From Tyzzerella sp. (lineage in GTDB: Bacteria; Bacillota; Clostridia; Lachnospirales; Lachnospiraceae), in contig JAFTWA010000005.1 of assembly GCA_017465565.1 (NCBI GenBank), positions 1 to 64,000 on the forward strand: a stretch of DNA of 64,000 bases. The letters run 5' to 3'. The notes beneath the pieces are model-generated. The model searched no databases. It was given only the letters and a program-made list of their open reading frames with translations, and had not been told where the DNA came from. Numbering within the stretch: the first letter of the stretch is position 1; the number at the start of each line of letters is the position of its first letter. This document shows, piece by piece, positions 1 to 64,000 of this stretch. The translations under genes were made by a program, and so were the position numbers.

Positions 1-141
1 CGGATTTGTCAAGCATTTTTTGAAAAATTTAGATTTTTCAGAAAAAAAGTGGGTGATTTTTGAAATGAAGAGTCTGAAAGCCTTGAAAAATCAGGGCTGA
101 AGATTCCGAGAATTTATAATCTAGGAAAGGAGGACATACTT

Positions 142-234
142 ATGACGGATTATGAAGTTTTATCGTTGGTCTTGATGATACTTGGTATCATTACTTCCTT
201 GTTAATTGCTTTAATAAACCACATAAAAAAGTAA
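142..234 (+). CDS. Small hydrophobic type I toxin, holin-like toxin family
   Basis: A 30-residue protein with an acidic start (MTDYEV), one hydrophobic helix (about residues 5-27) and a basic end (HIKK). This is the layout of the Fst/TxpA-like 'putative holin-like toxin' peptides, which insert in the membrane and are silenced by an antisense RNA. An AGGAGG-type ribosome site lies 8 bases before the ATG. A GTAATCG/CGATTAC inverted repeat begins at the stop codon, and a promoter on the other strand drives RNA back across the 3' end, which is the expected type I arrangement. I see a TATAAT at 115-120 but no good -35. Toxicity is inferred from family resemblance and architecture. Confidence 0.75.
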   Translation: MTDYEVLSLVLMILGIITSLLIALINHIKK

Positions 235-314
235 TCGCCAGCCTGAGAAACTACGATTACTTTCCTAAGTAATATTTAGTTAAGGGCTAACCGTCTATCG
301 GTAGCCTTGTTGTC
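224..314 (-). ncRNA. Antisense RNA antitoxin (RatA/RNAII-like) of the type I toxin
   Basis: A minus-strand consensus promoter at 321-349 would start an RNA near 314. It would run through the hairpin at about 281-303 (GGCTACCG paired with CGGTTAGCC) and stop at the GTAATCG/CGATTAC hairpin followed by a run of six U at about 225. The RNA of roughly 90 nt would overlap the last codons and the 3' region of the toxin mRNA. Ends are estimated from promoter and terminator positions only. Confidence 0.65.
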
Positions 315-320
315 ACTTAT

Positions 321-349
321 AGTATAAGTTATGTTTTTGATGATGTCAA
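321..349 (-). promoter_or_regulatory. Promoter of the antisense RNA
   Basis: On the minus strand TTGACA (344-349) is separated by 17 bases from TATACT (321-326). This is a near-perfect sigma-A promoter pointing into the toxin gene, with no minus-strand ORF directly downstream. Confidence 0.75.
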
Positions 350-411
350 TAAGTATCTATTTCATTTCAGAACCGAATTTAATCTTTTTTATTAAATTCA
401 AACCACTGACT

Positions 412-1131
412 TTATTTACTCTTTATTGATTTTTTAGGAAGTAAACAAGATACTCTATTGCATTGCTCACTCAAAAAACATGTCTCACAAATAATATCTC
501 GAATTGCCTGCCTTGTCAGCTCCTCATCTGTTGGCAATTGATAGTTTTCAATTTTTCTAATATTCTCTGGATTTCTCAAAGCAAAATCAATCTGTTTCCC
601 TTTACCTGTTTTTACATAACGGTATACTTCAGCAAAAAAGCAAACATTATCACCGATTTGATATTCTTCAAACCCAGCTATATTCATCCAAACATGGTCT
701 TCTTTACCATCAAAACAAACACCATCTGGATACATGCCTTCCACCCAAACACGTTTAAAGCAAATGTTCTCTTTCGTTTTTCTTTCTATGCAACCTTTAA
801 AGCCCAGAACAATATTGTCATAACAAGTTGCAAACCACTGTCTTGTTTTTTGAAGCGATTTCATTTGTACATCAATATATTCATCATAACTAAATTTTTC
901 CGCTCCAACAACATCGATATATCCCTCAGGATTAAAATCCACTATGCCACCTGTTGTATGTACTACTACTTTCTTGCCATAATATGCTGCGAATAATTCT
1001 TTTTCTTCTGGATATTTTTGAATCAAGGCAGAAACATTTTTTAAGCGAGCGTTTTGCCTCTCTTCTCTCTTTTCTGTTCCCTTTTCTCGCTCATGCTTAA
1101 TTGACGCGTTTTTAATATTTTTGTCTTTCAT
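412..1131 (-). CDS. Hypothetical protein with cysteine-rich C-terminus
   Basis: I do not recognise this 239-residue protein. It starts with a highly charged Lys/Glu/Arg-rich segment (about residues 1-35). A globular middle with many aromatic residues and glycines follows, and the end holds four cysteines (CETCFLSEQC then RVSC, about residues 216-230) that could bind a metal. A good ribosome site (GGAGG) precedes the ATG. No signal peptide or membrane segment is visible. It lies downstream of the small coupled gene pair on the same strand, about 90 bases away, in accessory DNA next to the toxin-antitoxin locus. A large ORF on the opposite strand (463-996) is its shadow. Confidence 0.6.
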   Translation of the reverse strand: MKDKNIKNASIKHEREKGTEKREERQNARLKNVSALIQKYPEEKELFAAYYGKKVVVHTTGGIVDFNPEGYIDVVGAEKFSYDEYIDVQMKSLQKTRQWFATCYDNIVLGFKGCIERKTKENICFKRVWVEGMYPDGVCFDGKEDHVWMNIAGFEEYQIGDNVCFFAEVYRYVKTGKGKQIDFALRNPENIRKIENYQLPTDEELTRQAIRDIICETCFLSEQCNRVSCLLPKKSIKSK

Positions 1132-1217
1132 ATCTACAACCTCCGTTAATAAGTGCTGCTAAAGCAGCCTAACATGTTAACAAAGATAGTTAAATATTCT
1201 TCTTGTTATTGAAATAG

Positions 1218-1439
1218 TTAGCTCTTCAAAACAGTTGCAATAATGGCTATAATTACTAAAGCTATTATCAACATAACCAAGGGAGCAATTGTTCACCAAC
1301 TATTACCCTCAAGAATTTTTGTGATTTTGTTCTTCATCTTCGGGATATCAGCTGTAAAAAATTCAGCAATACGTTCTCCAATTTTGACAAAAAACTTCGA
1401 GAGATTTTTTTCGAATTCTTCTTCATCAAAACTAGTCAT
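1218..1439 (-). pseudogene. Small tail-anchored protein gene interrupted by in-frame TGA
   Basis: From the ATG at 1439 the frame reads 48 residues of charged, amphipathic sequence (MTSFDEEEFEK...), meets a TGA at 1293-1295, and then continues without further stops for 24 codons. That continuation encodes a strongly hydrophobic segment (VMLIIALVIIAIIAT) ending LKS and a TAA at 1218. A soluble N-part followed by a C-terminal membrane anchor looks like one tail-anchored protein split by a nonsense codon directly after a TGG Trp codon. The ATG overlaps the stop of the preceding small gene (ATGA). A sequencing error, a real mutation or a functional 48-residue product are all possible. Confidence 0.55.
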
Positions 1440-1585
1440 TTTTTATCTAAACTGGTAAATTTTTCATCAAGTTTAGTTGAAAATTTATCTACCTTTTTAT
1501 CAATTGTTCCTACAACCGTTTCAATTTTATTTTCAATCTTATTAGTATTTTTTGTGTTTTTTTCGTCGTCTGTATTATACGTCAT
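1436..1585 (-). CDS. Small charged, probably coiled-coil protein
   Basis: A 49-residue, Lys/Glu/Asp/Thr-rich protein (MTYNTDDEKN...) with heptad-like spacing (IENKIETVVGTIDKKVDKF), probably a short coiled coil. I chose this start because a strong promoter (1614-1642) overlaps the more upstream possible ATG at 1642, so that codon would lie outside the transcript. The stop overlaps the ATG of the following tail-anchored gene by four bases, implying coupled translation and possibly a complex. I do not recognise the family. Confidence 0.5.
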   Translation of the reverse strand: MTYNTDDEKNTKNTNKIENKIETVVGTIDKKVDKFSTKLDEKFTSLDKK

Positions 1586-1613
1586 TCTTTTATCACTTCG
1601 AAAATATGTGTTT

Positions 1614-1642
1614 ATTATACCAGATTGATTTATTACTTGCAA
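1614..1642 (-). promoter_or_regulatory. Promoter of the small coupled gene pair
   Basis: Minus strand TTGCAA (1637-1642), 17-base spacer, TATAAT (1614-1619). It fixes the start of the downstream small gene at 1585. Confidence 0.6.
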
Positions 1643-1723
1643 CAGATAGGCTCCTTACTAATTTTTCTTTAACTTCAAAGAATAAATTCTCATTTAACAC
1701 CTAGTTTTCTTTTGACGCAATTA

Positions 1724-2701
1724 CTAAACATTTCGTATTGGAATATCCGATGAAATTATATGAATGTGACTCAATTTTTTAGAGCACAGATAATCTTTCA
1801 GGTTGTTAACCGTAATCTCCTCTTTGATTGTCGGAGCAATTGTAATACTTCTTACAGAAGATGCCTCCATATTATATATGACATAAGGAACAATCAATCC
1901 ATTACTTTGTCTATATTTTCTTTCCGACACTTGTCCTGTATTATTACTCTCGGTTTTAGGTATATGCAGAACCGCTCGTATTTCTTCTTCGTAAGAAAAT
2001 GATTTGTTCTTAAAGACAAATTGAAAATCCCTAATCATTATTTTTACGATAGATAATAGATTTTCTTTATCTCTTTTTGTCGCGGAATCATATAATCCCA
2101 TGATAGGTGACAATACTCCTTCTATCAACTCCATCTTTTTTCGTTCATCATAAATCACTTTCACTAATTCAACGCTAAAACCTTTTCTGTAATATTGCTT
2201 TCGTGAAAATGCGGAGCTAGAAAATTCTACGCAAAATCCTTCATAATGTTCTGCTTTAGAGTACATTCTCCACATTGGCAAGGAATCGTTGTTTTTTGAA
2301 AAACTACATATGTATGTATAGCACTCTTCATCCGCAAAAGCAGTAATGTCTTCAACTATCTCACCGTTATCTAATATTAGCTTTTTATTTGTTTTACGTG
2401 TAATACCAAATAAATCCGATTGTGGAATGGATACTATGGCATCATACAACTCTTTGGACATTATTCCTTTTTTCAATTGCTTATCGCAATATTTTTTCAA
2501 ACTCTCAAAAATATCCTTTCGCTCTTTTGTATCGTTTAATGAATCATACTGCGAAAAAAATAAAGTTGGGGCACCTTCCTTGAATATACCCAACAGACCG
2601 TCAGGCGATGTATAATGACATAATTTTTTAGTACGCACATCAACACTGCCCTTACGTATAGCGTTAGCCGCTACTATCATCGTATTTTGAATTTCAGACA
2701 T
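1724..2701 (-). CDS. DUF2971 domain protein
   Basis: A 325-residue soluble protein. Near the N-terminus it has the LCHYTSPDGLLGIF segment and shortly after FFSQYDSLNDTKE, the hallmark start of DUF2971 proteins. A later SFSKNNDSLPMWRMYS and EEEIRAVLH also fit that family. The biochemical function of DUF2971 is not established. The start is placed at the second ATG because AAAGGAG sits at the right distance from it and overlaps the first. Its position in accessory DNA beside a toxin-antitoxin locus would suit a defence or stress role, but that is only a guess. No membrane segment or signal peptide is seen. Confidence 0.7.
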   Translation of the reverse strand: MSEIQNTMIVAANAIRKGSVDVRTKKLCHYTSPDGLLGIFKEGAPTLFFSQYDSLNDTKERKDIFESLKKYCDKQLKKGIMSKELYDAIVSIPQSDLFGITRKTNKKLILDNGEIVEDITAFADEECYTYICSFSKNNDSLPMWRMYSKAEHYEGFCVEFSSSAFSRKQYYRKGFSVELVKVIYDERKKMELIEGVLSPIMGLYDSATKRDKENLLSIVKIMIRDFQFVFKNKSFSYEEEIRAVLHIPKTESNNTGQVSERKYRQSNGLIVPYVIYNMEASSVRSITIAPTIKEEITVNNLKDYLCSKKLSHIHIISSDIPIRNV

Positions 2702-2809
2702 ACAACAATCTCCTTTCATAGAATTTGATAGTGATGAATTTTTTTGTTATATGATATTGTATATAATTTCTGCATTCTCATCGTGAAATTCAAATCTTTT
2801 TACATCAAT

Positions 2810-2961
2810 ATTATACCACACATCTATTCCTCTTCAACAAACTAATCCCCATACACAATATTGCGTATGGGGATATTTCATTTAAACTAATTAAGTTTTT
2901 CAATGACCTTGTACGGTGCCCTACTTGTCAGCGATAGCAGCTTGGTCTGCTGTAGACCAAA
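2810..2961 (-). repeat. Degenerate copy of the ppdK 3' end and terminator
   Basis: This stretch aligns base by base, with scattered differences, to 5271-5420. Shared blocks run from TTATAxCACACxTCTAT and CCTCTTCAACAAA through an AATCCCC hairpin and CTAATTAAGTT to a reading frame ending QAAIADK-stop. The last seven codons before the stop encode the same seven residues as the true end of ppdK, and the matching then fades. The two copies are direct repeats enclosing the ArsR/permease cassette. Confidence 0.8.
2845..2874 (-). terminator. Intrinsic-terminator-like hairpin in the duplicated ppdK tail
   Basis: ATCCCCATAC pairs with GTATGGGGAT around a 10-base loop. It corresponds in position to the ppdK terminator at 5302-5332, with compensatory changes in the stem (TTACG/CGTAA versus ATAC/GTAT). 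Confidence 0.6.
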
Positions 2962-3062
2962 GGTGGTGCATTGATTATCTGTTCTTTAGTCACATTTTAC
3001 CTAAATATTTTAATCATCAAATTGAATTTTGCCGAACTGTCAAACTAAAATTTTCAGGTCTT

Positions 3063-3454
3063 TTACATTAATTCATTCTTTAACTGTAAAACCTTATTTT
3101 CAATCTCCTCGATTATTATTTTAAATTCTTCATCCGATTTTCCAGTAGGGTCTTCCAGCCCCCAATTATCATCAAATCCTCTTCCAATGAAAGGACATTC
3201 AACATTACCCCCTTTGAAATTGCCACATCAGGATTTGGAATTTCTGAAATCAATTTTGAATACTGTGTCTGTTCCATATCAATTTCATATAATTCTTTCA
3301 TGATACGAACTGCATCTTGATTGATTTGAGGCTTTGTTTCGGTTCCAGCAGAATAGCTTTCAAAAACATCTGTAGCCAAATGCTTACCTAACGCCTCTGC
3401 AATCTGACTTCGGCATGAATTATGCACACATATAAACGCTATTTTCTTTTTCAT
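3063..3454 (-). pseudogene. arsC: Arsenate reductase / LMW-phosphatase-like (ArsC), frameshifted
   Basis: The N-terminal part carries the CX5R phosphatase loop CVHNSCR (residues 9-15), then SQIAEALGKHL and SYSAGTE, as in thioredoxin-coupled arsenate reductases. After NPDVAIS the frame shifts at a run of five G near 3210. The uninterrupted ORF ends with unrelated residues at 3116. In the neighbouring frame the family ending resumes (NVECPF..., then DNWGLEDPTGKSDEEF) to a stop at 3063. The expected MGCN cysteine motif is also altered around the shift. It is the last gene of the ArsR cassette. It is either a decayed gene or a single-base sequencing error. Confidence 0.7.
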
Positions 3455-3455
3455 A

Positions 3456-3821
3456 TTATGCACCATATTTCTGTAATAATTTTTCTACTTCTGCTGTTTT
3501 CATAACTTTTCCAAAAGATATTACCTTTTCATTTACAACGATTGCAGGCATACTCATAACACCGTATTCCATAACTTTAACCATATCTGTAATGTATTCG
3601 ACTTCGATAGATAATCCCAAATTGTTTACAGCATCTTTTACATTGTCATATTGTTCGTGGCAAGCTTTACATCCAGCGCCCAGTACTTTAATACAGCAAA
3701 CTCCTTTTATTTCCGGTTCACAGCATTCACTGATTGCTTGCTCTACTACACCTGATGAGCAGCTACAACAACAGCTTGCAGTTTTTTCTTCTTTTTTCTT
3801 TCCAAATCCGAATAATCCCAT
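3456..3821 (-). CDS. Thioredoxin-fold redox protein (redox-active disulfide protein type)
   Basis: A 121-residue protein. The N-terminal third is cysteine-rich (CCCSC at 17-21, CC at 33-34 and 42-43). A thioredoxin-like domain with the active-site motif CKAC (51-54) and the cis-proline region MSMPAIVVN follows. Small thioredoxins of this type are commonly encoded next to DUF318/ArsP permeases, as here, and are thought to handle thiol or metalloid chemistry. The start is the ATG with AAGGAAG upstream; a GTG two codons earlier is also possible. The clustered cysteines suggest metal or metalloid binding. It is 12 bases downstream of the permease gene, in one operon with arsR. Confidence 0.8.
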   Translation of the reverse strand: MGLFGFGKKKEEKTASCCCSCSSGVVEQAISECCEPEIKGVCCIKVLGAGCKACHEQYDNVKDAVNNLGLSIEVEYITDMVKVMEYGVMSMPAIVVNEKVISFGKVMKTAEVEKLLQKYGA

Positions 3822-3833
3822 TTCCACTTCCTT

Positions 3834-4832
3834 CTAAATAATAAATTCTTGAAATAAATTAAATAAATAACCAACAATAGTAATGCCTGTAGCACAAATT
3901 CCAATAAACAGACCAAGCAATTTAGGCTTAACTGCTTTCTTCAACATAATCATGGAAGGCAAACTAAGCGTAGTAACTCCCATCATGAAACTTAAAATAG
4001 TTCCAAGTTGTGCACCCTTTGCTAATAATGCTTCTGCAACTGGTATTGTACCAAAAATATCTGCATACATTGGAATCCCTACTAAAGTAGCTAATATTAC
4101 ACCAAATGGGTTATTACTTCCCAATACCGTTTCAATCCAAGTTTCAGGAATCCAGTTATGGATACCTGCCCCAATTGCAACGCCAATCAATATATAAGGA
4201 AATACTTTTTTAAAAGTATCAATCACTTGCTCTTTTGCATATACTAGACGATCTTTTTGAGTAAGTTCAGGACTGTCGATATCTACCGAACTAGCATTTA
4301 ATATAAATTGCTCAACATATTTTTCCATATGCATTTTTTCAATCAACGTACCGCCAATAACAGCAATGGCAAGACCTACTATTACATAGAGTACAGCTAC
4401 CTTTGTTCCAAAGATACTCATTAGCAGAACTAAACTTCCCAAGTCTACCATTGGAGAAGAAATTAAAAACGAAAATGTAACCCCTAATGGAAGGCCTGCA
4501 CTTGTAAAACCAATGAATAATGGTATCGATGAACAAGAGCAAAAAGGTGTTACCGTTCCTAACAATGCAGAAATGCAATTCGCTCCGATTCCTTTAAAAC
4601 GCCCTAAAATTCTTTTGCTTCGATCCGGTGGAAAATAGCTTTGTATATAGGAAATCATATATATCAACGTACAAAGCAAAATGGAAATCTTAATCACATC
4701 ATAGATGAAAAAGTGGATACTACCTCCCAGTTTACTAGATATGTCTAATCCAACTTTCCCCAATAATGTTCCAATCAGTTCGTTGAGCCATTTCATCCCT
4801 AATATTTGATTTTGAATAAAATTCCAAATCAT
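3834..4832 (-). CDS. Permease of the DUF318 / ArsP family
   Basis: A 332-residue integral membrane protein with about eight hydrophobic helices. The conserved TPFCSCSSIPLFIG segment (about residues 95-108), whose cysteines bind trivalent arsenicals in ArsP, marks the family. A second conserved half starts near FPYILIGVAIGAG. Characterised ArsP proteins export organoarsenicals; others have unknown substrates. The ATG shares one base with the stop of arsR (TAATG), with an AAGGAGGG ribosome site inside the end of arsR. Together with ArsR, the CKAC redox protein and the arsC remnant this forms a metalloid-response operon. Exact substrate is uncertain. Confidence 0.8.
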   Translation of the reverse strand: MIWNFIQNQILGMKWLNELIGTLLGKVGLDISSKLGGSIHFFIYDVIKISILLCTLIYMISYIQSYFPPDRSKRILGRFKGIGANCISALLGTVTPFCSCSSIPLFIGFTSAGLPLGVTFSFLISSPMVDLGSLVLLMSIFGTKVAVLYVIVGLAIAVIGGTLIEKMHMEKYVEQFILNASSVDIDSPELTQKDRLVYAKEQVIDTFKKVFPYILIGVAIGAGIHNWIPETWIETVLGSNNPFGVILATLVGIPMYADIFGTIPVAEALLAKGAQLGTILSFMMGVTTLSLPSMIMLKKAVKPKLLGLFIGICATGITIVGYLFNLFQEFII

Positions 4833-5125
4833 TAACAGCAACACCCTCCTTCCTTCACACAAGACAAGCCTTCAATAAAACCTTTAAATCCTTGCAGTGT
4901 CTCACAGTTCAAAGAATAATAATGCCACTTACCTTCCTTGCGAGCATTTACAAGTCCGCATTCACACAATATTTTCATATGGTGCGACAAGGTTGGTTGT
5001 GTTATTTTAAACGCCTCCAACAGTTTACATCCACATTTTTCTTCATCTGCCAACAGCTGAACAATCTGCAAACGATTACTATCTCCAAGTGCTTTACATA
5101 TAACTGCTACGTCAATCTCATTCAT
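4832..5125 (-). CDS. arsR: ArsR/SmtB-family metalloregulator
   Basis: A 97-residue winged-helix repressor. The recognition helix region is ITQPTLSHHMKILCECGLV (about 41-59) and the wing is ARKEGKWHYYSL. Likely metal or metalloid ligands are Cys31 and Cys33 (KCGCK), Cys54 and Cys56, and a terminal CCC (95-97). The Cys-x-Cys at the start of the third helix resembles classical ArsR sensors. It is the first gene of the operon and the operator-like palindrome at 5139-5158 overlaps its own transcription start. Autorepression released by arsenite or antimonite is therefore the likely mechanism, which is inference from the family. Confidence 0.88.
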   Translation of the reverse strand: MNEIDVAVICKALGDSNRLQIVQLLADEEKCGCKLLEAFKITQPTLSHHMKILCECGLVNARKEGKWHYYSLNCETLQGFKGFIEGLSCVKEGGCCC

Positions 5126-5138
5126 TTCTAATTACCTC

Positions 5139-5191
5139 ACATAGATATTTGTCTATGTATCCATATTAGCACACATATAGATATGCGTCAA
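5139..5191 (-). promoter_or_regulatory. arsR promoter and operator
   Basis: Minus strand TTGACG (5186-5191), 17-base spacer, TAATAT (5163-5168). Just downstream lies the palindrome ACATAGATATTTGTCTATGT (5139-5158), of the kind bound by ArsR-family repressors. A related half-palindrome (CATATAGATATG) lies between the -35 and -10. Confidence 0.7.
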
Positions 5192-5209
5192 TGTGTATTT
5201 CATCAAAAA

Positions 5210-5240
5210 AACACATCTTAAGCTTTTTAAGATGTGTTTT
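5210..5240. terminator. Bidirectional terminator-like hairpin
   Basis: AACACATCTTAA pairs perfectly with TTAAGATGTGTT around a short loop, with A/T runs on both sides. It separates the arsR promoter from the ppdK terminator. Confidence 0.6.
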
Positions 5241-5301
5241 CGTAATTTATTCAAATTTTATTTAATCTATTATAACACACGTCTATCCCTCTTCAACAAA
5301 A

Positions 5302-5332
5302 AATCCCCTTACGAACATTTCGTAAGGGGATT
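5302..5332 (-). terminator. ppdK terminator
   Basis: AATCCCCTTACG pairs with CGTAAGGGGATT around an 8-base loop, 45 bases beyond the ppdK stop. A near copy lies at 2845-2874. Confidence 0.75.
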
Positions 5333-5376
5333 CCTTATTAAACCTAATTAAGTTCTTTTACTGTGTCTCCAGTGTA

Positions 5377-8001
5377 CTACTTATCAGCGATAGCTGCTTG
5401 TGCAGCAGCTAATCTTGCGATTGGTACACGGAATGGTGAACAAGATACATAATCTAAACCAATCTTGTGGCAGAATTCTACTGAACTTGGATCTCCACCA
5501 TGTTCTCCACAGATACCAACGTGTAAGTGTGAGTTCACTGGTTTTCCTAACTTAATAGCCATTTCCATCAATGCACCTACGCCTGTCTGGTCTAATTTAG
5601 CAAATGGATCGTTTTCGAAAATCTTTGTATCATAGTAAGCATCTAAGAACTTACCAGCATCATCACGAGAGAATCCATATGTCATCTGTGTTAAGTCGTT
5701 TGTACCGAAGCAGAAGAAGTCAGCTTCTTTAGCGATTTCATCAGCTGTGAGACAAGCACGTGGGATTTCCATCATAGTACCTACTTCGTAAGCTAATTCT
5801 ACGCCTGCAGCAGCGATTTCAGCGTCAGCTGTAGCTACTACAACTTTCTTAACGTATGCCAATTCTTTTGCATCACATGAAAGAGGAATCATGATTTCTG
5901 GTTTTACATTCCAGTCAGCGTGTGCTTTCTGTACGTTGATTGCTGCACGGATAACAGCTTTTGTCTGCATCTTAGCAATTTCTGGATATGTTACAGCAAG
6001 ACGAAGTCCTCTGTGTCCCATCATTGGATTGAATTCATGTAATGATTGGATAATTGCTTTAATATCTTCTACTGATTTGCCTTGAGCATCAGCAAGTTTC
6101 TTGATGTCTTCTTCTTCTGTTGGAACGAATTCGTGAAGCGGTGGATCTAAGAAACGGATTGTAACTGGGTTACCTTCTAATGCTTCAAATAATCCTTCGA
6201 AGTCTCCTTGTTGATATGGAAGGATCTTATCAAGAGCAGCTTCTCTTTCTTCTACTGTGTCAGAACAGATCATTTCACGGAATGCTGCAATTCTGTCTTC
6301 TTCGAAGAACATGTGCTCTGTACGGCAAAGACCGATACCTTCTGCACCAAGCTCACGAGCTTTCTTAGCATCTGCTGGAGTATCCGCATTTGTTCTAACC
6401 TTTAATGTTCTGTATTTGTCAGCCCATGCCATGATTCTTCCGAATTCACCAGCGATTGTAGCGTCTACAGTTGGGATGATTCCATCATAGATGTTACCTG
6501 TTGTACCATCGATAGAAATTTCAGAACCTTCTACAAATGTTTTTCCAGCTAATGTAAATTTCTTATTAGCTTCGTCCATGTTGATGTCTCCACAACCAGA
6601 TACACAACATGTACCCATACCACGTGCTACTACAGCAGCGTGAGATGTCATACCACCACGAACTGTTAAGATACCTTGGGCAGCTTTCATACCTGTGATA
6701 TCTTCTGGTGATGTTTCAAGACGAACAAGAACTACTTTTTCTCCTCTTGCAGCCCATTCTACAGCGTCATCAGCTGTGAATACAACTTTACCACAAGCAG
6801 CACCTGGAGAAGCTCCAAGACCTTTGCCCATTGGAGTTGCAGCCTTTAATGCTTTTGCATCAAATTGAGGATGTAATAATGTGTCTAAGTTACGAGGATC
6901 GATCATTGCAACAGCTTCTTCTTCTGTTCTCATTCCTTCGTCAACTAAGTCACAAGCGATTTTTAAAGCAGCCTGAGCTGTTCTCTTACCATTACGAGTT
7001 TGAAGCATGAATAATTTACGGTCTTGGATTGTAAATTCCATATCTTGCATATCTCTGTAGTGTGTTTCAAGAATATTACAAACGTTTGTGAATTGCTCGA
7101 ATACTTCTGGCATAACTTCATTTAATGCAGCGATTGGTTGAGGTGTACGAACACCTGCAACAACGTCTTCACCTTGTGCATTGATTAAGAATTCACCCAT
7201 AAGTTTCTTTTCACCTGTAGCTGGGTCACGAGTAAATGCAACACCTGTACCTGATTCATCTGACCAGTTACCAAATGCCATTTCTTGTACGTTAACAGCT
7301 GTTCCCCATGAATAAGGGATGTCGTTGTCACGACGGTAAACGTTAGCACGTGGGTTGTCCCAAGAACGGAATACAGCTTTTACAGCTCCCATTAATTGTT
7401 CCTTTGGATCATCTGGGAAATCAGCACCGATTTTAGCTTTGTATTCAGCTTTGAATTGGTTAGCTAATTCTTTTAAGTCTTCTGCTGTGAGGTCTACGTC
7501 TTGAGTAACTCCTCTTTCTTCTTTCATTTTATCGATAAGTTCTTCAAAATATTTCTTACCAACTTCCATAACTACGTCAGAATACATTTGAATAAATCTT
7601 CTGTAGCAGTCACGCGCCCATCTTTCATTACCTGTCTTCTTAGCAACTACTTCTACTACTTCTTCGTTAAGACCAAGGTTCAAAATAGTGTCCATCATAC
7701 CTGGCATAGAAGCTCTGGCACCTGAACGAACAGATACAAGTAATGGATTTTCTAAATCCCCAAATTTCTTTCCTGTAATTTCTTCCATCTTAACGATTGC
7801 GTCGTTAATTTGTGCTTGAATCTCATCATTAATTTGACGACCGTCTTCATAATACTGAGTACAAGCTTCTGTTGTAATTGTAAAACCTTGTGGTACTGGA
7901 AGACCTAATTTTGTCATTTCAGCAAGGTTAGCACCTTTACCTCCAAGAGTATTACGCATGCTGGCGTCACCTTCGGTGAACATATAAACCCATTTTGCCA
8001 T
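5377..8001 (-). CDS. ppdK: Pyruvate, phosphate dikinase
   Basis: An 874-residue cytoplasmic enzyme that interconverts pyruvate + ATP + Pi and phosphoenolpyruvate + AMP + PPi. Length is standard for the family. Visible domains are the N-terminal nucleotide-binding part (LGGKGANLAEM, SVRSGARASMPGMMDT), the swivelling phosphohistidine domain (GGMTSHAAVVARGMG with the catalytic His) and the C-terminal PEP/pyruvate barrel (GLCRTEHMFF, GHRGLRLA, GTNDLTQMTYGFSRDD). The start at MAKWVYMF is chosen because GGAGG sits just upstream; a longer in-frame extension to 8088 lies mostly in the promoter. It is monocistronic. In many anaerobes it works glycolytically with PPi or in gluconeogenesis. Confidence 0.97.
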   Translation of the reverse strand: MAKWVYMFTEGDASMRNTLGGKGANLAEMTKLGLPVPQGFTITTEACTQYYEDGRQINDEIQAQINDAIVKMEEITGKKFGDLENPLLVSVRSGARASMPGMMDTILNLGLNEEVVEVVAKKTGNERWARDCYRRFIQMYSDVVMEVGKKYFEELIDKMKEERGVTQDVDLTAEDLKELANQFKAEYKAKIGADFPDDPKEQLMGAVKAVFRSWDNPRANVYRRDNDIPYSWGTAVNVQEMAFGNWSDESGTGVAFTRDPATGEKKLMGEFLINAQGEDVVAGVRTPQPIAALNEVMPEVFEQFTNVCNILETHYRDMQDMEFTIQDRKLFMLQTRNGKRTAQAALKIACDLVDEGMRTEEEAVAMIDPRNLDTLLHPQFDAKALKAATPMGKGLGASPGAACGKVVFTADDAVEWAARGEKVVLVRLETSPEDITGMKAAQGILTVRGGMTSHAAVVARGMGTCCVSGCGDINMDEANKKFTLAGKTFVEGSEISIDGTTGNIYDGIIPTVDATIAGEFGRIMAWADKYRTLKVRTNADTPADAKKARELGAEGIGLCRTEHMFFEEDRIAAFREMICSDTVEEREAALDKILPYQQGDFEGLFEALEGNPVTIRFLDPPLHEFVPTEEEDIKKLADAQGKSVEDIKAIIQSLHEFNPMMGHRGLRLAVTYPEIAKMQTKAVIRAAINVQKAHADWNVKPEIMIPLSCDAKELAYVKKVVVATADAEIAAAGVELAYEVGTMMEIPRACLTADEIAKEADFFCFGTNDLTQMTYGFSRDDAGKFLDAYYDTKIFENDPFAKLDQTGVGALMEMAIKLGKPVNSHLHVGICGEHGGDPSSVEFCHKIGLDYVSCSPFRVPIARLAAAQAAIADK

Positions 8002-8040
8002 GTCTTTGCGACCTCCTAATAATATTTTTAACGTAACTTT

Positions 8041-8069
8041 ATTGTATACATTTTTACACATTACGTCAA
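8041..8069 (-). promoter_or_regulatory. ppdK promoter
   Basis: Minus strand TTGACG (8064-8069), 17-base spacer, TACAAT (8041-8046), about 40 bases before the ppdK start codon. Confidence 0.65.
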
Positions 8070-8088
8070 GGATTTTCCATAAAAACAA

Positions 8089-8115
8089 GGCGCTGAAAAT
8101 CTACTTTTCAGCGCC
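8089..8115. terminator. Hairpin between the solo RAYT repeat and ppdK
   Basis: GGCGCTGAAAA pairs perfectly with TTTTCAGCGCC around a 5-base loop. On the minus strand it is followed by a short T-rich run. It would insulate ppdK from upstream transcription. Confidence 0.55.
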
Positions 8116-8138
8116 CAAATTTGTGCATTTTTTAACGA

Positions 8139-8201
8139 TTGGGGACGTAGTAAAATTCACTTTTACTACGTCCCCAATTGCGTTTAGTGGTGTCCCCAAA
8201 T
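8139..8201. repeat. Solo copy of the RAYT end repeat
   Basis: GGGGACGTAGTAAAA pairs with TTTTACTACGTCCCC around a short loop, followed by a spacer and TAGTGGTGTCCCCAAAT. The same arrangement is found at both ends of the transposase element at 9821-10770, but here there is no transposase. It is probably a REP/MITE-like derivative mobilised in trans. Confidence 0.75.
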
Positions 8202-8278
8202 ATGATATACCCCTGTCCCTTTTTACACATTATATTAAATTTTGCAAAACTAATTACTTTAGACTCTATCGTAAACAA

Positions 8279-8349
8279 AAACCCTGTAAACAGCGCATTA
8301 GAATTGTTGGGTTATCAGCCCTTTTTCTAACCATCTGTTTTACAGGGTT
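8279..8349 (-). terminator. Long-stem hairpin, terminator of the M18 aminopeptidase gene
   Basis: AACCCTGTAAA pairs with TTTACAGGGTT, with CAG/CTG extending the stem, around a loop of about 40 bases that itself contains GGTTA/TAACC. On the minus strand a TTTTTG run follows. It lies 33 bases past the aminopeptidase stop. Confidence 0.6.
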
Positions 8350-8381
8350 CTTTTATATATCCCTAAACACTTAAGATCTAT

Positions 8382-9761
8382 CTAAGCTTCTACTAAGAAT
8401 GCTTTATAACCTCTATAGGCTTCATACACATCGGCTTTGCTTGTAATTTCCCATGGTGCATGCATGTTAAGCACTGGAACGCCACTATCAATCACTTCCA
8501 TACCATAATTAGCTAAGATATAAGCGATTGTTCCACCACCACCAACATCAACGCGACCTAATTCAGCTGTTTGGAATTGCACATCGTTTTTAGCCATAAT
8601 GTCTCTTAAATGAGCAATATATTCTGGATTCGCATCGTTAGAGCCACCTTTTCCGCGACTTCCTGTATATTTGTTAAGCGCAATACCTTTACCAAAAAAC
8701 GCTGAATTTTTCTTCTCGAAGCAGCCTTCAAACATTGGATCAAATGCTGCACTAACATCTGAAGATAACATCTTAGAGTTAGCAAGCGTTCTTCTCACTT
8801 TAATATCTGAGCATTCGCCCATTGCATAGAGAATTTCTGCAACTACATTTTCAAAGAAACGGGACTGCATACCCGTTGCTCCTACACTGCCAATTTCTTC
8901 TTTATCCACTAATAAACAACATGTTGTTCTCTTAACATTTTTCACTTCTAACATCGCAATAAGAGATGTGTATGCACATACTCTATCGTCTTGTCCATAT
9001 GCAGCAATCATACTTCTGTCAAGACCACAATCACGAGCTTTACCAGCTGGTACAATTTCTAATTCTGCAGAAATAAAATCATCTTCTTCAATGTTATATT
9101 TTTCTTTCAGTAATGCTAAAATATTTGCTTTTACTGCATCTTTCTCTTCATCTTTTAATGGTTTGTTACCAACTAAGAGGTCTAACTTTTCTCCTTCGAT
9201 TACTTTCGCCGCAGTAAGTTGCATCTGCTCTCCAGCCAAATGTACTAAAATATCTGTAATCATCATAATTGGATCATTATCGTCTTCACCAATCACGATG
9301 TTTTCTACAGAGCCATCTTTACGAACCACGATTCCATGGATAGCTAACGGTGTAGTTACCCATTGATATTTTTTGATACCACCATAATAGTGTGTATCTA
9401 AATAAGCAAATTCACTATTTTCATACAACGGATTTTGTTTTAAATCGATACGTGGTGAATCAACATGTGCACCAAGGATATTCATACCGTTTTCCAATGC
9501 CTCTTCACCGATTTGGAATAAAGCAATCGTCTTTTCCATACATACAGCATATACGCAGTCACCAACTTTTAATGTTTCGCCATTAGCAATTACATCCTTC
9601 AAATCTCTGTAACCCGCTTCTTTTACCATTTTAACTGCTTCTCTAATACATTCTCTTTCTGTTTTACCATTGTCGAGATATGTTTTGTAACCACTGTTAA
9701 GTTGTTCTAATTCTTGCAGTTGTTCATCACTGTAAACTGTCCATAAATTTTTCTTTCCCAT
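8382..9761 (-). CDS. M18 family aminopeptidase
   Basis: A 459-residue cytoplasmic metallopeptidase that removes N-terminal residues from peptides. Family motifs are NILGAHVDSPRIDLKQNPLYE (zinc His-Asp), LLVDKEEIGSVGATGMQS (catalytic and zinc Glu), SSDVSAAFDPMF, and the terminal NMHAPWEITSKADVYEAYRGYKAFL. The length is normal for bacterial M18 enzymes (ApeB/Lap4 type). GGAG precedes the ATG at good distance. It stands alone, with a terminator hairpin downstream and the RAYT element 60 bases upstream of its start. Preference for acidic or neutral residues cannot be told from the sequence. Confidence 0.92.
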   Translation of the reverse strand: MGKKNLWTVYSDEQLQELEQLNSGYKTYLDNGKTERECIREAVKMVKEAGYRDLKDVIANGETLKVGDCVYAVCMEKTIALFQIGEEALENGMNILGAHVDSPRIDLKQNPLYENSEFAYLDTHYYGGIKKYQWVTTPLAIHGIVVRKDGSVENIVIGEDDNDPIMMITDILVHLAGEQMQLTAAKVIEGEKLDLLVGNKPLKDEEKDAVKANILALLKEKYNIEEDDFISAELEIVPAGKARDCGLDRSMIAAYGQDDRVCAYTSLIAMLEVKNVKRTTCCLLVDKEEIGSVGATGMQSRFFENVVAEILYAMGECSDIKVRRTLANSKMLSSDVSAAFDPMFEGCFEKKNSAFFGKGIALNKYTGSRGKGGSNDANPEYIAHLRDIMAKNDVQFQTAELGRVDVGGGGTIAYILANYGMEVIDSGVPVLNMHAPWEITSKADVYEAYRGYKAFLVEA

Positions 9762-9820
9762 TTGTAATTCTCCTTTCGAACACTACTTTAATTGTAACCC
9801 TTTTTCAATATTTTGTCTAC

Positions 9821-9884
9821 TATTGACGCGTTGTAAAATCAACATTTACTACGTCCCCAATTTAACTTAGTGGTGTCCCCAAAT
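9821..9884. repeat. Left end repeat of the RAYT element
   Basis: Imperfect hairpin (GACGCGTTGTAAAAT with ATTTACTACGTC) followed by AATTTAACTTAGTGGTGTCCCC. Same layout as the solo copy at 8139-8201, though its left arm has degenerated. Confidence 0.7.
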
Positions 9885-9908
9885 CTTCCATTATCTTCGC
9901 TACCCGAT

Positions 9909-10676
9909 TCACAATAATAATTCTTTCTTTATTTCTTCATACAACTTCTTTTTCTTCGTTTCAGAGATTTGCATTCTTTCCTTCAGCAAATTTAAATACC
10001 TTTTTCTCATTTCAGGTTCTTCCAATACTTCTCTCACGTGTTCCACTTCTTCCAAAGCCTGCATTTCATATAGAATATCCCATGCCATATCTTTTTGCTG
10101 CAAATAAACTTCCTGCTCCATCCCAAGAAATATAGATGCATTCCTACCATAATGATATTCCATAAACTGCTGCCAATTCGCAAACTTTTGCTTATATTGC
10201 TTAATTCCATTTTCATGAATTATATTCGTTCTCTCATTTTTGTAATCATTAATACTGCTATAACGATATTCCCATGCTGCTGATACCATATGAGCCTTTA
10301 CAGGATTCATATGTATATACTTCAAGCATGTCCAATAATAATGTGAATCTTCAATACATTCACTGCGAAAACGGCCTTGAAATACGTGTCCATTCCGATT
10401 CTTTTTATAATTATAATAACTTGCGTATTCTGCCAAGACTTTTGACATAAACATAGACATTTCTTGAATATCTTGAGATTTAATAATGAAGTGAGCATGA
10501 CTTGACATTATACAATAAGCATAAATTTCAATATCATACTTAATAAGATGTTTTTTTATAATCTTCTTAAAATAGCACTTTTCTCGAGTTTGATTAAAAA
10601 TCAATTCGTGATTAATTCCTCTTACAAACACATGATAAACCCCAGTACTACTCTCTTTTCGTGCTCTATGTGGCAA
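9909..10676 (-). CDS. REP-associated tyrosine transposase (Y1_Tnp, IS200-like)
   Basis: A 255-residue single-strand transposase of the HUH family. It shows the N-terminal RAYT signature (PHRARKESSTGVYHVFVRGINH), the metal-binding HAH of SSHAHFII (60-62) and the KYIHMNPVKAHMV block with the likely catalytic Tyr120. About 70 extra residues at the C-terminus form a charged helical tail. I place the start at a TTG (10676) because GGAGG lies 7 bases upstream and the protein then begins at the family's usual position. Such enzymes cut and join hairpin-flanked single-stranded DNA; the flanking and solo repeats here are plausible substrates. Confidence 0.85.
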   Translation of the reverse strand: MPHRARKESSTGVYHVFVRGINHELIFNQTREKCYFKKIIKKHLIKYDIEIYAYCIMSSHAHFIIKSQDIQEMSMFMSKVLAEYASYYNYKKNRNGHVFQGRFRSECIEDSHYYWTCLKYIHMNPVKAHMVSAAWEYRYSSINDYKNERTNIIHENGIKQYKQKFANWQQFMEYHYGRNASIFLGMEQEVYLQQKDMAWDILYEMQALEEVEHVREVLEEPEMRKRYLNLLKERMQISETKKKKLYEEIKKELLL

Positions 10677-10707
10677 TATACAACCTCCTTCCAGACATGG
10701 AAATCGC

Positions 10708-10770
10708 ATTTAGGGACACCACTAAGTTAAATTCGGGACGTAGTCAATTTGAGTTTAACTACGTCCCCAA
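10708..10770. repeat. Right end repeat of the RAYT element
   Basis: AGGGACACCACTAAGTTAAATT followed by a hairpin GGGACGTAGT...ACTACGTCCC. It is the inverse of the left end and ends 11 bases past the glyQS stop codon. Confidence 0.7.
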
Positions 10771-10781
10771 CTATTATAAAA

Positions 10782-12170
10782 TTAGAATCTGAATTTATCT
10801 TCGAAGTATACTTTTAAATCTTCAATCTTGATTCTTTCTTGTTCCATTGTATCTCTATCACGAACTGTTACTGCACCATCTTCTTCTGATTCGAAGTCGT
10901 ATGTAATACAGAATGGAGTTCCGATTTCATCCTGACGACGGTAACGTTTACCGATATTTCCACGGTCATCGAATTCACAGTTGTAGTATTTTGATAATTC
11001 GGCAAATACTTTTTCTGCTCCTTCGTTCAACTTCTTAGAAAGTGGAAGCACACCGATTTTCACTGGTGCAAGTGCTGGATGGAAATGAAGTACTGTACGT
11101 ACATCTCCGCCTTCTAATTCTTCTTCGTCGTATGCGCTGCAAAGGAATGCAAGTACCACACGGTCAGCACCGAGTGATGGTTCAATAACGTATGGGATGT
11201 ATTTTTCCTTCTTTTCGTCATCAAAGTAAGACATGTCCTGTTTTGATACTTCTTGGTGTTGTGTCAAGTCGTAATCAGTTCTGTCAGCGATTCCCCAAAG
11301 CTCGCCCCAACCAAATGGGAATAAGAATTCGATGTCAGTTGTAGCTTTACTGTAGAAGCAAAGTTCTTCTGGAGAGTGGTCTCTCGCTTTCATCTCTTCT
11401 GGCTTGATACCCAATGATTGTAACCAGTCGATACAGTATTGTTTCCAGTATGCGAACCATTCAAGGTCTGTTCCTGGTGCACAGAAGAATTCTAATTCCA
11501 TCTGCTCGAATTCTCTTGTACGGAATGTGAAGTTACCTGGCGTAATTTCGTTACGGAATGATTTACCAATCTGACCGATGCCGAATGGGATTTTCTTTCT
11601 TGATGTACGCTGTACATTCTTAAAGTTTACAAAAATACCTTGCGCTGTTTCTGGTCGGAGGTATACAGTGTTCTTAGCGTCCTCTGTTACACCCTGGAAT
11701 GTTTTAAACATTAAGTTGAACTGACGGATTTCTGTGAAGTTGTGCTTTCCACATGTTGGACATGGAACATTGTGCTCAGCAACCCATGCTTCCATCTGCT
11801 CTTTTGACCAGGCATCAACACTTTCTGTTAATTCAATTCCGTTTTCTGCTGCAAAATCTTCGATTAACTTGTCTGCACGGAATCTTTCCTTACATTCTTT
11901 ACAGTCCATAAGTGGATCGCTGAATCCTCCTAAATGTCCTGATGCTACCCATGTCTGTGGGTTCATTAAGATGGCACAGTCAACGCCAACGTTATATGGG
12001 TTTTCCTGAATGAATTTCTGCCACCATGCTTTTTTAACGTTATTTTTTAATTCAACACCGAGATTACCATAATCCCATGTATTAGCAAGACCTCCATAAA
12101 TTTCAGATCCTGGATATACAAAACCTCTCGATTTTGCAAGTGCTACGATTTTTTCCATTGTTTTTTCCAT
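10782..12170 (-). CDS. glyQS: Glycyl-tRNA synthetase, dimeric class II type
   Basis: A 462-residue single-chain enzyme charging tRNA-Gly. Features are [19 protein letters not shown] at the N-terminus, a zinc-type CKEC/CPTC pair (about residues 90 and 140), class II motif 2 ([26 protein letters not shown]) and motif 3 ([18 protein letters not shown]). The C-terminal anticodon domain starts around [13 protein letters not shown] and is followed by [22 protein letters not shown]. It is the alpha2 form rather than the separate glyQ/glyS form. The start at MEKTMEK follows AGAGGAA; an ATG six codons upstream overlaps that site. It is last in a row with recO and era. Confidence 0.96.
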
Positions 12171-12243
12171 TATTCGTATTCCTCTCATTCTATGAATCCT
12201 TAATGCTAATAATTATACCTTTATTAACACGTTTTTTCAACTC

Positions 12244-12990
12244 TTAATCCAGACACATTTCCAATATTTCTAAAGATTTGAACCGTTTATCTACATAAAG
12301 TCCCACATATTGCTTCATAATTCTGCGAAGCTTAGAAAGCACCTCGTCTGAAACAGTAAATGTATAAAGCTTCTCAATGGTAGAACTGACAATATATTGA
12401 AGCGTATACAACGTTGAACTGTCCACACCAATTCCGTCAGCAGCTATCGCCTTACACTCTTCACAGATGAGCCCATGATTCTTACTGCTAAATACAACGC
12501 CTCTATCCACCGCACCACAATTTCCGCAGCGGAACACTTCCGGATATTCGCCGTTAATTACCAGTGCTTTCAGCTCGAATATGTAGCGCACCAGCTCGCG
12601 CTTAATCTTCCCGGAAGACAGCGCTCTCAGTGTCTGATACAGCAGCTTTAACATCTGCGTCTCATCGTTATATTCTTTTGTGTAATAATCCGCAAATTCC
12701 ATAAAATAGAATCCATAATAGGCACCTTCAAAATCACTGCTAAGCTCCATAAAATAGTTGGAAATATTCGCTGTCATTATGTTATAAGAAGTCCTTCCCT
12801 CATACAACGTAAATTCTCCAAAAGAAAAGGGACTTGTCACTCCCATAAGCGGGCTGTTCTGTCTTCTTGCCCCTTTTGCAAATGCTGAGATTTTCCCCTT
12901 TTCCTTTGTCAATATCACAACTCGTTTATCGTACTCACCGATAGGTGCCGCGGACAGTATCATTCCTGTTACAGTTACTGTCTGACTCAA
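12244..12990 (-). CDS. recO: DNA repair protein RecO
   Basis: A 248-residue recombination mediator that helps RecR load RecA onto SSB-coated DNA. The N-terminal OB fold begins TVTVTGMILSAAPIGEYDKRVVILTKEKGKISAFAKGARRQ-like, split here by position: VTVTGM at 5-10 and ISAFAKGARR at 34-43. A Cys4 zinc site is at 155/158 (CGNC) and 176/179 (CEEC). The start codon is TTG at 12990, supported by AGGAGAG at proper spacing and by the family's usual beginning. The start lies 56 bases inside the end of the small yqzL-like gene, which suggests coupled translation. Confidence 0.93.
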   Translation of the reverse strand: MSQTVTVTGMILSAAPIGEYDKRVVILTKEKGKISAFAKGARRQNSPLMGVTSPFSFGEFTLYEGRTSYNIMTANISNYFMELSSDFEGAYYGFYFMEFADYYTKEYNDETQMLKLLYQTLRALSSGKIKRELVRYIFELKALVINGEYPEVFRCGNCGAVDRGVVFSSKNHGLICEECKAIAADGIGVDSSTLYTLQYIVSSTIEKLYTFTVSDEVLSKLRRIMKQYVGLYVDKRFKSLEILEMCLD

Positions 12991-13105
12991 ACGTTCTCTC
13001 TCCTATATCCTGCTCATCTGAAATGCTGCGAATCCCTTTATAATTCAAGTAATCCACAACACTTCCTGTTTTTTCAAAAGTTGTCCACAAATCTTTCTCT
13101 TCCAT
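12935..13105 (-). CDS. YqzL-like small protein
   Basis: A 56-residue protein beginning MEEKDLWTTFEKTGSVVDYLNYKG. The W-x-x-F-x-x-TGS-x-x-x-YL pattern matches the short YqzL proteins encoded between era and recO in Firmicutes. AGGAGGG lies 7 bases before the ATG. The conserved part covers only about residues 6-24. The rest, including a C-terminal tail that is read from DNA also encoding the start of RecO, looks unconstrained (Ser/Asn/Arg-rich). Function is unknown. The 56-base overlap with recO is unusually long. Confidence 0.7.
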   Translation of the reverse strand: MEEKDLWTTFEKTGSVVDYLNYKGIRSISDEQDIGERTFESDSNCNRNDTVRGTYR

Positions 13106-13218
13106 GAAAACCCTCCTTTGTATTGCAATCTCAAATCACATAAACTTAGGGTCTCCAACGGAATTCAAAACATACTGAAACTATCTGCCAGTTCTTTTTT
13201 TCAAAAGCACCTTGACAT

Positions 13219-14115
13219 TTATTCGTCTTTCGTATAACCAAAGTTACGGATCAGGAAATCGCTGTCTCTCCAGTCCTTCTTCACCTTCACCCAAAGCTGA
13301 AGATTCACTTTACAGTCCAGCATTCTCTCGATTTCATATCTGGCCGTACTTCCAATTTTCTTTAACATTGCTCCCTGTTTTCCAATGATAATTCCCTTAT
13401 GGGAATCACGCTCACAAATAATCGTAGCCTCAATGTCCACGATTTTCCTGCGATACTTCATGCTGTCTATTGCCACTGCAATCCCGTGTGGAATCTCATC
13501 ATTCAGGCAATGCAATGCCTTTTCACGAATCAGTTCTGCCACAATCTGTCTTTCCGGCTGGTCTGTAACCGTATCCTCATCGTAAAACTGCGGTCCATAT
13601 GGCAAATATTTCAGAATCACCTTCACAAGCTCATCTGTATTTTCACCGCTCCTTGCAGAAACCGGCACAATTTCTGCAAAGTCATAAACCTTGCGGTAAG
13701 CATCAATAAATGTCAACACTTCTTCCTTCTTCACCATATCCACTTTATTGATGACGAGAATCACTGGTGTTTTTACATTGCCCAGCTGCTCCGCAATATG
13801 CTTCTCTCCCGCCCCAATAAAGGTAGATGGTTCCACGAGCCAGAGTACCACATCTACTTCATTCAGTGTGCGCTCTGCCACATTTACCATATATTCACCA
13901 AGCTTGTTTTTCGCCTTGTGAATCCCTGGTGTATCCACAAATACAATCTGCCCTTCCTCTGTTGTCAAGACCGTCTGAATACGGTTTCTCGTTGTCTGTG
14001 GCTTATTTGAAGTAATTGCAATCTTCTGGCCAATCAGATAATTCATAAGGGTAGATTTTCCCACATTTGGTCTTCCAATTAATGTTACAAATCCTGATTT
14101 GTAATCCGCTTTCAT
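13219..14115 (-). CDS. era: GTPase Era
   Basis: A 298-residue ribosome-assembly GTPase that binds the 3' end of 16S rRNA. G1 is GRPNVGKS (about 14-21), G3 is VDTPGIH, G4 is INKVDMV, and a C-terminal KH domain contains the GIIIGKQGAMLKKIG signature. Length is typical. A GGAGAAGG site precedes the ATG. It lies 29 bases downstream of the M16C peptidase gene and upstream of the yqzL-like gene and recO, a conserved Firmicutes order. Confidence 0.97.
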   Translation of the reverse strand: MKADYKSGFVTLIGRPNVGKSTLMNYLIGQKIAITSNKPQTTRNRIQTVLTTEEGQIVFVDTPGIHKAKNKLGEYMVNVAERTLNEVDVVLWLVEPSTFIGAGEKHIAEQLGNVKTPVILVINKVDMVKKEEVLTFIDAYRKVYDFAEIVPVSARSGENTDELVKVILKYLPYGPQFYDEDTVTDQPERQIVAELIREKALHCLNDEIPHGIAVAIDSMKYRRKIVDIEATIICERDSHKGIIIGKQGAMLKKIGSTARYEIERMLDCKVNLQLWVKVKKDWRDSDFLIRNFGYTKDE

Positions 14116-14144
14116 ACCTTCTCCTTTGCAAATCGAACGTCATA

Positions 14145-17069
14145 TTAAAACAGACTTCTCGTTTCTATAAATAACTCTTTTTGTTCCTCAATCTTCTCTT
14201 CATTTCCCACAACGCAGAAATAATTATCCTTCAATACCGCTTCCACAATCTCCGCCAACGCTCTGATATCTTCTGCCTTCGCATCCAGAATCTGATTTCG
14301 CTCTTCGTAAATCATTTCCGGCGACACCTTGTTCATATAAAGAGTCATAGAACGGTCGCCCCTCGCTGCAGGTGTCATCGGCTGGTCAATATTACTGATT
14401 GTACCGATAATATATTTCGTCATATCACGTTCACTCACATCGAATTCCTTTAAATATGCTGGAATTCCCTCATAAACCTGATTTGTCTTTTCCAGGTTCG
14501 GGTCACGGTACGACATGAAATAACCTTCCCCTAGCTTCGAAAAACCGCTCATGCAGCCGTACGCTCCACCTTTCACACGGATGTTCTGCCACAAGTAATC
14601 ATAACTCAAAATAACCTTCAAAATCTGAAGTGCCCCTGTATAAGACAGCCCTGCATCAATAAAGTTACCAGTGCGGGCAACGTACTGCACCTTAGACGAA
14701 GTCTTGAAGCCTTCATTTTTCTTTTCAAGATAGAGGACGCAAGGCTCTGTCTCCACCTCTTCTGCAAATAAATGCGCTTTCAAATTTCTAATTAACATCT
14801 CTAATCCATCCAGACCATCCCTTGATGCGGTATAGCTTACCATCATGTTTTCTGGACGGAACAAGATTTTCGTAAGCAATTTTAAGTTCTCGATTAACTT
14901 CTCTTTTTCAGTTTCAAAATGTTCTTCCACTTCTTTTACTATCTCAAAATAATCAATTCCCGAGGTCACGTCCTTAAATTTAGACAGTGGTGAGAAGTAT
15001 GACATGGCACGAAGAGCCGCTGTGGCATGCCCAGAAGACTGGAATTTCATCTGCATTCTGGATATTACCATAGCCAAAATTTCTTTCAGTCTCTTTTCAT
15101 CGTCCAGTTTTGACTGTGTCAGAATCTCTTCCATCATGGCAAATGCCACTGGAAGCTTATCATATAAAGCCTTTGCCTTGATTTCAAAAGTAGCCTTAAA
15201 CTCTTTCTCTTTTACCTTCGTCACATCTGGATACAGCTCCAGAGAGGTTCCAATTCCACCCGTATGAACATTGATTTCATTAAAGAGTTCACTATATTCA
15301 TAATGCTCTGTGTCGATAATGCCAAGCACCGCCTGAAGCATTCCTACATATGGTAAAAGTTCCGCCGACACGCCCGATAAATCGAATAGCAAATCTACAT
15401 ACCCGATTCCATTTGTTTCCACCTCATGAAAAATCACAGGAGTACCGTCGTAATTCATCTCTTCATTATAAATTGGTGAAATTTCGCGGGAAATATCCTC
15501 ACGCTTCAGAACCGGAATCTTTTCCACATCCTCAAGGCTTTCTTCTGCCTCTTGGAATTCCTCCAGTTCAGCTGTCGCAGCAACCAACCCTTGAATTTCC
15601 TCATCGCTCAAGCTATTTTTATAGGCTGCAAGGCGCTCTTCCAGTTCCTTATCCATTCTGGCCGTACGACCTTTTTCTGGTTTTACAACCACAATTGAGC
15701 CATGTGTATTATCCAAAAGATATTTCTGGATTAATGCTTCAAAATATCCTTCATTTACTTTCTTTTTCAAAAACTCAAATGTCTCGCTTGCTTCCATATG
15801 AAGGAAAGGCAGCCCATCATCATACAACCAACTGTCCCATATCTGAAGTCCATAAACCAGACCCTTTGGATAATTTCCAAAGTCTGCCTCACGATAGCGG
15901 AATTCGTGGTAATTGATTCCCGCCTCCAAAGCCTTCTTATTGATTCCATTTTTCACAAGCTCCGAGAGCGTTTCTTCGATTGTCTTTACAAACGCTTCCT
16001 TCTGCTCCACATTTGCATTCTTTGCAACGATTGTGAAAATCGGCTGATAGATTCCATCATCAAAAGAACCCATAATATCCTTTCCGATTCCTGCATCCAA
16101 AAGAACTTTCTTAAGCGGTGCACCAGGCGCGGAAAGGAGTGCATAATCCAAAATCTGGAACGCCTGATAAAGTTCCTTATCGAGACTTGTTCCAACTACT
16201 TTATTATAAGAAAGATAGGTGTTATCTTCCTCCGGCTCGCTGCTCGAAATGGAATATGCTATCTCAATCTCTTTCACCGCATCAAACGCCTTCTGCCCAC
16301 GGATTGCAGAATCGATTTCCAAGGTGTCAAACTGCGACAAATATTCTGCATCCAGCCACTGAAGCTTCTCTTCCATATCCATATTTCCATAAAGATAAAT
16401 ATAACTATTCGAAGGATGATAATATTTGCTGTGGAAATCAATAAATTGCCCGTAAGTCAGCTCTGGAATCACGTCCGGGTCTCCGCCAGACTCGTGTGCG
16501 TAGGCCGTATCTGGAAATAATGAATTCAGGGTCACACGCTCCAAAACACCTTCTGGGGAAGAGAATGCCCCCTTCATTTCATTATAAACAACTCCATTAT
16601 AAGTTAATGCGTCTTCTGCGTTTTCCAGGCGGTAGCTCCAGCCTTCCTGCCTGAAAATCTCATCATGCTTATAGATATTTGGATACAAGACAGCATCCAT
16701 ATAAACATGCATCAGATTCTGAAAATCCTTATCATTGCAGCTTGCAACCGGATAAACCGTCTTATCCGGGAATGTCATTGCATTCAAAAATGTATTCAGT
16801 GACCCTTTTGCAAGTTCAATAAATGGGTCCTTTACCGGAAAATTCTTGGACCCACAAAGAACAGAATGCTCCAAAATATGAGGAAGCCCTGTGCTGTCCT
16901 CCGGCGGTGTCCGAAAGCCAATTGCAAACACTTTATTTTCATCATCGTTTTCCATCAAAAGAACTCTCGCACCGCTCTTTTTGTGGCGTAAGAGATATCC
17001 TTCTGTCTTTAAATCATTCAAATACTTCTGTTGTATTAATTCATAATTCGTCAATGTATTGATACTCAT
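14145..17069 (-). CDS. M16C (presequence-protease type) zinc metallopeptidase
   Basis: A 974-residue insulinase-superfamily peptidase of the PreP/Cym1-like M16C type. The inverted zinc motif HILEH (64-68) lies in STGLPHILEHSVLCGSKNFPVKDPF. Further markers are YHPSNSYIYLYGNMD and, in the second half, RVKGGAYGCMSGF. It comprises two homologous halves forming a clam shell that degrades oligopeptides in the cytoplasm; no signal peptide is present. The start (MSINTLTNYEL) is chosen for its AGGAGCG site; an upstream ATG at 17105 overlaps the promoter. It is first in the peptidase-era-yqzL-recO group. Confidence 0.92.
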   Translation of the reverse strand: MSINTLTNYELIQQKYLNDLKTEGYLLRHKKSGARVLLMENDDENKVFAIGFRTPPEDSTGLPHILEHSVLCGSKNFPVKDPFIELAKGSLNTFLNAMTFPDKTVYPVASCNDKDFQNLMHVYMDAVLYPNIYKHDEIFRQEGWSYRLENAEDALTYNGVVYNEMKGAFSSPEGVLERVTLNSLFPDTAYAHESGGDPDVIPELTYGQFIDFHSKYYHPSNSYIYLYGNMDMEEKLQWLDAEYLSQFDTLEIDSAIRGQKAFDAVKEIEIAYSISSSEPEEDNTYLSYNKVVGTSLDKELYQAFQILDYALLSAPGAPLKKVLLDAGIGKDIMGSFDDGIYQPIFTIVAKNANVEQKEAFVKTIEETLSELVKNGINKKALEAGINYHEFRYREADFGNYPKGLVYGLQIWDSWLYDDGLPFLHMEASETFEFLKKKVNEGYFEALIQKYLLDNTHGSIVVVKPEKGRTARMDKELEERLAAYKNSLSDEEIQGLVAATAELEEFQEAEESLEDVEKIPVLKREDISREISPIYNEEMNYDGTPVIFHEVETNGIGYVDLLFDLSGVSAELLPYVGMLQAVLGIIDTEHYEYSELFNEINVHTGGIGTSLELYPDVTKVKEKEFKATFEIKAKALYDKLPVAFAMMEEILTQSKLDDEKRLKEILAMVISRMQMKFQSSGHATAALRAMSYFSPLSKFKDVTSGIDYFEIVKEVEEHFETEKEKLIENLKLLTKILFRPENMMVSYTASRDGLDGLEMLIRNLKAHLFAEEVETEPCVLYLEKKNEGFKTSSKVQYVARTGNFIDAGLSYTGALQILKVILSYDYLWQNIRVKGGAYGCMSGFSKLGEGYFMSYRDPNLEKTNQVYEGIPAYLKEFDVSERDMTKYIIGTISNIDQPMTPAARGDRSMTLYMNKVSPEMIYEERNQILDAKAEDIRALAEIVEAVLKDNYFCVVGNEEKIEEQKELFIETRSLF

Positions 17070-17103
17070 AATCAGCGCTCCTAAATTTATACATACTGTA
17101 TTC

Positions 17104-17131
17104 ATTATAACACTATTTTAACAAATAGCAA
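17104..17131 (-). promoter_or_regulatory. Promoter of the M16C peptidase-era-recO group
   Basis: Minus strand TTGCTA (17126-17131), 16-base spacer, TATAAT (17104-17109), just downstream of the terminator of the preceding transporter gene. Confidence 0.6.
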
Positions 17132-17132
17132 A

Positions 17133-17166
17133 GGGATGATAGTTTTAATCCTAAAACCATCATCCC
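17133..17166 (-). terminator. Terminator of the NhaC-family transporter gene
   Basis: GGGATGATxGTTTT pairs with AAAACxATCATCCC around a 6-base loop, 15 bases past the stop codon at 17181. Confidence 0.7.
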
Positions 17167-17180
17167 CATATTTTTACATC

Positions 17181-18683
17181 TTATGCTTTCGCCTTATTCT
17201 TTTGTCGAATTACAAATAACACCAAGAACATTAATACCATCCCCACAGGAAGCGAAATCCATGCATTCTGTACAAATCCTGCCACAATGTATGTTACGAA
17301 TGACACTGCTGCCACTGTAATCGCATATGGAAGCTGTGTAGATACGTGGTTAACATGATTACACTGTGCACCAGCTGACGCCATAATTGTTGTGTCCGAA
17401 ATTGGCGAGCAGTGGTCACCACATACTGCACCAGCCATACAAGCTGAAATGGAAATAATCATCATTTCTGGATTTGTATTTTCAAAAAGAGCAACTACGA
17501 TTGGGATTAAAATACCAAAAGTTCCCCAAGATGTTCCCGTTGCAAATGCAATGAAGCATCCAATAACAAAAATGATTGCCGGCAGGAAGTTCATGAGTCC
17601 GCCTGCAAAACCTTTTACAGTTGTTTCCACGAATTCCGCTGCACCAAGGCTGTCTGTCATTGATTTCAATGTCCATGCAAATACAAGAATCATAATCGCT
17701 GGTACCATTGCCTTAAATCCATCTGGGATACATCCCATACAATCAGAGAATGTAAGCACCTTACGCACTACATATAAAATAATCGTAATAGCCATTGCGA
17801 AAAAGCTGCCCAGTGCAAGACCTACAGATGCATCACAATTTGAAAATGCTGTGATAAAATCTGTTCCACTAAAGAAACCGCCTGTGTAAATCATTCCGAT
17901 AACACAGCATACAATCAAAGAAATAACTGGAATTACCAGGTCGATTACTTTTCCCTTCGCATTTGAAAATTCTGAACCTGCATTTTCATATGGACGGTCT
18001 GGAGTAGTATAAATATCTCCCTTGATTGCATTATCTTCATGCTTTTTCATTGGACCATAATCCATTTTCATTGTGATAATAACAATCATCATTACGATTG
18101 TTAAGAGTGCATAGAAGTTATATGGAATCGCTTTGATAAAAATTTCAAATCCGTTGTGTCCCTCTACGCAGCTGGTTACAGCTGCTGCCCAAGAAGAAAT
18201 TGGAGCAATAATACAAACAGGTGCTGCTGTTGCATCGATTAAATAGGATAACTTCGCACGTGACACGTTATGCTTATCTGTTACTGGGCGCATAACACTA
18301 CCTACTGTTAAACAGTTAAAATAGTCATCAATAAAAATCAGAACACCGAGTGCTACGGTAGCGAGCTGAGCTCCTACTCTCGACTTGATATGTTGGCCTG
18401 CCCAGCGCCCAAACGCTGCTGAACCCCCAGCGCGGTTCATGAGACATACCATTGCACCAAGAATGACTAAGAATATTAAGATTCCCATGTTGTACTCATC
18501 TGTTAATACGGCAATAAAACCGTCCTCGTAAATGTGTGTGATTGTTCCCTCGAAAGAAAATCCCGAATAGAATAATCCACCTACTAAAATACCAATAAAT
18601 AGCGAACTATATACTTCTTTTGTAATTAAAGCAAGAATAATCGCTACCAATGGTGGCACTAAAGCCCAAATTGTTGCATGCAT
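17181..18683 (-). CDS. NhaC-family transporter, probable lysine transporter (LysW type)
   Basis: A 500-residue membrane protein with about 12 helices. NhaC-family blocks seen are IFIDDYFNCLTVGSVMRPVTD, SFFAMAITIILYV and CGDHCSPISDTTIMASAGAQCNH. NhaC members include Na+/H+ antiporters and amino acid or organic-acid transporters. Its leader contains a lysine riboswitch followed by a terminator (18723-18948), so its substrate is most likely lysine; NhaC-type genes under lysine riboswitches have been named lysW in comparative work. It is transcribed alone, with terminators on both sides. Direction of transport is not decidable from sequence, though repression by lysine favours uptake. Confidence 0.85.
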   Translation of the reverse strand: MHATIWALVPPLVAIILALITKEVYSSLFIGILVGGLFYSGFSFEGTITHIYEDGFIAVLTDEYNMGILIFLVILGAMVCLMNRAGGSAAFGRWAGQHIKSRVGAQLATVALGVLIFIDDYFNCLTVGSVMRPVTDKHNVSRAKLSYLIDATAAPVCIIAPISSWAAAVTSCVEGHNGFEIFIKAIPYNFYALLTIVMMIVIITMKMDYGPMKKHEDNAIKGDIYTTPDRPYENAGSEFSNAKGKVIDLVIPVISLIVCCVIGMIYTGGFFSGTDFITAFSNCDASVGLALGSFFAMAITIILYVVRKVLTFSDCMGCIPDGFKAMVPAIMILVFAWTLKSMTDSLGAAEFVETTVKGFAGGLMNFLPAIIFVIGCFIAFATGTSWGTFGILIPIVVALFENTNPEMMIISISACMAGAVCGDHCSPISDTTIMASAGAQCNHVNHVSTQLPYAITVAAVSFVTYIVAGFVQNAWISLPVGMVLMFLVLFVIRQKNKAKA

Positions 18684-18722
18684 AAATTAATTAAACCTCT
18701 CTCTCTTTATAATAGAATGTGC

Positions 18723-18760
18723 AAAAAAAATGAACGACTTCGTGAAAAGCTCGCTCATGG
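18723..18760 (-). terminator. Expression-platform terminator of the lysine riboswitch
   Basis: On the minus strand ATGAGCGAGCTT pairs with AAGTCGTTCAT (some G-U pairs), followed by eight T. It lies between the aptamer and the transporter start codon. Confidence 0.8.
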
Positions 18761-18789
18761 TCATAAAATTATATATATTTCCTCAATAA

Positions 18790-18948
18790 CGATAGCACTC
18801 CACAAATGTGACAGTGCATTACATATTCTGTAATGCCCCAGAAATACTTCTTCGGACATAGAAGCAAATCTTCGGCGGTCTTCCCTTTCAAATCTGACGG
18901 TTGTCCTACCTTGTCATATCCTACTGATGAACCCCGCACCTCTATCAG
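18790..18948 (-). ncRNA. Lysine riboswitch (L-box)
   Basis: Read on the minus strand, the leader shows the L-box blocks in order: GATAGAGGTGCGG with TTCATCAGTA, then AAAGGGAAGACCGCCGAAG, CTGGGG, GCACTGTCA and GTGGAGTGCTATC. The first and last blocks close the P1 helix (GATAG/CTATC). A terminator follows, so lysine binding should switch the transporter off by premature termination. Identified by eye from the conserved core; a covariance search would settle it. Confidence 0.88.
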
Positions 18949-18968
18949 TCAATCATTCAATTGCGTCC

Positions 18969-18997
18969 ATTCTAACACAGTGGCACATAATTGTAAA
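18969..18997 (-). promoter_or_regulatory. Promoter of the riboswitch leader
   Basis: Minus strand TTTACA (18992-18997), 17-base spacer, TAGAAT (18969-18974), shortly before the aptamer. Confidence 0.65.
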
Positions 18998-19035
18998 GAG
19001 ATTATTTTTATAAAGGCCTGCTTTCTAAGCACATA

Positions 19036-19065
19036 AAAGGCGCTGGGGGTACAACCAGCGCCTTT
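19036..19065 (-). terminator. Terminator of the gntP operon
   Basis: AAAGGCGCTGG pairs perfectly with CCAGCGCCTTT around an 8-base loop, followed by TTTATG on the minus strand. It lies 34 bases past the gntP stop. Confidence 0.75.
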
Positions 19066-19098
19066 CTAGGCAGAATCTTTATGTACTACATTACAGTA

Positions 19099-20502
19099 CT
19101 ACATGAAGATACTTAATACTAATACTTCTACAACACCAACTGCCCAGGCAATTGTTGATGTTACTGACCAAATTGTCAATTGGTCTTTCGCTTCTTCTAC
19201 ACCGAGTGTTCTGTTTACTACCCAGAAGTAACTATCGTTAAAGTAACCAAAGAATAATGAACCAACACAACATGCAACTGCACCAAGAACTGGATTAGCA
19301 CCTGCTGCAACAATGATAGGAGCTGTGATAGAAGCTGCTGTTGTCATAGCAACTGTACCAGAACCCTGGATAAATCTCATTGCTGTAGAGATGATAAGTG
19401 GAAGAATGATAATTGGAATAGCTGTTTGAGCAATACCATTTGCCATGTATGTTCCAAGACCAGAATCTTTAATAATCTGACCAAGAGAACCGCCACCACC
19501 AGTTACTAACATGATGATACCTGCAGAAGCCATACCTTTTTCCATTTCTTTTAATGCTGTAGCTCTGTCTAATTTTCTACCTAATGTGAAGATAGCAACT
19601 AATAAACCAATACCAACAGCTACGATTGGTTGACCTAAGAAGATAAGTACTTCGAAGATACCTGTCTTCATTCCTAAAGCTGAAGAAACTGTGTTAATGA
19701 GGATCAAGATGATTGGGAATAACAATGGAGCAAATGATTCAAATGCACCTGGAACGCCATCCATATCTAAGTCAAGAGCTGCATTTTTGTCAGCTTCCTG
19801 GTATGGAGCGTCCACGATATCACCATTGTCATCAACGATCTTGTAATATTTCTTAGCAAGGAACTTTCTAGCGTAGATAATACAGCAGATTACCATAGGT
19901 AATGAAAGTACAAGTGTTAATAAGATAAAGATACCAACATCAATACCGAAAAGACCACAAACTCCCAAAGGACCTGGTGTAGGTGGTACTAATGAGTGAG
20001 TTACTACAAGACCAGCTGCAAGAGAAACACCAAGTGCAACTACTGATTTTTTAGTAACCTTTGAAAGTGCTTTCGCGATAGGTGAAAGTACTACGAAACC
20101 TGAATCACAGAAAATAGGAATAGAAACAACGAAACCTGTGATTGCTAATGCTTCTTCTTCTCTTCCTTTACCGAAAAGCTTTAAGAATGTGTAAGCCATT
20201 CTCTTAGCAGCTCCGGTTACTTCGAAGATTTGACCCATCATAACACCGAAACCGATAATAATACCGATACTTCCGAGAGTTCCGCCAAAACCTGAAGTTA
20301 CTGAGTTAACAATACCCAATGTTTTTCCGTCATCCATTGTAACGTTTGCAAGTGGCATACCACCAACAACACCTACTACGATTGTACAAAGAATTAAAGC
20401 TAAGAAAGCCTGCACCTTAGTTTTTAAAACTAAGAAAATTAATAATGCGATACCGATTCCAAGACCAAGTAACATTCTTGGACCACTAAGATCATATACC
20501 AT
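19099..20502 (-). CDS. GntP-family sugar acid permease
   Basis: A 467-residue membrane protein with about 12-14 helices. GntP family features include GLGIGIALLIFLVLKTKVQAF at the start, the TSGFGGTLGSIGIIIGFGVMMG block, PIFCDSGFVVLSP, HSLVPPTPGPLG and RFIQGSGTVAMTTAASI. Members take up gluconate and related sugar acids by proton symport. Here the gene is third after dtnK and pdxA2, so a four-carbon acid such as erythronate or threonate is the likely substrate. AGGAGG precedes the ATG. Confidence 0.9.
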   Translation of the reverse strand: MVYDLSGPRMLLGLGIGIALLIFLVLKTKVQAFLALILCTIVVGVVGGMPLANVTMDDGKTLGIVNSVTSGFGGTLGSIGIIIGFGVMMGQIFEVTGAAKRMAYTFLKLFGKGREEEALAITGFVVSIPIFCDSGFVVLSPIAKALSKVTKKSVVALGVSLAAGLVVTHSLVPPTPGPLGVCGLFGIDVGIFILLTLVLSLPMVICCIIYARKFLAKKYYKIVDDNGDIVDAPYQEADKNAALDLDMDGVPGAFESFAPLLFPIILILINTVSSALGMKTGIFEVLIFLGQPIVAVGIGLLVAIFTLGRKLDRATALKEMEKGMASAGIIMLVTGGGGSLGQIIKDSGLGTYMANGIAQTAIPIIILPLIISTAMRFIQGSGTVAMTTAASITAPIIVAAGANPVLGAVACCVGSLFFGYFNDSYFWVVNRTLGVEEAKDQLTIWSVTSTIAWAVGVVEVLVLSIFM

Positions 20503-20535
20503 AAATGAACCTCCTCTTTCCTTTTTCTACTCTGT

Positions 20536-21534
20536 TTACTTTGTAAAACTTGGAGCATATTTGGCCGCCAGCAAAATCGCTTCAATCATGCTGACTGCAC
20601 TCACCACGCCTTTACCTGCGATATCAAAAGCTGTACCATGATCCACAGATGTTCGAAGAATTGGCATACCGTTCGTGATAGAGATTGTCTTTTCAAAATC
20701 AAGTGTTTTCGCTGCAATGTGCCCTTGATCATGATATAAAGACAATACACTATTGTATCTTCCAATTGCTGCCTGATGGAATACCGAATCCGCACCAATT
20801 GGCCCCACAACGTTGTACCCTTCTGCCTGCAGTTCTTCGATTGCCGGCGTAATTTCATTAACCTCTTCCCAGCCAAATAATCCATGTTCACCACTGTGTG
20901 GATTCAGGCCGGCGATTGCCATTGTCCCTTCTTTTACTCCCAATTTTTCGAGAGCAATGAGACAACGTTTGACATAATCCTTGATTCTGTCTTTTTTAAT
21001 CAAATCCAACATATCTCTCAAAGATACATGTCTTGTCAAGAAGAAGATACGCATTCCGTTTGTTTCAAACATTGTAAGCGGATCTTCTGTATTTGTAAGT
21101 TCACCGAAGATTTCTGTATGTCCGATGAAGTTCACATCACCTGCTCGCAGGGATTCTTTATTGATTGGAGTTGTAGCAACTGCGTCCACCTTACCAGCAT
21201 TTGCGAGTTCAATACTCTTTGCTATGTATGCGAATGCTGCCTTTCCACATTTGCCATTTACTTTTCCAAATTCAAACTCATCAATGTTAATATTATCTAA
21301 ATCAATAATATTCAAAACACCTTCGCTATAGTCACCGTCTTCCGGCTCCTCTATCACATTGATTTTTAAATCCACACCAGAAATACGGATTGCCTGTTCC
21401 ATAACTTTTTTATCACCAATAACAACCGTATTTGCCACATCAAATACTTCTTTCGAAGCAACTGACTTTGCAACAATTTCAGGACCAACACCGGCTGGAT
21501 CCCCGATTGGCACTGCGATGTAAGATTTTCCCAT
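20536..21534 (-). CDS. pdxA2: PdxA2-type 4-phospho-D-erythronate/threonate dehydrogenase
   Basis: A 332-residue enzyme of the PdxA family. Markers are [52 protein letters not shown] and [15 protein letters not shown] (metal-binding His/Asp). Canonical PdxA makes vitamin B6. The PdxA2 branch, encoded beside DUF1537 kinases, oxidises and decarboxylates 4-phospho-erythronate or -threonate to dihydroxyacetone phosphate. The neighbouring kinase and GntP permease place this gene in the catabolic branch. The start at MGKSYIAV is chosen for the GGAGGAG site; an ATG eight codons earlier has none. It begins 24 bases after dtnK. Confidence 0.88.
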
Positions 21535-21558
21535 AATGTATCTCCTCCTGTCTGTCAT

Positions 21559-22863
21559 TTATACGTATAATTTTTCTTTCAAATATGTGATGCACTGGTT
21601 AATAGCACCTTTACCACCCTGGCTTCCGCCTTTTGTGATAATATGTACACCTTCAAACTCTCCTTTGAGGAATTGCCCATATGCAGCAAGTGGAAGCACC
21701 TCATCCTGAAGGGCAAGACCTGCAGTCTGGAACTTCTGGCACACAGCCACTGTGATGTCTCCACCACTGGTATATAAACCTTTAAAAGAAGAATCTGCTT
21801 TAAATATTTGATAAGTAATCTCAGCAAATGCCGAGTTAATCATTCCTGTCACATCATCTAAAGAACAATTATAACGTTCCATGTATGGTGCAAAATTGAT
21901 ACGGTTTTCAGGATAGATACCGTCGCCTGTCACAGTTGAAACTGTGTATTGTCCGCTCCTTTTCAGAACCTCTGAAACAACACGGTTAATCTCAGCAGCT
22001 CTGGCCGCATCCCCCTCCAGGAACTCTTTGGTATTTACCATAACCTTATTTGTCTTCTGAGACAGCCAGAGTTCTTCCATCTGTGCCGTCGTATTTGGAT
22101 TAACACTTCCTACAACTGCCAGGATTTTGTTCTTTTCTTTCTTCTCAGAAGGTGTGATAAGCTTTCTTGAAAGAGTCGCTGTAAATACCCCCGGGTCTAC
22201 TGCAATGATTTTTAATCCGGTACTAATCACTGCATCCGCAATCAAGTCCATATCTTCCTGTGTCACACAGTCCAGGACAATGATTCTGTTTCCATGTGCC
22301 ACTTTCTCTTTAATCAACTCTGCAAGATAGTAATGTCCCTGCATCATATCCTTCATAAAAATAGAAGATACCTGATACTTGCTCTGTTCTTTAAAAAGCA
22401 ATGCCACTTCTGAAACCTTAACCGGCGTCTTAGGGTCAATTGCAATATTGGTTCTATGTAATGGAATTCCATCCACCAGCATATAGCCACCAATGACAAT
22501 TCTGCCTGATGATGGGAAACATGGGGCAACAATTGCCACATAATCTTCACCTAGACAATCCAGCATCGCATCCGTCTCGCTTCCCAGATTACCTCTGAGG
22601 GTACTGTCAATTCGGTTTGCATATACCTTTACATCGTCGTTCTTTAACAGATTACATACATTATACACACGATTATATGCAATCTCCGGTGCCACACCAC
22701 GGCTGTCCGTTGGATATAATACACAATCACAAGTTGAAAGCGTCTCCAGCTCAATCCGCTCTGAATTCATTACTGTATACGCATTATAATTCATTTTTTT
22801 CAGCAAAACTCCGGTCGCGTTTGCTCCCGTCAAGTCATCTGCAATTACAACACATTGTGACAT
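21559..22863 (-). CDS. dtnK: Four-carbon acid sugar kinase (DUF1537 family)
   Basis: A 434-residue kinase phosphorylating erythronate or threonate at C4. The N-terminal domain begins MSQCVVIADDLTGANATGVLL, the diagnostic ADDLTGAND/A motif, followed by TDSRGV and RIDSTLRGN. The C-terminal nucleotide-binding domain ends with YTSGGDITVAVCQ and HIITKGGSQGGKGAI. With pdxA2 and gntP it forms a complete uptake-phosphorylation-oxidation route to dihydroxyacetone phosphate. It is first in the operon, behind a promoter with a palindromic operator and a leader hairpin. Which epimer is used cannot be decided here. Confidence 0.88.
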   Translation of the reverse strand: MSQCVVIADDLTGANATGVLLKKMNYNAYTVMNSERIELETLSTCDCVLYPTDSRGVAPEIAYNRVYNVCNLLKNDDVKVYANRIDSTLRGNLGSETDAMLDCLGEDYVAIVAPCFPSSGRIVIGGYMLVDGIPLHRTNIAIDPKTPVKVSEVALLFKEQSKYQVSSIFMKDMMQGHYYLAELIKEKVAHGNRIIVLDCVTQEDMDLIADAVISTGLKIIAVDPGVFTATLSRKLITPSEKKEKNKILAVVGSVNPNTTAQMEELWLSQKTNKVMVNTKEFLEGDAARAAEINRVVSEVLKRSGQYTVSTVTGDGIYPENRINFAPYMERYNCSLDDVTGMINSAFAEITYQIFKADSSFKGLYTSGGDITVAVCQKFQTAGLALQDEVLPLAAYGQFLKGEFEGVHIITKGGSQGGKGAINQCITYLKEKLYV

Positions 22864-22927
22864 ATCGAAACTCCTTTCTCACTATTTCTCATTCATACTT
22901 CTCTGATTTCCGAAGCTTCAAATAGGC

Positions 22928-22989
22928 GGAATATCCCCCGCAATATTCCTTTATAATTCCACCTTACCACCTACCGAAATGTCGGTCAA
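22928..22989 (-). promoter_or_regulatory. dtnK operon promoter, operator palindrome and leader hairpin
   Basis: Minus strand TTGACC (22984-22989), 17-base spacer, TAAGGT (22961-22966). The spacer contains the palindrome ACCGACATTTCGGT (22973-22986, arms ACCGA/TCGGT), a good repressor site. Just after the likely start point is a GGAATAT/ATATTCC hairpin (22928-22949). No regulator gene lies beside the operon. Confidence 0.55.
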
Positions 22990-23154
22990 GAGAGGAAATT
23001 CTTTTTTCCCTTTTACACAGTTTTTTGCTCGAATTTTTGTGTATTTTTACTAACTCGTTTATTTTTTAACGTTATTTTATTGTCAAAATGTATAGATTTT
23101 TTTTACTAATTTCCTCGTTAGCTCTTTAAATACTATATGATGAAAACAGCAAAA

Positions 23155-23184
23155 AAATCCTCGAGTCCGAAAACTCGAGGATTT
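23155..23184 (-). terminator. nifJ terminator
   Basis: AAATCCTCGAG pairs perfectly with CTCGAGGATTT around an 8-base loop, followed on the minus strand by seven T; 17 bases past the nifJ stop. Confidence 0.85.
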
Positions 23185-23200
23185 ATTTTTTCGCCTTTAA

Positions 23201-26200
23201 TTATTCAGCATCTTCTCCGTAAAGAGCGATAAGTTTTTTAAGATAATTGTATCTTGCTTTTGCTTCTGCTTCGTTTTGTGCAAACATTGCTTCTGCCTTT
23301 TCTGGATTTGCTCTCATCAAAGCATTGTAACGAACTTCACCATTGAGGAAATCTTTGTATCCTTCTAAGTTAGGTTCTTTGCTGTCAAGAGTGAACTTAT
23401 TGCCTTCAGCTGCTGGATTGTAACGGAAGTTGTTCCAGTATCCACATTCAACTGCCAATGCTTCTTCTGTCTGGGCTTTGCTCATACCTTTCTTAATACC
23501 ATGGTTGATACATGGAGCGTATGCGATAATTAATGATGGTCCTGGGTAAGCTTCTGCTTCAGAAATCGCTTTTACAGTCTGGTTGAAGTCAGCACCCATA
23601 GCGATTTGTGCAACGTATACATAGCCGTAGCTCATTGCGATGCTTGCAAGGTCTTTCTTCTTGATTTCTTTTCCGCCTGCTGCGAATTGAGCAATTGCAC
23701 CAGTCTTAGTAGCTTTTGAAGCCTGACCACCTGTGTTAGAGTAAACTTCTGTATCGAATACCATAATGTTGATGTCTTTACCACTTGCTAATACGTGGTC
23801 AACACCGCCAAATCCGATATCGTATGCCCAACCGTCTCCACCGAAGATCCATTGAGATTTCTTAGCTAAGAAGTCTTTGTTTGCAACGATGTCTTTACAA
23901 ACCTCACAGTCGCATCCTTCTAATGCTGCCACCAATTTGTCTGTAGCTGTACCATTTGTAGCACCAACACTAAATGTATCTAACCATTCAGCACATGCTG
24001 CTTTTACTTCTTCTGAAGCTGCTTCAGATGCCGCAACAGCTTCTACTTTTTCTTTTAAGCCATTTCTTAAAGCTCTTTGAGCCAATAACATACCGTAACC
24101 AAATTCAGCTGCATCTTCGAAAAGTGAGTTAGACCATGCTGGTCCTTGTCCCTTATCATTTACTGTATATGGTGTAGATGGTGAAGAGTTACCCCAGATT
24201 GAAGAACAACCCGTTGCGTTAGCAATGTACATTCTATCACCGAATAATTGTGTAACTAATTTCGCGTAAGGTGTTTCGCCACAACCAGCACAAGCTCCTG
24301 AGAACTCTAAGAGAGGTTGTTTGAACTGAGAACCTTTTACTGTATTTTCTTTGAATTTAGCAACAACTTCTGGTTTAACAGGAATTTCACGGCCGAAATC
24401 AAAGTATACTTGTTTGCCAGCGTTTGCTTCCATGCCGCCCATAACAAGAGCTTTTTCACCCTTCTTACCTGGACATACGTTAGCACATGAACCACATCCT
24501 GTACAGTCATAAGCTGAAACTGTTATAGCGAATTTCATTCCTGGCATACCGATCATATCGATAGTCTGGATTCCTTCTGGAGCTTTTGCCAAATCTTCTT
24601 CTGTTAAAGCGATTGGACGGATAACTGCATGTGGACATACATATGCACAGCGGTTACATTGGATACAGTTTTCTGGTACCCAAACCGGGATATCTACTGC
24701 AATACCACGTTTTTCATATGCAGATGCACCAGATGGTGTGCTGCCGTCAACGTATTCATTAAATGCAGATACTGGTAAGTTGTTACCTTCCTGCGCATTA
24801 ACCTTTGCCTGAATGTTCTTAACGAAATCAACAACGTCTGCTCTTCCGCCTTTTACTTCTGGTGCAAATAAACCTTCATCAGCGCAGTCCTTCCAAGAGT
24901 CTGGAACCTGGATTTCAACAATTTGCTGTGCACCGGCATCGATTGCGTCGTAGTTCATTTGAACAATAGCGTCACCTTTCTTTCCATAAGAAGCTTTTGC
25001 AGCCGCTTTCATTAATTCGATTGCCTGTTCTTCTGGAATGATGTTGGCAAGCTTGAAGAAAGCAGATTGAAGAACTGTATTGATACGTCCGCCAAGTCCG
25101 ATTTCCTTACCAATCTTAATACCATCAATTGTGTAGAATTTGATATTGTGGTTAGCGATAAATGCTTTTACTTGTCCTGGTAAATGTTTTTCAAGACCTT
25201 CCATATCCCATGAACAGTTCAGAAGGAATGTACCTCCGTCAACTAATTCTTGAACCATGTTGTATTTATTTACATATGATGGGTTATGGCAAGCTACAAA
25301 ATTCGCTTGTTTAATCAAATATGTTGATTTGATTGGACTCTTACCAAAACGGAGGTGAGACATTGTAACACCGCCTGATTTCTTAGAGTCATAATCAAAG
25401 TATGCCTGTGCATACATATCTGTGTTGTCACCGATAATCTTGATTGAGTTCTTGTTCGCACCTACAGTACCGTCAGCACCAAGTCCCCAGAACTTACAGT
25501 TGATTGTTCCTTCTGGTGTTGTTACTAATGGAGCACCAACTTCTAATGATAAGTTCGTAACATCATCAACGATACCTAATGTAAATTTTTGTTTTGTGCT
25601 GTTTTCATATACTGCAACGATTTGAGCTGGTGTAGTATCTTTTGAACCCAAACCATAACGTCCTGTAAATACAGGTACTGCATCAAATTTAGAGCCCTTA
25701 AGTGCTGCGCAAACGTCTAAATATAATGGTTCTCCAAGAGCACCTGGTTCTTTTGTTCTGTCTAATACTGTAATTTGTTTTACAGATTCTGGAATAGCAG
25801 CGATTAAAGCTTCTGCTGAGAATGGTCTGTAAAGACGAACTTTAACAACACCAACTTTTTTGCCCTGTGCTGCTAAATAATCAACTGTTTCATCGATAGT
25901 GTCACATACAGAACCCATTGCAACAATTACATGTTCTGCATCTTCTGCACCATAGTAGTTGAATAACTTGTAGTTTGTTCCGAGCTTTTCGTTCACTTTG
26001 TCCATGTAATCCTGTACGATTGCCGGCATTGCATCGTAATATGGGTTACATGCTTCTCTTGCCTGGAAGAAGATATCAGGATTTTGAGCTGATCCTCTCT
26101 GGCATGGGTGATTTGGATTGAGTGCATGTTTTCTAAATGCAGCGATCGCTTCCATATCAGCCATATCTTTTAAATCTTCGTAATCCCATGTTTCAATCTT

Positions 26201-26743
26201 TTGAATTTCATGGGATGTTCTGAATCCGTCAAAGAAGTTGATAAATGGAATCTTTCCTTTGATTGCTGAAAGGTGAGCAACTGGAGTCAAGTCCATTACT
26301 TCCTGTACACTTGATTCACAAAGCATAGCACATCCTGTTTGACGACATGCATATACGTCTGAGTGGTCACCAAAGATTGATAACGCATGGCTTGCAATTG
26401 CACGGGCTGATACGTTGATAACGCCTGGTAATTGTTCACCAGCCAGCTTGTATAAGTTTGGAATCATAAGCAATAACCCTTGAGATGCTGTATATGTTGT
26501 TGTCAAAGCACCTGCTGCTAATGATCCGTGTACCGTACCAGCTGCACCTGCTTCTGATTGCATTTCTGTCACTTGAACTGTTTGTCCAAAAATATTCTTT
26601 CTACCCTGTGTAGCCCACTCATCTGTAGCTTCCGCCATAACAGATGATGGAGTAATAGGGTAAATAGCTGCAACGTCTGTATATGCATAAGATGCATGAG
26701 CTGCTGCATGGTTACCATCCATGGTCTTCATTTTTCTTCCCAT
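23201..26743 (-). CDS. nifJ: Pyruvate:ferredoxin (flavodoxin) oxidoreductase
   Basis: A 1180-residue single-chain enzyme converting pyruvate + CoA + oxidised ferredoxin to acetyl-CoA + CO2 + reduced ferredoxin. Domain order is the typical one. N-terminal pyruvate-binding part: DVAAIYPITPSSVMAE. Then the transketolase-like C domain and the gamma domain (FWGLGADGTVGANKNSIK). The 2[4Fe-4S] ferredoxin insert reads CIQCNRCAYVCPHAVIRP and CTGCGSCANVCPG. The thiamine-diphosphate domain contains GCAGCGETPYAKL and GGDGWAYDIGFGG. The start at MGRKMKTMDGN is chosen because GAAGGAGG precedes it; the upstream in-frame extension spans the likely promoter. Monocistronic, with a strong terminator. Confidence 0.97.
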   Translation of the reverse strand: MGRKMKTMDGNHAAAHASYAYTDVAAIYPITPSSVMAEATDEWATQGRKNIFGQTVQVTEMQSEAGAAGTVHGSLAAGALTTTYTASQGLLLMIPNLYKLAGEQLPGVINVSARAIASHALSIFGDHSDVYACRQTGCAMLCESSVQEVMDLTPVAHLSAIKGKIPFINFFDGFRTSHEIQKIETWDYEDLKDMADMEAIAAFRKHALNPNHPCQRGSAQNPDIFFQAREACNPYYDAMPAIVQDYMDKVNEKLGTNYKLFNYYGAEDAEHVIVAMGSVCDTIDETVDYLAAQGKKVGVVKVRLYRPFSAEALIAAIPESVKQITVLDRTKEPGALGEPLYLDVCAALKGSKFDAVPVFTGRYGLGSKDTTPAQIVAVYENSTKQKFTLGIVDDVTNLSLEVGAPLVTTPEGTINCKFWGLGADGTVGANKNSIKIIGDNTDMYAQAYFDYDSKKSGGVTMSHLRFGKSPIKSTYLIKQANFVACHNPSYVNKYNMVQELVDGGTFLLNCSWDMEGLEKHLPGQVKAFIANHNIKFYTIDGIKIGKEIGLGGRINTVLQSAFFKLANIIPEEQAIELMKAAAKASYGKKGDAIVQMNYDAIDAGAQQIVEIQVPDSWKDCADEGLFAPEVKGGRADVVDFVKNIQAKVNAQEGNNLPVSAFNEYVDGSTPSGASAYEKRGIAVDIPVWVPENCIQCNRCAYVCPHAVIRPIALTEEDLAKAPEGIQTIDMIGMPGMKFAITVSAYDCTGCGSCANVCPGKKGEKALVMGGMEANAGKQVYFDFGREIPVKPEVVAKFKENTVKGSQFKQPLLEFSGACAGCGETPYAKLVTQLFGDRMYIANATGCSSIWGNSSPSTPYTVNDKGQGPAWSNSLFEDAAEFGYGMLLAQRALRNGLKEKVEAVAASEAASEEVKAACAEWLDTFSVGATNGTATDKLVAALEGCDCEVCKDIVANKDFLAKKSQWIFGGDGWAYDIGFGGVDHVLASGKDINIMVFDTEVYSNTGGQASKATKTGAIAQFAAGGKEIKKKDLASIAMSYGYVYVAQIAMGADFNQTVKAISEAEAYPGPSLIIAYAPCINHGIKKGMSKAQTEEALAVECGYWNNFRYNPAAEGNKFTLDSKEPNLEGYKDFLNGEVRYNALMRANPEKAEAMFAQNEAEAKARYNYLKKLIALYGEDAE

Positions 26744-26806
26744 TGGTTTTTGTCCTCCTTCAAAATACTTCTCCTGAAAAAAGTTTAGTTTTTCATACTT
26801 ATCACC

Positions 26807-26812
26807 ATTATA
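26807..26812 (-). promoter_or_regulatory. Likely nifJ -10 box
   Basis: TATAAT on the minus strand, about 65 bases before the start codon; the -35 region is weak. Confidence 0.4.
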
Positions 26813-26939
26813 CACCTCATTTCTTTCAAAATCTAGTGCATATTTCACATATATTGTACCTTTATAGATACATCTCCACACAATCTGTTTATTTTTCTTC
26901 TTTTTTCTGATAATTAACATTTTCGTAATAAATTTACTG

Positions 26940-26945
26940 TATAAT
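26940..26945 (+). promoter_or_regulatory. Likely -10 box of the NSS transporter gene
   Basis: TATAAT on the plus strand, 55 bases before the ATG at 27001; no clear -35 at standard spacing. Confidence 0.4.
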
Positions 26946-27000
26946 GGTAATGTGTTACTATTTTATCACACTAAAATCTATTATAGAACGGAGGAATTAT

Positions 27001-28374
27001 ATGAGTAGTAATAAGAACACAGCCAATTTCGGCTCACGATTTGGTTACATTATGGTCGCGGCTGGCGCCGCTATAGGATTAGGTAATATTTGGAAATTCC
27101 CTTACCTCGCATACGGCGGAGGCGGAGGCGCTTTTGTAGTCGTATATATCATTTTATGTATCGTACTTGGTCATCCGGTTGTAGAGATGGAAACTGCAGT
27201 AGGCCGCTATGCAAAAACCAATTGTATTGATGCATATGGTGTCGTAAATAAAAAATGGAAATTCGTCGGCGTCATCAATGTTATTTGTACATTGTTGATT
27301 GATATGTACTACATCATCGTAAGTGGTTATGTCTTAAAATACGCTATCAACTTCTTGATAAGCGGTGATTTTGGTGCAGACAGCACTTCATACTATACAA
27401 ACTTTATTTCTGACCCAATTGAACCATTGATTTATGCAGGTATTTTAATGCTTGTTACAGTAGTTCTTTTATCATTTGGTATTACAGAGCTGGTTGAAAA
27501 GGTAACAAAGGTTATTATGCCATTGCTTTTTGTCTTATTAGTTGCATGTGGAATCTGGGCACTCTTTATTTCAGAAGGTGCTATTGATGGTTTAAAATTC
27601 TATTTAATCCCTGATTGGGAAAACTTTACTTGGAAAGCTTTCGCTGACGCCTGTATGCAGGTAATGTTCTCAGTTGGTATTGGCTGGGCAATTTTCAGTA
27701 CACTTGGTGCCAGCGTTTCTGATAAAAATAACCTTCGCAAGGACTCTATGTGGGTTACTGTCTGTGATACTTGCGTAGCTTTGACAGCAGGATTTGTTAT
27801 TATTCCTTCTGTAGTGGGTGCTGGCTCGCAGATGACTGCTGGCCCATCCCTTGTCTTCCTTGCAATGACAGATATTTTTGGTAAATTCCCTGGTGGAAGA
27901 ATTATTGGTTTCTTTTTCTTTACAGCACTTATTTTTGCAGTGCTTTCTACTTACTTTACAATCTTAGAGATTCCTGTAAAATGCGTAGAAGAAAAGTGTA
28001 AAATCTCTCACACGAAAGCAACCATTTTTACATCTATCATTATTTTCGCCGGCGGCATCTTGTGTTCACTCAGCCAAGGAACTGGTTTGTTAAGCCACGT
28101 AAAATTACCATGGTGGGCATTTGGAAGCGGCGTTATATATTACAATATTTATGACTGGGTTGACTGCTTCTCTGGTTATGTATTACTTCCGCTTGGCTGT
28201 CTCCTTACCACAATCTACTGCTGTAAGGTATGGGGCTACAAGGGGTATGAAGAAGAGCTTACCAAGGGCGGCCGCGATGGTGTCTTAAGCAAATATGACC
28301 GGGTTGTTATGACAGTTGTTGTACCAATTCTTACATTGATTGTTATCCTAAACTGCTTTGGATTCATCAAATAA
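27001..28374 (+). CDS. Sodium-dependent transporter, NSS (SNF) family
   Basis: A 457-residue membrane protein with 11-12 helices. The signature first helix with its unwound sodium/substrate site is AAGAAIGLGNIWKFPYLAYGGGGGAF-like (residues about 17-42). Then come GHPVVEMETAVGRY and the helix 6 segment SVGIGWAIFSTLGAS. Bacterial NSS members import amino acids or related amines with Na+. The start is placed at MSSNKN because CGGAGGAAT lies directly upstream; an earlier ATG at 26944 overlaps the -10 box. The AraC regulator follows 11 bases later, probably in the same transcript. Substrate unknown. Confidence 0.9.
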   Translation: MSSNKNTANFGSRFGYIMVAAGAAIGLGNIWKFPYLAYGGGGGAFVVVYIILCIVLGHPVVEMETAVGRYAKTNCIDAYGVVNKKWKFVGVINVICTLLIDMYYIIVSGYVLKYAINFLISGDFGADSTSYYTNFISDPIEPLIYAGILMLVTVVLLSFGITELVEKVTKVIMPLLFVLLVACGIWALFISEGAIDGLKFYLIPDWENFTWKAFADACMQVMFSVGIGWAIFSTLGASVSDKNNLRKDSMWVTVCDTCVALTAGFVIIPSVVGAGSQMTAGPSLVFLAMTDIFGKFPGGRIIGFFFFTALIFAVLSTYFTILEIPVKCVEEKCKISHTKATIFTSIIIFAGGILCSLSQGTGLLSHVKLPWWAFGSGVIYYNIYDWVDCFSGYVLLPLGCLLTTIYCCKVWGYKGYEEELTKGGRDGVLSKYDRVVMTVVVPILTLIVILNCFGFIK

Positions 28375-28385
28375 AAAGGTGTTTT

Positions 28386-29639
28386 ATGAAATATCAAGCA
28401 GAATTAAAATTTTTCGAGCGGATACTAAAGAATTTTCATCTGCCTTATCATTATGTTACTTACCCTTTTCATGCAGTTCCTGATTTGGATTTGGGGTTAC
28501 GTAAACTGCTAAATCCGGAAATGGACTTTGCAGATGTTATGACATTTATTCCAGAGCAGATAGATTCTAATAAAATATATTATATTTTTGATAAATTCGG
28601 TTGTAATTATGTGTTCTTTCAGATACCAGAAACAGACGAGCCGACCTATTTATTTATCGGTCCTTATCTTTTGACACCGGTATCAGAGACAGACCTTTAT
28701 AAGCACGCGGAACGTTTTTCGCTTCCTGCGGGCCTGCTTACCCAGATAGCAAAATACTTTCACAGTCTTACATTGCTGCCTGTTCACGGCGTTCTCCTGA
28801 ATTTGATTACCACACTTGGAGAAACACTCTGGGGCTCGGTTGACAATTTTTCTTTCACAGAAATACAGCAGAACAGACTCTCAGATTCTGATTATGCCGC
28901 TACTATTTCAACTTACCAGGAAAGTGAATCCCCGCAGCTTACAATGAAACTGATAGAAGAACGATATGAATCGGAATACAATTTTATGCTTGCCGTTTCA
29001 CAAGGGCAGTTTTTAAAGGCTGAAAAGTTCCTTGCGCCATATGGTCTTTCTAATCTGGAGCCAAGAACTGCCGAACCGCTGCGCAACGAAAAGAACTATA
29101 CAGTTATACTGAACACATTGCTTCGGAAGGCTGCCGAATCAGGATCTGTTCATCCATTTCACATTGACAATTTGTCTTCCAAATTTGCCCGTAAAATTGA
29201 GATGACAACGTCCACAAAGGATTTGGAGCAATTACAGCGTGACATGGTTCATAGGTATTGTCTTCTGGTAAAAAACTATTCCATGAAAGGATATTCATTA
29301 CTGATACGTAAGGTTCTGACACAAATTGATACCGATTTGACTGCCAACCTAAGCTTAAATACATTAGCTAATACGCTGAACGTCAACTCTAGTTATCTTT
29401 CTACTCTTTTTAAAAAAGAAACTGGAAGCACGCTGACAGAATATGTGAACCGCAAACGCATTGAGCACGCAATTTTACTTTTGAATTCGACCAATATGCA
29501 GATTCAAACAATTGCGCAGTATTGCGGCATTTCCGATGTGAATTATTTTACAAAGCTTTTCAAAAAACAGGTTGGAAAAACCCCAAAAGAATATCGCGAC
29601 ACAATACTCGCACACAAAAATAAGAGAAGTGGCATTTAA
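28386..29639 (+). CDS. AraC-family transcriptional regulator
   Basis: A 417-residue protein. The C-terminal ~100 residues are a two-HTH AraC DNA-binding domain (LSLNTLANTLNVNSSYLSTLFKKETG, then IQTIAQYCGISDVNYFTKLFKKQVGKTPKEYR). The first ~300 residues are a sensor part I do not recognise, similar in size to other long clostridial AraC proteins. It follows the NSS transporter gene by 11 bases and probably regulates it or responds to its substrate. Its stop codon overlaps that of lgt on the other strand by four bases, inside a shared terminator loop. Confidence 0.88.
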   Translation: MKYQAELKFFERILKNFHLPYHYVTYPFHAVPDLDLGLRKLLNPEMDFADVMTFIPEQIDSNKIYYIFDKFGCNYVFFQIPETDEPTYLFIGPYLLTPVSETDLYKHAERFSLPAGLLTQIAKYFHSLTLLPVHGVLLNLITTLGETLWGSVDNFSFTEIQQNRLSDSDYAATISTYQESESPQLTMKLIEERYESEYNFMLAVSQGQFLKAEKFLAPYGLSNLEPRTAEPLRNEKNYTVILNTLLRKAAESGSVHPFHIDNLSSKFARKIEMTTSTKDLEQLQRDMVHRYCLLVKNYSMKGYSLLIRKVLTQIDTDLTANLSLNTLANTLNVNSSYLSTLFKKETGSTLTEYVNRKRIEHAILLLNSTNMQIQTIAQYCGISDVNYFTKLFKKQVGKTPKEYRDTILAHKNKRSGI

Positions 29640-29650
29640 ACCACTTCTCT
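29623..29650. terminator. Shared bidirectional terminator of the AraC gene and lgt
   Basis: AGAGAAGTGG pairs perfectly with CCACTTCTCT. The 8-base loop GCATTTAAA region contains both stop codons (TAA of each gene, back to back). T runs follow on both strands. Confidence 0.8.
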
Positions 29651-30511
29651 ACTTTTTTTATCGTTTCTTTTCTTTCTTCCATAACAGATTGCAATGACAG
29701 AAAATACAGCCATCACCGCTGCCAGCACTTGAGATACAGGAAGCCCTGCTCCCGGAATCAGAAGCTGGTCTGTGCGGAGTCCTTCTATCCAGAATCTTCC
29801 CACACCATAACCTAACAAATAGATTAAGAACACTTCCCCGTCAAATTTTTTGCGTTTTATCCATAAAATCATAAGAGTCAGGATACATAAGTTCCATAAT
29901 GATTCATACAAAAACGTCGGATGCACCTGAATATAGGAGATGCCGTCTATTACCTCTACGTGTTCCATCATCAGTTCTGTAATATCAGAGCTTCTGACTG
30001 CATCAACTGGAAGCCGCATTGCCAGAAGACTGTCGGTATATTCGCCAAAGGCTTCACGGTTAAAAAAGTTTCCCCAGCGTCCAATAATTTGTCCGAGAAT
30101 TAGACCCGGACCTGCGGTGTCTGCCAGTAGTCCAAATGGAACCTTTTTCACCTTTGCAAATACAAAGGTAGTGATAATTGCTGCAATCACACCGCCATAG
30201 ATGGCAAGACCGCCTTCCCGCAGATTGAAAATGCTAAGCAAATCATCTTTATAATAATCCCACGAAAATACTACGTAATATATTCTTGCTCCCATGATAG
30301 AGAGAATGACTGCATACATTGCAAGGTCATAATAGGTTTCCGGATTCTGCCCCGTTTTCTTAGCCAGAAACGCCGCCATGAAAATCCCTGCCATTACACC
30401 TAGCGCAATAATTATTCCATAATACGCTATCTCAAAGTCAAACACAGAAATCATCTTTCCCACATTTTCAAGATGAATTCCTATGTTTGGAAAACTAATG
30501 CTTGTTGTCAT
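29636..30511 (-). CDS. lgt: Prolipoprotein diacylglyceryl transferase
   Basis: A 291-residue, seven-helix membrane enzyme that moves diacylglycerol from phosphatidylglycerol to the lipobox cysteine of prelipoproteins. The Lgt signature IIGRWGNFFNREAFG is present, with GARIYYVVFSWDYY upstream and HPTFLYESLWNL downstream. The start is set at MTTSISFPNIG, preceded by AAAGGAA; an ATG three codons earlier overlaps that site. It is the last gene of the long minus-strand run, 20 bases after ychF. Confidence 0.95.
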   Translation of the reverse strand: MTTSISFPNIGIHLENVGKMISVFDFEIAYYGIIIALGVMAGIFMAAFLAKKTGQNPETYYDLAMYAVILSIMGARIYYVVFSWDYYKDDLLSIFNLREGGLAIYGGVIAAIITTFVFAKVKKVPFGLLADTAGPGLILGQIIGRWGNFFNREAFGEYTDSLLAMRLPVDAVRSSDITELMMEHVEVIDGISYIQVHPTFLYESLWNLCILTLMILWIKRKKFDGEVFLIYLLGYGVGRFWIEGLRTDQLLIPGAGLPVSQVLAAVMAVFSVIAICYGRKKRNDKKSREVV

Positions 30512-30531
30512 AGTTTGCATTCCTTTCGACT

Positions 30532-31629
30532 CTATACGTTAAATCTGAATAAAATAATGTCACCATCCTGTACAACGTATTCTTTACCTTCCAGACGCAC
30601 AAGACCTTTTTCCTTTGCTGCCGCATAAGTTCCGCAGTCCATAAGGTCTGTGTAGCTTACGATTTCTGCACGGATAAATCCGCGTTCAAAATCAGAATGA
30701 ATCTTACCAGCTGCCTGTGGTGCTTTTGTCCCTTTGCGGATTGTCCATGCACGAACTTCTGGTTCTCCCGCTGTCAGATAGCTAATCAATCCGAGTAAGC
30801 TATAGCTTGCCTTGATTAATTTTTCAAGACCAGATTCTTCTAATCCAAGGTCTTCTAAGAACATTTTCTTCTCATCATCTTCTAACTCAGCAATCTCCTG
30901 CTCAATCTGTGCACACACAACAAATACTTCGCAGTTTTCTTTTTCCGCAAATTCTCTGACAGCCTGTACGCCTTCGTTGCCTGCACCGTCATCCATCAAA
31001 TCGTCTTCTGCTACGTTTGCAGCAAAAATAACTGGCTTGTATGTGAGTAAATTATAGCTTTCCAATAACGCAAGTTCATCTTCATCATTTACTTCAAAGC
31101 TTCTTGCCATATTATCATTTTCCAGATGGGCTTTGATTTTTTCTAATAATTCCAATTCCTTTGCAACTGCTTTGTCATTACGAGCAACCTTTGTTGCTTT
31201 CGCAATACGTCTGTCTAGGATTTCAATATCTGAGAAAATGAGTTCCAAATTGATAGTTTCAATATCACGAAGTGGAGCAATACTTCCATCTACGTGAACA
31301 ATATTACTATCTTCAAAACATCTTACTACATGTACAATTGCATCTACCTCACGGATATTGGCAAGGAACTGGTTTCCTAAGCCTTCCCCTTTGGAAGCAC
31401 CCTTTACAAGACCTGCAATATCAACAAATTCAATTGCAGCTGGTACAATTTTTCTTGTATTGTACATTTCTCCAAGTACATTTAGCCTTTCATCTGGCAC
31501 AGTTACCACCCCTACGTTAGGGTCGATTGTACAGAATGGGTAGTTTGCCGATTCTGCTCCTGCCTTTGTTAACGAATTAAACAATGTACTTTTACCAACG
31601 TTTGGCAATCCTACGATACCTAATTTCAT
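30532..31629 (-). CDS. ychF: Redox-regulated P-loop ATPase YchF
   Basis: A 365-residue OBG-family protein that prefers ATP over GTP and associates with ribosomes. Features are [19 protein letters not shown] (G1), [22 protein letters not shown] (G3 plus), the central coiled-coil, and a C-terminal TGS domain ([31 protein letters not shown]). Length is exactly typical. It lies 20 bases downstream of thiN and 20 bases upstream of lgt. Confidence 0.96.
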
Positions 31630-31649
31630 ATTATGTTCCTCTCTATCTT

Positions 31650-32309
31650 CTATTTTTTATCTCTTGTTTCCATCAGGATGATTGTCCCCTTTGGAAATCT
31701 GATTTTCACTTCATCTGCGAATAGCTCGTTGCTCACGCATCTGCTGTCATATGGACAAAGTCTATAATGCTCCAGCGGATATTTCGCGCCTTCAACTGAA
31801 ATGTCTTCCACAATCCCGCCAAATGGGAATATCGAAAAATAATCCCCAAAAGCCTTTTCTTTTGAAAGAACCACTTCTTTTTCAGCCAGCGAAATGCGGT
31901 TACAAGGGTCTATAATATAAGCTTTCGTGCCCTCGTCAAACGCAATCTTAAGCACCTGAATATTGGCCATCACATGGTCGAGACGTGTCCCCGTGGCCCC
32001 AAGAAGCCACAATTCCCCTACATCTAATGCAAGCGCCAGCCGCACTGCAATCTCGGTATCCGATGCGTCTTTTATGGGATTAAACTCCCGAATGGGAATA
32101 TTGGTCTGGGTTTTGTAGTAATCAATAACAGCCGTATCTACGCTATCAAAATCACCTACAATATGCGTCGGCATCACCTTATTATGATACAAAAATGTAA
32201 GCCCGCTGTCTACCGCAATTATATAGTGGGGCTGAAGTTCCTCAAGCATCTGCAGTCCAAATGCCTCATCTATGGAACCGCCGCTAATAATCAATCCTCT
32301 TTTATTCAT
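31650..32309 (-). CDS. thiN: Thiamine diphosphokinase
   Basis: A 219-residue cytoplasmic enzyme converting thiamine and ATP to thiamine diphosphate. Signatures are AVDSGLTFLYHNKVMPTHIVGDFDSVD, KDASDTEIAV and LLGATGTRLDHVMANIQVL. The start overlaps the end of rpe by eight bases, showing coupled translation. The thiN-rpe-rsgA-prkC-stp order is conserved in Firmicutes. Confidence 0.94.
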   Translation of the reverse strand: MNKRGLIISGGSIDEAFGLQMLEELQPHYIIAVDSGLTFLYHNKVMPTHIVGDFDSVDTAVIDYYKTQTNIPIREFNPIKDASDTEIAVRLALALDVGELWLLGATGTRLDHVMANIQVLKIAFDEGTKAYIIDPCNRISLAEKEVVLSKEKAFGDYFSIFPFGGIVEDISVEGAKYPLEHYRLCPYDSRCVSNELFADEVKIRFPKGTIILMETRDKK

Positions 32310-32961
32310 ACTTTTTCAAAATCTCTAACATGTCCTTTGTATTTCGGGCAGCATCTCCCTTAAATACAGCGGAACCTGCTACGATGATATTTGCTCCTGC
32401 CTTTATAACCTCTTCTACGTTATGAGTATAGATTCCACCGTCTACCTGAATATCTACAGAAAGTCCCTTTTTGTCAATCATCGATTTCACTGCTGCAATT
32501 TTTTCCAGGGACTCCGGAATAAACTTCTGTCCGCCAAACCCTGGGTGAACCGACATGACTAATACCATATCTACTTTATCCAGCAAATCTTCCAAAACCG
32601 AAACCGGGGTTTCTGGGCAAATAGAAACACCCACTTTACAGCCACACGCTTTTATCTTGTCAATAGTAGCATGAACATCTTCACAGGCTTCCACATGCAC
32701 CGTAATCAAGTCAGCACCTGCCTGCGCATATACTTCCACATAACGAATCGGTTCTGTAATCATCAAATGAGCGTCACAAAATAACTTTGTGGCCGGACGA
32801 ATGGATTTTAATACTGGTTCACCAAACGAAATACTTGGCACAAAAACCCCGTCCATAACATCAAAGTGCAAATACTCGGCTCCATTTTCTTCAATCGTCT
32901 GGATTGCCTTTCCTAATTCTTTAAAATCTGCTGCTAGTATAGATGGTGCTAAAATCATCAT
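32302..32961 (-). CDS. rpe: Ribulose-phosphate 3-epimerase
   Basis: A 219-residue TIM-barrel enzyme of the pentose phosphate pathway that interconverts ribulose 5-phosphate and xylulose 5-phosphate. Motifs are APSILAADF, HFDVMDGVFVPSISFG, CDAHLMI, VMSVHPGFGGQKFIPE and VDGGIYTHN with the metal-binding His and Asp residues. GGAG precedes the ATG, three bases after the rsgA stop. Confidence 0.96.
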   Translation of the reverse strand: MMILAPSILAADFKELGKAIQTIEENGAEYLHFDVMDGVFVPSISFGEPVLKSIRPATKLFCDAHLMITEPIRYVEVYAQAGADLITVHVEACEDVHATIDKIKACGCKVGVSICPETPVSVLEDLLDKVDMVLVMSVHPGFGGQKFIPESLEKIAAVKSMIDKKGLSVDIQVDGGIYTHNVEEVIKAGANIIVAGSAVFKGDAARNTKDMLEILKKYE

Positions 32962-32963
32962 AG

Positions 32964-33842
32964 CTAGTATCTCCTCTTCTCTTTCAATTCCTTGTACATT
33001 TCCAAATAATTTTCATAGCGGACCGGATGAATTTTTCCTTCCTCTAAAGCTTCTTTCACCGCACATCCAGGCTCGTGTACATGATCACAGCCCTGAAACC
33101 TGCATGTTCCTTCATACGGTTCAAACTCTGTAAAATAGTATTTCAGTTCTTCTTTCTCAAACTCGTTTGTGTAAAGCGAACTAAATCCCGGCGTGTCCAT
33201 AATATACGTATCCTCTTCAATCCAGATTAATTCTGAATGTCTCGTCGTATGCTTTCCACGCTCAATCTTCTCACTGATACTTCCCGTCTCCATCTGTGCA
33301 TCTGGCTGGAAAATGTTAATGAGGGAAGATTTACCCACACCAGAAGGGCCCGCAATCGCTGTCGTTTTTCCCTCCAGCAACACTTTCAACACTTCTACAT
33401 TCTCATGCCCGAGTGCACTCGTGAAAACGATTTTATAGCCACAACCTTCATAAATATCTTTCAACTCCTGTATTTCCGGCTCTGTCGCAATATCTTTCTT
33501 GTTAAAACAGAGAACAACTGGAATTCCTTTGCTCTCCATCATAATGAGGAACCGGTCAAGCAGATTGAAATGCGGCTTTGGCTTTGTCACCGCAAATACC
33601 ACAAGTGCCTGATCAATATTGGCTACCGCCGGACGGACAAGCTCATTCTTTCGCTCCAGTATTTCTATAATATTTCCTTTTTTTTCAGTTTCATCTAAGA
33701 CATCAATCTCTACCATATCACCAACAAGTGGTTTAATCTTATCTTTTCGAAAAATGCCCTTAGCCTTACATTCATAAAGACCGGATCCTACTACGTGTAC
33801 GTAGTAGAATCCGGCAATTCCTTTTATAATCTTTCCTTGCAT
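32964..33842 (-). CDS. rsgA: Ribosome small-subunit GTPase RsgA
   Basis: A 292-residue circularly permuted GTPase acting late in 30S maturation. An N-terminal OB fold (residues about 1-65) is followed by G4 (CFNKKDI), G5, then G1 (GPSGVGKSSLIN) and G3 (DTPGFSS). The C-terminal zinc-binding domain reads CRFQGCDHVHEPGCAV. AAAGGA precedes the ATG, and prkC ends 17 bases upstream. Confidence 0.95.
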   Translation of the reverse strand: MQGKIIKGIAGFYYVHVVGSGLYECKAKGIFRKDKIKPLVGDMVEIDVLDETEKKGNIIEILERKNELVRPAVANIDQALVVFAVTKPKPHFNLLDRFLIMMESKGIPVVLCFNKKDIATEPEIQELKDIYEGCGYKIVFTSALGHENVEVLKVLLEGKTTAIAGPSGVGKSSLINIFQPDAQMETGSISEKIERGKHTTRHSELIWIEEDTYIMDTPGFSSLYTNEFEKEELKYYFTEFEPYEGTCRFQGCDHVHEPGCAVKEALEEGKIHPVRYENYLEMYKELKEKRRY

Positions 33843-33859
33843 AGATTAGTCCTTTAATA

Positions 33860-35896
33860 CTATTCCGTTTCTGTACCTGCTTCTGGCTCCTCTTCTGTTC
33901 CTGCTGGAGTCCAATCACTTACATATACTTTTATACTAGCACCCTTTTCGACTTCTTTGCCTGCATTTTCAACCTCTGCAACAGTTCCCGACTCATAACC
34001 AGGGTATGTTGCAAATCGTACATCTGCTTTAAGACCCACTTTATCTAATTCTTTTTGAACCTCACTTATTTTCTTGCCAATAAGCTTATCAGCAGATGGA
34101 ACTTTAACCATTTCCTTTGGTTCTTCCCCTTTACTTACTACATATTCAACAGTAGAACCTGCCTCCACTTCATCTCCAGCATCTGTCTTCTGGCTGATAA
34201 CCTTTCCAGCTTCTACAGTCGCATCATATTCCTCAGTAGCACTTCCAACTAAACCAGCATCTGTCAATGCTTTTTCTGCTTCGTCTTTTGTCTTGCCAGC
34301 AAGATTTGGCACCTCAACCATCTCAATACCTGTACTTACATAGACTGTAACTACCGTACTTTTCGTCTTCCATTCTCCTGCTGCCGGCTCTGTTCTAATT
34401 ACTTTGTCTTCTTCAATATCCTTATGTGGTTCTTCCACCATTTTGATATTATCCTTATCAAATCCAAGTTCAATCAAAATATCTCTTGCATCGATATAAT
34501 TCTTTTTACCAAGCTCTGGAATCTCAAGCAATTTTCCAGTACTTACTACAACCTGCACGATTGCACCCTCTGGCATTTCTGTACCAGCCTGTGTCTTCTG
34601 GCTGTCAATCAAGCCCTCTTCATGCTTTTTCGACTCTTTACGAGATACGACTTTCATCTGTAAGCCCGCTTTTTCACACGCCTCTTGTGCCTCTTCTTCT
34701 GTCTTTCCTTCCAATTCTGGCACTTTAATCTTATCCTCTTCTGAACCTTCTGTAATGTCAGGCCCGAATTTGATTAATCCAGTCGCACTGCTGATTGCAA
34801 AAATCAGAATAAAGACAAAAATTACCGCTACGACAATCGTCATAATCTTCATAATCTTCGCCATCTTAGGGTCAATTTCTGATTTTTTAGATGAACTGCT
34901 GCGTTTTCTTGGACGACGCTCTTCGTCATATTCATCATCATAATTGTCATCGTAATTATCATCATCATAATCCACGTTGTAATTTGATTTTCCCTGAATT
35001 ACCTGCAATTCTTCCGGTGTAATCATCACAGTGTCTGCTGCACTTACAAATGGTGCAATTTTTACAAAATCACCATCTGGTTCTGCAAGAGAACGTTTCA
35101 AATCACGAATCAATGGTCCAACTTCTGCATAACGTCTGTCCGGACTCTTTTGTGTACATTTTAAAATAATGTTTTCTAAGCTGTATGGAATATCTGGTAC
35201 GTATTCAGATGGAAGTACCATATCTTCCTGCAAATGCTTCAGCGCAATTGCAACTGTTGAGTCTCCATCAAATGGAAGACGTCCTGTAATCATTTCATAC
35301 ATTGTGATACCAAGTGAGTAAATATCACTCTTTGCATCACTAAATCCACCTCTCGCCTGTTCTGGAGATGTATAGTGTACAGAACCCATAGCATTTGTAC
35401 TGATTGTATTAGAAGAGGTTGCCTTTGCAATACCAAAATCAGTTACTTTCACTTTGCCTTCTTTTGAGATAATAATATTCTGTGGTTTGATATCACGATG
35501 AACAATGTTATGGCTGTGTGCCATATCGATTGCAGAACATACCTGTACTGTAATTCCAACAACCTCTTTTGGAGAAAGCTGACCTTTCTTCTGAATATAG
35601 TCTTTCAGTGTAATTCCTTCTACCAATTCCATAACTATGTAGTAAAGCCCACGGTCTTCAGCTACATCGTATACGTTAACAATATTTGGATGTAAGAGTC
35701 CTGCCGCAGCCTGTGCTTCAGAGCGGAACTTCTTCACAAAGTTCTCGTCTTCACGAAATTCTCTTTTTAATACTTTGACAGCAACATAGCGGTTCAATAC
35801 CGTATCAACTGCTTTATAAACATCAGCCATTCCGCCCATGCCTATTCTGCCCATGATCTCATATCTTCCGCCAATCATAACGCCTTCTTTTATCAT
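33860..35896 (-). CDS. prkC: Membrane Ser/Thr protein kinase with PASTA repeats
   Basis: A 678-residue Hanks-type kinase. The cytoplasmic kinase domain (about 11-275) shows GRIGMGGMADVYKA, the VAIK-type Lys in VAVKVL, HRDIKPQN and DFGIAKA. An acidic/basic juxtamembrane linker contains an Asp/Tyr run (about 309-325). One transmembrane helix lies near 352-372. Four PASTA domains (about 385-660) face outside and would sense muropeptides or lipid II, and the tail is Glu/Thr-rich. ATGA overlaps the end of stp, its cognate phosphatase. It regulates cell-wall synthesis, division and dormancy exit in relatives. Confidence 0.95.
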   Translation of the reverse strand: MIKEGVMIGGRYEIMGRIGMGGMADVYKAVDTVLNRYVAVKVLKREFREDENFVKKFRSEAQAAAGLLHPNIVNVYDVAEDRGLYYIVMELVEGITLKDYIQKKGQLSPKEVVGITVQVCSAIDMAHSHNIVHRDIKPQNIIISKEGKVKVTDFGIAKATSSNTISTNAMGSVHYTSPEQARGGFSDAKSDIYSLGITMYEMITGRLPFDGDSTVAIALKHLQEDMVLPSEYVPDIPYSLENIILKCTQKSPDRRYAEVGPLIRDLKRSLAEPDGDFVKIAPFVSAADTVMITPEELQVIQGKSNYNVDYDDDNYDDNYDDEYDEERRPRKRSSSSKKSEIDPKMAKIMKIMTIVVAVIFVFILIFAISSATGLIKFGPDITEGSEEDKIKVPELEGKTEEEAQEACEKAGLQMKVVSRKESKKHEEGLIDSQKTQAGTEMPEGAIVQVVVSTGKLLEIPELGKKNYIDARDILIELGFDKDNIKMVEEPHKDIEEDKVIRTEPAAGEWKTKSTVVTVYVSTGIEMVEVPNLAGKTKDEAEKALTDAGLVGSATEEYDATVEAGKVISQKTDAGDEVEAGSTVEYVVSKGEEPKEMVKVPSADKLIGKKISEVQKELDKVGLKADVRFATYPGYESGTVAEVENAGKEVEKGASIKVYVSDWTPAGTEEEPEAGTETE

Positions 35897-36633
35897 AAAT
35901 TCACCTCATCTGCGAACGGTTTTGCAACAACAACTCCAATGTTATCACGTCCACCATTATAATTCGCTCTTTCAATTAATTGTTCTACTGCTTCTACAAC
36001 ATCTCTGGAACTCTTTACGATACGAAGTATCTCATCATCCTCAACCATGTTGCTAAGTCCGTCTGTACACATCAAAATTATGTCACCCTTTTTCAGGCGA
36101 TACTCGAAAAAGTCTATTTCTATCTTTTCTTTGGCACCAACTGCCCGTGTAATGATATTCTTGTCTGGATGATATTTCGCTTCTTCTGCTTTTATTCCTC
36201 CAAGACGCACCATTTCCTGTACAAACGAATGATCCTTTGATAATTGCTTGATTTCATCATTCAAGAGATACAGCCGACTATCACCAATATTGGCAAAATA
36301 GAGAGTATTCTCTATGACAGTTGCTGCCACTAAGGTAGTTCCAGTACCCTGAAGCCGTATATCCTGTCTGGCTCTCTCAATCAATTTTCGATTTGCAGCT
36401 ACAATTGCTGTTCTAATCATTGCTTCTGGTCCGTCTTCTGTACTTTGAAGCAGTTCCTCTTTCAAGGTCTCTACTACAAACTTCGAAGCGAAATCGCCGG
36501 CCTTATGACCGCCCATGCCGTCTGCAACGACCAATAGATTCGGAATATTGCCAACTGGCTGCTCAGACGTGAACACATAATCCTGATTCACCTCACGCAC
36601 TACTCCGACATCTGTCTTTGAAAACGTCTTCAT
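35893..36633 (-). CDS. stp: PP2C-type protein phosphatase
   Basis: A 246-residue metal-dependent Ser/Thr phosphatase (PrpC/Stp), the partner of the adjacent PASTA kinase. Motifs are KTDVGVVREVNQDYVF, LLVVADGMGGHKAGDFAS, GTTLVAATV, NIGDSRLYLL and MCTDGLSNMVEDDEI, with the metal-ligating Asp residues present. Its last four bases overlap the kinase start. It lies 12 bases after rlmN. Confidence 0.95.
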   Translation of the reverse strand: MKTFSKTDVGVVREVNQDYVFTSEQPVGNIPNLLVVADGMGGHKAGDFASKFVVETLKEELLQSTEDGPEAMIRTAIVAANRKLIERARQDIRLQGTGTTLVAATVIENTLYFANIGDSRLYLLNDEIKQLSKDHSFVQEMVRLGGIKAEEAKYHPDKNIITRAVGAKEKIEIDFFEYRLKKGDIILMCTDGLSNMVEDDEILRIVKSSRDVVEAVEQLIERANYNGGRDNIGVVVAKPFADEVNL

Positions 36634-36645
36634 ATAGTTCTCCTT

Positions 36646-37683
36646 TTATTTAGTTTCTACATAACGTCGCCTTAGTTGCCCACAGGCTCCGTCAATATCA
36701 GAGCCCATTTCTCTTCTAATAGTAACATTTATTCCGCTTTTTTCAAGTTTATTTTTGAAATTCTCAGCACTTTTACGGCTTGGCTTCTCAAAATTACGCT
36801 CTTTAATCGGATTTACCGGGATTAAATTCAAATGACAGTTCCGTGGTTTCAGTATCCCAATCAATTCATTTGCATCTTCATCCCTGTCATTTACCCCATG
36901 TACGAGGCTGTATTCGAACGTGATTCTTCTTCCGGTTTTTTCAAAATAATAGTCGCAGGCTTCCAGAACTTCCGAAAGCTCATATTTATTCGCAACTGGC
37001 ATCAGCGTCTTTCGCTTTTCCTGTGTGGAGCCATGTAGCGACAGTGCAAGTGTAATCTGAAGTTTTTCCTCCGCAAGCCTTTTCATATTTGGCACAATAC
37101 CGCAGGTAGAAACCGTTACATTCCGCTGACTTATATTCAATCCGTTTTCATCTGTCAAAAGACGAATAAACCGAACAAAATTATCGTAGTTGTCCAATGG
37201 TTCACCTGTTCCCATAATGACGATATTTGAAACACGTTCCCCCGATATTTTCTGAATCTGATAGATTTCTCCAAGCATCTCCGATGGAAGCAGATTTCTC
37301 TCCAAACCACCAATTGTAGATGCACAGAACTTGCATCCCATACGGCAGCCAACCTGGGAGGAAATACAAACAGAATTCCCATGTTTGTATCGCATCAGCA
37401 CACTTTCCACCACATGTCCATCTTCTAATTGGAACAGGAACTTGTTTGTTCCATCTATTTTTGAAATCTGTCGTTCCAGCATACTTACACTTGGAATGCG
37501 GTATACAGCCTCCATTCTTTCTCGTAACCCTTTGGAGAGATTCGTCATTTCCTCAAAGGAATCCACAAGTTTCACATGAAGCCACTCATAAATCTGTTTT
37601 GCCCGAAAGGACTTCTCACCAATGCCTTCCATCTCTATTTTCAATTCATCAAACGTAAAAGATTTGATATCTTTTTTATTCAT
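36646..37683 (-). CDS. rlmN: 23S rRNA/tRNA adenine-C2 methyltransferase RlmN
   Basis: A 345-residue radical-SAM enzyme that methylates A2503 of 23S rRNA and A37 of certain tRNAs. The CxxxCxxC cluster is in SSQVGCRMGCKFCAST. GTGEPLDNYDNF and a C-terminal DIDGACGQLRRRYV with the second catalytic cysteine are present. The N-terminal accessory domain (about 1-60) resembles others. It overlaps the end of rsmB by eight bases. Confidence 0.96.
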   Translation of the reverse strand: MNKKDIKSFTFDELKIEMEGIGEKSFRAKQIYEWLHVKLVDSFEEMTNLSKGLRERMEAVYRIPSVSMLERQISKIDGTNKFLFQLEDGHVVESVLMRYKHGNSVCISSQVGCRMGCKFCASTIGGLERNLLPSEMLGEIYQIQKISGERVSNIVIMGTGEPLDNYDNFVRFIRLLTDENGLNISQRNVTVSTCGIVPNMKRLAEEKLQITLALSLHGSTQEKRKTLMPVANKYELSEVLEACDYYFEKTGRRITFEYSLVHGVNDRDEDANELIGILKPRNCHLNLIPVNPIKERNFEKPSRKSAENFKNKLEKSGINVTIRREMGSDIDGACGQLRRRYVETK

Positions 37684-38971
37684 GATTCACCTTCTTAAAT
37701 TTTGCAATGAAAAACCCGTCACTTTCGTGAACGCCTGGTAGGAGTTGCTGGCTGAAAACCAGTTCAAACTCTACATTTTCTGCGAGGAACCATTTTACAT
37801 TTCCCATATTCTCTGCTTCGTTAATGGTACAGGTACTATAGATAAGTGTACCGCCCGGTTTTACATAGGCTTTCACTATGGACAAAATGTCTCGCTGCAG
37901 TTTTACAAGTTCTCCTTGCGTCTTTTCTGTCATTTTGTACTTCAGGTCCGTCTTCTTTCCAAGAACCCCGAGCCCAGAGCACGGTAAATCTGCCACAACA
38001 ATGTCTGCTGTCTCTATCGATGCTTCATCTAAAATCGTTGCATCTTTTCTCACTGCCTCAATATTTTTCATACCAGAGCGCATAATATTGTCCCAAATCA
38101 GATTCACCTTATAATCGGTCAAATCCCTTGCTTCCACATGGCCTGTTCCGTGAAGCATTTCCGCCATGTGAAGAGATTTTCCTCCTGGTGCTGCGCACAC
38201 ATCAATCACCCTATCGCCCTCTTTCGGCTGTGCAATCTGTGACACCAGCATAGAACTGATATCCTGTACATGGAAATCTCCGTTTTGGAAGGTCTCCAAA
38301 TCGCCCAGGTAATTGTAGGAAGATATCCACAATGCATATGGCAGATACGGATGTTTTTCCACATGCACTCCCTCTTTTTCCAGCTTTTCCACAAGTTCGT
38401 CCACCGCCACCTGATTTAGATTACAACGAATGGTGGTCGGTTTTTCCTTTAGAAAATCCTGCAGCATTATTTCTACGGTTTCGCGGCTGTACACTTCCAT
38501 CCACTGCTTCAAAATCCACGCTGGCATCGAGTATTTTACAGATAGATAAGTCACCAAATCCGACTCATCTGGATATGTAATGGCGTCCAGATTCCGCTCA
38601 ATATTGCGGAGCACACCATTTACAAAACCTTTCAAATTCGCAAACCCTTTCTTTGTTGCCAGCTTGACAGCCTCATTGCAGACTGCCGAATTGGGAATGC
38701 TGTCCATATATTTCAGCTGATAGACAGCACTTCTAAGGATGTTTCGAATCACTGGTTTCATTTTATTTACTTTTACTTTTGAAAATTGATTAATAATATA
38801 ATCAATCTCAATCATACGCTCTAAAGTACCTTCGGTTACTCTGGTAATAAAAGCGCGTTCTTTTTTATCTAAATATTGATATTTGCTTAACACGTTGCGA
38901 AGTGCGATGTGGCTGTACTCCCCATCTCGTGTCACTTCTAATAAAATACCAAGTACCAGTTCTCTAGTCAT
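37676..38971 (-). CDS. rsmB: 16S rRNA m5C967 methyltransferase RsmB
   Basis: A 431-residue methyltransferase with an N-terminal NusB-like RNA-binding domain (about 1-135) and a C-terminal SAM domain. Motifs are VCAAPGGKSLHMAEML (SAM binding), VADLPCSGLGVLGKKTD (first Cys) and IYSTCTINEAEN (catalytic Cys). It overlaps rlmN downstream and the zinc peptidase gene upstream by eight bases each. Confidence 0.94.
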   Translation of the reverse strand: MTRELVLGILLEVTRDGEYSHIALRNVLSKYQYLDKKERAFITRVTEGTLERMIEIDYIINQFSKVKVNKMKPVIRNILRSAVYQLKYMDSIPNSAVCNEAVKLATKKGFANLKGFVNGVLRNIERNLDAITYPDESDLVTYLSVKYSMPAWILKQWMEVYSRETVEIMLQDFLKEKPTTIRCNLNQVAVDELVEKLEKEGVHVEKHPYLPYALWISSYNYLGDLETFQNGDFHVQDISSMLVSQIAQPKEGDRVIDVCAAPGGKSLHMAEMLHGTGHVEARDLTDYKVNLIWDNIMRSGMKNIEAVRKDATILDEASIETADIVVADLPCSGLGVLGKKTDLKYKMTEKTQGELVKLQRDILSIVKAYVKPGGTLIYSTCTINEAENMGNVKWFLAENVEFELVFSQQLLPGVHESDGFFIAKFKKVNHE

Positions 38972-39671
38972 TCCGTCTTCTTCCTCCTGTTAAGAGAATG
39001 ATTCGAAGGAGCTGCAGCACTGCTGTTGCCGCACCTGCTACATAGGTAAGTGCAGCCGCACTTAATACCTTTTTCGCTTCTCTGATTTCTTCTCCCTGCA
39101 TAAGACCAGTTTCTGCAATCATGCGGATGGCACGGTTTGATGCATTGTACTCTACCGGCAATGTTACAACCTGGAAGAGCACTGCAAATAAAAATGCGAT
39201 AATTCCAAGATTGATTAATAGAGAAGAGGTCTCACTTGTGAAGAAAAGACCGAAGATTATAAGTGGCCATGCAATTTTCGCCCCAAAATTTGCTACAGGT
39301 ACGATAGCACTTCTGATTTTAAGCGGTGCATATCCCTTCGCATGCTGAATGGCGTGTCCACATTCATGAGCCGCAACGCCTACTGCTGCCACAGAGTTTT
39401 GCCCATAGACAGAATCAGACAAACGTAATACCTTGCTTCTTGGGTCATAGTGGTCAGTCAGGTTTCCTGATACATGCTCGATGCGTACGTCATAGATTCC
39501 GGCACCATGCAAAATGCGCTCTGCGGTCTCTGCTCCCGTGATTCCTCTTGCATTTCTTCTCTGCGAATACCTTGCGAAGGTGCTCTTTACTTTTCCCTGC
39601 GCAAGCATGCTTAAAACCACTCCAATTAATACTAAAAAATAAGTTGGGTCATAAAACATTGGAAAAAACAT
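38964..39671 (-). CDS. Zinc metallopeptidase of the YugP type
   Basis: A 235-residue membrane protein. One N-terminal helix (FLVLIGVVLSMLAQG) is followed by a soluble part with the zinc motif HECGH (AAVGVAAHECGHAIQHAKGY), then two or three further helices. It matches the YugP / DUF zinc peptidase family (Peptidase_M48-like), which is common in this position between fmt and rsmB in Clostridia. Substrate unknown. It starts 17 bases after fmt. Confidence 0.88.
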   Translation of the reverse strand: MFFPMFYDPTYFLVLIGVVLSMLAQGKVKSTFARYSQRRNARGITGAETAERILHGAGIYDVRIEHVSGNLTDHYDPRSKVLRLSDSVYGQNSVAAVGVAAHECGHAIQHAKGYAPLKIRSAIVPVANFGAKIAWPLIIFGLFFTSETSSLLINLGIIAFLFAVLFQVVTLPVEYNASNRAIRMIAETGLMQGEEIREAKKVLSAAALTYVAGAATAVLQLLRIILLTGGRRRND

Positions 39672-39688
39672 CCAACTTCCTCCTTATA

Positions 39689-40624
39689 CTAAATTCTTTC
39701 TAATACTTCCCCTGCTTTCACCTGATAGCCACGAAGAAATGCTCCTGCATCCATTCGTTTCTTTCCTGGAATCTGAAGCTCACACACCTTTAAAAGACCT
39801 TCTCCGGTCTGCACATAAAATGCATCCTTTTCCACTTTCACAATGGTTCCAGGTTCTTTGTCTCCCGGGCCATCTACTGCTTCTGCATCCCAGATTTTCA
39901 TAATCTTCCCATTCCATCCGGTGTATGCACTTGGCCAAGGAGCGAGTCCCCGAATTAATCTTTCGATTGCGATACCACTCTGATTCCAATCAATATTTCC
40001 AAGCTGTTTGTCTAACATTTTCGCATAGGCAGTTGTTGTCTCGCCCTGCGGAACTGGTGTGATTGATTTTTCTTCCAATCCCTTTAACGTTTCCACACAG
40101 AGCTTCGCCCCTGCTTCTGCCAGCTTATCATGAAGGCTTCCGCCTGTCTCTTTTGCGTCCATTGGAATTACGGTCTTGAGAAGCATATCGCCTGTATCAA
40201 GGCCCTCGTCCATCTGCATGGTTGTAACACCGGTCACCTCTTCGCCATCAATAATAGACCATTGAATTGGCGCTGCACCCCGGTATTTTGGAAGTAAAGA
40301 AGCATGCACATTTACACACCCATAAGGAGTCATTTCCAAAATTTCTTTTGGAAGAAGCTGTCCAAATGCAACGACTACCATGATGTCTGCTTCATACTTG
40401 CGAAGCTCTGCGATGCATTCTGGTTCGCGGACTCTCTTTGGCTGATAAACTGGAATGTTGTATTTCACGGCACACTCTTTTACTGGTGTGAACTGCATTT
40501 CCTTTCCTCTTCCCTTTGGCTTATCCGGCTGCGTCACAGCAAGAACCACTTCGTGCCCCGCTTCCACAAGTGCTTCCAAGGTTCCCACCGAGAAATCAGG
40601 AGTTCCCATAAAAATTACTTTCAT
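39689..40624 (-). CDS. fmt: Methionyl-tRNA formyltransferase
   Basis: A 311-residue enzyme formylating initiator Met-tRNA with 10-formyl-THF. Motifs are VIFMGTPDFSVGTLEAL, NVHASLLPKYRGAAPIQWSII (catalytic Asn/His) and MDEGLDTGDML. The C-terminal tRNA-binding domain begins near residue 205. Encoded 12 bases after def, the usual pairing since Def removes the formyl group. Confidence 0.96.
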   Translation of the reverse strand: MKVIFMGTPDFSVGTLEALVEAGHEVVLAVTQPDKPKGRGKEMQFTPVKECAVKYNIPVYQPKRVREPECIAELRKYEADIMVVVAFGQLLPKEILEMTPYGCVNVHASLLPKYRGAAPIQWSIIDGEEVTGVTTMQMDEGLDTGDMLLKTVIPMDAKETGGSLHDKLAEAGAKLCVETLKGLEEKSITPVPQGETTTAYAKMLDKQLGNIDWNQSGIAIERLIRGLAPWPSAYTGWNGKIMKIWDAEAVDGPGDKEPGTIVKVEKDAFYVQTGEGLLKVCELQIPGKKRMDAGAFLRGYQVKAGEVLERI

Positions 40625-40636
40625 TTTCTCTCCTCC

Positions 40637-41122
40637 TTATTCTTCCTCAAATTCTTCTTCCTCATACGCCACATCGTGAAGTTCGCCTTCCACTTTTTCT
40701 ACATATAAATGTCCGTCCAAATGGTCGATTTCATGGCAGAATGCCCTTGCAAGAAGACCTTCGCCTTCGTAAATCACTTCTTCCATATTTTCATCCAAAG
40801 CTTTTACTTTCACATAATTTGGGCGTGTTACCTGACCAGCTTTTCCTGGAACACTAAGACAGCCTTCATCTCCTACCTGCTCACCAGAAGTTTCCAAAAT
40901 CACTGGGTTGATTAACACGATTGGACCTTCTCCAATATCGATTACCACAAGACGTTTTAAGATACCTACCTGTGGTGCTGCAAGTCCAACGCCATTTGCT
41001 TCATACATGGTTTCAATCATATCTTCGATTAAAATCGCTGTACGTGGTGTCATTGCCTTTACTTCTTTACATTTTTTTGCGAGCACTTCGTCTCCTTGCA
41101 CTCTAATCTCTCTAACTGCCAT
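40637..41122 (-). CDS. def: Peptide deformylase
   Basis: A 161-residue metalloenzyme that removes the formyl group from nascent proteins. All three motifs are present: GVGLAAPQVG, EGCLSVPG and HEIDHLDG. The C-terminus is an acidic tail (EEEEFEEE). It lies 17 bases downstream of priA and upstream of fmt. Confidence 0.96.
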   Translation of the reverse strand: MAVREIRVQGDEVLAKKCKEVKAMTPRTAILIEDMIETMYEANGVGLAAPQVGILKRLVVIDIGEGPIVLINPVILETSGEQVGDEGCLSVPGKAGQVTRPNYVKVKALDENMEEVIYEGEGLLARAFCHEIDHLDGHLYVEKVEGELHDVAYEEEEFEEE

Positions 41123-41139
41123 TTTTCTTATCTCCTTAT

Positions 41140-43365
41140 TTAAAATATATTCATTGGGTTAAAATCGAATTGAATCCGCAGCTTCGCAAATCCTGGATTC
41201 ACTTCAATGTATTGCTCGAGTTTATCTTTCATACCAGTCAGGGCATTGTAATCTTTGTGCTTCAAATAAATTACCCGACGGTAAACATCGTTCACCTTTC
41301 CAACATATGGACTGGTCGGTCCTATGATTCGAATCTGCAGCTTATTTACCCGCTCTGCATAGGTTTTCAAATACCCACATGCCTTTTCCAACAACTCTTC
41401 ATCTTCGCCTGCAGCCAAAATTGCCATGAGCTGCTCTACTGGTGGATATCCCATAAGTCTGCGGTATGCGGCTTCTTCCTGATAAAAACTTTCATAATCC
41501 TGTCCTGCTGCCGTCTCAATTGCGTAATGTTCTGGGCTGTAGGTCTGGATTACCACCTCGCCTTTGGCTTTTCCCCTTCCAGCGCGGCCTGCTGCCTGTG
41601 TAAGGAGTTGGAAGGTTCTCTCTCCTGCGCGGTAGTCATCTGCATACAAGGACAAGTCCGCCGCAAGGATTCCAACCAGCGTCACATTTGGGAAATCATG
41701 CCCTTTGACAATCATCTGGGTTCCAATTAAAATATCGGCTTCCTCATTTGCAAAGGTCTCTAATATTTTCTCGTGACCATCCTTTTCCTTGGTGGTATCC
41801 ATATCCATGCGAAGCACTCTGGCTTCTGGAAATTCTTTTTTTACCAGTTCCTCAATCTGCTGGGTTCCTGCGCGGAAGCCTCCGATATGCTTGGAGCCAC
41901 ATTCTGGACAAGTCTGGTATTCCGGCATCTCATATCCACAGTAATGACAAACCAGTTTGCCGCCTCTGTGAGACGTAAGAGACACGTCACAGTGGGGACA
42001 TTTCGCCACATAGCCACAAGAGCGGCAAGAAATAAACCCTGCATAGCCTCTGCGGTTGATAAAAAGTATAATCTGCTGTTTCTTATCTAAACGGTCCTGA
42101 ATTAATTCATGCAGCTGACGGCTGATAATCGAACGGTTGCCTGATTTTAATTCTTCCCTCAAATCTACTGTGTAAACCGATGGAAGTTCCTGTTTCTGCG
42201 AACGATTTCGCAGCGTCAGGAGTTTGTACTCGCCTGTTCCTGCTCTGTAAAAAGCTTCTAACGACGGAGTCGCCGAACCAAGTACTACGCTTGCGCCTTC
42301 TAACTCTGCTCTTGCAATCGCCGTCTCTCTTGCGTGGTAGCGCGGAATCTGCTCGCTCTTGTAAGTCGGCTCATGCTCCTCATCAATTACGATGAGTCCC
42401 AAATTTGGAAATGGAGTAAACAACGCCGAACGGGGGCCAATCATCACATCGATAGCGCCCTCTTTGGCGCGCATCATCTGGTCGTAGCGTTCCCCGTTTG
42501 ACATCCTTGAATTCAAAATCGAAATGCGGTCGCCAAATCTTTTATAAAACCGCATTACGGTCTGATAGGTCAGGGCAATTTCTGGAATCAGGACAATCGC
42601 CTGCTTGCCGTCTCGGACGACGCGGGCAATCATTTCCATATAGACTTCCGTCTTCCCGCTTCCAGTCACTCCATATAATAAATACGTTTTATGAAGACCT
42701 TGCAGATAATCTTCTCTAAATATGTCAATTGCATTCTGCTGCTCTCCTGTGTAAGCTATCGGCTGCCAGTTCTGTTCCCGATTCTTAATCGGATTTCGAA
42801 AAACCTGTTCCGACTCGATTCTGGCTACACCCTGTTCTTCCAACGCACGCAGAACCGTTCTTGTCACATTTAACTTGTGAATGACAAACTCATACTCTAA
42901 TACATTGTTATCCAAAAGTGCTGCAAGAACACGAACTCTGGCTTTCTGGTTCTTTTTTAAATACTCTTCTAACTTTTCTTTCCCTTCTTTCTCAGAAAGA
43001 AGAAGTCTTACGTATCGTTTAACCTTCATCCGCTCTTCTTTTTTTATAGGAAGAACCGTCTTCAATGCCTGAATCATGGTGCCGCCATAGTGCTCCTTCA
43101 TCCAGGCTGCAAGTTCTATGAGTTTTATCTCTATAGAATTTCTTTTTTCTGCTGGTCTAAGAATCGCTTTTATTTTATTCGCTTCATATTCGCAATTTTC
43201 ACAAATATCAACAATATAACCACTTATTTCACGATTGCCGAGACCAAAAGGCGCAATCACTTCCATGCCGACTTTCAGCGCTCCCTCTAATTCAGCAGGA
43301 ATGCGATACTCAAATACTCTATCCAGTTTTTCATGTGTAATGTCAACAATGACCTTTGCGTACAT
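41140..43365 (-). CDS. priA: Primosomal replication-restart helicase PriA
   Basis: A 741-residue 3'-5' helicase restarting collapsed replication forks. The N-terminal 3' DNA-binding domain covers about 1-110. Walker A is GVTGSGKTEVYME, Walker B DEEHEPTYK, and motif III GSATPSLEAF. The zinc-binding cysteines lie in CRSCGYVAKCPHC, CHYCGYEMPEYQTCPECG. Motif VI is QAAGRAGRGKAKGEVVIQTY. Length is typical. It is the second gene of the murE-led run. Confidence 0.96.
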   Translation of the reverse strand: MYAKVIVDITHEKLDRVFEYRIPAELEGALKVGMEVIAPFGLGNREISGYIVDICENCEYEANKIKAILRPAEKRNSIEIKLIELAAWMKEHYGGTMIQALKTVLPIKKEERMKVKRYVRLLLSEKEGKEKLEEYLKKNQKARVRVLAALLDNNVLEYEFVIHKLNVTRTVLRALEEQGVARIESEQVFRNPIKNREQNWQPIAYTGEQQNAIDIFREDYLQGLHKTYLLYGVTGSGKTEVYMEMIARVVRDGKQAIVLIPEIALTYQTVMRFYKRFGDRISILNSRMSNGERYDQMMRAKEGAIDVMIGPRSALFTPFPNLGLIVIDEEHEPTYKSEQIPRYHARETAIARAELEGASVVLGSATPSLEAFYRAGTGEYKLLTLRNRSQKQELPSVYTVDLREELKSGNRSIISRQLHELIQDRLDKKQQIILFINRRGYAGFISCRSCGYVAKCPHCDVSLTSHRGGKLVCHYCGYEMPEYQTCPECGSKHIGGFRAGTQQIEELVKKEFPEARVLRMDMDTTKEKDGHEKILETFANEEADILIGTQMIVKGHDFPNVTLVGILAADLSLYADDYRAGERTFQLLTQAAGRAGRGKAKGEVVIQTYSPEHYAIETAAGQDYESFYQEEAAYRRLMGYPPVEQLMAILAAGEDEELLEKACGYLKTYAERVNKLQIRIIGPTSPYVGKVNDVYRRVIYLKHKDYNALTGMKDKLEQYIEVNPGFAKLRIQFDFNPMNIF

Positions 43366-43402
43366 GGGTAACTGCTCCTTTTATTTCTTCATCTATATCT
43401 AA

Positions 43403-44881
43403 CTAGCGAATCAGATTCGCCCTCTTACTTTCTTTTACAACCTCGGCGATTAATACACGTTCATCCATATCGTATTTCACGCCCTTAATTTCCTGATAAT
43501 CCTCATGACCTTTTCCAGCGAGCACAATAACATCGCCAACCTCTGCCTCGTCAATCGCATAGCGGATAGCTTCCTTACGGTCAATGATTTCTACATATTC
43601 GCCATCTGTCTTACCAATACCAATCTTGATATCATCAATGATATCCTGCGGTTCTTCAAAACGTGGATTATCTGATGTGATAATTGTAAGGTCAGCAAGG
43701 TTTCCTGACACCTCACCCATCTCATAGCGTCTTGATTTTGCACGGTTTCCACCGCATCCAAAGAGACAAACCAGACGTTTTGGGTTGTATTCCTTGAGTG
43801 TAGAGAGTAAACTTTCCAGACTCATTGCATTATGCGCATAGTCAATCATAAGCGTAAAATCATTTGACACTTTTACCATTTCAATTCTGCCTTTGACTTT
43901 TGCAACTCTAAGTGCTTCGATAATCTTTTCAGCAGGCACATTGAAATGGCTACAAACAGCAATGGCTGTCAAAGAATTGTATACGCTAAATTTCCCTGGA
44001 ATATCAATTTCCACATCAAAGTTTGCAAGCCCGCTTACTTTATAGGAAATACCAAGATGTCCTGGGCTTGAAACCAACTCTGTATCGTTGGCACGGAAGT
44101 CCGCTTTTTCTGAGAAACCAAAGGTTTCAATCTTGCAGGTTGCTTCCTTGAACACATCTTCAAAATGTTCATCATCTACATTTGCAATACCAAGCTTACA
44201 TTGCTTGAATAACAAACCTTTGCAGCGTTTATAATCCTCAAAATCCTTGTGTTCATTTGGTCCGATGTGGTCTTCGCCTAAGTTCGTGAAGATGCCGATT
44301 TCAAATGGAATTCCTGCTGTTCTGTGAAGCATAAGTCCCTGCGAAGAAACCTCCATAACAACTGCGTCACAGCCTGCATCTACCATCTTTCTAAAATACT
44401 GGTGAATCGTGAAAGATTCTGGAGTTGTGTTCTTCGCTGGAATCACTTCATCGCCGATAATGGCTTCAATAGTACCGATAAGTCCAACCTTGTGACCCAC
44501 ACCCTCTAAAATAGATTTTACCATGTAAGTTGTTGTTGTCTTCCCTTTAGTACCTGTGATACCGATGACTTTAAGTTCATCCGCTGGGTAGCCAAAATAT
44601 GCCGCCGAAGTAAGGGCCAAAGCATATCTTGTATCCTCAACTTTAATCACAGTCATATGCTCTGGTGCTTCCACTTCTTTTTCCACGATTACGGCTACAG
44701 CACCTTTTTCAGCCACATCATTTATAAAGTTGTGTCCATCGACAACTGCACCACTGATACAAACGAACACGCTGCCTTCACAGACCTTTCTTGAGTCGTT
44801 AACTAATTCTGTAATTTCTATATCATCATTTCCCTGTAAAATTTCGTAATTCAGACGTTCTAAAAGCTTCGTTAATTTCAT
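43403..44881 (-). CDS. murE: UDP-MurNAc-L-Ala-D-Glu:meso-diaminopimelate ligase
   Basis: A 492-residue cytoplasmic ligase of peptidoglycan synthesis. The ATP loop is ITGTKGKTTTTYMVKSILE, with GEDHIGPNEHKDFEDY, DYAHN and LFGCGGNRAKSRR. The DNPR motif (TSDNPRFEEPQD) indicates meso-diaminopimelate rather than lysine. It heads a long tail-to-head run down to lgt; promoter TTGCAT-17-TATTAT is 30 bases upstream. Confidence 0.94.
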   Translation of the reverse strand: MKLTKLLERLNYEILQGNDDIEITELVNDSRKVCEGSVFVCISGAVVDGHNFINDVAEKGAVAVIVEKEVEAPEHMTVIKVEDTRYALALTSAAYFGYPADELKVIGITGTKGKTTTTYMVKSILEGVGHKVGLIGTIEAIIGDEVIPAKNTTPESFTIHQYFRKMVDAGCDAVVMEVSSQGLMLHRTAGIPFEIGIFTNLGEDHIGPNEHKDFEDYKRCKGLLFKQCKLGIANVDDEHFEDVFKEATCKIETFGFSEKADFRANDTELVSSPGHLGISYKVSGLANFDVEIDIPGKFSVYNSLTAIAVCSHFNVPAEKIIEALRVAKVKGRIEMVKVSNDFTLMIDYAHNAMSLESLLSTLKEYNPKRLVCLFGCGGNRAKSRRYEMGEVSGNLADLTIITSDNPRFEEPQDIIDDIKIGIGKTDGEYVEIIDRKEAIRYAIDEAEVGDVIVLAGKGHEDYQEIKGVKYDMDERVLIAEVVKESKRANLIR

Positions 44882-44912
44882 TATTTATACATCCTCCTAT
44901 TTGTTCACATAG

Positions 44913-44941
44913 ATAATATGAGTATACCACAGTTTATGCAA
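44913..44941 (-). promoter_or_regulatory. murE promoter (head of the long gene run)
   Basis: Minus strand TTGCAT (44936-44941), 17-base spacer, TATTAT (44913-44918). No other convincing promoter was found in the gaps down to lgt. Confidence 0.6.
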
Positions 44942-44953
44942 GAATGCAAAAAA

Positions 44954-44978
44954 GAGGGCATCGCTTTGCGATACCCTT
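44954..44978 (-). terminator. Terminator of the flavin reductase-rubredoxin gene
   Basis: AGGGxATCGC pairs with GCGATxCCCT around TTT, followed on the minus strand by CTTTTTT; 11 bases after the stop codon. Confidence 0.65.
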
Positions 44979-44989
44979 AGTTCACTATT

Positions 44990-45625
44990 CTATTTCTTTA
45001 CAAACCTATCTTTTGGTTGTTTGCAAATCGGACAACAATAATCTTCTGGCAATTCCTCAAAAGGAATCTCTCCATTATATTCATAGGTGCAGATACTACA
45101 CACCCATTTCGCTTCTTCCACATTTTCTTCTGGAAGATATGTTGGTGCATTCTTTGGACTCTTGCCCTTCACCACTTTATGATAGTATGCATATGTCATT
45201 GGCTCTTCGTTCTTTAAGACGTCTGCATCAATCACTTCACCTAAAAATACAGTATGTGTTGAAGTCTCCATTTTATCAATCACTTTACAGACAATATAGC
45301 CGCAAGCATCTGGAATCACTGAAATTCCTTCTTTTTCTAACGATTCAATCCCGTCAAATTTATTGACATCCTTTCCTGACTGGAAACCAAATCTTCCAAT
45401 AAGCCCTGGATCTGATTCTTCAGACAAAATAGAAACTGCAAACTTTCCAGACTTTGCAATACATGAATTTGTATAGTTATCGTGATTCATGCTGACTGCA
45501 ATGGTCGCTGGTTCAGAAGTAATCTGCATCACACTATTTGCCACACATCCAGTTGGTCTTTCCCCGTCCAATGTTGAAATAATATAAACTCCATAAGATA
45601 AACCACGAAATGCATTTTTATTCAT
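44990..45625 (-). CDS. Flavin reductase-like protein fused to rubredoxin
   Basis: A 211-residue protein. Residues about 1-155 form a flavin reductase (FMN-binding split barrel) domain: GVYIISTLDGERPTGCVANSVMQITSEPATIAVSM. Residues about 170-209 are a rubredoxin domain with the two CxxC iron knuckles (WVCSICTYEYNG, YCCPICKQPKDRF). Such fusions pass electrons from NAD(P)H via FMN and rubredoxin, often for oxygen or peroxide reduction in anaerobes, sometimes called high-molecular-weight rubredoxin. The promoter abuts a Fur/PerR-like box, consistent with iron or peroxide control. Confidence 0.9.
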   Translation of the reverse strand: MNKNAFRGLSYGVYIISTLDGERPTGCVANSVMQITSEPATIAVSMNHDNYTNSCIAKSGKFAVSILSEESDPGLIGRFGFQSGKDVNKFDGIESLEKEGISVIPDACGYIVCKVIDKMETSTHTVFLGEVIDADVLKNEEPMTYAYYHKVVKGKSPKNAPTYLPEENVEEAKWVCSICTYEYNGEIPFEELPEDYCCPICKQPKDRFVKK

Positions 45626-45656
45626 AAAGAAACCTCCTGCTCGATTATTTTTTTAT

Positions 45657-45703
45657 ATTGTACCACATATTTCCATATATTTCAATAATAATAATTATTA
45701 TCA
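45657..45703 (-). promoter_or_regulatory. Promoter with Fur/PerR-like box
   Basis: Minus strand TTGAAA (45680-45685), 17-base spacer, TACAAT (45657-45662). Immediately upstream is TGATAATAATTATTA (45689-45703), one base off the 7-1-7 Fur-family site TGATAATnATTATCA. Confidence 0.6.
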
Positions 45704-45711
45704 ATTTATCT

Positions 45712-46656
45712 TTATATAAACATCAAACTCTTTAAGATATACAGCCATCCTGTCAATGTAAATGCACTAAACATAGTTGTCAACATTACAACACTTGATG
45801 AAAGAACTCCTTCGTGTCCCATATTTTTCGCCATAACGAAACAAGTCACGGTTGATGCAGAACCAAGCATCACCAGAATTGCCACGAGTTCCGAATCGCG
45901 GAAACCAAGCTTTATTGCAATTGGCAAGAAAATTGCACATAATCCAACGAGTTTAAAAAATGTGGCCGTTAATGACGGCTTTATTTTTGCAAACGCTTTC
46001 TTGATATCAAATGTGGCTCCCATAGCCATCAGTCCCAATGGCGTTGCCACAGATGCAACGTTGGAAACTGTTTTTTCCAAAATCTTTGGCATCGGAATAC
46101 GAAATGCCGACCACAAAAGGCCTGCTGCGATACCGATTATAATCGGATTCGTGACAATTCCTTTCAACGTCTTAACCAATAATTTCTTATCAATTCCTTT
46201 TTGCTCCCCACCAAAGAAAGACAGTACAGCAACTGCCATAATGTTGTAAAGCGGTACACTTCCAATAATCATCATCGGTGCCATGCCGGAATTCCCATAA
46301 ATATTCTGGATAAACGCAATTCCGAGGAGTGCTGCACTGCTTCGGTAAGAGGCTTGAATAAATTCACCTCGAATTCCCCTGTCTTTCCATACGCACGAAA
46401 AAGCTGCCGCAATTGTGATACTAAGTACCGTTACCACAAAACAAAATAAAACAAACTTGGCATCCCATGCTTCTTCAAAATCTACAGTTGCCAAATCCTG
46501 AAACACCTTGACTGGCAACGGAACGAGAAATACAAATTTGTTCATCTTTGAAGCAAATTCTTCGTCAAGCCAGCCAAGATTTCGAAACAAAAGTCCCAAA
46601 AGCATCAGCAAAAATACCGGAACTGTTGCATTCAGACTAAAAATTAAATTCTCCAT
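45712..46656 (-). CDS. AEC-family (auxin efflux carrier-like) transporter
   Basis: A 314-residue membrane protein with about ten helices. The AEC/Mem_trans family is shown by VPVFLLMLLGLLFRNLGWLDEEFASKMNKFVF at the start, IQNIYGNSGMAPMMIIGSVPLYNIMAVAVLS in the middle, and GLMAMGATFDI before the C-terminal half. Family members carry malate, other dicarboxylates or related compounds. It stands alone between the flavin reductase gene and dinB, with no neighbour that suggests the substrate. Confidence 0.88.
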   Translation of the reverse strand: MENLIFSLNATVPVFLLMLLGLLFRNLGWLDEEFASKMNKFVFLVPLPVKVFQDLATVDFEEAWDAKFVLFCFVVTVLSITIAAAFSCVWKDRGIRGEFIQASYRSSAALLGIAFIQNIYGNSGMAPMMIIGSVPLYNIMAVAVLSFFGGEQKGIDKKLLVKTLKGIVTNPIIIGIAAGLLWSAFRIPMPKILEKTVSNVASVATPLGLMAMGATFDIKKAFAKIKPSLTATFFKLVGLCAIFLPIAIKLGFRDSELVAILVMLGSASTVTCFVMAKNMGHEGVLSSSVVMLTTMFSAFTLTGWLYILKSLMFI

Positions 46657-46681
46657 ATTCGATTACACCTCTCACTACCAC

Positions 46682-47887
46682 CTATTTCAGGCTTCCTCTT
46701 ATGATTGCATCTTTACCGTATTTCTTCCGAATCTGGTCAAGCGCCTTATCTAATTTCTCGTGTTTTTCATCTTTTGCAGTCTTCTGCTCTATATTATTTT
46801 GAAAATCAAAGATACTCATCTGTTCCGGTTCAGTCTCGTCCACCAGCTTTGATGTCCGAATTCCCAATAAACGAATCGGCTCTCCATTCCACAATTCTCT
46901 AAAAAGCTCACACGCTGTCTCATAAATTGTTTTATCAGCATTCGTAGCTCTAATAAGCTGCTTTTGGTGGGATACGGACTGAAACGTACTGTATTTGATT
47001 TCCACACTGACCATTTTGGCTTTCACGTTTTCTTTGCGAAGTCTTCCACCTACCGTTTCTGCAAGCCACAAGAATACCTTTTTGGCACCATCTTCCGTCT
47101 CCACATCCTTTGGAAGCGTCGTAGAATTTCCAATCCCTTTACTTTCCACACGCTCTCTAATGACCTTATCGCCAGCTTTTCCATTGGCAAATTCCCACAA
47201 GGTTCTGCCGTGGCTCTTCAAGTGCAATTCCAGCAAATTCGGGTCTGCCTGCGCCAACTCCCCAATCGTACGTATTTCCAATTTATTCAGAACCTCTACA
47301 CTAGAGCGTCCTGCCATATATAGTTCAGAAACTGGTAATGGCCACATTTTCACAGGAATCTCCTCTGGAAATAATGTATGTACTTTATTTGGCTTTTCAA
47401 AATCCGACGCCATCTTCGCCAAAAGGTGATTGACGGAAATACCAATATTCACCGTAAATCCGAACTTTTCGCAAACTGCATCTTTGATTTCAAAGGCTGC
47501 CGCCACAGGCGAGTGGTACTTATGGGCGATTCCTGTAAAATCCATATAACACTCGTCCACACTCACCTGCTCGATATCTGGAGTGTAATCTAGTAAAAAG
47601 GCCATAAGTCTTCGGCTATACTCGTTGTACATCTTATGATTTGGAGGTGCCATCACAAGATTCGGGCATTTGCGAAGCGCGTTTGCCACAGGTTCTCCTG
47701 TCACGATGCCATACTTTTTGGCAGGAACCGATTTTGCCAGCACAACTCCGTGACGAGATTCCTGGTTGCCACCGATAATCGAAGGAATCTCGCGAAGATC
47801 TACTTCTGCGCCATTTTTCAGTTGTTCCACTGCGGTCCAGCTAAGGAAAGCAGAATTCACATCAATGTGAAAAATAATCCGTTTCAT
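46682..47887 (-). CDS. dinB: DNA polymerase IV (Y family)
   Basis: A 401-residue translesion polymerase. Palm motifs are IIFHIDVNSAFLSWTAVEQL (metal Asp) and EQVSVDECYMDFTG (second acidic pair). The little-finger domain follows from about residue 235. The C-terminus EPEQMSIFDF resembles the beta-clamp binding motif (QLSLF type). A glutamine-rich linker is absent. The start MKRIIFH is favoured by AGGAG six bases upstream, two codons inside the longest frame. Divergent from the DUF3842 gene. No LexA box is evident. Confidence 0.93.
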   Translation of the reverse strand: MKRIIFHIDVNSAFLSWTAVEQLKNGAEVDLREIPSIIGGNQESRHGVVLAKSVPAKKYGIVTGEPVANALRKCPNLVMAPPNHKMYNEYSRRLMAFLLDYTPDIEQVSVDECYMDFTGIAHKYHSPVAAAFEIKDAVCEKFGFTVNIGISVNHLLAKMASDFEKPNKVHTLFPEEIPVKMWPLPVSELYMAGRSSVEVLNKLEIRTIGELAQADPNLLELHLKSHGRTLWEFANGKAGDKVIRERVESKGIGNSTTLPKDVETEDGAKKVFLWLAETVGGRLRKENVKAKMVSVEIKYSTFQSVSHQKQLIRATNADKTIYETACELFRELWNGEPIRLLGIRTSKLVDETEPEQMSIFDFQNNIEQKTAKDEKHEKLDKALDQIRKKYGKDAIIRGSLK

Positions 47888-47945
47888 GTGCATCTCCTGT
47901 TACTTTCTGTTATAATAATACATCATACCACAAAAGGAGCTCTTT

Positions 47946-48350
47946 ATGAAGATTACAATTATAGACGGGCAGGGTGGAAAAATCGGTAAAACCCTGGTAG
48001 AACAATTAAAGAAAAAACACCCAGAGCAGGAAATCTACGCTATTGGCACAAATAGCATCGCAACATCAGCCATGTTAAAGGCAGGTGCCGATTATGGCGC
48101 AACAGGTGAAAACCCATGCATCGTAAATGCACAGGATTCTGATATCATTATCGGTCCAGTTGGCATTGTATTTGCAAATGCTCTCTTAGGAGAAATTACT
48201 CCTGCAATCGCTACCGCTGTAGGGGCAAGCAAGGCATATAAAATTTTGATTCCGATGAATCGCTGCAATCATTATATTGTGGGCTGTGAAGAGGCTGGTA
48301 TAAGTGAATATATCCGCATAGCATGCGAAAAAGTGGACTCATTACTGTAG
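47946..48350 (+). CDS. DUF3842 protein
   Basis: A 134-residue protein. It begins with a Rossmann-like ITIIDGQGGKIGKTLVEQL (dinucleotide-binding-type glycine loop) and contains AIGTNSIATSAMLKAGADYGATGENP and a Cys-rich MNRCNHYIVGC. This matches DUF3842, a small family found in Clostridia with no known function. AAAGGAG lies before the ATG. It overlaps the convergent kinase gene by nine bases. Confidence 0.8.
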   Translation: MKITIIDGQGGKIGKTLVEQLKKKHPEQEIYAIGTNSIATSAMLKAGADYGATGENPCIVNAQDSDIIIGPVGIVFANALLGEITPAIATAVGASKAYKILIPMNRCNHYIVGCEEAGISEYIRIACEKVDSLL

Positions 48351-48360
48351 TCCACTTTTT
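48328..48360. terminator. Shared bidirectional terminator of DUF3842 and kinase genes
   Basis: AAAAAGTGGACT pairs perfectly with AGTCCACTTTTT around a 9-base loop. Both stop codons lie within the hairpin. Confidence 0.8.
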
Positions 48361-49382
48361 TCTTTAGTCTTATATGTTTCAAAATATTTATTCTCCATCG
48401 GTATCCATTCATTTTGGAAACGTTTTAACATTTCGGCACCATTGCGTTTTAAGATGCGTGCCTCTTGCTCCTCTTTTTCGATCTCACAGAAAATACGAAG
48501 GTCATAGACGTCTCCAAAATATGGATGATGACTGTATGCTCCCTCTATAATTGCCAATGGACTCCATGGGACAAAAATTTCTTCTCCCAGTTTTTGATTT
48601 CCACAGTTGTATGAGCGGTATTTTAAACCGTCCTTATCCGAAAGATGGTCAATAATTTCTGACTTAAATCTTTCATAATCCACATTTCCGCCTACTTCAG
48701 CAAGCCTTTCATCTGTCCTCTGGTGCGGCTGCAAAAAGAAATCATCCATATGAAAAAGATTGGATTCTGGATAATTCTCATGCAAAAGATTACCCATCGT
48801 CGTTTTACCGCTGGCACTCATCCCATCAATTGCAACAACCAAAGGCCGCGTTGCTTTCTCTATCATTTGAGTCACTTCATAGGTTTTCACATAAGTTTCT
48901 TCAATCACGCGATATGCTGGGTGGTAGCTCTCTCTGTAAATATCACTATGGCTCATAGCTGGATATCCTTGCTTTTTCCAATTTTCAAAAAAAGTTTCTG
49001 CTTCCTTCGCTTCATATGCAAAAATGCCATTTCTACATGCTTCCAAAAATGTTTCTATCTTCTTCTCCAGACCTTCCACTGTCCCGGTCCTGTGATTTGC
49101 ACACTGAACAAACATCTCATTTAAGACTTCCGCCTTCATTCCGTTTGAAAGACATGTCAAATAGATTCTGCACATGCCATCGCCAATCGGCTCTACTTCC
49201 GACATACATACTACATCTTCCAAATTCAATTTCTCATATTCTTCTTGAATACGTTTTAGACTCTTTCCAGAATCCGCTATCATGTGTCCTCCGCCAAATT
49301 CGCTCTGAAATAGCAGCTTTGCCACATCCTGAACCTGCATTTTCGGATAACACATTATATGTTTTTGTATCATATTAATCAT
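48342..49382 (-). CDS. Uridine-kinase-like P-loop kinase with novel N-terminal domain
   Basis: A 346-residue protein. Residues about 180-340 form a uridine/nicotinamide-riboside-kinase-like domain with P-loop GMSASGKTT (187-195), FHMDDFFLQPHQR and IIEGAYSHHPYF. The first 170 residues (QVQDVAKLLFQSEFGGGHMI...) are a helical domain I cannot name, absent from ordinary Udk. Translation is coupled to the upstream ECF importer (the ATG lies inside its last codons). I infer that it phosphorylates whatever the importer brings in, for example a nucleoside or vitamin precursor. It ends in a hairpin shared with DUF3842. Confidence 0.75.
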   Translation of the reverse strand: MINMIQKHIMCYPKMQVQDVAKLLFQSEFGGGHMIADSGKSLKRIQEEYEKLNLEDVVCMSEVEPIGDGMCRIYLTCLSNGMKAEVLNEMFVQCANHRTGTVEGLEKKIETFLEACRNGIFAYEAKEAETFFENWKKQGYPAMSHSDIYRESYHPAYRVIEETYVKTYEVTQMIEKATRPLVVAIDGMSASGKTTMGNLLHENYPESNLFHMDDFFLQPHQRTDERLAEVGGNVDYERFKSEIIDHLSDKDGLKYRSYNCGNQKLGEEIFVPWSPLAIIEGAYSHHPYFGDVYDLRIFCEIEKEEQEARILKRNGAEMLKRFQNEWIPMENKYFETYKTKEKSGLQ

Positions 49383-49902
49383 TAAGCTTCATTACTCCTG
49401 TTCTCTCCAGTGCCATCACGAGAATTGGAATCAGCACTATTTGCAGTATAATACCTGGAACCGCATTTAGCAATGCCCCACCGATAAACATCTGCCATGA
49501 AAATACATTTCCGCCAATTCCGTAAATCACAATACTTACGATTCCCCAAACGATGCGACCCACTATCATCGCAGCGAGCAGACTTATGTAAATTCTAGCT
49601 TTAGATTTTGGAAGTTTTTGATAGAGTATGCCAGTAATTGCTCCATATGTTGCAAGTTCAAATGCCATACCAATCGCAGTCATCATCGGTGGCATAGTGA
49701 ATAAGAAACTTCGGAGTAAAGGTACAATAAACCCAACTACTAATCCGTATTTCCAACCACACACAAACCCACAAATGAGAACCGGGATGTGCATAGGCAA
49801 TAACATACTTCCGATTTCTGGAATCTGCCCTGTCAAAAATGGCATTACAAGTCCTAATGCTAGAAACAACGCCGCCAAAACCATTCTTTTTATACTTTTC
49901 AT
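49375..49902 (-). CDS. ECF transporter substrate-binding (S) component
   Basis: A 175-residue protein with about six helices. Hydrophobic, with the S-component pattern MVLAALFLALGLVMPFLTG at the start, PMHIPVLICGFVCGWKYGLVVGFIVPLLRS in the centre, and ALLNAVPGIILQIVLIPIL at the end. S components bind a vitamin or nucleoside and dock on a shared EcfAA'T module encoded elsewhere. The start at MKSIKRM gives the best spacing to AAGG. It is co-transcribed with the downstream kinase, and a terminator stands in its leader. Substrate unknown. Confidence 0.82.
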   Translation of the reverse strand: MKSIKRMVLAALFLALGLVMPFLTGQIPEIGSMLLPMHIPVLICGFVCGWKYGLVVGFIVPLLRSFLFTMPPMMTAIGMAFELATYGAITGILYQKLPKSKARIYISLLAAMIVGRIVWGIVSIVIYGIGGNVFSWQMFIGGALLNAVPGIILQIVLIPILVMALERTGVMKLND

Positions 49903-49933
49903 CATTAACCTTCTTTCTACTAAAGATATAAAA

Positions 49934-50083
49934 AAGACCAACAAAATGAAACGTCACTTCTGTGACACTTACACCTTCCTGGTCTTATATTATCTTTATT
50001 AAATTCAAATTTGATTTTATAAAATTATATTGGCTTCAACCAATGGTTGTATTAAGTGTATAAAAACAACTCAGTTTTGTCAA
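49934..50083 (-). promoter_or_regulatory. Promoter and attenuator leader of the ECF-kinase operon
   Basis: Minus strand TTGACA (50078-50083), 17-base spacer, TACACT (50055-50060). The leader of about 145 nt contains ATTGG/CCAAT and other small pairings. It ends in a strong hairpin (AAGACCA...TGGTCTT, 49934-49986, with an inner GTGTCAC/GTGAC-type stem) followed by six T before the ribosome site. I recognise no known riboswitch class. Confidence 0.6.
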
Positions 50084-50096
50084 CAAAAAAGTGCCC

Positions 50097-50525
50097 TTAA
50101 TATTTCTTAGTTACTCCTAATGTACTGATAAGTGCTTCCTGCAAAACCTTTGATACATTGACTTGTGCTTTTTCAGCCTCAGCATTCAACCAATTTGGAA
50201 GCGTTACATTTCTTCGTACTGCTTTATTATCTACTTTTCGACGATATTCTGTAAAGTTGACATCTACTAATGTTAATATACCTGTAGAATAATCAAAAAT
50301 TTCTGCATCTTCTTTTGCTTTCGCGATAGCTGCCTCTCGTGTTGATGGAATTGGAAATTCTTTTCCGTCATCTTCAAAGTCAATCCCCTTCAAACCAATT
50401 GCATCTCGCGCCATTTCAATCGCATCAGCCATTGTTTTTCCTTCTGTATAGATGTCCATATCTGGAACATAAACCAAATAGTCATTTTCATGTTCTGCAA
50501 TAAATACTGGATATACTTGTTTCAT
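50097..50525 (-). CDS. hicB: HicB antitoxin
   Basis: A 142-residue antitoxin. The N-terminal partial RNase H-like HicB fold is YPVFIAEHENDYLVYVPDMDIYTEGKTMADAIEMARDAIGL. The C-terminus (RRNVTLPNWLNAEAEKAQVNVSKVLQEAL) is a ribbon-helix-helix DNA-binding domain, which would repress the operon at the palindrome 50718-50747. It begins three bases after hicA. Order hicA-hicB is standard. Confidence 0.92.
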   Translation of the reverse strand: MKQVYPVFIAEHENDYLVYVPDMDIYTEGKTMADAIEMARDAIGLKGIDFEDDGKEFPIPSTREAAIAKAKEDAEIFDYSTGILTLVDVNFTEYRRKVDNKAVRRNVTLPNWLNAEAEKAQVNVSKVLQEALISTLGVTKKY

Positions 50526-50528
50526 GGA

Positions 50529-50702
50529 TTATTTCAACCCCCATTTTTTTAAAATCTTTTTTGCTGTTATTTCGTTAATTTCATTATGTCTCGGAACTTG
50601 TTCTGTATCTTTACCTCTTTTATACGTATCATGATTTCCACCATGTTCCTTAAACCTAAACCCTGCTTTTTCTAACTTCTTTATCAGGTCTCTCCTTTTC
50701 AT
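50529..50702 (-). CDS. hicA: HicA mRNA interferase toxin
   Basis: A 57-residue double-stranded-RNA-binding-fold toxin. It begins MKRRDLIKKLEKAGFRFKEH and carries the catalytic His24 in GGNHDTYKRG, then VPRHNEINEITAKKILKKWG, the classic HicA ending. GGAGG lies 5 bases before the ATG. It cleaves mRNA when not bound by HicB. All expected residues are present, so the pair appears intact. Confidence 0.92.
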   Translation of the reverse strand: MKRRDLIKKLEKAGFRFKEHGGNHDTYKRGKDTEQVPRHNEINEITAKKILKKWGLK

Positions 50703-50717
50703 TTGTTCCTCCTATCA

Positions 50718-50747
50718 TGTATTATACACAAAAATGTGTATAATACA
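50718..50747 (-). promoter_or_regulatory. hicAB promoter/operator palindrome
   Basis: TGTATTATACACA and TGTGTATAATACA form a perfect 13-bp inverted repeat around AAAA. The right-hand arm region supplies a -35 (TTGTAT) and the left arm the TATAAT -10 (50721-50726) for minus-strand transcription, so binding would block RNA polymerase. A TATAAT is also present on the plus strand. Confidence 0.7.
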
Positions 50748-50956
50748 ATATTTTGTGCACGCAAAAAACACTTTCCAAAACCGAAAGATTTTTATCTTGC
50801 ATTATTTTCTTTTACTATGGATTTATATGGCAGATTTGCCAGATATAATAAAAAGCAATTGCTTGTATGTAAGATGGATTATAGCATCTTCTTCTTTTAA
50901 CCTCAATATTATTTTGTTATAATAAATCATAATAATTTATTAAGGAAGTGACTATT

Positions 50957-51577
50957 ATGAAAGTTATTTTAGTAAATGGAAGTCCACACAAGCACGGCTG
51001 TACATATACAGCTCTCTCAGAAATCGCCAATGTCCTTCAAACAGAAGGCATCGAAACGGAAATCTTCTGGGTTGGAAACAAACCAATTTCAGGTTGTCTC
51101 GCCTGTGGTGCGTGCCGCAAAACTGGAAAATGTTTTATCGAAGATACCGTAAATGAGTTTGTGGAAAAGGCAAAGGAAGCAGATGGATTTGTATTCGGCT
51201 CACCAGTACACTACGCCGGTGCAAGTGGAATGATTACCTCATTCTTAGACCGCGCATTTTATGGCAAAGGAAAATTCTTCAAAGGAAAACCTGGCGCTGC
51301 AATTGCAAGTTGCAGACGTGGCGGAGCTTCTGCTACCTTCGATCAATTAAACAAATATTTTACTATCTGCTCTATGCCAGTTGTTTCTTCTCAATATTGG
51401 AACATGGTACACGGAAACACACCAGAGGAAGTAAAACAGGATTTAGAGGGTCTTCAGACTATGCGTACGCTCGGACGCAATATGGCATGGCTCCTGAAAT
51501 GTATTGAACTTGGCAAACAAAACGGAATCGATTTCCCTAAACACGAACCAGGTATTGCAACCAATTTCATAAGATAA
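50957..51577 (+). CDS. NADPH-dependent FMN reductase / iron-sulfur flavoprotein-like
   Basis: A 206-residue flavodoxin-fold protein. It begins MKVILVNGSPHKHGCTYTAL (phosphate-binding loop) and has GCLACGACRKTGKCFIEDT, a compact cysteine cluster as in iron-sulfur flavoproteins. GFVFGSPVHYAGASGMITSFLDRAF follows. It probably binds FMN and perhaps an Fe-S cluster or catalytic cysteines and reduces quinones, nitro or azo compounds. The start follows AAGGAAGTG. It appears monocistronic. Confidence 0.87.
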   Translation: MKVILVNGSPHKHGCTYTALSEIANVLQTEGIETEIFWVGNKPISGCLACGACRKTGKCFIEDTVNEFVEKAKEADGFVFGSPVHYAGASGMITSFLDRAFYGKGKFFKGKPGAAIASCRRGGASATFDQLNKYFTICSMPVVSSQYWNMVHGNTPEEVKQDLEGLQTMRTLGRNMAWLLKCIELGKQNGIDFPKHEPGIATNFIR

Positions 51578-51641
51578 CGATTTAAAATAGCAAAAGCCCG
51601 TTTTTCGCATAAATTGTAATAAAAAAGAAATCAGGAATATT

Positions 51642-52538
51642 ATGAATGTTAAAATACTTTTCGCATCATTAATCATTCTACTTTTTCTTATTCTTTTTAT
51701 CATATTACATTTTCGAAAACGGGCTATTATTTTGAAAATAAATGAATTGAATGTGAATGAAAAAGATGAGATTTTAGACAGACTTGGAGAGCCTTTCGGC
51801 TATGCATATGAACCCAATCAGGATATCTTTGTCTCGCGGCGGGATGCACCGCAAAAACTATTCGGTTACACCACTGCATACGACCTGTCTGCCCCATACT
51901 TCAATATGATTTTCGACTATGAGACCATTTATTTCGACTACAATAACAGAACCTGGCTTGTAGAAATGTGGAAAGGGCAATATGGCATCAACTCCGGCTG
52001 CGAACTCGGCATCTACTATGCCGACGAAATCATCTCTCCTGAGGAATATGACACCACACTGTTTAAGGCAGTGGAGAGCAATGACATGCTCCTAATCTCC
52101 TTAAAACTAAACCGTCACTTATCACAGAAAAAATCAGGCTATGCACGACTAGGACAAATACAAAAGCGCCATTGGTGGCCGACTATCTTTAAAATGGGAA
52201 CATTTTCAAAACCAGAACAACTCTTTGTAAATACTTCCATCCGCTTTAAAGACCGCACCATGCTGCACAGTTTCATGGAAAGTTTTGCGGAAACACTACC
52301 TTCTACTTTCTATAAAATCAATGGACTTACCGTGTATTTTACATTTTCTAAAAGTTTACGCAGCTACTCAGCTTTTAAAAAGATGGTGCGCCGCATTGCG
52401 CTGGCGTCCTGCCATATGCTTTGTAACTGGTTCAATTATTTGACCAGACCATTTTCTAATAGTGGCGATAAACTGCTCTATCTCTACTACTACCTGCCGT
52501 TTCTAATTCGGTTCCTGTTCCGACGCATTTCTAAATAA
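51642..52538 (+). CDS. DUF4474 membrane-anchored protein
   Basis: A 298-residue protein with one N-terminal transmembrane helix (about 4-24) and a basic RKR stop-transfer. The soluble domain includes LGEPFGYAYEPNQDIFVSRRDAPQKLFGYTTAYDLSAPYFNMIFDYETIYFDYNNRTWLVEMWKGQYGINSGCELGIYY-type sequence (about 48-128), the signature of DUF4474. Function unknown. The C-terminal half is rich in aromatic and basic residues and ends in another hydrophobic stretch. It precedes the metallophosphatase gene by 24 bases, probably one operon. Confidence 0.78.
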   Translation: MNVKILFASLIILLFLILFIILHFRKRAIILKINELNVNEKDEILDRLGEPFGYAYEPNQDIFVSRRDAPQKLFGYTTAYDLSAPYFNMIFDYETIYFDYNNRTWLVEMWKGQYGINSGCELGIYYADEIISPEEYDTTLFKAVESNDMLLISLKLNRHLSQKKSGYARLGQIQKRHWWPTIFKMGTFSKPEQLFVNTSIRFKDRTMLHSFMESFAETLPSTFYKINGLTVYFTFSKSLRSYSAFKKMVRRIALASCHMLCNWFNYLTRPFSNSGDKLLYLYYYLPFLIRFLFRRISK

Positions 52539-52562
52539 ATAGAATTTGTTTGGAGGTTCGCT

Positions 52563-53402
52563 ATGAGTTATGTAAAACGCCTTGACCATGCTTTTGAAAA
52601 AGCTCCCCTGCTGCCAGTCACCAATAACACAAAATACGTGTTCTTTAGCGATTGTCACCGAGGAGCCGGAACCAACAATGATAATTTCCTAAAAAACGAA
52701 AGCTGCTATCTGGCGGCATTACACTACTATTACCAGAACGATTTTTGCTATATTGAAGTGGGTGATGGGGATGAACTCTGGGAGAACAGAAACTTAAGTC
52801 AGATTATGGAAATCCACAACAAGGCATTTTCGATGCTATCCTGTTTTCAAGACTCCGGGCGTTTATACATGCTCTACGGTAACCACGACATGGTTAAGAA
52901 ATACAGCGAAAGCATCTATGAGAGCCTTATTTTTCAATCAAAAAATCCACCTGTTGACTTGTACGTAACGCACGGTCATCAGGCAGACTTTATGAACTCT
53001 GTTCTTTGGAAGCTTGCCCGCTTTCTTGTTCGTCATCTCTGGACACCACTTGAACACTTCGGTGTGCTGGACCCAACAAGCGCTGCAAAAAACAACAAGA
53101 AACGGAACAAGGTCGAAAAAAGACTAATTGATTATGCTAAAAATAGGGACTGTCTGATTCTATGCGGCCACACTCACAAACCAGTGCTTGGAAATACTGC
53201 TTCACCGTATTTCAACTGCGGCAGCTGTGTCCATCCCCAAGGCATAACCTGTATTGAACTGTATGGTTTTCACATAAGGCTTGTAAAATGGCATATCAGC
53301 GTAGATCCTTGCAGTCATTTTGGTAATATTTACAATCAAAATCCAGTCTATCCTCTTTACGTAAAACGAGAAGTACTGGAAGAAAAATCACTTTTATCCT
53401 AA
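52563..53402 (+). CDS. Calcineurin-like metallophosphoesterase
   Basis: A 279-residue cytoplasmic phosphoesterase. All metal-binding motifs are visible in order: FSDCHRGAG (DxH variant DCH), GDGDELWEN (GDxxE), GNHDM (GNHD), VTHGHQADF (GH) and CGHTHKP (GHTH). The relatively acidic start is close to LpxH/YfcE-like enzymes. Substrate not apparent. GGAGG lies upstream of the ATG. Probably co-transcribed with the DUF4474 gene. The stop overlaps that of the M42 peptidase gene on the other strand. Confidence 0.88.
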   Translation: MSYVKRLDHAFEKAPLLPVTNNTKYVFFSDCHRGAGTNNDNFLKNESCYLAALHYYYQNDFCYIEVGDGDELWENRNLSQIMEIHNKAFSMLSCFQDSGRLYMLYGNHDMVKKYSESIYESLIFQSKNPPVDLYVTHGHQADFMNSVLWKLARFLVRHLWTPLEHFGVLDPTSAAKNNKKRNKVEKRLIDYAKNRDCLILCGHTHKPVLGNTASPYFNCGSCVHPQGITCIELYGFHIRLVKWHISVDPCSHFGNIYNQNPVYPLYVKREVLEEKSLLS

Positions 53403-54430
53403 TCTTCCAAATAATAACGAATTAATTTCAACGTATTTTCTACGCCATCTCTATGGCTTCTCTCGTACCCGTGGCTCGCATATACGCCAGGTCCAATAAG
53501 TCCATGACGAATGTCATTTCCGGCTCGGAGTGTGGCCTCCACATCCGAACCATAATATGGATAAATATCTACCGCATATTTAATATCATGGGCATCTGCC
53601 ACCTCAATCATGCGTGCCACCACATCATAATTGTAAGGGCCTCCGCTGTCCTTTGCACAGATAGAAACCTCATGTTCTGTACATTCAAGTCCTTCTCCAA
53701 CACAGCCCATGTCTACTGACCATGCCTCTGTCACGCCTTCTGGACACGAAGCGCAGCCACCATGTCCAACCTCTTCATAGATTGTAAAGTGTGCATACAC
53801 TTTTCTCTTTGGAGAAATTCCATTATCCTTCAGATATTTTGCATATCCAAGCAAAATTGCAGCCGAAAGCTTGTCATCCAAATAACGGCTCTTGATATAT
53901 CCGCTTTCCGTAATACGAGTGCGTGCTTCGAAACAAACATAGTCTCCATTTCGGATGCCTAATTCTTTCACATCATCTTTTGAAGCAACCTTCTCATCGA
54001 TTACGACTTCTACGCTATCCCAGGTTCTTTCTGTCTTGTAATCGCCATTTACATGAACTGATGCGTTGACAAGCTGGCAAGTTCCTTCATAAATCTTTCC
54101 ACCTTTTGTGATAATACGGCAATTTTCTGCTTCTGCATTTTCCGCGCGCATACCGCCAACTGGTGTGAGTTTTAATCTTCCATCGCCCTTAATCATATGA
54201 ACCATGGCACCAAGTGTATCGCAGTGTGCCTCTAAAAGTATGGCGTCGTTCACGTCTTCTCCGCCAAGTTCCGCAATCACACCGCCTTTTACCGTCAATT
54301 CTGCTTTTACGCCAATACTTGCAAGTTCTTCCATAAGATATTCCATCACATATTTTCCATAACCTGATGGACTATCGATATTCAGAAGTTTCACTGCCTG
54401 CTCCATGATATAATCTGTATATTGTTTCAT
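53399..54430 (-). CDS. M42 family aminopeptidase
   Basis: A 343-residue metallopeptidase (glutamyl/deblocking aminopeptidase or endoglucanase-related M42). Metal and catalytic residues lie in ILLEAHCDTLGAMV, SRYLDDKLSAAILLGYA, IYEEVGHGG and SVDMGCVGEG, with the terminal AGNDIRHGLIGPGVYASHGYERSH. These dodecameric enzymes digest peptides in the cytosol. The start is MKQYTDYIME, given GGAGGAAT upstream. Its promoter carries a perfect palindrome in the spacer, so it is probably specifically regulated. Convergent with the phosphatase gene by a four-base overlap. Confidence 0.92.
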   Translation of the reverse strand: MKQYTDYIMEQAVKLLNIDSPSGYGKYVMEYLMEELASIGVKAELTVKGGVIAELGGEDVNDAILLEAHCDTLGAMVHMIKGDGRLKLTPVGGMRAENAEAENCRIITKGGKIYEGTCQLVNASVHVNGDYKTERTWDSVEVVIDEKVASKDDVKELGIRNGDYVCFEARTRITESGYIKSRYLDDKLSAAILLGYAKYLKDNGISPKRKVYAHFTIYEEVGHGGCASCPEGVTEAWSVDMGCVGEGLECTEHEVSICAKDSGGPYNYDVVARMIEVADAHDIKYAVDIYPYYGSDVEATLRAGNDIRHGLIGPGVYASHGYERSHRDGVENTLKLIRYYLED

Positions 54431-54478
54431 AACCATTCCTCCGAATTTAATTACTAATATTATTATATCTATTTTCTT

Positions 54479-54507
54479 ATTATAGGGGATATATCCCCTA
54501 CTATCAA
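54479..54507 (-). promoter_or_regulatory. M42 gene promoter with operator palindrome
   Basis: Minus strand TTGATA (54502-54507), 17-base spacer, TATAAT (54479-54484). The spacer is filled by the perfect 18-bp palindrome TAGGGGATATATCCCCTA (54483-54500). Confidence 0.65.
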
Positions 54508-55006
54508 TGTAAAATTACACACTTTCAGAAATTGAATTCCTTTCTGTATTCTTTTATCAATTAATTGAATATCTGGCTGAACCGCCTTGAAAATTATTTT
54601 GATACATCTACCAGACGCGTCATGAGTGCACTTTGAATATCCTAAGTAGAATCGCTCTCACTGTTGATGTATGGAAAAGTATAACTGTGAGACTTTAACC
54701 ATCACATTTCGTGGTGATTTTTTGTGCAACCACACGGAATTCTGTTATGATTTTCCATATGCAAAAAAACTTGCTTCCGGCACTAACACTTTTGGCAAAA
54801 TCGTTAGCAGAATGCTGACATTATTTCTCATAAAGAAAAATTTGTTCAAAGAACGACAAAAATTAGTAAAAAACAAGAATTTTTCATCTGCGGAACATCA
54901 AAAATCTTGTATATGGAAAATACTCTCAAAATTTATGCAGTTGCACAAAAAACTATCTGCACTTATAGGATGAATTGCTTTATTTGCTTTGTCTTTCTTA
55001 ATGAAA
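54508..55006. other. Intergenic region without a supported gene
   Basis: About 500 bases between the M42 promoter and the terminator of the 96-residue gene. A 100-codon plus-strand frame (54671-54973) has no ribosome site, poor codon character and no recognisable motif. Nothing else stands out. Confidence 0.5.
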
Positions 55007-55042
55007 ATGGCGGTGGTTCAGAATTGTCTCTACCACCGCCAT
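55007..55042 (-). terminator. Terminator after the 96-residue gene
   Basis: ATGGCGGTGGT pairs perfectly with ACCACCGCCAT around a 14-base loop, followed on the minus strand by TTTTCATT; 18 bases past the stop at 55061. Confidence 0.75.
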
Positions 55043-55060
55043 TTATACTTATCCTTTTAT

Positions 55061-55351
55061 TTAACTAGGACGTCTTACTTCCAAAAATTCTATTTGTCCG
55101 TCCTGCATATCTACATTGCAACTAGCCGAATATGGCCAATCTTCCCCAGAGGTTAGAATTAAGCAATCTACTTTAGAAATGTCGCACTCTGGCGCAGGTT
55201 CATCACTAACTCCAACAAAACAATATACACTTCCTTCTTCCACACCATATCCTGAAGTACTGTTATCTGCATGCTTCTTACAAAATTCATATCCAATGGC
55301 ATCAATACATGCCCTAATTCCTATTTTCTTTGCTTCTTTTACCGTTAACAT
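55061..55351 (-). CDS. Hypothetical 96-residue protein, possible immunity partner
   Basis: I do not recognise this small acidic protein. It begins MLTVKEAKKIGIRACIDAIGYEF and contains DNSTSGYGVEEGSVYCFVGVSDEP, followed by LTSGEDWPYSASCNVDMQDG. No membrane segment is seen. An AGGAGG site supports the start; the frame could extend upstream but only into the preceding gene. It begins 16 bases after the JAMM-motif gene and shares its terminator. A two-gene unit of an enzymatic domain and a small acidic protein resembles toxin-immunity pairs, which is inference only. Confidence 0.65.
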   Translation of the reverse strand: MLTVKEAKKIGIRACIDAIGYEFCKKHADNSTSGYGVEEGSVYCFVGVSDEPAPECDISKVDCLILTSGEDWPYSASCNVDMQDGQIEFLEVRRPS

Positions 55352-55367
55352 TTTTGTACCTCCTATT

Positions 55368-55826
55368 CTAAAATTCTTCAAATGAATTTGAACCAAATTC
55401 AAATTCGGCACCTGTAATGTAAGAAATAATAATACTAGATTTTTGGTCAATATGCTTTAAAAACTCCCTATCTTCTGTCGATGGTTTTATTTTGCCATAA
55501 TCTGGATGTGTGTGTGCAATCAACCTTAGTTTCTTTGTTTGTAGTAAATCTAAAAGTTCTTCATTAAAATAACAATGTCTTTCAACACCATGAACTATGA
55601 TATCTCTTGTTTTTCCTCTCAATAGCGCAAATTCATGATGTGTAGCTGCTGATAGATATGCTATATCCTTAATTGATATAGTGTCTTTTTCAAAAGTAGC
55701 CCAATCATTAGAACATGGGACTCTTGCCAGCATATTTTTTCGTTTTTCATTTAACCCTGCTTCACCATTACGTATCGCCTCAAGCGATGTTTTGGTTGAA
55801 GCAGTTGATGAGAGTGTTTTATCCAT
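55368..55826 (-). CDS. Small JAMM-motif (JAB/MPN-like) protein
   Basis: A 152-residue protein. Glu65 (THHEFALL) and AHTHPDYGKIKPSTED (His105, His107, Ser116, Asp119) give the E...HxHP...SxxD pattern of JAMM zinc isopeptidases/metalloproteases. RDIIVHGVERHCYFNEELLDLL fits the fold's middle. The first ~50 residues look like a disordered leader with no signal peptide and a weak ribosome site, reminiscent of the C-terminal end of a larger modular protein. It may be a free-standing protease or an orphan toxin domain from a polymorphic toxin. The 96-residue gene follows. Confidence 0.6.
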   Translation of the reverse strand: MDKTLSSTASTKTSLEAIRNGEAGLNEKRKNMLARVPCSNDWATFEKDTISIKDIAYLSAATHHEFALLRGKTRDIIVHGVERHCYFNEELLDLLQTKKLRLIAHTHPDYGKIKPSTEDREFLKHIDQKSSIIISYITGAEFEFGSNSFEEF

Positions 55827-55928
55827 ACTTGTATTTGGGGACTCTCTTTATTTGGCATCACTTTCCTATCACGACTATATTATATATTAAATACGTCTCC
55901 TTTTCAACTTTTTCGTCCCAAATTTAAT

Positions 55929-55981
55929 AGAAATGAAACAAGCCCCTTCCATCCATTTCTGGACAGTCGGGGCTCATTTCT
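55929..55981 (-). terminator. Terminator at the end of the fibre operon
   Basis: AGAAATGA plus GCCCC pair with GGGGC plus TCATTTCT, with a small bulge, around a loop of about 22 bases; located between the last (broken) gene of the operon and the JAMM gene. Confidence 0.6.
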
Positions 55982-56040
55982 AGATGTATTGTGTAAATCT
56001 AGGTAACGGCTAATTTACTGTTCTGCTTCCTTTCGTGCAG

Positions 56041-56238
56041 CTACTGCATCTTTGAATATTTCTTGCAACCGCAATTTGTGGTGCGCCCGCGATTCAGATT
56101 ACCCGTGGTGGCAATACAAGTATTCCCGCAGTCACAGCGACACAGCCAACGACGCTGACCACTATCAGTGGAATCAACCTATTCTTCTACCACCAGTTTT
56201 CCAATACGCTGTCCAACTAAACTCTGCCACTCACGCAT
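56041..56238 (-). pseudogene. Small zinc-finger-like protein gene with in-frame TAG
   Basis: From the ATG at 56238 the frame reads MREWQSLVGQRIGKLVVEE, hits TAG (56179-56181), then runs on for 45 codons: GQRRWLCRCDCGN, TTGNLNRGRTTNCGCKK, and a stop at 56041. GQRxGKLxV followed by CxCDCGN and xSCGC/NCGC is a recognisable family of small phage- and genome-encoded Cys-rich proteins, so the TAG appears to break a once-intact 65-residue gene. It follows the preceding operon gene by five bases, with GGTGAG as its ribosome site. Confidence 0.65.
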
Positions 56239-56243
56239 GTTAA

Positions 56244-57116
56244 TCACTCACCTTCCGGCACTTCAGGCTGTCCTTGAGATTCAGCATCTGTAACAGTTGG
56301 CGAAGCACTTTCTGTATCATCGGTAGTCGTATCTGTAGATTCAGTTGTTGTGTCTGTAGATTCGGATTCTTCTGTTGTATTTTCCTCTTCGGTTTCTGAT
56401 TCTATCTCTCCCTCAGTCTCAGTTTCCGTTTCTGTTTTGGTCTCTGTGTCTGTCCCAATTCCCTCAGTACCACCTGCATTTGGTTGCACCTGTTCCGTAT
56501 TTTCACTCTCGTCCTGCGGAGCATCATTATTCTTATCGTCGCCCGAGGTACTTGGAATATTTCCATCTGGCGTAGTTGAATGAACTATGGTGGTCTTATC
56601 ACCCACACCATAAAGTTCTTCTTGATTAACAGCATAATTAGCAGACGTTCCCCACTGTGGAATAAATGTAATCACACATCCTTCAGCTGCCTGAATTGTT
56701 AAAGTGAGTTCTGTAAGGCGATCAGTATTTTCCCCAGCCTCTTTGAAAATTTGTGTAGTATAATAAATCTTCTTCTCTGTTCCATTAGAGATTTCGATTT
56801 TGCAGTAGCCAGTTTCTGCTGTGCCGTTAGGAGTAAATGTAAAGGTATGTAAATCGTCTGTTACCTCTTTACAAGTATAGGCACCTGTCACGACTGCATC
56901 ACTACTATCTTTTATCTCTAACGAATATTGAGCCGATTGAATTGTATTTAAATCGGAGGAAACACTACAGGTAAAGTAGGCATAAGCCGTATAACTCATG
57001 GCTGTTAAACATAGCACCATGAAAATGACTGAAACAGCAATACGCGCTATCATCACTTTTTCACGAATTTTGCCATCTTCTGAAATATAGAAGAATTCAT
57101 TAAAAAGTGTCTTCAT
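56244..57116 (-). CDS. SipW-dependent TasA-like protein with acidic Thr/Glu-rich tail
   Basis: A 290-residue exported protein. After a cytoplasmic N-part (about 1-22) and a hydrophobic helix (24-46) comes the AYAYFT motif typical of SipW-processed precursors. A beta-sandwich-like domain (about 50-175) follows. The last ~110 residues are Asp/Glu/Ser/Thr/Gln-rich low complexity (repeats such as TETETETE and STDTTTEST), probably an extended stalk. There is no sortase signal. The start follows AAAGGAGG. The unusually long cytoplasmic N-terminus differs from its paralogues. It is the last intact gene of the operon. Confidence 0.75.
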   Translation of the reverse strand: MKTLFNEFFYISEDGKIREKVMIARIAVSVIFMVLCLTAMSYTAYAYFTCSVSSDLNTIQSAQYSLEIKDSSDAVVTGAYTCKEVTDDLHTFTFTPNGTAETGYCKIEISNGTEKKIYYTTQIFKEAGENTDRLTELTLTIQAAEGCVITFIPQWGTSANYAVNQEELYGVGDKTTIVHSTTPDGNIPSTSGDDKNNDAPQDESENTEQVQPNAGGTEGIGTDTETKTETETETEGEIESETEEENTTEESESTDTTTESTDTTTDDTESASPTVTDAESQGQPEVPEGE

Positions 57117-57144
57117 GCAGTTGTCCTCCTTTCCAGTTAATCTT

Positions 57145-57792
57145 TTATTGCTTTCCTTGTTGCTCGGCACTTACAATCAATCCGAGTTCCACTCTCGGAA
57201 TATCTGTGCCACGGTAATTCGCCACATTACCAACCTCTTCTGGCATGCGGACGATAAGTGCCATATATATTTCATCCTTTGCTTCAAGAGATGCCGTCTC
57301 TGTTGAATAATTGTTGAGTGGCATAGCTGCGTTTTCTTTTGCTAGTTCTCTATTCGCAAGTTTCTGTTCCAGTTCTTCCTCTGTATCCGCAACTACAAGA
57401 CCAAATTTTAAATAATCTTGTAAATTGAAGGTCCGTCCAAACACGTTGGTTGCAATCGTGTAGTCGGTAACGCTGACCGCTGTTTTATAATCAAAAGGAA
57501 CCGTTCCTCTATTTTCAACCTTCAAATACACAACCTGCACATACCCTGGTTCGTAGAGTGCTTTGTCGTCAAACACCTGTGTTTTTGCATCGATTTCTTT
57601 GTATGTACCATCATCTAGTCGGTGTGATACGACTAAATCAAACTCTGCTACGTGGAAGATATTTTTTACTTCAGACGAAGTATCTGTAAACCAGGCAATG
57701 GACGCCCCAGTCCCTAGGATTCCCCAAAGAATCAGCAGGCATACACTAAGGGCCAAAGCGATTTTTTTCAGTTGTTCTTTTTTCAGTTTCAC
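57145..57792 (-). CDS. SipW-dependent TasA/camelysin-like protein
   Basis: A 215-residue exported protein. A basic N-terminus, a helix (11-32) and the processing region GASIAWFTDTSSEVKNIFHVAEFDLVV mark it as SipW-dependent. The domain shows LYEPGYVQVVYLKVENRGTVPFDYKTAVSV, the strand pattern also seen in TasA (a W/L-EPG-x-x-x-x-x-xVxN motif shared with its paralogue at 59182). It probably forms or caps extracellular fibres. GGAGG precedes the ATG. Confidence 0.78.
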   Translation of the reverse strand: MKLKKEQLKKIALALSVCLLILWGILGTGASIAWFTDTSSEVKNIFHVAEFDLVVSHRLDDGTYKEIDAKTQVFDDKALYEPGYVQVVYLKVENRGTVPFDYKTAVSVTDYTIATNVFGRTFNLQDYLKFGLVVADTEEELEQKLANRELAKENAAMPLNNYSTETASLEAKDEIYMALIVRMPEEVGNVANYRGTDIPRVELGLIVSAEQQGKQ

Positions 57793-57825
57793 GCTCCATC
57801 CCTCCTTGTTTAAAAATATCGTTCG

Positions 57826-58476
57826 TTATTTCTGCTTTTTTCTGCGCAAAAATAATAAGATGAGAATTACGGCAGCTGCACAAACTGCCAGAGCAATCAT
57901 GAATGCAGGATTTTCATCATCGCCAGTCTGTGGCGGCTTTGGGTCATCATCTTCTATTGGAAATTCTTCCACCATAAACTCCCAGTCCAGATAGCCAACT
58001 TGGCTGCTATATTCATTATCCAGTTCTACTGGCACATCTAAAGTCACGTTAAGATTAACCTCGCCACCTGAATAAAGTGTGCCAAGGCAAACCCAGTCCG
58101 TGAGTTGTGCTGTCTCATTAGCGGCGGCGTCAAACATATATGCCATACTGTTATCTTCGGACTTTTCTACATGAAGCCCCAGTTGTGATAGGAATTCAAC
58201 TGAATCCTCATGTGCTCCAAGGGAACGCATATAGATTTTGACCTTCACTTTTTTAGATGCCTCGTTTTTCACAGTAATTTTCTGTGTGAGACTGTCTCCA
58301 GGCATAATGTCCTTGAAATTGGGAAACAAATCTGTCAGAGAATACTCGCTTCCCGGTTGAAAAATAAAATCTCCTGCGTCGCCTTTATAGGTCACTTTTC
58401 CGTCTGCTGCACAAACCGTCAGAACAGTAGAAAAAGTCAAAATCAGTGTAATCATTAAAGCTGTAATCTTCTTCAT
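57826..58476 (-). CDS. Sortase-signal surface protein of the fibre operon
   Basis: A 216-residue protein with a conventional signal peptide (MKKITALMITLILTFSTVLTVCAA, cleavage after Ala). A beta-rich domain of about 140 residues contains IMPGDSLTQKITVKNEASKKVKVKIYMRS. The end is PPQTG (about 181-185), a hydrophobic helix and RRKKQK, a variant LPxTG sorting signal. Unlike its neighbours it lacks the AWF-type SipW motif, so it is likely the cell-wall anchor or base subunit. AGGAGG precedes the start chosen. No sortase gene is in the window. Confidence 0.82.
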   Translation of the reverse strand: MKKITALMITLILTFSTVLTVCAADGKVTYKGDAGDFIFQPGSEYSLTDLFPNFKDIMPGDSLTQKITVKNEASKKVKVKIYMRSLGAHEDSVEFLSQLGLHVEKSEDNSMAYMFDAAANETAQLTDWVCLGTLYSGGEVNLNVTLDVPVELDNEYSSQVGYLDWEFMVEEFPIEDDDPKPPQTGDDENPAFMIALAVCAAAVILILLFLRRKKQK

Positions 58477-58486
58477 ATGGCACCTC

Positions 58487-59050
58487 CTATTCCTTTGGCC
58501 AGCCAGAAGCTGTGAATGTATCTGTGCCATCAATCGGATTATTTTCACTCTGTACAGCATGGGCTACCACAGATAAAGTAAGTGTCTTACCCAGATAACT
58601 GTTATCCACTTTGGAACCTACAATTTCCACATGAGAGAACACATTCGGTGTAGTCTCTCCAGGCTCTACAGTGCCCTTGTAGTAATACCAGCCGTCGTGA
58701 AGTTCCCAATGTTCTTCATTGATATTTAGCTTGAAACAATCCTCTGCAGATAGTTCCTGCGAATCTACACCGTAAACGATTTTCACACGCAGATAAAACG
58801 GATGGTCGCAATCACTTTCAATGCTGACCTCCTTGCTGACAATATCACCTGGAACGATGTAAACGCCCTCTGCTGGAAATTCAGTTCCCTGGTCGGTTCT
58901 TTCATGAATGATGAATTGAATATTGCCGGAGGTCACAACATTGGTGGCTTTACCGACAGTTGAATAATAGGCAAGGGTGCCTTGGGTAAAAAATGTGGCA
59001 ACGATAGCAAATAATGCAATTGTCATAAATTTAAGTTTTATCTTTCCCAA
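58487..59050 (-). CDS. SipW-dependent TasA/camelysin-like protein
   Basis: A 187-residue exported protein. N-terminal helix (8-28), then GTLAYYSTVGKATNVVTSGNIQFIIHE, matching SipW substrates (YYST in place of AWFTD). The domain has VYIVPGDIVSKEVSIESDCDHPFYLRVKI and TVEPGETTPNVFSHVEIVG, the expected beta-sandwich with a PGD turn. It starts 10 bases upstream of nothing else on this strand and ends 10 bases before the sortase-signal protein, implying tight coupling. Closely similar in plan to the other subunits. Confidence 0.78.
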   Translation of the reverse strand: MGKIKLKFMTIALFAIVATFFTQGTLAYYSTVGKATNVVTSGNIQFIIHERTDQGTEFPAEGVYIVPGDIVSKEVSIESDCDHPFYLRVKIVYGVDSQELSAEDCFKLNINEEHWELHDGWYYYKGTVEPGETTPNVFSHVEIVGSKVDNSYLGKTLTLSVVAHAVQSENNPIDGTDTFTASGWPKE

Positions 59051-59089
59051 TACTGTTTTCCTCCTTCTTCTAAATTATTGTTCAACAAT

Positions 59090-59156
59090 CAAAAGGCACA
59101 AAGAGTTTCCTTTATGCTCTTTGATTGCCGCCTATCCCCATAAGAGGGATAGGACG
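59090..59156 (-). terminator. Intercistronic hairpins in the fibre operon
   Basis: Two stems in the gap between the beta-helix protein gene and the next gene: CCTATCCC/GGGATAGG and CAAAGAG/CTCTTTG. Neither is followed by a long T run, so they are more likely processing, stability or partial-termination elements. Confidence 0.5.
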
Positions 59157-59181
59157 GACATGACGCTTTTACGTACATTGT

Positions 59182-60372
59182 TTATTCAGAAACAACAACG
59201 ATGTAATCATCACCATTTTCATTGAAAGCAACACCATCAAATGTGCCACCGTTAATAGTTATATTAGCACTACCTTCTTGCATAATATATTCTGGTTCAT
59301 AGTTATCTTTTGTTTCTTTTTCTTTGATCAAATTACCATCATTGATAACGACTGTCGGATCTTGTGCATCGGCATAATAATCATATGCATAAACACCTAC
59401 AGAAGCAGTAATTGTACCGCCGTTCATAACAAAATTGCCGTTAAATAAGGTTACACCATGGTCATAATCACCATTACCACGAACAATAATGTTACCACTA
59501 TTCATTACAAAGGTTGCATTCTGTTTAACGTACACGCCATAGCAAGAAGAAACAAGCTTACCAGTTTTGTCTGCACTGCTGTCTTCTAATGTGAAATGAG
59601 CATTATCACTCACATAAATAGCCATCCAGTGGCCTTGTCCACCATCATTAGATGTAAGAGTATAACCATTCAGGTCAAGAAGAGTAGCAGTACTTGCAGG
59701 AATATCAAATCTCTCATTGTCTGCAGCTGTAATGTCAGCGGCGAGAACAATATCCCCACCCTTAGCAAGAGCATCTCTCAATTCAGCTTCGGTAGAAACT
59801 TCTGTATAGCTTGCAAATTTATCGTACTGATTATCAATACTATCATATTCAGAAGCAAGCTGAGTAGCATTCACAGTTATAGATACACCTTCAAGACTCT
59901 TATTCATATAGTCGTTACCTGCATCTTCATCCATATGACCGGAAATGGTGATAGCATTTGTCTTGGCACCTGCTTTAAGTGTACCCTTAGCACCATTTTC
60001 AATACCACTAAAAGTAAAATCAATAACATTAAGAAGATCAGTATCTCCGGTAAGCCCACTAATAACTACTTCATATTTCAAATCAAGATTACCGTTGTTC
60101 TTAATATAAAATTCCTGTGTCTTATATGTACACCCTGGCTCCCAAAGAATTGTTCCTTCTCCATTTGCTTTCACAAAACTAATAGTGGACAGGTCTTCGT
60201 CATTAGCATCTACGATAGCAATATCAAGATTACCAGCTGTTATTGTGTTCGTTGCGCTGGTTACAGAGTCAGTAAACCATGCGAATGTTGTTCCAATCAA
60301 CATAGACATACACAATACAAGTGATAATAAGCTACTAATCAGTGCACGCTTAGTTGTTTTCTTATTATTCAT
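59182..60372 (-). CDS. SipW-dependent protein with C-terminal beta-helix
   Basis: A 396-residue exported protein. Residues 1-35 give a helix and GTTFAWFTDSVTSATNTITAGNLDIAIVD, the best SipW/TasA-type signal in the set. A TasA-like domain (about 35-180) contains LWEPGCTYKTQEFYIKNNGNLDLKYEVVISG. From about 195 on, short repeated strands (STEAELRDALAKGGDIVLAADI, FTLEDSS, FVMNSGNIIV, FVMNGGTIT, ITINGGTF) indicate a right-handed parallel beta-helix. No wall-anchor motif. It may be a fibre subunit with a binding or decorating tip. Confidence 0.8.
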   Translation of the reverse strand: MNNKKTTKRALISSLLSLVLCMSMLIGTTFAWFTDSVTSATNTITAGNLDIAIVDANDEDLSTISFVKANGEGTILWEPGCTYKTQEFYIKNNGNLDLKYEVVISGLTGDTDLLNVIDFTFSGIENGAKGTLKAGAKTNAITISGHMDEDAGNDYMNKSLEGVSITVNATQLASEYDSIDNQYDKFASYTEVSTEAELRDALAKGGDIVLAADITAADNERFDIPASTATLLDLNGYTLTSNDGGQGHWMAIYVSDNAHFTLEDSSADKTGKLVSSCYGVYVKQNATFVMNSGNIIVRGNGDYDHGVTLFNGNFVMNGGTITASVGVYAYDYYADAQDPTVVINDGNLIKEKETKDNYEPEYIMQEGSANITINGGTFDGVAFNENGDDYIVVVSE

Positions 60373-60410
60373 GTCTTTTTTCCTCCAATTTTATTTGGCA
60401 TAATAAATAT

Positions 60411-60446
60411 CGCGTATAGGATATGCCATTTCCTATCGCATTAGGT
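60411..60446 (-). terminator. Intercistronic hairpin in the fibre operon
   Basis: GCGATAGGA pairs with TCCTATxCGC around a short loop, in the gap between the first TasA-like gene and the beta-helix gene, without a strong T run. Confidence 0.45.
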
Positions 60447-60455
60447 TTGAAACAA

Positions 60456-61154
60456 TTAGTCCTCGTCAACAAACGCTGCGCCATTACCCCAGTTAACATA
60501 CGCAAATGCCTCAACTGCATTGTCCCCAGTATTATCTCTTTGCACTGCATCTGCTGATACAGTAATATTAAATTCATTATTAATTGCAGCCATTTCTAAC
60601 TGAGTAAACTCTGTAGGAATGTTTACATTCGTAAATAGAACTTCATCACTACCTGCTGGAAGTTCTCTATTGAGATAGAGATACCATGTAGCCTTGTCAT
60701 CATTAACAGTAACTTTGTCTTCTACAAGAAGCCATTTACTTGTTGTGTCAGTGCCAACATTTGAAACCAAACCATAACTAGAACCCTCAAACAAATCTGT
60801 AAATGCGAGAGAACCGCCTGCTGTTTCCCAGCCGCCTGCCTTATCTAATGTTACTGTCACGCGAATCCACTGTGTATAATCTCCAGTATTTGTGATTGTA
60901 GGATTCTTAGCAATATCATCACCCGGTATTACGTTATAGTATGTAACACCATCTGTGGTCTCCTTACCTTCAAGGTCTGTTTCTGATACCTTCACTGAAA
61001 ATTCAGGATTTGTATCATCTTCGCTATTAGCAACCTTGAATTTATTGGTAATGCTCTTTGTGTCATTGAACCAAGCCAATGTTCCCAAAGAAAGAATAGC
61101 GATTAAACTAATTGCTAACGCTGAAACAAATACTTTCTTCTTCGTGAATTTCAT
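60456..61154 (-). CDS. SipW-dependent TasA-like fibre protein
   Basis: A 232-residue exported protein. Basic N-terminus, helix (8-26), and SLGTLAWFNDTKSITNKFKVAN, the SipW recognition and cleavage region. The domain includes YNVIPGDDIAKNPTITNTGDYTQWIRVTVTL, resembling TasA/camelysin, and AFAYVNWGNGAAF near the end. It is the first substrate gene after the two peptidases, and is the likeliest major fibre subunit. AAGGAGG supports the start; an upstream in-frame ATG at 61217 lacks one. Confidence 0.82.
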   Translation of the reverse strand: MKFTKKKVFVSALAISLIAILSLGTLAWFNDTKSITNKFKVANSEDDTNPEFSVKVSETDLEGKETTDGVTYYNVIPGDDIAKNPTITNTGDYTQWIRVTVTLDKAGGWETAGGSLAFTDLFEGSSYGLVSNVGTDTTSKWLLVEDKVTVNDDKATWYLYLNRELPAGSDEVLFTNVNIPTEFTQLEMAAINNEFNITVSADAVQRDNTGDNAVEAFAYVNWGNGAAFVDED

Positions 61155-61237
61155 TTCGTTTTCCTCCTTTCCCGAAATATTTATTTCAAACTCGTGCTTA
61201 TTGGAATTCCTTAACAAACACGAATCTAAAACCGTAG

Positions 61238-61747
61238 TTATTCATTTTCATCTTTCTTCTTTTTACCCACCATGTCTGGCAAAAATACTGCAATGATAAG
61301 TATCAATCCGACCCCTACCGTAATATAAGTGCCCGGCGGATTTTGAATGAAATCGGATACATAACCAAGCATCGGAATACTAAACTTCGGCACTCCGATT
61401 ACATTATTAAAATGTACTGGTGATGAATCTGCCGTTTCATTTGCATCCCCTTTGGTGTAGAAATGTTGATTTTCAGCGTCAATCTCTACCACCCGGTGAG
61501 TTGCAACAACTAGATCTTCATTTAGTACAAAAGTAATCGGGTCACCAACCTTGATGCTGTTTACATCCACTTCTTTTACATAAATAAGGTCGCCTACGCT
61601 GTACTCTGGTTCCATACTTCCAGAAATTACGTTGAATACGCGGAAGCCCATAAGTCTTGAGCCCATAAGGAAAACTGCACATAGAACAATCAGTACGACT
61701 AACACAGTAGAAACAATATTCCACACTTTTTTTAATGTTTTCTGCAT
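61238..61747 (-). CDS. SipW-type signal peptidase I (second copy)
   Basis: A 169-residue membrane peptidase. N-terminal helix (10-30), catalytic Ser44 in VISGSMEPEYSVGDLIYV, and His84 in VATHRVVEID replacing the usual bacterial Lys, which puts it in the ER/SipW class. The domain is followed by VIGVPKFSIPMLGYVSDF and a C-terminal helix with a lysine-rich cytoplasmic end. It probably cleaves the AWFT-type precursors encoded downstream. It starts four bases after the first peptidase gene. AAGGGG is the ribosome site. Confidence 0.85.
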   Translation of the reverse strand: MQKTLKKVWNIVSTVLVVLIVLCAVFLMGSRLMGFRVFNVISGSMEPEYSVGDLIYVKEVDVNSIKVGDPITFVLNEDLVVATHRVVEIDAENQHFYTKGDANETADSSPVHFNNVIGVPKFSIPMLGYVSDFIQNPPGTYITVGVGLILIIAVFLPDMVGKKKKDENE

Positions 61748-61751
61748 ATGT

Positions 61752-62477
61752 TCACACCCCTTGCTGCTCCGCTTTTTCTGTTTCTGACACAGACTTATCT
61801 GCATCTACAGCAGCTTTATTTTCAAGCTGCGCCTTGAGGGCTTGCAATTCTGCCATCATCTTGGCACTTTCTGCTCTCTCAGCCTCAATCTTTGCCTTTT
61901 CAGCTTCCATTTCCTCCATCTGCTCTTTCTTATAGCGACGGAACAAGTGGATACAATTGATTCCCTGATAGAGAATCAAAAGCATAAACGGAACAAAGAT
62001 ACAAACGATGTACCCCTGCGGCGTCTTTAGGAAATTAAAGAATGTCCCAACTTTTGGAATGCTGTGCTCATATTTCCCTAAAATGTAAGGATATGTAACG
62101 ACAGTTTCATCATCGGTATCAGTTGTTGTACCGTAAGTGATAAATCCTGGATTACCCTCTGCATCGGTTGTCAGTCTTCTGATTTTATGGGTGATTGTCT
62201 CGCCAAAACTCTCCGTGTTCTGAGACATATATGTAATGATGTCGCCCTCTTTTAATGTAGAAGGGTCTACCTCTTTTACCAAAATAAGGTCGCCTGCGTT
62301 AAAGTCCGTCTTGCTCATGGAATCAGAGTTGACAATATAAACTCTGTAACCAAACAGGTTGCGGTCATTACGGTTAAATGTTGTAACCGAAATAATCGTA
62401 AATATCATCATAAATACGGCCAGTGCAACCACGAGCCACACAATTGTTGTTTTAATTATGTTTAGTGCCTTCTTCAC
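61752..62477 (-). CDS. SipW-type signal peptidase I with coiled-coil tail
   Basis: A 241-residue membrane peptidase. N-terminal helix (10-33), catalytic Ser53 in VNSDSMSKTDFNAGDLILV, and His97 in TITHKIRRL, again the Ser-His class. A second helix (about 158-180) leads to a cytoplasmic tail of about 55 residues rich in Glu/Ala/Lys/Gln (MEEMEAEKAKIEAERAES...), a probable coiled coil that ordinary SipW lacks. The start codon is GTG with GAGGAAA upstream. It is the first gene of the operon, behind the invertible segment. Confidence 0.82.
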   Translation of the reverse strand: MKKALNIIKTTIVWLVVALAVFMMIFTIISVTTFNRNDRNLFGYRVYIVNSDSMSKTDFNAGDLILVKEVDPSTLKEGDIITYMSQNTESFGETITHKIRRLTTDAEGNPGFITYGTTTDTDDETVVTYPYILGKYEHSIPKVGTFFNFLKTPQGYIVCIFVPFMLLILYQGINCIHLFRRYKKEQMEEMEAEKAKIEAERAESAKMMAELQALKAQLENKAAVDADKSVSETEKAEQQGV

Positions 62478-62534
62478 AGCGTTTCCTCACTTCTACTTAC
62501 TTTTTGATTTGTCAAATCTGTCATTCCAATAACA

Positions 62535-62555
62535 ACAAAATGACTATTATGTTGT
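62535..62555 (+). repeat. Left inverted repeat of the switch
   Basis: Ends in the 17-bp core AATGACTATTATGTTGT (62539-62555), preceded by ACAA. Confidence 0.8.
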
Positions 62556-62601
62556 ATAAATGTGCCAAAATGGAACAATTCGGCACTCTATATTCAGGTT
62601 C

Positions 62602-62630
62602 ACTTTAGCACACTGATACTTAAAATGCAA
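62602..62630 (-). promoter_or_regulatory. Candidate promoter of the fibre operon, inside the switch
   Basis: Minus strand TTGCAT (62625-62630), 17-base spacer, TAAAGT (62602-62607). It points at the peptidase gene about 120 bases away. A weaker alternative is TTGTTC-16-TACAAC closer to the left repeat. Confidence 0.5.
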
Positions 62631-62669
62631 TTGATAAAAGAAAATTTATGATAAAAATTTAACTGGAGG

Positions 62670-62731
62670 CATAACAATAGAGCCTTTTCAAAGGTGATTT
62701 TGAAAAGACTTTTATTGTTATGTCTTTTTTT
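62670..62731 (+). terminator. Terminator-like hairpin inside the switch
   Basis: CATAACAATA pairs with TATTGTTATG and an inner CTTTTCAAA pairs with TTTGAAAAG; TCTTTTTTT follows on the plus strand. In the present orientation it does not face the operon; after inversion it would. Confidence 0.6.
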
Positions 62732-62783
62732 GATGCTGCAATGCTTGCACTCTGGAAATATCAGATTCTTGTTAGTAGCACAC

Positions 62784-62804
62784 ACAACATAATAGTCATT
62801 ATGT
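62784..62804 (-). repeat. Right inverted repeat of the switch
   Basis: On the minus strand it reads ACAT followed by the same 17-bp core as the left repeat; one mismatch over 21 bp. Confidence 0.8.
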
Positions 62805-62839
62805 GATAATCGACCTTTACCTCGTGTATTGGTCTATTT

Positions 62840-63679
62840 TTATATTATCAATCTCATGCTTTCCAATCTTCTCCTATGTTCCGTACCAGTAGAGATAATA
62901 TAAATCCTTGTGGTATTTATATTGCTATGCCCAAGGATATCCGCCAGCTTCGCAATGTCTTTCTCTATTCCATAAAATGTCCTTGCAAATAGATGCCGCA
63001 AATTATGTGGGAATACTTTATCTGGCGATACATCAGCCTGCTTACAAAGTGCTTTCATTTCACGCCATATGTTACTACGATTAAGTGCTTTCCCCGTTTT
63101 CGTAATAAAAATCATCCCTGACTGAATCTTCTGCTTTCTTGCATATTTCAGTAACTTCTTTCGCAAAGCTGATACAATAAAAATTTCCCTTATCTTTCCC
63201 TTGCAACAAACCGTTGCTTCTCCCCTCTGCACTGCTTCTACTGTAATAAACTGCAATTCACTCACCCGAATTCCCGTTCCACAAATAGTTTGTATTACCA
63301 GGGACAGTCTTTCATTTTCTTTACTTTCTGCCGCCTTTATCAAACGTAAATATTCCCCCTTAGACAATTCCTTTTCTTCTGGACAATATGTCTTTTTCTG
63401 TACCTTAAATTGTTTGACGCACAAATCACTCCACCCCACAAATCTCAAAAAAGAATTGAGCGATGCCAGCATGGAATTCGCACTAGTAACAGCATACCCC
63501 TTTTCTAACTCCGATTTATACGCAACTGTCAGTATCTTATCCACATAACGTTCCGATGCATACTCCCAAAAATGCTTAATATCCCTCATATATTTTTCAA
63601 TCGTAGATTTACTTTTTTCATCTTGAATTAGATATTGTTCAAATGCTTCCAACATTGAAAGTGTAATCGTTTTTTCCAT
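62840..63679 (-). CDS. Tyrosine recombinase (XerC/D-like), probable invertase of the switch
   Basis: A 279-residue site-specific recombinase. The N-terminal SAM-like arm/core-binding domain covers about 5-85. Catalytic residues are Arg138 (GTGIRVSEL), Lys160 or Lys162 (CKGKIRE), His225 and Arg228 (HNLRHLF), His251 (LGHSNINTT) and Tyr260. The set is complete, so it should be active. It is encoded upstream of and in the same direction as the fibre operon, with the inverted repeats in between, as for dedicated invertases. GGAGG supports the ATG at 63679 over one five codons earlier. Confidence 0.88.
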   Translation of the reverse strand: MEKTITLSMLEAFEQYLIQDEKSKSTIEKYMRDIKHFWEYASERYVDKILTVAYKSELEKGYAVTSANSMLASLNSFLRFVGWSDLCVKQFKVQKKTYCPEEKELSKGEYLRLIKAAESKENERLSLVIQTICGTGIRVSELQFITVEAVQRGEATVCCKGKIREIFIVSALRKKLLKYARKQKIQSGMIFITKTGKALNRSNIWREMKALCKQADVSPDKVFPHNLRHLFARTFYGIEKDIAKLADILGHSNINTTRIYIISTGTEHRRRLESMRLII

Positions 63680-63767
63680 TTTACTTACCTCCATATATTT
63701 CTACATTTTACAATATCCTTAATTTTTATACGGTTTATTGGTTTGTATTAATCTGCGGGCAAAAAAA

Positions 63768-63792
63768 CAGAGCGAGTTTTCCACCCGCTCTG
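63768..63792 (-). terminator. Terminator of the HipA-like gene remnant
   Basis: CAGAGCG pairs with CGCTCTG with a short interior, followed on the minus strand by seven T. Confidence 0.7.
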
Positions 63793-63801
63793 CGTATTTT
63801 T

Positions 63802-64000
63802 CTATCTCTCTAGTAAATCCCTCGCTCTTGATTGTATCTGTCTCTCAATCAACCTCAAGCGTTTCTCTTCCAGATTATAACGTGAATGTTTTTTGAACTT
63901 AAAGCTTAGTAAATGACGAATTGCCATGGTCAAACAATGGCGCTGGAGCTACAATTTTATTTGTCACATTGTCAATCAAGAAACCAAAATTTCCAAAATG
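63802..64000 (-). pseudogene. HipA-like kinase C-terminal remnant, running off the window
   Basis: The minus strand from the window edge reads HFGNFGFLIDNVTNK and PAPLFDHGNSSFTKL, then TAA at 63899. HipA/CtkA-like kinases have this active-site block (GNFGFL, PLFDHG) but normally continue another ~100 residues. Just after, in another frame, comes a typical family ending (FKFKKHSRYNLEEKRLRLIE to LLER, stop at 63802). The middle is missing and the frame is shifted, so this is a deleted pseudogene or its end. The start lies outside the window. Confidence 0.6.

Follow-up and report, generated by a model that had tools for sequence, protein, structure and literature searches.

A probable recombinase-driven DNA-inversion switch at SipW- and BsaA-like surface genes of a Tyzzerella genome, and its relatives

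Layout of the locus

The window, which is the whole 64,000-nucleotide stretch analysed, carries a gene for a Xer-like tyrosine recombinase, a short segment bounded by inverted repeats that holds no gene, and then a set of eight genes on the same strand, separated by no more than 131 bp. The features are given below in the order in which they lie, starting upstream of the recombinase gene.

63767-63793, minus strand: terminator-like hairpin upstream of the recombinase gene, from the consensus scan only
62840-63694, minus strand: Xer-like tyrosine recombinase, 284 aa, with alternative starts downstream; Phage_integrase E 6.4e-25
62784-62804, minus strand: recombinase-proximal inversion site; core ACATAA-TGACTA-TTATGT in the minus-strand reading at 62787-62804
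62556-62783, no strand: invertible segment, 228 bp
62665-62731, plus strand: predicted intrinsic-terminator hairpin (stem at about 62665-62725) with a T7 tail (62725-62731), opposed to the promoter
62602-62630, minus strand: candidate operon-facing promoter TTGCAT-17-TGC-TAAAGT; -35 at 62630-62625, -10 at 62607-62602
62535-62555, plus strand: distal inversion site; core ACAAAA-TGACTA-TTATGT at 62535-62552, with one arm mismatch and an identical central word
61752-62477, minus strand: SipW-like signal peptidase 1, first operon gene; TIGR02228 72.5 bits (cut-off 51.85)
61238-61804, minus strand: SipW-like signal peptidase 2; TIGR02228 110.9 bits (cut-off 51.85)
60456-61217, minus strand: T1, SipW-dependent secreted protein, BsaA/camelysin-like; TIGR04088 25.4 (cut-off 19), Peptidase_M73 20.7 (below 22.5)
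59182-60372, minus strand: T2, SipW-dependent secreted protein with a camelysin-like N-terminus; TIGR04088 31.1 (cut-off 19), Peptidase_M73 32.8 (cut-off 22.5)
58487-59050, minus strand: T3, BsaA-like secreted protein; TIGR04090 38.6 bits (below cut-off 60)
57826-58560, minus strand: T4, LPXTG-type wall-anchored protein; TIGR01167 25.8 (cut-off 15.9), Gram_pos_anchor 21.6 (cut-off 20)
57145-57792, minus strand: T5, possible SipW-dependent secreted protein; TIGR04088 16.9 bits (below cut-off 19)
56244-57170, minus strand: T6, last gene of the set, overlapping T5; no family match

The inverted repeats are as the original prediction described them, being 21 nt long, complementary at 20/21 positions (95%) and separated by 228 nt, and their inverted-repeat score of 18 exceeds the best value (at most 14) in 40 dinucleotide shuffles of positions 61801-63800. 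The gap between the repeat and the recombinase gene had been put at 36 bases and is actually 35 (62805-62839). The repeat core is dif-like in that two half-sites, ACATAA and TTATGT, surround six central bases, and we take the letters of the arms to resemble those of dif. Across the window genome, the core pattern with at most one mismatch occurs at 19 places, 17 of them besides the two in the window, versus 40 places for a backwards control, so that single core-like sites in this genome are at chance level; the sole exact solo core (C34:13752) has no partner inside 3 kb.

The recombinase carries the full set of catalytic residues that had been read from its sequence (R143, K165 or K167, H230, R233, H256 and Y265). 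It was aligned with XerC-like and XerA structures, its nearest structures are those of Xer enzymes, and it scores below the cut-offs for both XerC (110.2 versus 335.15) and XerD (108.4 versus 329.6). Counting the window's own genome, 2/10 genomes of the genus carry a close copy of the enzyme, and the switch is therefore not a fixed trait of the genus. Among the nine other genus genomes (G001-G009) the distribution is patchy, with a close copy only in G004 at 61% identity, where the locus contains SipW-like and T4-like genes too, each at 57%. Four recombinase relatives (L190-L193) lie on large replicons recorded as plasmids of Monoglobus pectinilyticus, Pusillibacter faecalis and Subdoligranulum variabile; consensus-type sites are found in three of the four, and L191 has other letters.

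A SipW-type peptidase and SipW-dependent secreted proteins are both present in the gene set, with TIGR02228 matched twice and TIGR04088 matched by T1 and T2. Both peptidases are below the cut-off of the SipW equivalog NF046067 (82.2 and 98.5 versus 190). The products of these genes may form fibres.

Conserved paired sites and both orientations among relatives

Relatives of the recombinase at E <= 1e-30 are found in 101/397 genomes of the family (Lachnospiraceae). The loci fetched are a part of these matches, namely those with the highest scores plus those from selected multi-copy genomes, and the set from named records comprises the best 80 of 273 loci. For the count of cores, 148/160 loci were kept once 11 duplicates of loci already present and L164 (212 bp downstream) had been taken out, a further 20 loci with less than 450 bp downstream were dropped to leave 128, and sites were picked by their arms alone; near-duplicate recombinase DNA (L077/L080, L116/L117 and L154/L167) is still in this set.

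Conservation of the repeats beside the recombinase gene, set beforehand as a test, is evident in this collection. Two cores of the form ACATAA-N6-TTATGT occur in 103/128 loci with at least 450 bp downstream, and the central six bases are equal in the inverted sense in 101 of these 103, versus a mean of 1.9 and a maximum of 7 with shuffled partners. A first count, in which a few second copies were included and which preceded the addition of loci from multi-copy genomes, had given an inverted pair with equal centres in 89/95 loci with the same downstream length. There are 72 distinct centres across loci, and information per column is 1.8-2.0 bits in the arms and 0.01-0.09 bits in the middle four central columns. 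The first site lies mostly 0-50 bp after the recombinase gene, and the inner segment is mostly 200-280 bp. The 25/128 loci without a full consensus pair have the proximal core only (4), the distal core only (2) or neither (19). Some of these loci have other arms. At L151, L154, L155, L159, L161, L167, L175 and L184, which encode more distant recombinases, different palindromic arms occupy the corresponding position 3' of the gene, for example ACCACAGAAT... and ACCCCATAAT..., and from L151, L155, L175 and L184 it seems that the arms vary along with the enzyme, the centre being free.

The two misfits among the 103 are L116, which has two differing words, and L178, where three plus three sites form an array. 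The two words do match in both close relatives of L116, L115 and L117, and L116 may be a locked or a hybrid switch. In 10/103 loci (L048, L064, L070, L094, L097, L102, L104, L145, L178 and L183) one word occurs at more than two sites; the sites lie at most 700 bp 3' of the recombinase gene, those of L178 being 34 bp apart, and some are direct repeats, which could permit deletions or alternative inversions.

Comparison of segment orientation across other genomes, which the original prediction proposed as a check, reveals both states, the comparison being one between relatives with one genome per species. The inner segments of L097 and L101 are 99% identical with one flipped and 56% unflipped, and those of L077 and L080 are 98% identical with one flipped and 54% unflipped. 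Over 300 bp of the recombinase-side flank both pairs show 95% identity, and the operon-side flanks align poorly (40% for L097/L101 and 66% for L077/L080). Flipped pairs in which both flanks are alike are L086/L138, L051/L163, L115/L116 and L116/L117, with segment identities of 72-79% flipped and 52-54% unflipped; for L086/L138 and L051/L163, both flanks are 78-80% identical and the segment is 72-75% identical when flipped. Overall, 8/31 segment pairs at identities of at least 70% and 28/88 at identities of at least 62% are flipped, and the median identity of random segment pairs is 51%. In a quickly built recombinase tree with 95 rows, from which L146 (stops) and rows without an orientation call other than L002 and L031 were left out, the number of ON/OFF changes is 23 versus a mean of 21.7 (17-24) with shuffled labels, and orientation is thus without phylogenetic signal. 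Profile calls give OFF for the same-genus relative L003 and OFF for L031. Contig ends fall no more than 350 bp from the recombinase gene on its 3' side at 11/80 and 5/30 loci, and on its 5' side at 1/80 and 0/30; such 3' breaks are expected if assemblers meet mixed orientations.

Promoters, terminators and the working of the switch

The letters of the promoter predicted on the minus strand, TTGCAT-17-TAAAGT, are present at the place given for it, and its support comes from position and from the family profile. It carries an extended -10 (TGC ahead of TAAAGT), and the distance from the distal end to the start of its -10 is 73 bp, within the family mode of 69-74 bp. It is not listed by a plain consensus scan, in which 8 promoter-like sites are found versus a shuffle mean of 6.1 (sd 2.3), which is no clear excess, and plain promoter scoring over the whole segment makes no call for the window, as for 21/90 segments. 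A position-aware scan scores it at 12.8 versus 12.3 for the best candidate on the opposite strand, a narrow margin that is marked as undecided and places the window among the 8/102 segments without a call. The segment profile, built from 82 other segments and without the window, then gives ON, with 42.8 bits versus 15.6 for OFF, in agreement with the predicted present orientation. This profile re-finds 80/82 of its own training segments in the called sense, with none contrary and two without a match, which is a consistency check and not independent proof. The promoter of the window is weak and close in score to its opposite-strand rival.

The predicted hairpin with seven T, opposed to the promoter, is borne out on the plus strand with a minimum free energy of -27.7 kcal/mol (z -6.6), and 0/200 shuffles fold equally well; the minus-strand reading of the hairpin has -23.4 and is without a T tail. 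The consensus terminator scan is neutral on this hairpin, which it does not list because it caps stem and loop. The segment in the window has the opposed terminator only and none in the promoter's own sense. The hairpin at 63767-63793 would shield the recombinase gene from upstream transcription.

Promoters and terminators were surveyed in 102 segments, with the array L178 left out, and 94 of these have a called orientation. The better promoter faces the recombinase gene (OFF) in 71/102 segments and the next genes (ON) in 23/102, with no call in 8/102. The commonest distance between the distal end and the -10 start is 69-74 bp, and a TGN before the -10 (73/94) and a 17-bp spacer (91/94) are common, both being features that the promoter score favours. 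A terminator opposed to the promoter is found in 70/94 segments versus 22/94 shuffles, one in the promoter's own sense, upstream of the promoter, in 63/94 versus 15 in shuffles, and terminators in both senses in 47/94.

Anatomy, conservation and the two orientations among relatives point to a site-specific DNA-inversion (phase-variation) switch in the window, driven by a recombinase and flipping the operon promoter, and this reading is very probably correct. The neighbouring recombinase, linked to the inversion sites by association across loci, would be the enzyme that flips the segment, and flipping presumably occurs in this species, with promoter and terminator acting as named. The Xer-like recombinase (62840-63694) would bind the ACATAA/TTATGT arms of the two dif-like cores, and strands would be exchanged over the identical 6-bp centre TGACTA, leading the 228-bp segment to flip. 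In the ON state, presumably the present one, the promoter at 62602-62630 would read through the distal site into the SipW/BsaA-like genes (62477-56244). In the OFF state it would be aimed at the 3' end of the recombinase gene, and the hairpin-T7 terminator would lie in the path of transcription from that gene, where it may stop read-through into the operon, or set the recombinase mRNA as described for fimE (PMC2784873), or both.

The original prediction took this terminator to give a doubly tight OFF state. The opposed terminator on which that idea rests is there in the window and in 70/94 relatives, but a doubly tight OFF is only one reading, as the own-sense terminator in 63/94 segments means that recombinase read-through would often be blocked in both states. 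The terminator might instead serve feedback on the recombinase, whose mRNA would be shortened in OFF and extend further in ON, with a resulting bias of the switch as reported for fimE, and an OFF-facing promoter may add antisense RNA. This is a tentative proposal with a somewhat less than even chance of being right: it gains from the frequency of opposed terminators over shuffles, from the promoter facing the recombinase gene in 71/94 called segments and from the fimE precedent (PMC2784873), yet the own-sense terminators would end recombinase read-through in either state and the OFF majority may stem from assembly or growth state.

Other explanations concern whether the copy in the window is a working switch. 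It is improbable that the family is active and this copy is locked ON by the mismatch in its distal arm (ACAAAA for ACATAA). The mismatch does sit in a conserved arm, though 19/20 other mismatch-free or nearly mismatch-free arm positions are normal, and L116 shows that partner sites can diverge; however, the two central words in the window are identical, relatives with one arm mismatch (e.g., L036 and L140) retain matching centres, and the recombinase is intact. A relic of an integrated element, with an integrase and two attachment sites but no regulatory switch, would fit the phage-integrase/Xer class of the enzyme and its distant relatives in sequence records of phages and plasmids (identity at best 43% and 53.5%). 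Such an origin is nevertheless highly improbable with sites that are inverted rather than direct, geometry, promoter position and terminators that are conserved over many loci, a labile orientation and a segment without a gene.

Known systems, cargo and central words

Elements that combine an invertible promoter and a neighbouring recombinase gene are of a known kind. The E. coli fim switch (fimS with FimB/FimE) resembles the window in having an invertible promoter next to tyrosine recombinase genes and a phase-dependent terminator (PMC2784873); fim has two recombinases and a Rho-dependent terminator, whereas the window has one recombinase and an intrinsic-like terminator, the likeness being one of layout. 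The Clostridioides difficile cwpV switch, with its 21-bp imperfect repeats 195 bp apart, shares with the window the setting in Clostridia, a Xer-class recombinase (RecV) and an intrinsic terminator tied to OFF (PMC2784873). The likeness to RecV that the original prediction drew thus holds for the kind of switch and fails for its arrangement, as in C. difficile the promoter of cwpV is external to the inverted segment and recV is encoded elsewhere, whereas the window has promoter and recombinase in cis. Xer/dif sites likewise have two half-sites around a 6-bp centre (PMC5357621), a layout seen in the window's family from column conservation; this family differs in its paired inverted sites, the same arm on both sides, a free centre, and local inversion rather than dimer resolution. 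The Clostridium perfringens sipW-bsaA operon also combines SipW with BsaA-type filament proteins and is ON or OFF in single cells, but its bimodality needs a two-component system and PilA2 (PMC7395162). The words inversion and recombinase are absent from the text of PMC7395162, and no paper naming an invertible tyrosine-recombinase switch beside SipW was found in the open-access literature.

The hCom2 survey, built on reads of both orientations, describes inverton group 139 with a previously unpublished repeat motif and 33 invertons, of which 32 are in Clostridia and nearly all lie beside a tyrosine-type recombinase of invertase group 35 (PMC11892184). Going by that description, the present family may well be the same as group 139. 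Subject to the motif of group 139, the present analysis adds a rule of invariant arms around a centre that is free yet paired, a set position for the promoter, the terminators and the range of cargo. Phase variation is much less well understood in gut Clostridia than in Bacteroides, and a sequence rule of arms, free centre, fixed promoter distance and terminator would make switches and their state readable in any assembly and would also name the recombinase likely to work each of them. It further ties on/off control to SipW-type surface genes.

A surface-fibre operon had been predicted as the cargo of the switch. The window does have a SipW/BsaA-like surface set, but the cargo of relatives varies and need not be a fibre operon. 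Of 50 loci with at least 3 kb of sequence, 17 have a SipW-like gene no more than 5 kb away, and the first genes at 53 loci include those for SPFH/Band 7 proteins with zinc ribbons (9), TetR-type regulators (8), SipW-like peptidases (5) and collagen-like proteins (2). The SPFH/Band 7 and zinc-ribbon genes are unexpected as phase-switch cargo, with L082, L092 and L112 as examples guessed by gene length.

Tyrosine recombinases require a matching crossover sequence for strand exchange. Since exchange needs matching centres, switches with differing central words in one genome should not recombine together, and all central words differ in 11/13 genomes with several switches. Segments that are close relatives frequently have unlike words (for example L074/L082, L115/L117 and L103/L124), with the two copies inside each switch remaining equal, indicating that both sites change together. 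Clostridia may hold a large natural set of address-coded switches, with one arm specificity, a private 6-bp word per switch, several recombinases and switches per genome without cross-rearrangement, and different cargo; the chances for and against this view are evenly divided, and the central words would be what insulates the switches. If it is true, such switches could drive SipW fibres, SPFH/zinc-ribbon proteins, TetR regulators and collagen-like adhesins separately. The family offers a ready test of whether crossover words keep natural switches apart, and if they do, it would be a source of mutually insulated recombination sites for use in genetic tools in anaerobes.

Selected insulation by address words was considered and rejected, as word sharing within genomes lends it no support: among the 13 genomes with at least two switches, words are shared by 2/35 within-genome pairs versus 5/560 between genomes, and avoidance is not shown. 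Palindromic words number 0/72 versus a mean expectation of 2.8 (P(0) 0.047), which is only suggestive of their avoidance. One of the two within-genome pairs that share a word is in G258, and the other, L146/L148 in G261, has inner segments that are 89% identical and looks like a recent duplication.
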